Shown here: one piece after another, positions 1 through 41,181 of the stretch | Layout of the letters: every line of letters begins with the position of its first letter | How positions within the stretch are numbered: position 1 is the stretch's first letter | Assembly (NCBI GenBank): GCA_024220525.1 | Contig: JAMYWO010000027.1 | Span: 168,038-209,218 of the forward strand | Length of the DNA stretch: 41,181 nt | Direction of reading: 5' to 3' | DNA from: Cochliopodium minus | Taxonomy: Eukaryota; Discosea; Himatismenida; Cochliopodiidae | Notes under the pieces: model-generated | The model's input: the letters and a program-made list of their open reading frames with translations, nothing else | Told to the model about the DNA's origin: nothing | The model's database searches: none | Translations under genes and position numbers: made by a program

Positions 1-860
1 ACCACAACAACCTATCTACCAACCTCCTCCACAACAACCAATCTACCAACAACCAATCTTCCAACCTCCTCAAATCGTCATCCAAACACCTCCTATCTTC
101 CAACCACAACCAACATTCAAATTATTCAACGGTATGAAGATCACATTGAGGTAAAAAAAAATTTTCATCTCTTTTTTTTAATATTTTATTATTTTTTTGA
201 ATTATTATTTTTTTTTTCTTCTTTAGTTTTATTTATTTTTAATTTTTAAATATTTTTTAATCTTTTTATTTATTTTTTTCTCAGATCTCACCACGGAAAC
301 TTTCTTCGTGCAGACAACAACCGCCAACTCGTCAACTTGGCTCAATCCCCAAAGGAATGGGAAACATGGTATGTTGAACAACACGGACACAGATTCGCTT
401 TCAGGTAAGAAATTTCTTATCATTTATTTAATTTAATTACAATTTTTATATTTCAAAAAAAATTCATTTATTTAACTATTTTTTTTAAAATTTTTTTTTT
501 TTTTATTTTTTTATTTTTAAATTTTTTAAAAGATCTCATCATGGTACTTATTTGAGAGCAGACAATAACAACAACTTTGTCAACCAAGCTAACGGAGCCA
601 AGGAGTGGGAACACTGGAGTGTCGACTATCATGGTAACCAAATCACCTTGAGATCTCACCACGGAACATACTTGAGAGCTGATTCTAACGGTACTGTCAA
701 TACTACTAATGCATGTAAAGAATGGTAAAAAAAATTATATTTTTATTATTAATTTATTTTTTTATTTTCTTAATTATTTTAATTTATTTTTTATATTATT
801 TTTCATTTTTTATCTTTTTTTTCATTTAGGGAACATTGGTCTTTTCAACAAGCTTTTTAA
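1..860 (+). CDS. Fascin-like beta-trefoil repeat protein, 5' part missing
   Basis: Exons 2-150 (frame starts at base 2, upstream part outside the window), 285-404, 533-724 and 830-860, giving 163 residues to a TAA at 858. The N-terminal 40 residues visible are rich in Pro, Gln, Ile and Tyr (PQQPIYQ-type repeats). After that come three copies of a roughly 40-residue unit of the form RSHHGxYLRADxN...KEWExW, the pattern of fascin/actin-crosslinking beta-trefoil domains, in which HG and LRA mark each hairpin. Exon 2 is 120 nt, exactly 40 codons, and is flanked on both sides by phase-2 introns at the same place in the repeat. Family role: actin bundling or another beta-trefoil binding function; which one cannot be told. 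The Pro/Gln-rich stretch is likely a flexible linker. The splice joins are deduced from frame and repeat continuity. Confidence 0.7.
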
Positions 861-956
861 TTTAAATAAAAACGAAATATTGTTTAAAAATAATCCTTTT
901 TTTTCAAATCTTTTTATTTAAATACAATTTTTTTTTTTTTTTTTTTTTTTATTCCC

Positions 957-1844
957 TCAATATTGTTCCTGAAAAAATTGAAATGGATCCATTTCAAAAT
1001 AAATGTTTTGAGATAAGGGGATGTTTGATTCCTCAGAAAAAGAAATAAAGGAATCAAAGTCTTGAGAATCACAATTGTGTATCTCTTTCTTATCAAACGA
1101 TCCATCTTGTGCAGGTAAAGAGAAACAACCATATGATTGATCATTTGTGTTTTGATAATTTGAAGATTCACTGAGGCGTATTGGAAAGAACAAGATCTCT
1201 TCATATGTAGAGTTTTCGATTTGAGTTGAATTGTACTCTTCTTTATTGTTCACTTTGATGGCTTTTGAATGATAGGATCTCTCTTCAAAATCTTCATCTT
1301 CTATTGTTCTCTTTTTGTTTTTTTTAAGAATTATTGACGGGACAAGTTGTTTTGAAGTTGATATTATTTGTTTTTGATTATCATTTTCTTCGTTTGCTTT
1401 TCTGTCTCTTTTAGTTAGTGAGGAAGAGAGCAAAGACATCGAAATTTCAAAGTACATTATCTTCTTCCCTTTTTTCTTTGTTTTGAATACTTCTGATTTT
1501 CTAAACTCTGGATCTTTGAACTCTACTGGATTCTTCCCAGATGATTTCATGAATGATTTAAACCCCAAATACTTCCAGTTATTTAAAAAACTTGTTTTGC
1601 AAGATCCCAGATTAGATTTACATACTTTCTTCACATATTCTGTGTCCATAATGATGAAAATGAATTTTTTGTAGATGTAGAGCTTGACATTCCCTGCGTT
1701 TCCAAATAGGAGATGATCTCTCAGTTTTTCCCACAAGTTCCCTCTTTTCTCTTGTTTTTTCTCTGTCTTAAATCTGACGAATTTGTCTACAATGTTCAAC
1801 AACTCTTCCCATTCGCACATAAATTTTGGGCAGACTTCTGTCAT
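957..1844 (-). CDS. Divergent HSF-type DNA-binding protein, copy A
   Basis: Single exon, 295 residues, ATG at 1844. I do not recognise it at once, but residues about 10-130 follow the heat-shock-factor winged-helix layout: a hydrophobic helix, a strand like KLYIYKKFIFIIMD, a Lys-rich segment, then SFLNNWKYLGFKSF followed by PVEFKDPEFRKSEVF. This parallels SFVRQLN.YGFRK...EF....F in HSF. The recognition-helix Arg of SFVRQLN is replaced, so DNA specificity would differ. A Lys/Arg stretch near residue 185 could be a nuclear signal. The C-terminus is acidic with aromatic residues (FDSFISFSEESN, MDPFQFF), like an activation domain. It is a tandem paralogue of the next gene on the same strand. The stop is only about 97 nt from the end of the facing fascin-like gene. 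Confidence 0.5.
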   Translation of the reverse strand: MTEVCPKFMCEWEELLNIVDKFVRFKTEKKQEKRGNLWEKLRDHLLFGNAGNVKLYIYKKFIFIIMDTEYVKKVCKSNLGSCKTSFLNNWKYLGFKSFMKSSGKNPVEFKDPEFRKSEVFKTKKKGKKIMYFEISMSLLSSSLTKRDRKANEENDNQKQIISTSKQLVPSIILKKNKKRTIEDEDFEERSYHSKAIKVNNKEEYNSTQIENSTYEEILFFPIRLSESSNYQNTNDQSYGCFSLPAQDGSFDKKEIHNCDSQDFDSFISFSEESNIPLSQNIYFEMDPFQFFQEQY

Positions 1845-2338
1845 CTTTTCTATTTTTAAAAAAATTTAATTCTCATAATAAGAATTTCATAAAATATAAA
1901 TTAATTATATTTTACCATTTATTTTGTTTTTCTCAATTAAATTGTTGAATTCTCCATTTAAATTCAATATTTGCTTTTTGAAAGAGAAATATTAAATTAA
2001 TTATACAATAAAAAGGAAATTAGATAGAAAATACTTGAAGTTGATCACAATTATTTTTCATATTTTTTTGAATTATCAGTTTTTTTTTATTATTATTAAT
2101 TTTCTGCCTCTTCATTTATTTTTGAAAAAGGTTATTGATAATTTAAAGAATTTTCATTTTTCAAATTTAATTCTAACAAATTTAGGCTGAAATTCATTTC
2201 AAAGAATAGAACCAAAAATTTAAAAGGATGGATCAATCAAAAGCTTCTCTTTATTTTAATTGAAATTCTAATTGTAAAATAAATTCCTGAAGATGAAAGT
2301 ATTTGTTTTTAAAAAAACTTTCTATGGGTTTGATACAT
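1845..2338. other. Spacer between the two tandem paralogues
   Basis: About 490 bases of A/T-rich sequence between the start of copy A and the stop of copy B, both on the minus strand. It must hold the copy A promoter and the copy B 3' end. A lone ATG followed by a GTAAAA-type donor lies near 1910 on the minus strand and could be a leader exon for copy A, but this is weak. No other gene is visible. Confidence 0.4.
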
Positions 2339-3238
2339 TCAAAGTTGATTCATATCCATGTTGGAAAATAAAGAATCAAAACTAAAATCAAAAGAATCAA
2401 TATCACAATCAAAATTATTTGAAGGACATGAAGAATAATTATGGGAGGGAAGAAAAGGATTCGAAATATTAGAGCTTGAAGGTTTTTCATTTTCATTGAT
2501 GAGAAAATCGTTGATAATTGTAATCTTTTCATGGTTGATTGTATCTATACTCATTGGGGAAGTTTGAGTGTTTAAAGGAAAATTTTTCTCATAAAAATCT
2601 TCAAATAGGTAATTTTCTATATTAAAAGTTTCTGAATTACAAGTTTCTAAAGGAACTACACAAACTTTTTTGTTTGACTTTAGAAGATTTTCTTTAGTTC
2701 TTTTTCTCTTTTCATTCTTTTGTGATCCTAATTCCTTTTTGTTTTTCTTCATTTCCAATTCTAAAGGATTTTGGATATTTAAGTACATTTTAAGGTATTC
2801 ATTTTTTTTAGCCTTATAAAAATAGCTTTTTTTCAAAATTTCAGATTCAATAAATTCTTTTGGTATTTTCCCTTCTATTTCGGATTCTCTAATAAAAGTA
2901 ATAAAGCCATGGTACTTAATGGTGTTAAGATTATTGGTTTTTGAGTATTTCAACTTGCAAATTTTTTGTACAAAATTTTTTTCCATCAAAAAGAAAACAA
3001 ATTGTTTGTGGACAAAACATTGAAACTTTTTGTCAGAATTTCCATCTTTGAAGAGATGATCTTTCAAGATGGACCAGGCATTTTCTTCTTTATTTGGTTT
3101 GTGCTTATTATGAAGTTTACGGATCTTCAAAACAATTTCTATGATTTCAAAGATTTTGATCCACAATAATTGGTTTGATGAATCTATAGAAATTATATTT
3201 TTTTCTAAATTTTTATGAAAATGTAAAGTATTTTTCAA
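2339..3238 (-). CDS. Divergent HSF-type DNA-binding protein, copy B (start unresolved)
   Basis: About 285-299 residues. Paralogous to copy A over the same region: LLWIKIFEIIEIV helix, SILKDHLF, a FVFFLMEKNFVQKIC strand/helix, KYHGFITF, then PKEFIESEILKKSYF. This matches the HSF scheme of NN...F...YGF...EF....F. A basic stretch (KNEKRKRTKENLL) is a likely nuclear signal. The C-terminus, DIDSFDFSFDSLF, is an acidic/aromatic pattern typical of activation domains. The frame is open to 3238 but has no ATG before the conserved region, so the true start must be in an upstream exon. A minus-strand acceptor TATAG at 3184-3188 joins well to an upstream Glu/Lys-rich segment near 3255-3305, but the donor there would be GTTAAA, so I leave the 5' end open. 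Probable transcription regulator. Confidence 0.5.
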   Translation of the reverse strand: MKNTLHFHKNLEKNIISIDSSNQLLWIKIFEIIEIVLKIRKLHNKHKPNKEENAWSILKDHLFKDGNSDKKFQCFVHKQFVFFLMEKNFVQKICKLKYSKTNNLNTIKYHGFITFIRESEIEGKIPKEFIESEILKKSYFYKAKKNEYLKMYLNIQNPLELEMKKNKKELGSQKNEKRKRTKENLLKSNKKVCVVPLETCNSETFNIENYLFEDFYEKNFPLNTQTSPMSIDTINHEKITIINDFLINENEKPSSSNISNPFLPSHNYSSCPSNNFDCDIDSFDFSFDSLFSNMDMNQL

Positions 3239-4075
3239 AATTATTGTAAATTTTAACCAATTTCTTTGACTTCAACCAGTTTGAAAAATTCTTCCCTTTT
3301 TTCAGTCAAATCCTAAAAATATGAACTTGTTTAATTTCTTTTCAAATATTTTTTTTTATTTACATTCTCCAAACTTTCCTGCTCATTGTGATTTCAAAAA
3401 GTTTCTTTTTTTTTTTTTTTTGAAAATTTCGCATCACAATAAAAATATACAAAAATCAAATAAATGAAAATCAATTAAAATTACAATTTGTCAAATTTGG
3501 TGCCAAAACTAATCAGCTAAATAATTAAATGTCAATTGAAAACTTAATTTTTGACAAAACTCTATTGAGTAAAATTTAGGAACTACCCTAAGATTCACTG
3601 GAAGAAAATTTGTTAGTAAAAATGACAATAGTACAAATGTTAATAAATTATTTCAGTTAAATAATTAATATTTCTAATGAAAACAAAGATTAAATTGAAA
3701 ATTTTTTATTAAAGAAGTACCAAATTCTTTCAAGAAAATTAAGAACAATTAAGGATAATATTTCTATTTCATTTTGAATAATGATATCAATTGCAATTCA
3801 CAAGCCAACATTAAATTCAATTTAAAAAAAAATTAATTAGGAATAAAATCAACTTAATTTGTTAATCCTTCCAAAACATTGGGACTGCTTTCAATTACTG
3901 TTAAAAAAATTTCCATTTTAATTTTGTTTGCAATTCAAAATCAGAAAAGAAAAATAATGACAAAAAAGGAAAAGTTAATAAAATTATCAGAAACAAATAG
4001 ATTTGATAAATTTTCAAATCATTGATCCACAATAAAATTAAATTGAATAATTAAAATAAACTTTTAAAAAAAAAA
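3239..4075. promoter_or_regulatory. Divergent intergenic region upstream of copy B and of the protease gene
   Basis: About 840 bases between two genes that point away from each other. It probably holds the first exon of copy B (roughly 3255-3395, minus strand) and the promoters of both genes. There is a poly-T tract at about 3409-3421 and an A-rich run just before the protease ATG at 4076. No recognised promoter motif, RNA gene or repeat was seen. Confidence 0.35.
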
Positions 4076-6143
4076 ATGAGATTCATATTGTTGGTATTGA
4101 CTCTATTTATTTTGCTATCATCATGCGAATTCAATAATATGCATTCCAAAGCATCCAAGGAAGTGATCCTTCCACTCTATGGAAACTTTAGGTGAGCATA
4201 TCGGCAACAATTAAAAAAAATTAAAGCAAAAATAAATTTTTCCCTTTTATAAAATGAAAAAGCGAATTATTTATGTACTATTTGATGGTGAGCTTTAGAT
4301 CTTGATACATCCTTTATTGAAATTAATATATGATTTTATAGGTCAATGTTGGTAATCCTCCACTCCTAATGACCGCATCATTCGATACCGGTAATGAAAA
4401 ATCAAGGATATAGTTTTCAAATGATTTATAAAATTGTATAGGATCATCTGATTTTCTTATAAATGATGTATCATGCTCCAATTGTTTTGGTAAAAATTTT
4501 TATTTTTTTTATTTTATATTTTTATTTTTTAATAAAAAAATTTTTAATAAAATCATTTCTCACCTACCAAATTTTTAAAAAATATTTCATAACATTTTTG
4601 ATAAAAGGTGGAAATGTTTCTATCTGGTATAACTCCAGCAAATCTTCCGACAGCCAATCTTTGAAGTGCACAGACAACCAAGTGAAATGTTCGCAATGCC
4701 TCAATACTAGTAAAAAAAAAAAAATTGCAAAAATTTAAAATTTTAATTTAAAAAATAATTAGAACAAAATAATTAAAAAATAATTAAAAAAATATAAAAA
4801 TAATGTTCACAAATTTTTTAATCATTTAAATTATAATTTTTTTTTAGCTAGATGTGGATACAATGTTTCTTATGGGGGAGGAATGACATTGGATGCATAT
4901 GCTTACAAAGATGAAATTTCATTCTCAAGCCAATCTTCTATTTTGTCCTCCGTAGCTTATTTTGGAGGAATTTACAACGTGATTAATGGAGACAGGAAAC
5001 AAGGAAAGTTTTTTAAGAAGCATATTCAAAATCAAAAATATTTAAGAGATCTCAACGACGATTACCCTGAAGTAAAAAAAAAATTCTTAATTAGAATTTT
5101 ATTTTAGTTTAAATTATAAATTTGTTTTAAAGTTAGTTTTAATTTAATTTTTAATTTTAATTTAATCTTAGGTTTTAATTTTAATTTTAAAATATTAAAT
5201 CTTCTACTTTTTTGATCATATTTTATTTTTAGGGTATCATGGGATTTGCTTATTCAGGTAAAATGATTTTTGATGTGATTCTAATTTTAAATTTCACACT
5301 TTTTTCAGATTTGAGCACTTTAGGTGTGAAAACTGCTTTTGATAGCATTGTTGCTCAAAACAATGATGTCCAAAATATTTTTTCGATTTGTTTGAGAGTA
5401 AGGGATATTTTTAAATTTCAAAAAAATCAAAAAAAAATAAAAAAATAATCTTTCAATAAATTAATAAAAGGATGTTGGTGGAGTACTTAGTTTGGGAGGT
5501 TATGGTAACTGGAGCGGGAAAAACGAAGTAATGTACACCCCCATCACTCAAAAGAACTTCTTTGGGATTTTTGTGAATGATATCTTGGTTGAAGGAAAGT
5601 CCATCGGAGTCAACAACAACGTATACAACTCTGGTTCTGTCATAGTAGATTCTGGTAAGATAAAAAGAATAACTTTTAACTTTCAATTTTGATTTTTTTA
5701 AAAAATAATTTTTATTTTTATTTATTTTTACTAAAGGAACACCATTCCCTACATTACCAACAGTAGCTTATCCCTTCCTCAAAAATTCCTTCCTTAAAAT
5801 CTGCCAAAAAACCGACCTAGTAGGAATTTGCCGAGTTCCAGCTAACCAAACCCTCTTCGAACAAGTGTGCTTCACCATGACCCCTCAACAAATCAACGAG
5901 TTCCCCATTATAACTTTCTTGCTAAAAAGCAATGATAATGTTAACAACACAATCAATGTTAATTACCCTCCTTACCTTTACCTCAAGCAGCAGTACTTTT
6001 GCAACTATGGTCAAGTTGGTTTGGGTGTTGATCAAGAGGATGGATTTACTATCATTGGTGCTTCTATGTTGCAGGGTTACACCACCACTTTTGATAAGGC
6101 CAACTCTAGAATTGGATTTTCTCAATTAGAACAGTGTTCTTAA
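4076..6143 (+). CDS. Secreted pepsin-family (A1) aspartic protease
   Basis: Ten exons: 4076-4191, 4263-4287, 4342-4390, 4442-4489, 4608-4709, 4848-5071, 5233-5257, 5309-5397, 5471-5654, 5737-6143. They join without a frame break into 422 residues, a normal length for family A1. Residues 1-20 (MRFILLVLTLFILLSSC) are a signal peptide. The first catalytic motif is FDTGSSDFLI (Asp62) and the second is VIVDSGTPFPTLP (Asp286). SYGGGMTLDAY lies where the flap loop is expected, and IIGASMLQGYTTTFD...RIGFS is the usual C-terminal A1 motif. Several Cys pairs fit disulfides. Expected role: acid protease in the endolysosomal/digestive pathway or secreted. The Ser in DSG instead of Thr is common and compatible with activity. 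Both catalytic Gly codons are split by a phase-1 intron. Confidence 0.9.
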
Positions 6144-6216
6144 AAATTAAAAAAATTAAAATATCCTTTGAATATTTTTAAATTTCAATTAGTTTTATCA
6201 TTTTTCTTTTAATTAA

Positions 6217-7162
6217 TTAAAGTTTGCTTTCATTTTTGTTGTTCTCGATTATTTCAACCAAATAGTCCATGAATTTCGGATGAAATAAAGCGGAATGATC
6301 ACATTCGAATTCATAAAGTTTAGATTTTTTGAAAAGACTTGACATTTCTACAAAAGTCTCCTTTGGAAAATAAATGTCTTCAGTACCATAAAAAATATGG
6401 GTTGGCATGTATTCTATTTCTTTAATAAAGGGTGAAAGATCTATTTTCTTATACATCTCACTCAAAACAAAATTCCTCCACCTTGGAAAAGTATTGTAAT
6501 GTTTGACTGTTGATAAGTCAACTATTTCTTTAATAATTTATTAAAACTTATTTTTAAAAGAAAAATGTGGAAATACCTTTTGTAATTTCTTTAAATCTGG
6601 TTGAATGAAATCCACTAATGAGGACTAAAGTCGAAAAATAATTTTTTTTCCTTTTAAATAAATTTGAAATTTTTTTTTAAGATTCAGTATGATCATGTTA
6701 CATTGTAGCAGTGCATATCAAAACACCACATCCACCAGAATAAGCCACACCTATAATTCTTTTAAGATTAACTTTGGGAAGATTTTTTTCGATATCCTCC
6801 AAAGCACATACAACTGATTTTGCATCACGAGAATGATAATCTTGGATTAAAAAAAGTCATATTATTTAAAATATTTTCAGTGAATCAAAAATATAAAAAA
6901 AAATAATCTTACTTTCATCCCACCCATCTTTTAATGGATCTGGATCAGATTTTCCATATCCGGGTCTATCTATCAAAATCATTGTGACATCCTTATCCAA
7001 TAGACGGGGATAATCGAATTTGGGTTTTGTGAGGAAGATTCGATGATTGGAGACATCAGGATGAATAAATAGAAGTGTACTTTTGCCAGATCCAAGAATA
7101 TAATAGGTCACATTTCTTCCATTTTCATCACTGCAAGAATAAAAAGACAAATCTTCCTTCAT
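6217..7162 (-). CDS. Alpha/beta hydrolase-fold protein
   Basis: Four exons on the minus strand: 7162-6913, 6840-6702, 6614-6577, 6527-6217, giving 245 residues. The fold markers are in order: LLFIHPDVSNHR (oxyanion-side HP strand), MILIDRPGYGKSDP, the nucleophile elbow GVAYSGGCG (Ser118), the acid in FYGTEDIYFP (Asp193), and the catalytic His in ECDHSALFHP (His220). The triad is complete, so it should be an active esterase/lipase/peptidase-like hydrolase. The substrate cannot be read from sequence. The open frame extends upstream of the chosen ATG and another Met exists about 22 codons earlier; I chose 7162 because the conserved fold starts soon after. The 3' end is only about 70 nt from the end of the facing protease gene. 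Confidence 0.8.
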
Positions 7163-7382
7163 TTTTTTTTTTATTAAACATATTTTTGTTGTTTTAGGAA
7201 ATGCTGATATCATCAAAACTTCCATTATAATACTAGTTCTATTAATAGAACGTATATTTATTTTTATCTTTATTTTAAAAAAATTTTCGAAATAGACAGA
7301 TCCTGTCACATTTTAATTATTTTAATTTATTTTTTCATTTTTTCTTATTTAAAAGTTTTTAATTAATCTTGGTAAATAATGA

Positions 7383-9293
7383 TCAAAACCAAGTGGATGG
7401 AACATTCATTGTAGAAACAGCTTCATTTTCGGTGAGGCCAGTCTTCAAAAAGTTGGAGTGCTCAGAGTAATAAGATTGAGAGGTGTGTTGTTCATGTGAG
7501 GATTCTGAATCCCAAATTTCATAGATGATGTATCTATGCTCATCCTTGATTTGTTTGACAGAAACTAGACAAAAATAAAAAAAATGAAAAAAAAAAAATA
7601 AAAAATAAAAAAAATCAAAATTAATTGATAAAATCAAAATTGATAAAATTTTATTATTAAAAAAATTTTATTTAAATAACATGTATTAATGCAAATAATT
7701 AATGTTTACCTTTTACATTCCCATCTTCGTTTTGGCTTCTGTGAACGTAAGACTTCAAAGCTTCTTCATAATCTTCCAACTGCTCAGGTTTGACTTTGTG
7801 ATCTCTATAAAATAAAAAATTATTTAAAAAAAATGAAATTAAAATAATAAAACATAAAGAGATTAAAGGAAAAAAAAAATTATTAATAAAAAAAATGATT
7901 AAAAAATATACCTAGAAATCATTATAAAAGCCTTGTTATCTTTGTCTTTTCCAGTTTCGAAAATTTCCTCTTCCTTAGGCAAAATCTTGACGTTGGAAGA
8001 AGAAAACTTGTCCAAAAGTTTTTTCAAACGATCAACCTGCTTGGTGAAGCTTTGAATCCCGTCGATGTTGTTGTGATGGATCTCTTCAGTCTCATGTTTG
8101 TGGGTTGGGTGTTGGGGTGTGTTCGATGAGATGGTCTCTACTCTTTGTCTTCTTCTTTCTGTGAAGATTTCCAAGGCTGTCACTGCAGAATCTACTGGCC
8201 TATTTTAAATAAAAAAAAAGGAGTTTAAATAAAAATCATAAATGATAAAATTTGGTGGAAGGAAAAAAAAATACATTTATAAAAACTTTAAATCATAATG
8301 AGAAATTTTTGAATAATTAAAATTGATTGAAATTTTCAATCTTTGTCTTTTAAATAAATTATCACTTGCAAAAAAAAAAAATAACAAATTAAAAAAATTG
8401 ATAAATACTTCAAACGAACAAAAAATTTGAATTAAAATGAAAAAAAAAAAAGAAATAAACAATGTTTGAACTACAAAATAAAAGAAATAATTTTTATAAA
8501 AAGAAAAAGTTGTTTTTTTTTTATACTTGTGAACGTTTCTTAATTGATGGCATATCTCTTTTAAAAAGAATCTCATTCTGAATTTTCCAAAAAAATCGTT
8601 TTCATTGTATTTGGAGTGGGTGAGGTGCAAGAGTTCATTCATTTGCACGTTGAGTGATTGGAGGGTTTTGAAGATATCGGAAAAGCTGGAGAAGTCTGTC
8701 AACAAGTAGCTCTTCAATTCGTCTATATCAATGTTTCTTTTTAAAAAGAAAAAAAGCTGTTAAATGAAAAAACCATTATCTTTCATTTTTATGATCAATC
8801 AAAAGATATTTAATTGTACAATTGAACATTATGCTAAGTTGAATATAATATTTTTATAATTTAAGATTTCCTTAGTTATATATCCTCTTTTATTAATCTA
8901 ATGGATGATTCTTATGTGATAATTAAATACTTACTTGTTAGAATCTTTATCAATTTGAATGAATAATTCATCCAAATCCTCTTTATCAAGAACTTGATCC
9001 TCGAAATAACTGTAAAACTCTTCCAATTGCAATTTTCCATCATCCTAAAGATTTCATATGAAAATTAAAATTATAATTATTACCATAAAAAAATATTACA
9101 TTTTTATCTGCTCTGTATCAATGAAAAAAATTTTGTATCACTTTGAATTACAAGATGGCATTTTTTTTCTTTTTACCTTAAGAAAACATCATCTGTAAGA
9201 GAAAAAATTTTAAATTGAAGAAAAAATGTTGGGTGAATATTGAAATTGTTTACTTAAAAATTCATCAAATTCTTTTTCATTGTTTTTATCCAT
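7383..9293 (-). CDS. NECAB-like protein: two EF-hands plus C-terminal ABM domain
   Basis: Eight exons, minus strand: 9293-9254, 9192-9177, 9112-9100, 9044-8935, 8736-8527, 8199-7912, 7804-7710, 7564-7383; 317 residues in one frame. EF-hand 1 has the loop DKNDDGKLQLEE (residues 21-32), assembled over a 13-nt exon. EF-hand 2 has DKDSNKNIDIDE (55-66). Both keep canonical Ca2+-binding side chains. A helical region follows (FFLKEICHQLRNV), then VDRLKKLLDKF. The C-terminal 95 residues (RYIIYEIWDSESSHEQHT...YYSEHSNFL...MNVPSTWF) are an antibiotic-biosynthesis-monooxygenase-type ferredoxin-like domain. This order of domains and linker motifs matches animal NECAB proteins (neuronal Ca2+-binding), as I recall them. 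In NECABs the ABM domain is thought to mediate oligomerisation rather than catalysis. Likely a cytosolic calcium sensor. Confidence 0.8.
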
Positions 9294-9635
9294 TTCAACA
9301 CAAAAATTCTTTTGCTCAAAGGCTAATCTGATTTTTTTTTTTATTTTAAAAAAATTGTGAAGAAAACAAAGTGATTTATAGAGTAGATATGATATCCAAT
9401 CAGATAGAAGAATCATTTCCTGTAAAATGCAAGCAATTTGCTGTTAATGTGGACGAAATAAAAACAGAAATAGTGATGAATTTATACTCAAACAAAATAT
9501 TGATAATAGTGACGCAAATAAACAAAATAGGATCATTTGTAAAAATCTGCTTGAATGAATAGAGCATAATTTAGCCAATTATTTTATCAATAAGATTATA
9601 TTGAGCTCACATTTCAATTTTTTTTAAAGATTTAT
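9294..9635. other. Spacer upstream of the NECAB-like gene
   Basis: About 340 bases. On the minus strand a 50-codon open frame (about 9555-9405) rich in Ile, Phe and Thr is present but has no start and no recognisable domain. It should also hold the NECAB-like promoter. I cannot support a gene here. Confidence 0.3.
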
Positions 9636-9877
9636 TTAATAGTTAGAAGCATATAGCGATATAGGACAATCTGAAGAACCATCATATACAGTTAATACAT
9701 TATTGGGAGATAGGGAAGATAATATCAATTTCTTATTCTCAAGACAGTTGATAGAATTGACCAGCAAATTCACACATCTCCCATTATTCATAGGATTAGG
9801 ATTAAAGCAAAAAGAAAGATCTTCTCTCAAGAAAATATTGCAAATAATTGAACACCAAAGAATTTGGTAGAAATCAT
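9636..9877 (-). pseudogene. Possible small secreted Cys-containing protein, frame broken
   Basis: On the minus strand an ATG at 9877 opens a hydrophobic leader (MISTKFFGVQLFAIFS), which looks like a signal peptide but stops after 16 codons. A second frame, offset by one base, continues at once with REDLSFCFNPNP...GRC and runs 60 residues to a stop at 9636. It includes LTVYDGSSDCP, which recalls the L.VYDG motif of CUB domains. The two frames would join with a one-base change in a T-run. So this could be a small secreted gene with a homopolymer sequencing error, a degraded gene, or chance. It follows the DD3-3 gene on the same strand. Confidence 0.2.
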
Positions 9878-10185
9878 TGAATTATATTTATTGACAATAA
9901 ATTGTTTAAAACCAAAATGTTGAATTTTAGATTGTGTTAGTTTTCAATGACCTCACTTTTTTATATTTTTTTCAAAAAGCCAACATCCATCCAAAAACAA
10001 AATTACTTCACATGAGAGTCCTTTAATACAAAGAAAGGGAGTATCTTTTGGAAAGAAAAAAAAAGTTGGGAAAAAAATAAAGTTTTATATTTCTTTAAAC
10101 ATTTTTATTACGGAAAATTGATATTCTTATTAACTTATTTATTTATTCCTAATTTTAGCAAACAACAAGAGTAGATCCCAAAGGA
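9878..10185. other. Spacer after the DD3-3 family gene
   Basis: About 310 A/T-rich bases holding the 3' flank of the DD3-3 gene and, if real, the promoter of the small fragment. Nothing else is visible. Confidence 0.3.
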
Positions 10186-12219
10186 TTAGTTAGGGTTTGC
10201 ATTGAAGACAGGAGTGTTTGCAAATGGAGAGGAAGGAACAAATACGTTGATTGCAGCAATGACAGCAAAAACCATTGAACAGAAGAAAGCAGCACTTCCG
10301 ACAACTACAATAACAACTCCAAAGGTTTTGAGAGCAGGAGTAGAAACAATAGTTCCCTTTTGAGATCTGTTGGAAAAGTTATTGTTTCTTGAAGAAATGT
10401 AGTAAGCTCTTCCTTCAAATCCAACTTTGTACAATCCCAAATCAATGTAAGGAGAAGCAGCATTGAGTTTCATACAGTTCTTTACATTTTGGTCTTCGTT
10501 ACCTTGTTGTTTGAGAGTAGTAAAGTTGGCACAGTTGGTTTGATCGAGATAAGCTGCACGGTAAGCATCATCATATTTGGAAAAGATTCTATCTCCTTTT
10601 GGGATGTTGTTCCAGTTCCATGGAATGTTGTCACCAGGGGTTTTGGTTTGAACAATGTTGGATCTATCAGTACCTGCAGTACCTTCTCCAGCAAAATTTT
10701 GAGGATTGGTATCACAACCAGTCCATTGCATGTGAATGTAATCACCAGGACGAACAAGGAGACGATTAGGAGTGAAATCATATTCAACTGCAGGATAAGC
10801 TTGTACGATATTTCCTCTTTTACCTCTAACGTTCAAGTTGAAGATACGAGCACTTCCATCAATTCCAGAAGGTCTCTTTCTGATTCCAAAGACATATGAT
10901 CTATCTTGAAAGGTTCTTCCGTATTGGGAGGTATCAATAGCAAGAGTCAAGTTACAGAATTTACCAGGTTCACAGGTGAATGGATCAACATAAGGATCTT
11001 GGGTAACAGGGGACAAACTTGCTCCATTTCTGGATGAAAAGGTATTCCAACCATCATAATCAGTGGTGGAGATGTTATAACGAAGACGAAGAACACAGTT
11101 TTCAGAAACAATGCAACCTGGGATGGTCCAGTTATAAGTGTTGGTGTATCCGTTCTTTCCATTTCCAAGATGGTTATCTCTGTTCCATGGAGCAGCGATA
11201 CATTCAGGAGCTCCGATACATCCTTGTCCAGGGAAGCTGTTGAGTGGCTTTTCGGTAAACCATTGTCCAGCAGGGCAAGCAATAGGATTATTGAATTTGG
11301 TATTGTTACAGTATCCCTTTTCAACAACATTGTGTGAGTTAGCTTGATAGTAACCACATCTAGAAGGATCAGTGGTCAAGATAGCAATATCGATCCATGG
11401 ATTTGGGTGCCAGTATGGATAGTAATCTCTTTCTTCTGGGCATTCAAAACCGTGTCTGTTACCATTGTTATTTTGACGGGTTGCAATAGCACCAATATTG
11501 TTATTTACACCTCTGTCAGCAATGAAAATACCTTTATTTCTTTCTCTTGCTTTGCATGATTGATAGAAATCATAATGTTCGTGCATACCATATTTATAGA
11601 TGGTAGTATTTGATACCAAAGTGTTAAAAGTATCTGCATTATCTGTGATAGTGGTGGTAGTGTTTCCATCACGTACAGAATCAGCACACATGAATTGCAT
11701 GATGATTTGACAATCATTGTTTTCATTACCGCATGAATGTTGGTTGGTCCATTCAATAGACAAAAGACTTCCTTGATAAAAGTGCATTGGTGGTCCCTAT
11801 TACAAAAAAAAATTAATTTATATTCAAAAATGAAAAATATAAAAAAATTTCAAATTTGAAAAGAGAGAATTATGATAAGTTGAGAATTTCATTATGATGG
11901 GATGATTATTTAATAATTTTTAAAGTTAAAAGAGTGGAATGATATATTTATATATTACCCAGCAATATCCTCCTGCAGCATTATTTTGGGAATTGAAAAG
12001 TCTGTTTTGATTGTTAGCATTTGCGGATTGTTCATTAAGACGATTATTGCTAAAATTATAAAAAAAAAATTAGAAATGAGTATTTATTTTATAAAATTTA
12101 TAAAATATTTAAAAAATAGAAGTATTAATTTTGATTTTTTACGATCCTCTTGGGTTGTGCATATAGACATCGCAAAAAACTACGCCAATTAAAAAAAACA
12201 ACACAAAAATGAATTTCAT
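10186..12219 (-). CDS. DD3-3 family membrane glycoprotein
   Basis: Three exons, minus strand: 12219-12143, 12049-11959, 11796-10186; 592 residues. Residues 1-19 (MKFIFVLFFLIGVVFC) are a signal peptide, followed at once by DVYMHNPRGSNNRLNEQSAN and FNSQNNAAGGYCW. The ectodomain has WTNQHSCG, RDGNTTTT, RERNKGIFIADRG and CPEERDYYPYWHPNPWIDIA, plus many Cys and N-glycosylation sites. These motifs match the Dictyostelium DD3-3 protein family as I remember it. A transmembrane segment lies near the C-terminus (TFGVVIVVVGSAAFFCSMVFAVIAAI), with a short Pro/Asn tail. The topology is therefore type I at the cell surface or in an endomembrane. DD3-3 was first described as a developmentally expressed Dictyostelium gene; its molecular function is not known to me. 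The family length (about 500-600) fits and the gene looks whole. Confidence 0.85.
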
Positions 12220-12810
12220 TTTTATTTCTCTTTTACAGAAAAAAAATTATAGTTCAATTTTTTTTTATTATTTTATTTATAATTTTTTTATAAATTTTTT
12301 TTTTTTATATTTTTTTATTTCAACAAAAACAACACTCTTAAAACTAGAAAAATAAGAAAATTAATGGGTGAGGGTCAATAATCAAAAAATTTTGATTCAT
12401 TTTTCTAATTTTTTTTTTTTTTAACTTACACAAAATTTAATTTTGACAAAAATTGTATATTTAAGAAATTATAAAATTTAATTATTTATATTTCAATATT
12501 TTTAAAGTAAAAGTTAAAAAAAAGATGGAAAGAAAAAAAAATTTCGAAAAGAATATCAAATTTTAAACACCTTCACACAAATTTCATAGTTATATTATAA
12601 CCAACATACCTTTCTTTATTGATTATTTTTGCAAAAAAAGAATATATTTTGAAAAATATATATTATAAAATTAAATCTGAGCCTAAATTTCATTGATCAA
12701 ATTATTTGTGTTAAATTTTTCGTTATTAATTTGGAATTTTTCATTAAACTTTGAAAATTTTCATCCACTCTTAAAACTGGGGTATCACTTCGAACAAAAT
12801 TAAAATAAAA
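12220..12810. promoter_or_regulatory. Divergent promoter region, DD3-3 gene and WD40 gene
   Basis: About 590 bases between two start codons that face away from each other. It is A/T-rich with long T runs (about 12411-12422) near the DD3-3 side and an A-rich stretch before the WD40 ATG. Both promoters must lie here. No specific regulatory motif or other gene was recognised. Confidence 0.4.
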
Positions 12811-14109
12811 ATGAGCAAAAACGAAATCGTTTTAAAATTGGAAGGGATAATAAATGATATTTACATCAATAAAGAGCTATTTTCAAATAATTTTGAAGAA
12901 ATAGTCAATCATTTGAATTCAGCGCAAGTTTTAATAAAATCGGAGAAATCCTTCACTAATAATTCATTAGTGAAATTAAATAACATATCATGTAAAAATA
13001 ATTCAATAATAAATTGCACCACAGCTCCATTATCCTTGAAACATCTAAAAAATAGTTCAAATTTTTTTGCTGGGTTTTATAACGGCTCAATTGTACTTTA
13101 TAATGGTGAAGATGGGCAAGTGGTAGATGGATATATGGAACATAAAAAGAACATATGGTGTATAGAACAAATAGATCAATCAAAATTTGCATCATGTTCT
13201 GACGATAAATTTATATTTATATGGGATATTGAATCAAAGCAAGTGATATCAAAATTGACAGAAAAAGAAATATTAAATTGTGTCAAATACTTTGATAATA
13301 ATATTCTAATCAGGTAATTCATAATCCAATGATCTGTTTCAAATTCGAATTTTTTATATATCAAATAGTTGCGCAGATGATGGAGGAGTATCGTTTTGGG
13401 ATCTGAGAGAAAACAAAAGGACAAAAAATATGATTCAACATAACTCAATGGTGGCCTGGTGCGATGTTGTTGATGAAAATCATTTTGTGACTTGTTCAGT
13501 CGATGAAAGTATTTTGATATGGGATTTCAGGAAGGAAAAATCAGTGAACAAGTTACTAGGACATACTAACGCGGTAAGGAGAGGTAAAAAAAAAAATTGA
13601 AATAATTGAAATTTCTTTTGTTTCACAAACAAAAAATTAAATTGTTCCGTTTTTTAACATTTTTTTTAATCAAACAAATTTTTTTTATTTTGAAAGTTTG
13701 TAGAATGAGCGAAGATAAGATTGGTTAAAGTCTCTCTTTTTTTTTTTATCACTTCATTTATATTTTCCCTTTAAAAGTTTCTTGTGGTTATGATGGCCAA
13801 GTAATAGTTTGGGACAACATTTATTCTCACGTGAAAAATCCCAGTGATATCAAAAAGACTAAACTTTTTCATGATTTAAACGATCTTCATTCGCTTGATA
13901 CTTATACTACGAATGGTAGATCTTTTATATTAGTTGGAGGAGATAGTGGTTGTATGAGTGTTCTTGATTTTGAAGGAAATTTCATAAAGAATATTCCTTG
14001 TTCTAAAAACGCCATTAATTTCGTTCAAGTTATTAACAATGGATTTCCCAAGATAGTAACTGCTTGTGAAGACAAGGTCATTCAAATTTGGGATGTATCT
14101 TTAGAATAA
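12811..14109 (+). CDS. WD40-repeat beta-propeller protein
   Basis: Three exons: 12811-13313, 13369-13583, 13778-14109; 349 residues. After a 45-residue N-terminal helical part come WD units ending in IFIWDIESK, VSFWDLREN, ILIWDFRKE, VIVWDNIYS and IQIWDVSLE, with SDDKF, ADDGG and SVDES turns, consistent with a seven-bladed propeller. The joins restore AVRRVSCGYDGQ across the second intron. WD40 propellers are scaffolds for protein complexes; the partner or complex cannot be named from this sequence. The second intron is about 190 nt, longer than most. The gene is convergent with thioredoxin. Confidence 0.75.
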
Positions 14110-14368
14110 ATTAAAAAAAGTCCAAGACTATGAAACATTTTTCTGTTAAAATTTTCTTCCAAATTACAGCTAAGAAAAGAAGTGAAGAAAATACTTAAAA
14201 ATTAACTTTCAAAACATCAAAATTGGTTAATTTATTTAAAAGTTTAATTTTTTTTTTTTTTAAATAGATTTATTTCGAAGAAATAAAAAAATAATTTTAA
14301 ATTAAAAAGTTGGTTTATTTAACTATTTTTTCATTTATTAACATCAATTTTAGTTTTTTTTGATTGTT

Positions 14369-14683
14369 TTATTTGTGTTTTTCAACTAATTTTTTCAAGT
14401 TTTCTTTGTTAGCACCTGAGAATTGATCAAGAAGATTTCCATTTTTAAAGAATTTAAAGGTTGGTACACTTTTTACATCTTGATTATCCTCGATTGAATC
14501 AAGTTCGTCAACATCAACTTTAATAAATTCAACATCAGTGTAAAAATTTGATATGTCTTCAAAGTATGGAGCAATAAGTTTGCAAGGACCACACCATGTT
14601 GCAGAAAAATCAACTACAACCAGTTTATTTTGAGTTTCTTTCAAGTTATTGTATTCTGTTTCTGTATGTGGATGATGTACCAT
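14369..14683 (-). CDS. trx: Thioredoxin
   Basis: Single exon, 104 residues, the standard length of cytosolic thioredoxin. The active site is ATWCGPCK with redox cysteines 31 and 34. The buried Asp25 (VVVDFSA), the cis-Pro in SVPTFKFF (Pro74) and the C-terminal GANKENLKKLV helix are all in place. There is no targeting peptide, so it is likely cytosolic. It reduces protein disulfides and is itself reduced by thioredoxin reductase, as is known for the family. The single-exon structure contrasts with the intron-rich neighbours. Confidence 0.95.
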   Translation of the reverse strand: MVHHPHTETEYNNLKETQNKLVVVDFSATWCGPCKLIAPYFEDISNFYTDVEFIKVDVDELDSIEDNQDVKSVPTFKFFKNGNLLDQFSGANKENLKKLVEKHK

Positions 14684-14965
14684 TTTATTTATCTTTTTGT
14701 TTTGTTGTTTTTGTTTTGATTTGTTTTTGTTTTTTTTTATTTCTTTTCAATTTCAATATCATTTTTTATTTTATATTATTTTATTAGCTGAAATAAAAAT
14801 TAAATTTTTTAATACTTTTTTTCGGGGATTAATCTTTTTGAAAAGAAAAAGCAAACAAAGTTCTTTAAAAACCAAACTAACAACATTTTCGAAAATCTCC
14901 TATATTTAAAAACTCCCGAACTCCCCATTAAAATTAATTTGTTAAAAAAAGTTTTTATTTTGAAA

Positions 14966-15763
14966 TCATTTTTTATCAGGGAACAATCCCTTTATTTTGC
15001 TCAAGGAAATCTGTTTGTATTTTTGGGATCTGATGTTTTCGACATTATATTTTACCAATTTGGTTTCAATATCAGTGAGATAAAAAAGATGATCTTTAGA
15101 TTGGAGATGGAGAGATAGGAACCAGCATATATCCAATGGCATCTCACATCTATCGGATGTTTTTTCGTGATTGTTATGTGATACGAGGATATGATCCTCA
15201 GAATACAAAAAGACCCTTATCGTCCACGATACTCTCGACATGGGCAACAACTGTCCAGATTCTGTTGTGAATGCTAATCTCACATTGGTCACACAAGGTG
15301 CCACTATGGCTTGATTCATGCATTTCAAAATCTTCATCACTTTGCTTTCTTTGGATGCTTTGGAGATGATATCAGCTAATACATCAGGAATTTCATTTGT
15401 GCTCAATTTCTTATCTATCAGAAGATTTTCTATCTCCTCCTTCAATATTTTGGAATCCTCATCTATTTCACACAATTTCAATAAGAAGTTTCCTATATTG
15501 GTTGAGATATTTTCGATATTATTCGTCACATATTTGCTTATTTTCCCTCCCTTCTTTTCTATTTCTTCATCTTCATCTTCCTCTTTTATCTCTTCCCCAT
15601 CTCTGCAATCCACCACCGTGATATGTCTTATCAATCTGTGAAGATCGATCGATATTGGCATATCTTTGCAGTCTCTTTTGAATATATCAAAGGTACTATT
15701 GATAGAAGATTGCCAATCTATCACATTGGTTGATTTGATTGATATTGTTTTAGATTTGAACAA
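14966..15763 (-). CDS. Protein of unknown function
   Basis: The open frame covers 265 residues and ends at 14966. It has no ATG near its 5' end. A splice acceptor (AAAATAG) just upstream, at about 15774-15780 on the minus strand, suggests that a short first exon lies further up. Visible parts: an N-terminal beta/helix mix (WQSSINSTFDIFKRDC), a very acidic loop (EEIKEEDEDEEIEKK), a helical middle (NNIENISTNIGNFLLKLCEID and following) and a C-terminal beta-rich half (TNVRLAFTTESGQLL, VSWTIRVFLYSED, CWFLSLHLQSKDH). No signal peptide or membrane segment. I do not recognise the family. The domain style (regular strands, paired hydrophobics) indicates a folded cytosolic protein. Confidence 0.6.
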   Translation of the reverse strand: MFKSKTISIKSTNVIDWQSSINSTFDIFKRDCKDMPISIDLHRLIRHITVVDCRDGEEIKEEDEDEEIEKKGGKISKYVTNNIENISTNIGNFLLKLCEIDEDSKILKEEIENLLIDKKLSTNEIPDVLADIISKASKESKVMKILKCMNQAIVAPCVTNVRLAFTTESGQLLPMSRVSWTIRVFLYSEDHILVSHNNHEKTSDRCEMPLDICWFLSLHLQSKDHLFYLTDIETKLVKYNVENIRSQKYKQISLSKIKGLFPDKK

Positions 15764-16166
15764 TTTTTTGTACCTATTTTGAGTGAAATTTTATAGGATA
15801 AAAAAATAGATTTATTTAATAATCAAAATGATTTTATGATTTTGGGTTGAATCTATTATATACTATCTTGTCGAATTTAAAGTGTAATAAGGCAAATAAA
15901 TTTATTTTTATTTAAATTCAAATTCATTTTACACGAGATATCCCACCAAAAATAGAATCAAAAAAGATGGAAAATCCAGGGCTATATATGATGGGGAAAT
16001 TGGTTGAATGGTATTCTCCATTTGTTTCCAATTTTTTAATTTTATTTTATTTTACAGAAAAAAGAACAAAAGAAAAAAAAAAAATAGGAAACTTTAAAGA
16101 AAAGAGAGATTTACATTATGAAAAGAATACAATCACAATTATCAAGTAATTGAAATAAATAAAAAT
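15764..16166. promoter_or_regulatory. Divergent intergenic region, unknown gene and ELP5
   Basis: About 400 bases between genes that point away from each other. It probably holds the missing first exon of the minus-strand unknown gene and both promoters. A plus-strand ATG at 15967 opens a 60-codon Lys-rich frame that I regard as chance. No recognised motif. Confidence 0.35.
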
Positions 16167-16267
16167 ATGCAATCAAATATTTTTTCACCTAAAAATATCA
16201 CAACAAAATTAATTCTTTCATTATTCTCAATATCAAAAAAGGCATTTCAACCAATCCCGTACCATTA

Positions 16268-17348
16268 ATGTTGATAGAAGATTCAACAGAATTGAGCACT
16301 GATTTGCTTTTGGATTATTTGATACCAAAAATAACAAAGGCATGCAAACAAATAGATTATCTGGCATTGGATACATCTCCATACACTATTAAATCGAATT
16401 TTTCAAAGTATGAATCGTTGAAAACAAAGAAAAATATGATTTTCGATTTTTTCCTTGATCCCCTTGGATGGAACAACAAAATACCAATAACAGAACAAAA
16501 CGGAACCTTTTCAATAAATTTATATTGTCCATTAAACAAGATTGATGATATTCAAAAATCTCTTTCAAAAAGCAGCAAAGATTCTGATCGTAAAAAAACA
16601 AAAATTTTTTATTTTTTAAATTTTTTTTTGTTTTTTTGATAGAAAAAAGTTTGTTATTCATTGACTCGTTGAGTATTTTGATTATTAAATTTGGAGTTAC
16701 TAGCACGTTACAATTTCTTAACAAAATGATAATTCAAGAAAGTAAAATTTATTTTTTAAAATAAATTTACACAAACTTATTTAATCTATAATTTTTATTT
16801 TAAAAAGAATATTCTCATGTTATTGTGATTTGTAATGGAGATGCTGTTCAACAACACATCCCTTCATTTTCTCACTTGTGCGACGCAATTCTTAAACTTC
16901 AAAAAATCCCCAAGCAACTTGAAAATAGAGCAAATTGTGCAGTGAAAATCCTTCTAAAGAAGAAAGGAGGAAAGGTGTTCAAAGACACAGAATTAATATT
17001 AAAAAACAAAGAAGGGGCTCTCAAGGTTTTATTTATTATTTTAAACATTTTACTTTCTTTTATTTTTATTTCGTTATTTTAAAGGTTTTGTCCTCAAATC
17101 TTATTTCAAACAAAAGCAACAATAATGAGGTACAGTCTTTCGGTGACATCCCTCCTGGTATTGACAAAAACTTTTTTGATACTCTCACTAAGGAGCAGAA
17201 AGAACAAAGGGATAACCTTTTCCTTCCATTCATGGAGAAGCAGGTTGACTCTTTTTCTGGTATGGTCAGCATTAACTTTGAAGGGGATGATAAAGATGTT
17301 GACAATGATGAATTTGACGAAGAAAAGTGGGAAGATATAGATGACTAA
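16268..17348 (+). CDS. ELP5: Elongator complex subunit 5
   Basis: Exons 16268-16589, 16643-16741, 16808-17025 and 17085-17348; 300 residues, close to human ELP5. Matches: IFDFFLDPLGWNN (DFFRDPLNW in human as I recall it), LLFIDSLSILI (ALDSLSWLL), IPPGIDKNFFDTLTKEQKEQ with RDNLFLPF (conserved C-terminal helix and RDSLILPF), and an acidic tail (DEFDEEKWEDIDD). ELP5 is part of the Elp4-6 RecA-like hexamer of Elongator, which modifies the wobble uridine of tRNAs. The start is uncertain. Another ATG at 16167 begins MQSNIFSPKNITTKLILSLF, a plausible N-terminus, but its frame is offset by one base from the rest across an A-run at 16235-16240. The third intron uses a GTTTTA donor. Confidence 0.75.
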
Positions 17349-17517
17349 ACTTATTTAAAGATTGAATTTTTGATTAATTTAATTTTAATTTTTTTATATT
17401 TTGAGCGCAATAATTTATTTTGATAAATGAAATCCATATTAACATGTTTATATTGATCTTATTCGATCATTTTTGACTAACATTTTCATAAATAACTTTA
17501 TTCTTATCAAAATCTTT

Positions 17518-18025
17518 TTAATTCACTATCCCAATATCCCTCATTTTATATTTTGAAGAGGAATATTCTTTCATCAGTTCATTTATTGCTATTTTTACAT
17601 CTTTTCTCATTTCATATAATGCTTTGTTTGATTCTTCTTCCAACTTTTCGAATTTTTCTTTTTTTTCGTTAACAAGTTTGTTGATTCCTTCTACATCTTC
17701 CAATATTATCTTTTGTTTCAATTCATGGCACATATTCGACAAATCTGTTGATGCATTGATGATATTTTTTGTGGATAGATTACATGTCAATTGAAAATCT
17801 ATATCTTCAATTGCTATCCTTTGAGAATTTTGTGGATGCTAATTTTTTATGGTTATAATAAAGTTATTTTTTTTTATTCATCTTGCTGATAAATTTTTAT
17901 TTTACATTGATTGGGGAATCTTTCAATATCTTTTTGAAATTTTCTTCTAGAAGATCCAAATTTTTTTTCAATCTTTCCATATTTGTTGATTGATATTTAT
18001 TTGGTGCATTTTCATCTTTCAACAT
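17518..18025 (-). CDS. MED22: Mediator complex subunit 22
   Basis: Two exons, minus strand: 18025-17906 and 17838-17518; 146 residues. The protein is almost all helical/coiled coil. It starts with NMERLKKNLDLLEENFKKIL, matching the first MED22 helix (LKDDIKSIMDNFTEIIK). The middle, TKNIINASTDLSNMCHELK, and the later stretch EGINKLVNEKKEKFEKLEEE followed by SNKALYEMRKDV align with the human sequence as I remember it, up to the conserved EYSSSK end. MED22 (Surf5/Srb6) sits in the Mediator head with MED11 and contacts RNA polymerase II. Expected location: nucleus. It is convergent with ELP5 (about 170 nt between stops) and divergent from Piezo. Confidence 0.78.
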
Positions 18026-18210
18026 TTTTTATAAAGGTTTTATATAGAGATATCTTCAAAAAATGAATGATTTGTTCTTTTGATTTCAATCCAAATCACC
18101 TTTTCTTTAATTTTTTTTTTAATTGTAAGTTTGTTTTGAAACAGTGAAAATATAAAAAAATTCAAATTTGTTTTCTTCCCTTCTTCGTTTCACCTTTGTT
18201 AAAGAAGAAA
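18026..18210. promoter_or_regulatory. Short bidirectional promoter region, MED22 and Piezo
   Basis: Only about 185 bases separate the two start codons, so both promoters and 5' leaders must share it. It has a T run at about 18111-18120 and an A-rich leader (AAAGAAGAAA) directly before the Piezo ATG. Confidence 0.4.
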
Positions 18211-21200
18211 ATGGAAGATATTCATGAAATTGATATGGATGAGAGAAATAGCAGTAATTTGAGAAATGAAATACCACATAAAACAGTATAAAACTTTTAA
18301 ATCAACAAAATACTAAAAAATTTAATTTATATTTTCCCCATAACCAGAATTATGTATTGATTCTCGTTAGATGGATTTATCCATTGGTATTATTATTTGC
18401 TGGATATTCAACATCAAATGTATTTTCAATGATATACGTTTTGGGATTCATATCAATAGTATTATGGTAAAAGAAAGAGATTGGAAACAATATATCAAAG
18501 AAAATATTCAAAATATAAACCAAAATTTTGAAAATTAAGGTCCCCAAACAATATATCGGAAAGCAGGAGTAAAATTTTTATTTCACTGATTAATAAATTC
18601 AAAATCAATTTAAATTCAACTCTATTGACCCACAACAATTTTTTTTTTTTAGAAACATGGTGTGAAGTACACATGATCTTCATGTTTGTGATCTCGACAA
18701 TAGGATTTTTAGGGCAAATAGTATTTCAAACATTATTCATCATGTACAGGTATCCACTATTCACCCAAGAGGATGCTAATGAAGTTCTCTCAATGCTGGG
18801 TTTTATTAAGTAATTTTTTTTTTATATTAAAAATACTTTTAAAGTAATTATTTATGATAAACTATTTAAAAGAACAAGTGACAGCTTTAAAGATGTTGCA
18901 CCTATTTTGTCTCAAGTAATTACTTTCGTTTTCATGTTTGTGATGTTGATTTTGGTAGCTAAGAAAGCCATTTTTTCTAAAAATCCTGCGAGTAATTGTA
19001 TTTTATTTTTAAAATCTCTTTTCATTTAACCATTCATTTTTTTTTTGTCTTTTTTTTTTAAAAGTCAGATATGAAAAAAAGATTAGTACATTTCTCACAT
19101 TTTTCACCTACTTCAACATGTTTTTGATAACAATCTTTTCTCCAAGCGTTTATTCCACTATATTTTTTCTTGTGTTACTGTTCACGTTGGGTATCTACAC
19201 ATTTAATTATTCTTGGAAACTATTCCTCAGAAGGACTTACAAAATTTGGTTGTTACTGACAGTTACACAGTTGTTATTGATTGCAGCCTTTCAAATCACC
19301 ACAGTTAGAAATGTCCTTCTTCCATATGCAAATATATTTGGTCTTCGTTACTATGTGAGCTATTCCAATGACAGCATTGACATGCACAAGGACTGGAATT
19401 TTTTTCTTCAATTTCTCTTTATTATTTTTTTCTTTTTTACATTGTCATACGTTTTCGAGCTCATTTCTTTGGAACAGTAAAAATTTTTTTTTTCTAAATC
19501 AAATTTTTTTCAAAACTACTTTTAATTTTATTAAAGAGAATCAAAAGAATCAAAGAAAAAAGATGAAGAGTTTATCATTGAAGAGAAAGGAGGTCAAGAT
19601 GCCAACAGTGAATTTGTACTGGAAGAAGATAGCAGCATCTCCATAAAAAAAAACAAGCACCCTGGTGTTGCATATTATTGTGGAAAATATGGTTGGACAT
19701 TGGCTGTACCCCTCTTGTTCGTCTGCTCTGTGATTAGTAATAACGTGTTGAGCATAGTTATCATTATTGTTCTTTTCATAGGAATATGGATCCCTAGAAG
19801 AATTTTCTCCTCCTTGCCTGTTCGTGTTGTGTTTTACCCTTTTGTTATTTTTGCAATGTTTTTTGATTATCTATTTCAAAACAGTTTCTTTCCAGAAGTA
19901 AAAAAAAACCATTTTTTTTTGTTATTTTTATTTATTTGTTTAAAAATAAATTTAATTTTGTAGATTGACATTTTTAATACGCTTGGATTTGCAAAAATCA
20001 GATTTGATCTTTTCCCTTTTGTAATTTCGATCAACGTCTTGTCTCTTTTAGTTCTCGGAGTATACTGGCACTTCTACGTCAGAGTTAACCACAAGCTGGA
20101 CGAATTGGTGTCTTGGCTCAAAATACACAAGTTCTTTGTAAACGATTTCGGAGAAAGTTGGATTAATGGTGATCTATTTTGTAAAGTGCTTCACAAAACA
20201 CAACCCACAAAGTTCTCTTCTCTTTCATCTGAAAAGATAGAAAACTTCACAGCTGAAGAGAAACTCGAGAAATGTTTTAGAATGATCGAAGAACTCTACG
20301 AAATAGAATCTCCTTTCACAGCAGAACATTTCATCAACAATCATAGTAACTTAGAAAAAGAATTCAAGGCTTATTTGAACAAGATTCACAAGACTTTTAA
20401 GACGAATATCTTCACTCTTGGTTTGAAAGCATTTTTAGAACAAACATACAAGTTGTCTATTATCTTTCTTTATGTTACTTCTTTGAGAGAACAAGGGACA
20501 GGTAAAAAAATAACAAAAATTTAATTAAATTTATTTTTTATTTTTTTATTTTTTAAAATCAAAGCAATCAACACTGGGTTTTTATTTTTCTTTGTTGTTT
20601 TCCTTATTTCCCAAAAGATTGCTTTGAAATTTTGGATTTTTCTTGTTGGTTATTGTGAAATTGTGATTATGATGCTTCTCATTTGGCAGTTTGGTTGGTT
20701 CAAAGAAAACGAAGTGACAAAGATAATCGGTTTGAAAGACTTTGGAAGTCTCTTTAATCTTTACTACGGGCTTTACATTTATGTTATCACACTTATTTTA
20801 ACCACGATACAACTTTACATCAATAGATACTTGAAAATAGGTCTTTTATCTAAAGAAAAAGCGAACAAAGAAAAGATATTTGGACATGTTTCTTTAAACA
20901 GAGTGGATTTTCCTCTGGGGTTAAAATGGTTTTTAGTTTACTTCTACCAATTGTTTCTTAACAATGTTCTCTACATCAATTACATCATAATCCTTTGTGT
21001 GGCAATGTTCTCTTCACAGACTCTTATGAATGCAGTTTATCTTCTTTTTGCTTTCGTTTGTATTGGAATTTCTTTTTCTACCAATTCTTCGTTGAGATAC
21101 ATCAAAAAGTTTTGGAATCTCTTGGTCTCTTTCTCTTTGCTTTTCTTGGTAATGAAATACATCTATCAATTCGAACAACTCGAAAAAGCAATCAAATTTC

Positions 21201-24200
21201 CCGAAAACAAATGGATCACTCTGGAAGTGATCGGAATTGTACCTACCGAAGGGTTTATTCAATTCTTCTTGTACTTGCTTCCTGATGCTGTCATATTGCT
21301 TTTTGCTACTTATCAATCATACATCTTTGTAGAATACAAAGAGTTTAACATCAAAGATGTCAACAATAAAACACTCGAAATTCATGAATTCACAAGAGAG
21401 AATTATCCAAAGTTCATTTTATTTGTGAGGTTTCTCCAGAGGTTTTTGATCATCCACTCGAGCAATTTCATCTACTTGAATCTCGCTTTTGCTGTTTTGG
21501 CTGATACAAGCGTAGTCAACATCATTATCATTTTGATTATGTTTCTCTCCTTTCATCTTACAAGAGGGACATCCAACACTCCCATTGGAGTTTTGATATT
21601 AATCTACTCTTACTTTTTCCTTCTCGCTTCTTATTTCTTTAACCTCAAAACTGTTCAATTAATCTTTGAAAGTGAATTGGATCGAAACAGGTTGAGTTGG
21701 GTTGGCGTGTATGCGGGAACATATTGGAAGCAGGCTCTACCTTACTCTATTCTTCTCATGCTTTTGTTAATTCAAAGGTATTCTTTGAGAGTACAGAGAT
21801 TGTATTACAAAAAGGGTAAAGTGAACCTCTTCAAATATTCTTTGTTAATGATGCACAAAAAGACTGTCACAACAAGCTTTGCTTTCAACAACGCGAAGAG
21901 AGTATTGTCCAATTTGAGCAACTATTATGGATTCAATTTCTTTGCTTTTTCAATGTTGATAGCTGCATACATCCACAACAATCTTTATTCCATCGTTTAT
22001 GTAGTAGCAATAGGATTTTACTTGTTTGGGCTCACAGAACCTATGAGAAAAAGATTCAGCAAATCTCCTAAACTAATTTTTTTATTGCTTCTTCTTCAAG
22101 GTCTTTTTCTTTTCAAATATATCCTCCTTCTTGGACCTATTCCGTTTACTCTTTTTCATTTTTATCATTGGAATTTATGGAAAACGAGCGTCCAATTCTT
22201 CTTTTCCGTTTGCTGTTTGAAATGTAACTCTCTTCCATTTGGATCTTGCATAAAATACGTTAACTGGTACTTCATCTCTGATTTGATCTCAATGATGTTT
22301 TTGGCATCTTATCTCAACAGTTTGAGAGTAGAAAAGCAATTAGAGAAGGAGAAAATCTCCCAATCCATCTCAAAGTTGTACAAAAAAGAAAAGGAAGATT
22401 TGATGGAAGACAACATCAGCGAATCCACAATGAGTTTGATTGTTACCGAAAATTCAGACAGTGAACAAAAGATATTCAGTGGTTACGAAACTGATGCTCT
22501 CATAGGAGAAGAAGATCTAAGCAATATTGAATACTCTATCTATCAATTCTACAAATCTAGTTTCAATTTTACACTCATTTTTATTTTCTTTGCTGGTGCA
22601 TTGAGTGTAAAGGGATTTTTCTTTATTATTTATTTTTTTTTATTAATTTTAAAAGGTTGATTTCCTCTCATATTTCTACGTTTTATTTTCTTTGTACTTC
22701 ATTTTGAGGGGAAGAGCTTCTTATGAGATGGAAGGAGATTCACCAGGGATCTTTTGGTTGTTGATCAGAATCATAAACTATTCGATTCTTCTTTTGAAGA
22801 TCATCTTCCAAATTCCATGGATCGAAATCAACAATCAAACATGGCCTCAACTGTTTGGATTAAGCAAGTTTACAGGTTTGAGCGCATTCAAGAATACAGG
22901 GATCATTTTCGATCTTATCATTTTGTTGCTTCTCTCTTTCCAGAAATCCATTTTCGAGAGTGATATTTACAAAAGAGTGAACCTCAGAGCAAAAGATAGT
23001 GAAAGCAAACTTTTCAAAAGTTCTCATCACATTGACAAGTTGAAGAAGAAATACATTCATGAATGGACTTCCCTTCTTCAAATGCAGCTTAGAAGACAAA
23101 GAAGAATTGTTCATTTGGAGAAAGAGAGGTTGGATGCTTGGTTGGATCCCAACAAAGAACTTTTCATTCCTGTTTGGGTCAAGAAAGACATCAACTCTTA
23201 TCTCGAACAGCTCAAAGACAGACAAAACAGACAAAAGGAGTTCAGAGAAATGGAAAATATGATTGAAAGCAATCAAGATCTTGATAGTGAGAAATTTGTT
23301 GAAACTTACAATGAGGGAACAATCATCAACAACTTTGAAATCAATTTGGATCAAAATGATGATGTGAAAGTTAAAGAGGATATCGTTGGTGATAGCAATG
23401 CTGATTTCTCTGAAGAAGATAAATTGAGCAATAATCAAAGTCAAATCGATGACAATAAACCCAAGAAAGTGCAGATCACAGTAACTCCAAAAGTGATAAA
23501 GAAGAATCAAGATACATCGGTTGATGATGATGATGAAAACGATAATTCGGAGATATCATCTGAAGAAATCCTCTTTGTGAAGAATCAGAACAAAGAAAAC
23601 GAAAAGAAAAACGTTAAATTCTTGCTTGATGACGACAGTTCCGAAAACTTTGACAAGCTGAAAACAGATTCTGAAGGTGAAAGCAGCGACAAGGAGAAGA
23701 AAGATAAGGATGTGGAGTTCGGTGAGTCAGAAAGAGAGAGCGAAACGACCGATTCCGACAACAAATTCACCAAAGAAAAGATAAAGAGTAAGATCTCCAA
23801 GTTCTTCAAAGCTCAAATCGATAAGTTCATCCTATGGTGCCACGATGACAATCTAAAAATAAAAGAAATAACTCACGATGTCATTGAAACTGAAGACGAG
23901 GGAGAAAAGTTCAAGTACCAAACACCAAAGTCTCCTCCTCCTGAAGGCAGCAGATTCTACCAATTTCTCGCTGGCCTTTTCAAGCTGATCTCCAACAACA
24001 CTGCAATTCTTGTCTATTTCATGATGATCATTAATCACACCTTTAACGCCAACTTGCTTTCTCTTGTCTTTGTTGTTTCTTTGTTTGGATATGCTCTTCT
24101 GTTATATCCGGAACCGAAAAAAGGATATTGGGTTTTTATGATGGTTCAAATTTTTTATTTTTACAATTTTTTTTTTTTTAATATATTTTTATTATATTAT

Positions 24201-25863
24201 TTTTTATTGTTTTATTTTTTAATAAATTATTTTTGGGGTTTTTAATTTTTACAATTTTCTGGTTTTTTATTTTTAAAATTATTTTATTTTCATTATTTTT
24301 ATTTTTTTTTAATTTTATTTTTTAATTATTTTTATTATTTTTCGAACAAGACATACACTGTATTGGTGATTTGGGCAAAAGTATTTTACCAGATTTCAAT
24401 CTTCTGTTGTTGCTACGTAGGAACATCATCAATTTGGGGAGCAGGAAACAAATGTTTCAAAGAACAGGCATGCCAACTCAGTTCACACAACCCGCTCTCC
24501 TACCCCTACATCATAGGAATCTACAAGTTTTTCACCATCATCTTGATCTCGCTCATCCCAGATCTCTTCGTCTTCATCAGTTTGGTGATCCACAGATCCA
24601 CATTGAGAAGAAGAGGAATATGGCAAGAAGGGTTGAAGTTTTTCACCGAAATAAAGTTGGAGGAAGCAAAGATGGAAAGAAGGAGAACTGCGATCACTTC
24701 CATCAACAGAAAGGATCGTCTCCAAGTTCTCCCTCAACAACCTTTTGCTGAAAACTTGGGACCCAGATTATTGGACGATGAAAAAGAAGTGAAGAAAGAG
24801 ACTCCGCCTGGCTACTTTGGTTTGTTTTTTGGCAAGTTTGTCAGACATCATGACAGGTTGAGAGAAAGATATTTGCCTTTGGAGGATTACTACGTCACAA
24901 GTTTAGTTTCTGAGTTCTTGTGCTTCTTTTTGTTGGTTTTTTTCCCATCTGATTTTACAGGAGTCAACAGTAAGAAAAAAAAATATTTTTTTTTTTTTAA
25001 TATTAAAAAAATTCAAAAAAATTAAAAAAAAAAAAAAAATTAAAAAAAAATTAAAAAATTAAAAAAAATTAAAAAAAATTAAAAATAAAATTTAAAAAAA
25101 ATTAAAAAAAATTAAAAAAAAAATTAAAAAATTTAAAAAAATAAAAAAACAATTTAAAAAACTCAATCTAAAAAATTGAAAATTTTATTTTGAATAGGTG
25201 GAGATGGGGCTTCTTTGATCGCGGAAAACAGAATTCCTATTCTCTTCTTACTTGCCATCTTCTCCCAGTTTCTCTTGATCATGATGGACAGAGTGATTTG
25301 GATCAGAAAGTGGATCACCTTCAAAATCATTCTCCAATATGCCCTTGTATTCATCTATCACTTTTGGTTGTTTTTTTGGTAAATTATTTTTTATTTTTAT
25401 ATTTATTTTTATATTTATTTTTTTTAATTTTTAATTATTTTTAATTATTTTTTATTATTATTTATTTTTTGTTTTTTTTTATTTTCTTTTATTTTTTTAC
25501 AGGCTCCCATTTAAGAATGGAACACCATTTGTAAGAAGCCCTGCTTTGGTCATTTTCTATCTTTTGAAATGTTGGTACTTTTATTGGAACTCAAAGCAGA
25601 TAAGTGTTGGTAAAATAAATTTTTAAATTTTTTACATTCTTAAAATTTATTTGAAATTAATTTTTTTTTATTATTTTATTTTTTTTTTGAATTATTTTTA
25701 TTTTTGAAATTATTTTTTATTTTTTAATTTTTAATTTTTTTGTGAATTTATTTTTTGTAGGATTTCCTTTGATTTCTACTAATTCACTCACTAAACAATA
25801 TGGATTATTCAACTACGCTGTCTTTCAAATCTACAGAGCAATTCCATTTGTCTACGAATTAAG
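18211..25863 (+). CDS. PIEZO: Piezo mechanosensitive channel with inserted CH domain; pore part absent
   Basis: Fourteen exons keep one frame: 18211-18285, 18348-18466, 18540-18568, 18653-18809, 18873-18991, 19065-19476, 19537-19897, 19964-20501, 20565-22606, 22656-24143, 24351-24969, 25198-25378, 25503-25609, 25761-25863; about 2116 residues. There are dozens of membrane segments in blade-like groups, a basic helical segment (LLQMQLRRQRRIVHLEKERL) and a long acidic Ser-rich cytosolic linker (about residues 1485-1690). Family markers: PEPKKGYW, MMDRVIWIRK and GFPLISTNSLTKQYG with IPFVYELR, the last matching GYPTR...LTKKY...VPFLVELR of animal Piezo1. A calponin-homology domain occupies about residues 466-568. 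The next expected motif (DW...T.TSL..W...ED) and the whole pore (anchor, cap, inner helix) are missing. The frame ends in an intron with a microsatellite and an N. Role: non-selective cation channel opened by membrane tension. Intron 10 uses a GTTCAA donor. Confidence 0.88.
20087..20395 (+). other. Calponin-homology domain encoded inside Piezo exon 8
   Basis: Residues about 466-568 of the channel. The order of elements is LDELVSWLK (helix A), VNDFGESWINGDLFCKVLHK (the signature F..SW.dG..fc.ll segment), P in TQPTKF, FTAEEKLEKCFRMIEELYEI (the n...af..ae.lgI helix) and EKEFKAYLNKIHKTF (last helix). It lies between transmembrane segments (FVISINVLSLLVLGVYW before, FLEQTYKLSIIFLYVTSL after), within one uninterrupted exon, so it cannot be a splicing artefact. 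CH domains bind actin or microtubule partners, singly or in pairs. Confidence 0.8.
25016..25145. repeat. Low-complexity (AATTAAAAAAA)n in a Piezo intron
   Basis: Irregular tandem copies of ATTAAAAAA-type units over about 130 bases in the intron between Piezo exons 11 and 12. No coding potential. Confidence 0.7.
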
Positions 25864-25890
25864 GTAAATAATTTTTTGTTATTAATTAGT

Positions 25891-25967
25891 TTTTTTATTT
25901 TTATTTTTATTTTTATTTTTATTTTTATTTTTATTTTTATTTTTATTTTTTATTTTTATTTTTATTN
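25891..25967. repeat. (TTTTTA)n microsatellite ending in an ambiguous base
   Basis: About twelve near-perfect TTTTTA units, ended by the only N in the window at 25967. It begins about 25 bases after Piezo exon 14. Sequence right of the N does not continue the Piezo frame with any pore motif. A short open stretch (NHKYYFEDRFKEVLEFIKFE) ends in a stop near 26040 and could be the last exon of something. The site looks like an assembly join through a repeat. Confidence 0.75.
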
Positions 25968-26151
25968 AATCATAAATATTACTTTGAAGATAGATTTAAA
26001 GAGGTTCTTGAATTTATCAAATTTGAAATCCAAATTTAAATCTTATAATTCAGTTGATTTCATTATCTAATGGATAAAGAGAAAAATTGATATTCTTTGT
26101 TTCTTTTTTGAAAAATTCTTTAATTTTTTTTTTTCAAATTTATAAAATAAA

Positions 26152-26699
26152 ATGGGTCTTAAATATAAACACAAGATACTTTCAATCGATTCCCAAAAAT
26201 TCACAGTCAAAAAAACAGGAAGATTAATATCAGATTTGGATATCATACTGTTATTCGCCTCCATAATATACTTCTTTTATGTAATATTACCTTTTTTAAA
26301 AAATGGGGTAATATCAAACTTTTATTGAAAAAGGTGTTGAACAGAAATTATCATTCAGGTTATTTGATACTTTTCTTTACATTGATATTGCTTATCAAAT
26401 TGGTATATAAGCTCAATTCTGTTGAAAAAGAAAGTTTTATAGTGATGAAAGATTTGGGATTGCAAATAGATAGGAAATACTTCAATGGCAAAACCAAATC
26501 CATGTTTATAGAGTTCCCAAGACTCAAATCCATCATCATCAATGAAGCCATTCAAAATTGTAGAGTTATAACCTATGTGGCCTTTTTTGTGGAAGGTATT
26601 CAAAAGATGATCATTCCTTTTGAGAATACTCTTCCTGGTATTGATGTAACTTTGGATGTATATAAAAATATTTCTGAAATGAAAATATTCATCAATTGA
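26152..26699 (+). CDS. PIGH: GPI-GlcNAc transferase subunit PIG-H
   Basis: Two exons, 26152-26280 and 26334-26699; 164 residues (human is 188). Two hydrophobic segments (DLDIILLFASIIYFFYV and GYLILFFTLILLIKLVY) form the usual membrane hairpin. The cytosolic domain follows: EKESFIVMKDLGLQIDRKYF, then FIEFPRLKSIIINEAIQ and a C-terminal DVTLDVYKNI. These match ESLLIIDSLGIQ..., FI.M.K.KDIVINEAI and LDCLIEIY of animal PIG-H as I recall it. Function: accessory subunit, with PIG-A, of the ER enzyme that adds GlcNAc to phosphatidylinositol, the first step of GPI-anchor synthesis. The gene looks whole. Confidence 0.82.
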
Positions 26700-26943
26700 A
26701 AATGATATATTTTTGATGAATGTTGATCAAAATGAAGAATGATTGTATAATAAAGTATTTATATGTTCAACTAAATTTACACATTTTTCTTTTTTTTTTT
26801 GCATCCATCAAGATATAAATATATAACAAAAGATAGATAAAAATATCATTCATATCCATTGAATGCATCTATCCATTCCTCTTCTTATCATTATATCGAT
26901 CAAATCATATAAAATTAAAAAATAATTAAAAAAAAATTGAAAA

Positions 26944-27935
26944 ATGAACAAAATATACAAGACCAAAATTGTCAATAAGATCAAATTAAATACATATACC
27001 AAAAGGAATTTTTTCAATCTATTGGAATTCTACAAAAAACATGCACATACACCAGAACAAATAAGATTGTAAGAGAAAATAGAAAATATATCAATATTTT
27101 AAGTATTTTTCGCTTTAAAAATATCTGTTTAATATATTTTAAGGAAAAAAGATTTGGAAAAGCCTCATTTCAAAGATCATAACGAAATATTGCACAAAAA
27201 CAAATTATTTGAAACATTCAAGTACCCTAAAGGATCCAAGATCTCCTTCCCCATCGAACATCTCGAATTGTATTCCAAAGTTAAGAGCATCGATGGAAAA
27301 GTGTCTAACATGGAAGAAATTTTCGAAAAGACAAAAGAAAAAGTAATAAAAAAAGATTTAATTATTTTTTAATATAATATTTTTTATTATTTATTATTAT
27401 TTTTTTAATTTTTAATTATTTTTTTAAAGCCCACTTTGATTTTCATGAGTAGATATCCTGTATATTGTCTCAAATTCATTTCAGAGTGGCTTCGTCCAAT
27501 CCAAGATAAATTTCCAGACTGCAACCTCTTGTTATTTGGAATACAAGTAAAAAAAAAAATAATAAAATATTTAAAAAATAAAATAAAAATATAAAAAATA
27601 ATAAAAAATTTTATTTTAAGGAATATAATTCATATTTGACTATTTCTCCCATTTTGAGATATGTTGTTAGAAAAACATTGACTGAAAAAGAAAGGGAGAA
27701 CTTCTACGTTCTATATGACGAAAGAAAGAACATTCTCACAGACATGCTGTACGAGAAACTCAACCTGAAAAACAAATTTGGCGCCTATTTCTTTCTTGTA
27801 GATTCCAAAAACAGAATTTCCTTGAGAGGTGTGGGCAGAGGTGAAGAGAAGGACATTGATCTGTTGTTGGAAACTTACGCTGAGGAATTGGAAAAAGCAG
27901 AAGAAAGAAAATTGGAAAAAGAAACTCAAAAATAA
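26944..27935 (+). CDS. ATP10: Mitochondrial ATP synthase assembly factor ATP10
   Basis: Four exons: 26944-27068, 27144-27342, 27430-27546, 27621-27935; 251 residues. The N-terminus is basic with few acidic residues (MNKIYKTKIVNKIKLNTYTK), fitting a mitochondrial presequence. The core has PTLIFMSRYPVYCLKFISEW (thioredoxin-like strand-helix), CNLLLFGIQ, then GAYFFLVDSKNRISLRGVGR followed by EEKDIDLLLETY. The last part matches the ATP10 end, G..fLVD..grIRW.G.G.A..eE...L. ATP10 acts at the mitochondrial inner membrane in building the F0 sector around subunit 6. The family is weakly conserved, so the call rests mostly on the C-terminal motif and the predicted targeting. Confidence 0.65.
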
Positions 27936-28029
27936 ATCATTTAATTTATTATTTAAAAAAATTATTTTTTTATTTTTTCTTTTTAAATTTTAATTTGAAA
28001 ACAAATTTTTGATTTTTTTTGAAATTTTT

Positions 28030-29085
28030 TTAATTTACAATATCCTCATTTCTTTGATCAATGCCATTCCTACACAAAGGACATAACTTTGACTGTTCCA
28101 ACCACTTGGAGATACATTCCTTGTGGTACTTGTCCAAACAAGGCAAAATGACAATGGGTTCCTTCTCCTCAAATTCCTCAATACAAATGGAGCAGCTCTT
28201 CTGTTCGATGGAAGAGGTGAAGAAACCCAAGGTGAGGCTTTCGATTTGGTTCTGTGAAGCTCCGCGAGATACGTTGTTTCGATCCAAAGTAGATAAAACT
28301 TCGTAATCATCTGTGTTGAAATTGTTGTTTTGATTGAAATGATTTTGAAATCTATGTAAGAGAGGATGTGGGATATAATTAGTGTAATCTTCATAACTAT
28401 CTGAATTTTCATTTTCATTTTCATTATCGATATCATCGTCGTTGAATGAGAGCATTCCCAAGGAATTTAGCAGAAGGAGCATTCTTGTTCTTTGATTTAT
28501 TTCTTCTCTATCAAAATTCTCTTCTTGATGGTGAGGAGGTTCATTATGGTAGTGAACAAAGTTGTTATTTTCATGGTGATGATGATTTTGGTTGTTGTTT
28601 TGGTAATTAATGGTGTTTCTTCTAAAATGGTTGATGTAATTCCTTTGATTATCTGATTGGTAATCTCTATCTCGATTATTTTCTTCATTATCTCTTCTTA
28701 TCCTTGGATATCTTGGATATCCTATTCTATTAATCACATTTAGATTATTCGAATCAGAACTGTTGTCATTATTTCTTTCTCTATAATTATTTCTCCTTTC
28801 ATTATTGTTATTGTTTCTATTATTTCTGTTAAAATTGTAAACATTTCTTTCATTATTAGATTCATTTTGCCTGTGATTATTGTTCCTTTGATGATTGTAA
28901 TTATTTCTGTTTAATCTATTATTATTTGCATTATGATCACCATATCTGGTGCTATTTCTCTCATTATTACTTGTATCCATGTTATTGGGAATATCATGAG
29001 AAAAATTACAATTCATTCCTCTATTACATTTGTTATTAAGGTAGAATCTGCACAATGTCTTGCTTTTTCGATTATTATAATTCAT
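28030..29085 (-). CDS. CCCH zinc finger plus RING-type E3 ligase-like protein
   Basis: Single exon, 351 residues. A CCCH finger lies at residues 12-30 (C-x7-C-x5-C-x3-H, CRFYLNNKCNRGMNCNFSH). Residues 35-190 are an Asn/Arg-rich low-complexity region with His runs. A Glu/Asp/Asn stretch follows, and a RING finger is at 298-338 (CSIC...LPCLDKYHKECISKWL...CPLC). In RING-H2 proteins the pattern is C-x-H-x2-H-x2-C; here the first His is Asp318. CCCH fingers usually bind RNA and RINGs recruit E2 enzymes. So this may be an RNA-associated ubiquitin ligase, if the altered RING is active. The Asn/Arg-rich linker is likely disordered. It is tail-to-tail with ATP10 (93 nt) and head-to-head with the ankyrin gene. 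Confidence 0.85.
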   Translation of the reverse strand: MNYNNRKSKTLCRFYLNNKCNRGMNCNFSHDIPNNMDTSNNERNSTRYGDHNANNNRLNRNNYNHQRNNNHRQNESNNERNVYNFNRNNRNNNNNERRNNYRERNNDNSSDSNNLNVINRIGYPRYPRIRRDNEENNRDRDYQSDNQRNYINHFRRNTINYQNNNQNHHHHENNNFVHYHNEPPHHQEENFDREEINQRTRMLLLLNSLGMLSFNDDDIDNENENENSDSYEDYTNYIPHPLLHRFQNHFNQNNNFNTDDYEVLSTLDRNNVSRGASQNQIESLTLGFFTSSIEQKSCSICIEEFEEKEPIVILPCLDKYHKECISKWLEQSKLCPLCRNGIDQRNEDIVN

Positions 29086-29378
29086 TATTTTTTATTTTTT
29101 ATTTTTTTAAATTATTTTGTGAAAAAAACAATTTGGTTTCTGTAAAATGAAAAATTAAATTTTAATTAAGTTAATCCTTGAAGTACACTTTGCAGTAGAT
29201 TGAATGAAAGTTTCCAAAAATCCTTTGTTGCAAAAAAAACTAAAAGAAATAATTCTTATTTTTGGAAATATTTGTTTTTAAATTGATTTTGGAAAGTAAA
29301 TCATTCAATTTCTTGATTTGTTAATTATTTTTGATCAAAAACATTTTAAAAAAAAATAAAAAATTGAATAAAAACGAA
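29086..29378. promoter_or_regulatory. Bidirectional promoter region, RING gene and ankyrin gene
   Basis: About 290 A/T-rich bases between two divergent start codons. The ankyrin ATG follows an A-rich leader. No recognised motif. Confidence 0.4.
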
Positions 29379-32300
29379 ATGGAAGAAGATAATGAAGAAA
29401 TAATTAACAAATTTTTTAATTCAATCAAAAATGATGGGATAGATGTGATCTCTCCTTTGATTGAAGATTTATTTCAAATAGGATTGAGTATAGATATAAG
29501 GTAAATTATTTTCCTTTCAAAATTATTCAAAACCAATTCAAAAACAATTAAATATTAGAGATTCAGAAGGTAAGATTTACTTTCAAAAAAAATAATTTTT
29601 TATTTATTTTCCAATCAAAATCCAACATAGATGAACCTAATTTCAATAGAACAGGTAATCAATATCATGAATCATATAAATCATAAACTAATTAATTTAC
29701 ATTATGATTAAATATAAAGCACTTATGCATGAATGCAAGAAAGAAGAGCCAAATATTGATATAATAAAGTTTTTGATAAAGAAAGGTAATAATAAATCCA
29801 ATTAAAATTAATAAAGATTTGACTCTTTAATCCATTAAAATAGGGGCAAACATCAACTTAAAAGATCAAGAAGATAAATCTCCACTTTTATTGATTGCAC
29901 AAGGAGAAAACCCAAACACAGAGATTATTGAGTACTTGATAAAGCAAGGTGCCAATGTAAACTCGAAAGGTAAATTAATTAATTTTTATTTCGCTCAAAT
30001 TTTTTTTAATCTTTTTTTTTTTTTTCTTAACACAGACGAAAATGGAAGAATTATTCTTTATACCTTATGTGGGTTGGAGAATATCAATGTAGAAGTAATT
30101 AATATAATTATTGAATCATCAGAAGACATGACGGACGGACTAAGAGGAGCTTGTGACAGTTTCTCCCCCAATACTGAAATAATAAATCTTTTGATAGAAA
30201 AAGGAGCAAATGTGAACCAAAAGGATGAATCTGGTGAATTTTTTTTGAATTTTTTTTTAGATTATTTTAATTAAACTTATCTTTTAAAAAGGTTACCCAT
30301 TCTACAATAATACACCATTCCACACTGCAAGTGGGAATTATTGCATGACTTTTGAAGTCTTGGAACTTTTAATAGGCATTTTTTTCCATTTTTTTTTTTT
30401 AATTAAAAAAAATTTAATACTATTTAATATAAAGAAAAGAAAGCAGACTTTAACATAAAAAATCAAAATGGAGAAACTCCTTTTTGGAAACTGTGTTGCA
30501 ATAAATTCGCTCCCATCGAAACATTTGAGTACTTTATACATAAAAAAGCTCAAGTGAACCACTCTGACATCGTGGGGAACACTTGTCTTCACAATGCTAT
30601 TAAAAATGGAGTTAAACAAGATGTAATATCATATTTACTTGAACAAGGAGCCAGTAAAAAAAATATTCAATTCAATTTTTTCATTTTTTCATTTTTTAAT
30701 TTTTAACTTTAGATGCATTATCAAATGGTAGAAAGAATTTTTTTTTTTAATAATATTATAAAATCCTTTTTAGATTCGGATGGTTACACCCCGATTTATT
30801 ATGCAGGGAAATATGAAGAAGATGCTTATGACCTTATCAACCTTTTAATTACTAAAAAAGCAGACATTTCTGAAGCATTGCTTGGTGCTTTTTCTGTTGA
30901 TAATTTTAATGAAGTTTTAATTGAAGTAAAAAAAAATTTTTAATTAAACTATTTTTGTTAATTGTTTATGTTTTTAAAGATATTAATTGAAGATGGCAAA
31001 TTTTTTTTAAAGACAAATTAAATTTTCATTTTTTTTTTAATTTAATTTTTATTTATTAGGAGCAGAAGTAAACAATAAAACAAAAGAAGATTATGGTGAA
31101 TGTTTTTTTTAAATATGAAAAAATAAAATTTTTTAAAATATTTTTAGAAGTACCTGGGCGTGCACCTCTACATTTTATTTGTGCTAGTTCAAATTCAAAT
31201 ATCAATTTGTTGAAAATAATATTTGAAAAGTCAGTGGAAAACATCAAAACAACTGACATGAAAAATTCTCTTCATATTGCTTGTGAGAATCAATTTCCTA
31301 ATGAAGATGTGATAAAATATTTACTAGAGAAAGGGGTTAGTGTTAATGAAAAGGACAACAACGATCATAGTGCTTTTTATTATGCTTGTACACAAATTTT
31401 TTAATTTAAATTTTTTTATATTAATATTTATTAAATATTTGTAAAATTTATTTCAAAAAGGTAACAACGAGGGAATCACAAGCGATTTGATTGGCTTGAT
31501 GATAGAAAATGGAGTTGAATTTATTGATGAAGTCTTGATAGGTGCTTGCAAAAGCTCAACTCCCAACATAGAAATAATAAAAGCGCTGATCAACAAAGGT
31601 AAAAAAAAAAAAACAAATTTTTTGAATTTTTTAATTAAACTTATTTTTATTAAAGGAGCAAATCCAAACATTCTTGGTATTCTTGTTTTATTACCCAAAC
31701 AAAAATTTTTTTTTTTAAAAAGAAACTTATTATTTCATTTATCAAAAAAGATGCATACCCAAACAGAAGAAACGCACTTCACTACCTTTGTGAAAATTCT
31801 AATAATTCGATGGAATTACTGGAAATAATAATAGACAAAATAGAAGACATAAATGCACAAGACAGACAAAGTAACTCTGCTTTAATGTATGCATGCATCA
31901 ACGAATATTCAAACATTGATATCATTGAATTACTCATCTCAAAGGGTGCAAAGGACTTTAATGGAGCACTTAGAGGATGCGTCATTAAAGAAAATACAAA
32001 TTTTGATTTGATTGATTGGTTGATTAAAAAGGGAGCAAGTGTAAATGAAAGGAACAAGGATGGAGAGCTTGCTATTGGTTTGGCTTGTAAACAGAAGTGC
32101 AGTGTTGATTTGATCAAATTATTGATCGAGAATAGTGCTTCTCCTAACTCCAAAGGGATGAGAGATAGACAACCTCTACATATTCTTTCTCATGAACAAC
32201 AAGAAAAAAAGTAATATTTTTCAATAATATCATTTCAATTTTTTTTAATTTTTGTTACATGAAAAGTGTTGAAGTGTGTAAGAATTTTTTAAAGTTAAAA

Positions 32301-35300
32301 TTATAATTTCATAATAATTTTTTAAAAAAAGTGAAATATCTGGTTGAAAATGGAGCAGATTTAAATGGATTGGATGGAGAAAAAAAGTAATAACAAAAAA
32401 AAAAAATTATTAAATTAACAAATTATCAATGAAATTAAAATACAGTACTCCTTTGATGCTTGCTTGTGAATATTCCCTTAACTATGAATTTACAAAATAT
32501 ATGATCGAAAAAGGAGCTTCTTTGAATTTAAGGAATGAAGATAAACACTCTTCTTTTTACTTTATTCTTAAAAGCAATGATCGGATGTCTGATTTAGTAA
32601 ATTTGTGTATTCAGAAAGGAGCCACTGACTTTGATGGGGCAATCATTGGTCTTTGTAGAGCTTATCAATCAGAAGTAGAGGAATTTAAATTATTGATTGA
32701 AAAAAAAGCAAATGTGAACACAAGAGATATTGATGGTAAAATGATAAAACAGCAAATTTTTTTATTTTTTTATTTTTTATTTTTTTATTTTTATGATTTA
32801 ATTTATTTTTTTTTAGGAAAAACACCTCTTCATCACATATGTGAACATTCTTGTTCAATCGAAATACTGAATTACTTGTTGGAACAAAAAGCAGATTTGA
32901 ACTCGTATGATAACGAAGCAAACACACCGTACTATTATTATTGTAAATCCCAAGTTTTGGATCAAGAAAGATACGATTTGTTTGTAAAACATGGGCTTGA
33001 AGAATTCGAACAAGGTTTGTATGGAGCTTGCAAAAATGATTCTTTGGGGTTAGAAATGTTGAAATTGGTAATCAAAAATGTGAATTCAAACAAACCAAGT
33101 GAAAGCACAGACGGTTCAAAGTGTAAAAAAAAAAAAAAAATTTTTTATTAATTTAATTAATTTAATTAATCAAATTCTTTTTGGAAAAAATAAGTTCCTA
33201 TTTCTTTTCTATGCGAAAACAATACTGTTGATTTCGATTTGTTAAACCTTTTGATAGATAGTGGATCTAATATTAATGTAATTGATAAAAATGGAAGAAC
33301 ACCTCTTCATTACCTGTGTAAAAGTTATGTACCAAAGCTGGAAGTTGTGAAAGTAATATTTATTTATTTTTTCAAAATTTTTTATTTTTTATATTAATTT
33401 AATTTTTTTTTTAAAAAGTTATTGGTAGAAAAAAAAGCAGATCTTAACATTAGAGATGAAGAAGAAAAAACAGCATTCAACTATCTATACAAAAATAGTA
33501 ACCAAAGTGCAATTGAAATATCACAATATCTTATAGAAAAGGGACACATGAATGATTGGGACCATTCATTGAGGTGTGCTTGTTCGAACGACTCTCTTTC
33601 TTATGAAATCATCAAAATGCTGGTAGAAAAGGGTGCAAATCCCAATATAAAAGGTAGAGAAGAGTATGGAATTGGTGGAAGATCTTCATTACATCAACTT
33701 TGTGGAAATGGAGGACTAAATTCTGAAATTTTAGTAAAAAAAAAAAAAAAAAAAATTTTTTTTTTTTGAAAATTTTTATTTCGTTTAATTTTTATTTTCT
33801 TTTTATTTCGGAATCAGGAATTTCTTCTTACTAACAAAGCTGACCCAAATTTCAAAGATACAAATGGGATAACACCTTTTCATTCATATCTATCTGGAGA
33901 AAACATCTCCAGTGAATATACAGAGATCCTCCTCAAAAACAAAGCAGATCCCAACTTGATAGGTAAAAAAAAAAAAAACGTTCAAATTTATTTCTTAAAA
34001 AAAAACAAAATTTTTATTTATTTTTCAAAGATAACAATCAACAAAATTCCCTTTATTTTGCAAGTAAAAATAGAAAAGCATTACTCGAAGTAATTGAGTT
34101 GTTGGTACAATATGGTTGAAAAAAAAAAATTTTATTAATTTCTATTAAATTTTCATTTTTTAATAAATTTTATTTTAAAAGGTGCAAATGATTTTACAAT
34201 TGGACTTCATGGAGTTTGTAGTAGTGAAAAACCAAACATCGAAATCGCTAAATATTTTTTGGAGAAAAAGGCAGACCCTTGCAAAATGATAAAGACCAAA
34301 TATAGGTCATACAACTCTTTGATGAGGGCTTGTGAAATGGATCAAAGCAAAGATCTCGTTCAACTTTTACTTTCTACTGACAAAAACATAACTAAAGCAA
34401 AAAACAAATCTGGTCAAACAGCAATTGTATTTTTTTTTATAATTATTTTTAATTTTTTATTTTTTATTTTTATATTTTTTCGTAATAAATTTATTTTTAA
34501 AAGCACTTGGCTTGTGATTCACATTACATTGATCCTGAAGTAACACTTCTTTTGTCCAAAAAATATGAGCCAAACCAACTCGATTCTCATAAAAAAACTG
34601 CTTTACATTATTTATCAGATTGCAAATACTGCATTCCATTAAAGTATTTTGAAATCTTCTTGGAACTTAAATATGATAATGATCTCTTGGGTAAAAAAAT
34701 AAAAAAAAAATTTATTTATGTTTTTCTTTATTTAATTAATTTCTTTTAAACTATAGATGAAAACGGTAATAATTTTTTTTTTCATTTAAAAATTTAATGT
34801 TAATTTTTATTTTGCAATACAGGAGATTCTCCCTTCAAAATTGCTTGCAAAAATTTTTATCTGTAAAAAAACATTCTTCATCTATTTTTTTGTTTTCATC
34901 ACTATTTTTATTTTCTGTTTTGTTTTAAATAGTGAGTTGGAGTGTAAGAATTTTTTATCAACAATTAATTTTTAATTACAATTTTAACAAAAAAAAATAA
35001 AAAAATAGATCCATTTTTGTTTTTATCGAAGGGTGTTAAAAACTTTGACCAAGGACTTTTGGGATCTGTTCAGACAATGAGAAATAAATTAGAACTCATT
35101 AAAGTAAATAAATTTTTAAAAGAGAATTAATTAAAAAAAAAAAACTTATTTAAACAATCATAAATTTTATTAAATATAATCGGAAATAAACTGATTTAAT
35201 TTAATTTAATTTAATTTAATTTGAATAATTTTTTTTTAAAAAAAAAAAAGATTTTAATTGAAAAAGGAGCAAACATAAACTCAAGAGACAAGCGAAGAAA

Positions 35301-38058
35301 AAACTCATTACATTTGTTGTCTGAACATTATTCCCATTATGACATTGCGAAATATCTCATTACAAAGGGAATCAACGTAAATGAAAGGGACGATGATGGC
35401 TTCACTCCTCTTTTTTACGCTTGCAAAAATAATAGGTCAACTTATGAATTTATTCTACTCTTGTTGGATTCAGGTTAAAAAAAAAAAAATCGAAAATTAT
35501 TAACTTAATAATAAAATAAAATAAACAGAAATGAAAAAAAATTTGACAAATAAATTTATTAAAAAAAAAAATAAAAATAAAATTAAAATGAAAAAAAAAA
35601 TAAAATCACATAAAATAAAATCAATTAAAATAAAATTTGAAGTAAATTTTAATTAAAATAAGTAAACTTTAATAAAATTTTATTTTAAAGGAGCAAATAA
35701 TTGGAATGACGGATTATATGGAGCTTCAAAGTCTTCCAATTTGGAACTAATCAATTTGATGATTGAAAAAGGAGCAGACAATTTCACTCGTGCATTAGTT
35801 ATCATGTGTGACTCAGGGTACCAACACATCAACTTAGATTGTTTAAAATTACTTGTAAAATGTGGTGCCGATGTAAATGGATTTGATCCTTCTTCTAACA
35901 AAGGATGTTTAGGAATTTATGTGCAAAATTCTTCTTCAAATTCTAAAGTTGTTCAAGTAAAAAAAAAAAAATCCAAATTTTATTTTTAATTTTTGTTTTA
36001 TTTTTATTTTTATAATTTTTTTTATTTTATTTTTTAATTTTTATTTTTTATTTTTTAATTTATTTTTTATTTTTTTTTTATTTTTATAATTTTTTATTTT
36101 TAATTTTTAATTTTTAATTTTATTTCATTATTATTTATTTTTATTTCACACCTAAATTTTATTTTAGTATCTTTTGTCTCAAAAAGCAGATCCAAAAATA
36201 AAATATCCCGGAAATGAAGACACAGTTTTGATTTCTTCTGTCTCAGGGTATAACAGGAAAAAAATTCAAAAAATACAAAAAATTCAAATTTGTCTTTTAT
36301 AAAATAAAATAAAATAAATAAAATAAATAAAATAAAAAAAATATAAAAAATATAAAAAATATAAAAAATATAAAATAATAAAAATCTAAAAATAATTAAA
36401 ATTTAAATAAAATAATTATTAAAAAACAAATTGATTAATTTTAAAAAATTTTAAAAGGGGAGGATTGAGAATTGCAAATTTGCTTGTCGAGTCAGGATTG
36501 GATGTGAATGAGACAGACTCTAAAGGAGAAACCTGTCTCTACAGAATTTGCATGGAAGATAACATTCCCTTGTTGAACTATCACATAGAAAAGGGATCAA
36601 ATAATTGGGACAGTGGTTTGAGAGGAGCTGCTTTTTGTAAATAAAATAATTTTTTTTAAAAAATTTTTTAAAAATAAAATTAATCTTAAACTTATTCCTT
36701 TTTGAAAAATTTTTTTAGATGGTAATATGAATATGGTTGAGTTGATGATATCGCAAGGTGCTAAAGGTAAAAAACCATAAATTGATATTTTCTTATCTTC
36801 ATAATTTTTCAGTTAATATTTTTATTTCTTAATTTTAAATCTTTATTTTATTTTATTTTTTAATTTTAATTTTTAATTTTAAATCTTTATTTTATTTTTT
36901 AATTTTAATTTTTAATTTTTAATTTTTAATTTTTAATTTTATTTTTTAATTTTAATTTTTAATTTTTAATTTTTTAATTTTAATTTTATAATATTTAATT
37001 TTTAATATTTTTTATAAAATAAATATTAATTTTTAAGAATAAATATTTATTTAAAACTTTTTTTTAAAAAAGATTTAAATGGTGCATTTATGAAATCTAC
37101 TTTAAGAGACAATTTTGACGTTATGAAATATCTCTTGGAAAGAAAAGCAGATATTAACCATAAAAACGAAGAAGGAGGGTCTGCTCTTAGTTTGTTTTGT
37201 GGGAAAAAAAACAATTTAATTGTCCAATATCTTTTGGAAAATGGTGCTAATGATTATGAAGGAGGATTATCTGGTAAAAAAAAAAACTTTATCGATTTTT
37301 GAATTTATTTTTGAATTTATTTTTATTTTTATTATTTTAGTTTATTATTTTACTTATTTTTTTTTCTTTTTATTTTATTTTATTTTATTTATTAAAAATA
37401 AGGATGTTGTCTTTCGGGTGATTTGAAAAATATAGATTTTATGATTTGTAAAGGTGCAAAAGATTTCAACAGAGGTCTCAAAAATGCTTTTAAACAAGAA
37501 ATCATCAACAAAATGATTTCTTTAGGAGCAAATAATTATACGTACCAAGAAATCCTATTTTATTTATTTTTATTTTTATTTTTATAAAGTTTCAATTAAT
37601 TTATATTTTTAATTAGTGATGCTTTACCAAAATTTTTTGTTGGAAATGGAAAATTTAGACAAGAAGAGGCACTCTTTTTGATTGAGAAGAGAGCGGACAT
37701 TAACAAATTGATTAAAGGGAAGAATTGCTTTCATCTTTCTATTGAATCTTCTAATCAATATGAAGAAAATGAAATCAAGATTAACTTTTTATTGAAACAT
37801 GGTAGATAAAGAATTTTTATTTTTTAAAGAATTTTTTTATTTTTTTTTTTATTAGCTGACATAAATGTTTTGGACGATGATGGAAACAGCTTGATTCATT
37901 ATTCTTGCATAAAAAAGAACTACACTTATACTCAAGCACTTCTCGAGAAGAAAATAGATCTCTCCCTTATCAACAAAAAAGGGAAATCTGTCCAACAAAT
38001 TTGTAAAGAAAATGGCTTTCTCGATTATGGATCTGATTTAAATTTGAAAACTAAATAA
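29379..38058 (+). CDS. Giant ankyrin-repeat protein, 39 exons, 1800 residues
   Basis: I could join 39 exons in one frame from ATG 29379 to TAA 38056-38058, 5403 coding bases. Exons: 29379-29500, 29559-29569, 29631-29654, 29720-29785, 29844-29969, 30036-30233, 30292-30375, 30435-30653, 30713-30727, 30774-30925, 30980-30995, 31060-31095, 31148-31387, 31461-31598, 31656-31676, 31751-32210, 32267-32277, 32332-32386, 32446-32735, 32817-33122, 33195-33352, 33419-33733, 33818-33962, 34031-34114, 34182-34426, 34504-34690, 34757-34765, 34823-34862, 34933-34943, 35009-35103, 35251-35473, 35691-35956, 36168-36247, 36458-36636, 36719-36766, 37073-37273, 37403-37541, 37617-37801, 37856-38058. Nearly all of it is ankyrin repeat, with canonical units (G.TPLHYLC...LLIEKGANVN) alternating with a variant (DFDGALRGAC...). 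No signal peptide or membrane segment. Likely a cytosolic scaffold; partner unknown. Confidence 0.85.
35193..35222. repeat. (AATTT)n microsatellite in an ankyrin-gene intron
   Basis: Five to six perfect AATTT units directly before the acceptor region of the exon at 35251. Confidence 0.8.
36300..36385. repeat. AAAAT / ATAAAAAAT tandem repeats in an ankyrin-gene intron
   Basis: First a run of ATAAA(ATAAA) units, then about four copies of a 9-base ATAAAAAAT unit, in the intron after the exon ending at 36247. Confidence 0.75.
36835..37010. repeat. TTTTTAA-rich tandem block in an ankyrin-gene intron
   Basis: A block starting TTTTAAATCTTTATTTTATTTT is present twice (near 36834 and 36885), followed by many TTTTTAATT units. 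It accounts for most of the roughly 300-base intron between the exons at 36719-36766 and 37073-37273, the longest in the gene. Confidence 0.7.
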
Positions 38059-38097
38059 ATAAATTTAAAAAATAAATTAAAAAACAAAAAATTAATT

Positions 38098-41021
38098 TTA
38101 ATTTTCAATGTTTGTGGTTTTTCTTTTTTCCAATTTAGGACCCCAAACTTCTATTACAGATCTCATCTCTATTTCACTCCTCACAAATCTATTTAGACAA
38201 AGACCACTCACAGGAACTATGTGAAATTGTTGTTCTTTGGGGTTGTCTTCCAATCTTCTCATTTCAAAGAGATATTCCAAATCTTTAATAGTGTCACCCA
38301 ACTTTTAAAAATAAAAATAAAAATAAAAATAAAAATAAAAATAAAAATAAAAAAATAAAAATAAAAGTAAAAAATAAAAATAAAAATAAAAAAAAATTTA
38401 AAAATAAAATAATAAATAAAAAATTAAACAATATTTTACTCTTTCAAATAATGAAACGTCAAAATTGTTTTTTTTGTTTTCAAGATTTATTTCGAGGTTT
38501 TTGAGATCACTTTGAGAGATTTTCTTGAAAGGGAGGAAGAGATGGTGTTGAAGGACGTATGTTGTTTGGAGTATGTGGTTTTCAATGTTGGGATAAATAA
38601 TGCTTTTGAGGTGTTCACTAAGTTGATACAATGACTTGTCTTTCCAAACCAATTTATTTTCTCTTTCATTGTTTGGAAAAAGATTAAATTGAAAAATAAA
38701 AATAAAAATAAAAAATTCGAAATAAAAAATTTGAAATAAAAAATTTGAAATAAAAATAAAATAAAAAAATTAAAAAAAATAAAATGAATACAAGTTATCA
38801 TTTTTATCTTCATCTTCGACACCATTATAATTCTCTAAAAGATGTTTCAATAATTTGTGATTGGATTTGACAGCACAAAAATTGATGGGAGGCATGTTGA
38901 TGTAATCAAATGGAGTGCAGTTGTCTATGTATCCTTTGTTGCTCAAATATTCGGTGGTTGTGTTCATAATCACTGTATGCCACCAATTTGTTAGATTATC
39001 TTTTTCTCTTCCATCTAAGTATTCTTATAAAAAAAAATAATTTAAATGATAAATAATAAATAAACTTTCAAAAAATAAATAAAAAAAATAAATTTAAATA
39101 AAAAAGAAAAAGTTTAAAAAAATAATTATCAATAAAACAAAAATAAAAATATGAAATAAAATAAAAATAATTTAAACAAATTTGATAAAAAAAAATAATG
39201 TAAAATAAAAAGGAAAAAAATTATTTAAAACTAAAAAAAATTTGAATTTAAAATGAAATCTAAAATAATTTAATTAAAATAAAAAAAAACAAAAATAAAA
39301 AATTTAAGAATAAAATATTAATAAAATAAAAAGTACTATCAAAAACCATATCCATGCTTTCAGTCAGCTCTTTAAAATAATTCTCCAACTTCAAAATTAA
39401 AACTTTGTGCTGAGCAACTAAAGAGTCCTGAACAACTATTCCCTCTACGTTCTGAACGATTTTGTTGAGGAGGAAAACAGGGAAGACTGTTAAATCCATG
39501 TTTTTGATTCTCTCGAAGAAATTTCGTTTAAATTTCAATATTTGTGGATGTTTCTCCTCTTTTTCGTCCATTTGGTACACGATTTGTCTCATCTTAGTTG
39601 TTTGGTCCACTGTGTTCACTATTTCAACAATTTGGATGTTTTCCATTGTATTTGGAAATCTCAAGTCATCAATATCATTTAAAATTTGTTCTTTTACGTC
39701 TAAAATGAAAATATAAATTTTCGGAGAAGAAAATAAATCAAAAAATAAAAAAAAATAATCAAAATAATAAAAATTTGTAAAAAAAAACTTTGTTAAATTT
39801 TTGGAGAACAAATTAAAAAAATTTAAATTTATAAAAATTATTTCAAAAAAAATTTTATAACAAAAATTTTAAACAATATTCAATAAATTAAGAAATGTAA
39901 ATAAAAAATTTTTGAAAAAAAAATATTAAAAAAAATTTTTTAAAAAAATACTTTTTTCTTTCATTTTTTCTTTCAAGAGGGAATAAAGATAATTTTTAAC
40001 ATCACTTTCAAACTCTTCATGAAGCTCGTTATAAACATCTTTGACGAAATATCCCAATGTGAAAAGCCCCGAATTGAGGTATCTTATGCAATTAGGTGGG
40101 AATTTCAGGATTTTAGAATTTTCGATAGGAACCACTACTGACTCTGCTCCGTCTGTTTTTATCTTTAAAATAATTTTGAAAAAATTTAATATTTCAACAA
40201 AAAATCTTTTTATATAAAAATAATAAAATCTGAAGAAAATTTCTAAAAAAAAAATTTTGAAATTTGTTCAAAATGAAATTACTTTAAATTTTTACAAGAA
40301 TTTAAAAAATAAAATTAAAATGTAAAAAAAACCTCTTAATTTGGAAATAAAATACGAAAAAATTATTTTAAAAAATTAATTATATTTTTTACTTCTACTG
40401 TTTTAGGAGTGACGAATCTGAAGAACCTTCCATATTTGTGAACACCTTTCTCTTTGAAATCCTCGTAAATGATAAGGTCCCCATCTTTCATGTCGAAAAG
40501 ATCCTTCTTGATGAACTTGCACAAGTTTTGTACTTGAAATTTCAAATCAGAAGGATCTTCTATTTCTCCCCACCTCAAAACCTTTCTTTCTAATCAAAAA
40601 GTTTTAATTTTTAAATCATAAAATACAAAATTTTTTTAAAAAAAAAATCCAAAAATATTCAAAAAATAATGAAATATTAATATTGAAAATTTTTTAAATT
40701 CTATAAAAATATAAATATAAAAATAACATTGGATAATAAAAAAAGTAAAACCATATTCTTCTGCAGTAAATTTAGTTGTATTTCCTTCTCTTTGAAAAAG
40801 ATTTTTTAAAAAAAATTAATCTTAGCTTTAAAAGAAAATTACATTTGTTTGATGTCTGTCTCTTTTTTTATTTCTGACATAACTTGGATCGAAACATTCA
40901 ATCCTATCAGACTATTATCCGTATTTACTTGGTGAGATGAGATGTATTCAATGCCTCTATTCACAAAGTTGATTGTTTTTTCATTTTTCTTGTCAGTCAA
41001 TTGTTTGTATCTATTCAATAA
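38098..41021 (-). CDS. Protein of unknown function, N-terminal part outside or unresolved
   Basis: Eight exons on the minus strand keep one frame: 41021-40843, 40789-40752, 40589-40393, 40162-39952, 39699-39337, 39023-38792, 38662-38440, 38301-38098; 548 residues plus stop. The first exon listed has no ATG and opens at a splice acceptor, so the gene starts further upstream. It is a soluble mixed helix/strand protein without membrane segments. Visible stretches include KFIKKDLFDMKDGDLIIYED, YGRFFRFVTPKTVE, PPNCIRYLNSGLFTLGYF, LTNWWHTVIMNTTTEYL and a C-terminal HIVPVSGLCLNRFVRSEIE. Cys, Trp and Tyr are well distributed as in a folded enzyme or scaffold, but I recognise no family. The second intron uses a GTTTTA donor. 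The 3' end is 39 bases from the ankyrin stop, tail-to-tail. Confidence 0.6.
38304..38396. repeat. (AAAAAT)n microsatellite in an intron of the unknown gene
   Basis: About a dozen AAAAAT units with a few length variants and one G interruption, in the last intron of the minus-strand gene. On the gene strand this reads TTTTTA, the same unit as the Piezo-intron microsatellite. Confidence 0.8.
38694..38762. repeat. AAATTTGAAATAAAA tandem repeat in an intron of the unknown gene
   Basis: Three near-identical 15-base units, one with a C for T change, flanked by AAAAAT units. Confidence 0.7.
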
Positions 41022-41181
41022 CTTTTTTTTTTTTCAATTTATTTAAAGGAGTTATAAATTTTTTTTGTTTTATTATTAATTCATGAATTCTCAATTGAGA
41101 TTTGAAAGGATAATATGTTTCTTTATGATAATTATTGATATTTCATGAATTTTTAAACATGGATATCATTTATATTTTTAT
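41022..41181. other. Right edge: probable intron or 5' flank of the unknown gene
   Basis: A/T-rich sequence with stops in all frames on the minus strand. It should hold an intron and perhaps the first exon of the truncated gene, but no ATG with a usable donor could be supported. Confidence 0.3.

Follow-up and report, generated by a model that had tools for sequence, protein, structure and literature searches.

The open question of whether, and how, cytoskeletal force acts on Piezo channels in addition to membrane force is raised by a Piezo gene of the protist Cochliopodium minus, through a calponin-homology (CH) domain read in one of its blade exons. We analyzed the 41,181-nucleotide stretch of DNA in which this domain had been predicted (hereafter, the window; coordinates refer to it unless stated otherwise), asking whether the domain belongs to the channel, which loop of the blade it occupies, and what its type suggests about its possible partners.

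A CH domain in an exon of a Piezo gene

The original prediction placed a CH domain at 20087..20395, and profile searches bear this out: the translated segment matches the Pfam CH family (PF00307) with 29.4 bits (E 9.7e-7), above the curated cut-off of 26, and the translation of 19964-20500 matches it with 28.4 bits. The domain extends further than predicted, to approximately 20407 rather than 20395, giving a length of approximately 107 residues. A scan of the whole genome with PF00307 yielded 90 CH matches, many of them in clusters of 2 and some in a single cluster of 4, with only one CH place in the whole window, scoring 28.9 bits. With a CH2 profile built on 18 second CH domains taken from this genome, the segment scores 39.6 bits, compared to 13.3 bits for the best shuffled segment (2,000 shuffles, 1,989 reported); a chance CH match was rejected, since the shuffled segments score far lower. 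CH chains also top the lists in a fold search, but the models, predicted from single sequences only, are of low confidence (mean pLDDT of 57.5 and 60.5).

The window contains only the 5' part of the Piezo gene, though most of the channel is encoded there. The features of the gene are as follows:

18211..18285, + strand: likely exon 1, with the start codon at 18211 and 25 residues; read by eye, with its borders checked and no match confirming it
18348..18466, + strand: likely exon 2 (TM1-TM2); open hydrophobic frame read by eye, unconfirmed
18653..18809, + strand: Piezo exon 3; splice model
18879..18991, + strand: Piezo exon 4; splice model
19065..19476, + strand: Piezo exon 5, second helical unit, TM5-TM8; splice model and unit scores
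19537..19897, + strand: Piezo exon 6, cytosolic linker and TM9-TM11; splice model
19964..20501, + strand: Piezo exon 7, with TM12, the CH domain and the weakly hydrophobic TM13, residues ~348-526; frame, splicing, alignment, codon usage and hydropathy
20087..20407, + strand: CH domain, CH2-like, residues 389-495 of the spliced fragment; profile matches
20565..22606, + strand: Piezo exon 8, completing unit d and followed by units e to g and part of unit h; PF23188 below cut-off (17.3 bits)
22656..24143, + strand: Piezo exon 9, with the rest of unit h, a beam-like and charged region and the start of unit i; PF23188 62.7 bits in 22653-24245
24351..24969, + strand: Piezo exon 10, with the rest of unit i and the start of the last unit; PF23188 37.7 bits in 24246-25025
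25198..25378, + strand: Piezo exon 11, a portion of the final helical unit preceding the anchor; splice model and phmmer
25503..25609, + strand: Piezo exon 12; splice model and phmmer
25761..25863, + strand: Piezo exon 13, ending where the anchor motif starts; splice model and phmmer
25967, no strand: one N within a T-rich repeat, marking an assembly join; the gene continues at G000:C260:46382-44824 (minus strand)

Predicted splicing of the 11 exons at 18653-25863 (+ strand), with GT-AG introns and matching phases, yields 2,039 stop-free residues; exons 2 and 3 miss a GT-AG join by one base. Counting both unconfirmed 5' exons, the exon carrying the CH domain, predicted as exon 8, is exon 7. 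The domain lies within a single open frame of 186 codons (19964-20524), and exon 7 has canonical splice sites with phases fitting both neighbors. The exon is 538 bases long (1 mod 3), so that skipping it would break the frame, and 0 of 43 pairs of internal donor-like (GT[AG]A) and acceptor-like sites removes the whole CH segment in frame. The GC content of the CH segment is 35%, compared to 4-15% in 10 introns, and the codon usage of exon 7 scores 0.368 bits per codon in frame (training mean, 0.348) versus −0.36 and −0.47 for the two alternative forward frames and at most 0.13 on the reverse strand; in both GC content and codon usage, exon 7 resembles the other exons. Intron retention and a frame artefact were rejected based on the splice phases and these coding statistics.

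By sequence, the gene is a Piezo channel. Residues 1649-2039 match solved Piezo channels (phmmer, E 2.4e-30), and PF23188 is above cut-off in exons 9 and 10, but not in exon 8. In the best phmmer alignment, no other significant Piezo stretch was found in the rest of the blade; since the significance is confined to the C-terminal part, exon 7 is tied to Piezo through splicing and the multiple alignment. The Piezo part of the window stops at the start of the anchor, upstream of the N at 25967, and a PIG-H gene comes after the N. The continuation was recovered on the minus strand of contig C260 by a genome search with the C-terminus of a database Piezo (P0001), and a single N, again inside a T-rich repeat, directly precedes it there (G000:C260:46470; L014 position 71). 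The later pore-region and cap exons lie on C260, beyond the join. Together with five C260 exons, the window exons encode 2,313 stop-free residues; the joined protein matches PF24874 (THU9-anchor) with 249.9 bits over positions 2-238 of 238 and PF12166 with 63.6 bits over positions 12-169 of 298, the latter corresponding to the cap, which is outside the window. The cap profile PF12166 had no match when the genome was searched exon by exon, and two queries for the inner pore helix and C-terminal tail found nothing; small exons or assembly breaks could hide this part. The halves in the window and on C260 complement each other, and no second Piezo copy was seen in the genome. The paired Ns inside the gene look like a scaffolding misjoin, a feature absent from the original prediction.

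Several observations concern the surroundings of the gene. Each of the two Ns cuts the Piezo gene, the 5' part adjoining the PIG-H gene on C27 and the 3' part adjoining C260 exons that appear ABC-transporter-like by eye. The next same-strand open stretches after the cap exons (L013 8325-7450; C260, minus strand) look RCC1-like (E 3.7e-4, below cut-off), with no N between them and the cap exons, and represent either another misjoin or the next gene. Elsewhere in the window, the minus strand carries a protein with a GlfB C-terminal-like domain (14966-15790; PF24929, E 4.4e-12), an adjoining thioredoxin gene (14369-14746), and an Asn-rich protein with an N-terminal CCCH zinc finger and a C-terminal RING-H2 finger (28030-29091), and the plus strand an exon run that is ankyrin-repeat-like by eye (approximately 29800-34500), of which the one exon scanned (31654-32214) matches Ank families.

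The fusion could be artefactual: an intron left unspliced, a chimera created within the exon during assembly, a fortuitous match, or the assignment to this gene of exons 1-7 from another one. The join described above lies 5.5 kb downstream in the same gene, hence misjoins do occur in this assembly. However, the N at 25967 is the only one in the window, frame and codon usage are continuous, the GC content exceeds that of the introns, both splice phases fit, helical unit d is split across exons 7 and 8, and shuffled segments fall far short of the observed score; we consider an artefact highly improbable. Collectively, the analysis confirms, at the level of sequence, a CH domain built into an exon of a genuine Piezo channel gene, as predicted, and makes the combination of Piezo and CH domain, as read from the DNA, near certain.

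Position of the CH domain in the blade and relation to the PIEZO2 loop

By hydropathy, with the unconfirmed exon 2 counted, the CH domain comes after twelve helices, between units c and d, that is, in the TM12-TM13 loop after the third four-helix unit by helix count. TM12 is clear, with a mean hydropathy of 2.21 in a 19-residue window (cut-off for a membrane helix, 1.6). TM13 (residues ~505-522) is weak, with a 19-residue mean of 1.02, and is counted as a membrane helix on the basis of its alignment with the opening helix of the next unit in other Piezos; downstream of the domain, the sequence first turns strongly hydrophobic at the exon 7/8 border. The prediction that one exon also encodes both flanking membrane segments thus stands for the blade sequence on both sides of the domain and for TM12, but depends on the alignment for TM13. 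In the established Piezo fold, loops between helical units face the cytosol; given the even helix count, which is even without exon 2 too, the CH loop is probably cytosolic.

In PIEZO2, the TM12-TM13 loop, IDR5, is reported to be needed for activation by cytoskeleton-transmitted force, and its deletion to leave channel mobility unchanged (PMC8924262). A 2026 study reports that PIEZO2 is freed in the membrane by IDR5 deletion and by knockdown of filamin-B (FLNB), which it identifies as the tether of PIEZO2 to actin, and that IDR5 transplanted into PIEZO1 conferred no tethering (PMC13149025). The match of the CH loop to this cytoskeletal loop by helix count was not part of the original prediction.

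Whether the two loops are homologous depends on how the blade units correspond. Ten four-helix units were drawn by hydropathy and alignment, and nine of them matched, some weakly, in order to animal units with the HMMER composition correction off, a setting under which unit scores of this protein and its homologs run high for hydrophobic sequence. Among 15 of 21 homologs that were aligned, 12, including an oomycete and Pelomyxa, have a linker at the CH position, short or low-complexity by eye, and the 3 animal ones are gapped. The 12 non-animal Piezos appear to have ten helical units versus nine in animals; the extra blade unit of these Piezos, that of C. minus included, seems akin to animal unit 4 (the stretches at issue in the C. 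minus protein are spliced residues 279-388 and 505-612).

In the multiple alignment, unit d lies opposite the animal third unit, so that the CH loop would fall at TM8-TM9 of the animal channels, and single-sequence assignment of the animal third unit leans weakly the same way (5.0 bits for c and 5.6 for d in the C. minus protein; 2.3 and 11.2 in Pelomyxa). An exact equivalence of the CH loop and the IDR5 loop is weakened by these two results. By contrast, profile-profile comparison favors unit c over unit d as the counterpart of the animal third unit (52.9 versus 43.3). Five of 7 reduced sets also favor c, one of them by just 27.8 versus 26.7, and the 2 favoring d are the set without P0001, P0020, and P0021 (22.0 versus 37.1) and that of the C. 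minus protein, P0011, and P0016 alone (14.9 versus 26.1). Taken per protein, the best total favors c in 8 of 13 and d in 5 of 13, the C. minus protein being nearly tied (39.5 versus 40.1 for c and d, respectively) and P0001 the clearest (90.7 versus 61.0; its unit c scores 39.5 bits against animal unit 3). Unit d leans to animal unit 4 in all 8 sets, and in 11 of 13 proteins its score with animal unit 4 exceeds that with unit 3. The favored assignment is that unit c corresponds to the animal third unit and unit d is the extra, fourth-unit-like one; under it, the CH loop, like IDR5, would come after the animal third unit. The CH loop is thus probably homologous to the IDR5 loop of PIEZO2.

The architecture among known Piezos

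The claim that no Piezo of this architecture had been described holds for the sequences and the literature searched. None of the 21 homologs, retrieved by a search that covers relatives sharing exact words, has PF00307 among its precomputed domains, and rescanning 17 of them (all but P0003, P0004, P0017, and P0018) at E up to 0.1 matched 15 families, CH not among them; the same insertion, which the prediction had proposed to look for in related Piezos, was accordingly found in neither set. Queried by word search, the CH region plus flanking sequence gave 77 candidates, none with an E value of 10 or below, and viral contigs scanned with the CH exon gave 3 pattern matches and no relative. The homolog searches found no second species with a Piezo-CH fusion, and no Piezo with a CH domain was found among the titles and abstract openings listed from mostly open-access literature, the mention of CH in the text consulted from PMC8584042 being generic.

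The closest systems include non-animal Piezos such as that of Pelomyxa schiedti (P0011), which in the alignment share the order of ten helical units and the loop position; their loop, however, is a linker, with no CH match in the 17 rescanned homologs. The Piezo of the oomycete Aphanomyces stellatus (P0007) likewise carries an extra folded domain, which is fibronectin type III (fn3; precomputed PF00041) rather than CH. Fn3 matches 2 of the 17 rescanned Piezos, and single Piezos match PH and SH3 weakly. Extra folded domains in Piezos are therefore already known, and the CH domain would be a new addition. Outside the family, NompC with its ankyrin-repeat tether is also a mechanosensitive channel with a cytosolic tether domain of its own, but is reported to belong to another channel family and to use another domain and a microtubule link (PMC9108448).

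CH2-like type and possible docking to the cytoskeleton

The type of the domain bears on what it could bind. In the type comparison, its best CH2 score is 27.6 bits versus 5.3 for the best CH1, and the CH2 profile outscores the CH1 profile by 39.6 to 3.2 bits; a CH1-like domain was rejected on these gaps. With a single CH place in the window and this low CH1 score, the locus does not encode a tandem CH1-CH2 actin-binding domain. Sequence and fold matches include CH domains of MICAL and smoothelin or smoothelin-like proteins, and no EB-named chain is among the 25 PDB sequence matches to the CH segment (E up to 1). To our knowledge, neither MICAL nor smoothelin-like 1, each with a CH2-like domain standing alone, is a multi-pass ion channel. 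These two lone domains are typed as CH2 in the review PMC7240100, which also puts the binding of isolated utrophin CH2 to F-actin at approximately 1,000-fold below that of CH1 or of the two together, and describes the ability of single CH domains to bind actin as disputed.

The original prediction held that the domain gives the blade a direct actin or microtubule tether, that is, that it binds a filament with useful affinity on its own. The domain is present, the effect of three copies in a trimer could be additive, binding to actin in cells is reported for some single CH domains, and the CH domain of EB1 cosediments with tubulin (PMC7240100). However, the domain is CH2-like rather than CH1-like, and no EB-named chain figures among its 25 PDB sequence matches. 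Its type, together with the low affinity of isolated utrophin CH2, makes a strong direct actin tether doubtful; this part of the prediction found no support, and we regard a direct tether to either kind of filament as unlikely. A more serious alternative, though we would put it below an even chance, is that the domain is real and expressed and has no cytoskeletal partner, serving instead as a folded spacer on which blade stiffness or blade spacing depends, or as a protein-protein module in signaling. In favor of this alternative, the domain is CH2-like and lone, and lone CH domains are reported to have diverse partners (PMC7240100); moreover, in 12 Piezos this loop forms a linker whose length varies, so that the position tolerates insertions. 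Against it, CH domains are mostly at work in cytoskeletal proteins. The TM12-TM13 loop of PIEZO2 is, in addition, reported as a cytoskeletal contact (PMC13149025).

We consider it about evenly balanced whether this Piezo, with its lone CH2-like domain after the third four-helix unit, docks its blade to the cortical cytoskeleton. We infer that the module may bind the cytoskeleton. Each of the three blades would carry one CH module, which would dock the blade either with the help of a partner protein or by adding up weak contacts with actin across the trimer; movement of the cortex would then pull the blade, on top of membrane tension. The weak binding of isolated CH2 and the findings on IDR5 and filamin-B favor a partner or multivalency over a strong direct tether. 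Weighing against docking are the lone, CH2-like type of the domain, the failure of IDR5 to tether PIEZO1, the unchanged mobility reported in the earlier study on IDR5 deletion, and the finding of the fusion in one species only among those searched. PIEZO2 is reported to achieve such coupling via its TM12-TM13 loop and filamin-B, and the C. minus channel would, by helix count, use the corresponding cytosolic blade loop (PMC13149025, PMC8924262). Unlike the loop of PIEZO2, which is reported as disordered and dependent on a separate protein, the loop of the C. minus channel would itself hold the module, covalently, as a CH2-like domain. Filamin-B, for its part, is reported to reach actin via an N-terminal domain of two CH domains (PMC7730838).

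The finding indicates that Piezo blade loops accept folded domains. More tentatively, and with the chances against it, the blade loop by which mammalian PIEZO2 reaches actin, via the CH-containing filamin, may be the one in which a protist lineage has installed a CH module; the C. minus channel would then embody, naturally and covalently, the tether between PIEZO2 and filamin, and this loop would be a recurrent, ancient site of force-from-filament input. The force selectivity of PIEZO2 has been linked, in the 2026 study, to this loop working with filamin-B (PMC13149025). If the coupling module is indeed borne by the channel, the tether idea would become testable by deleting or transplanting approximately 107 residues, leaving the general cytoskeletal protein intact.
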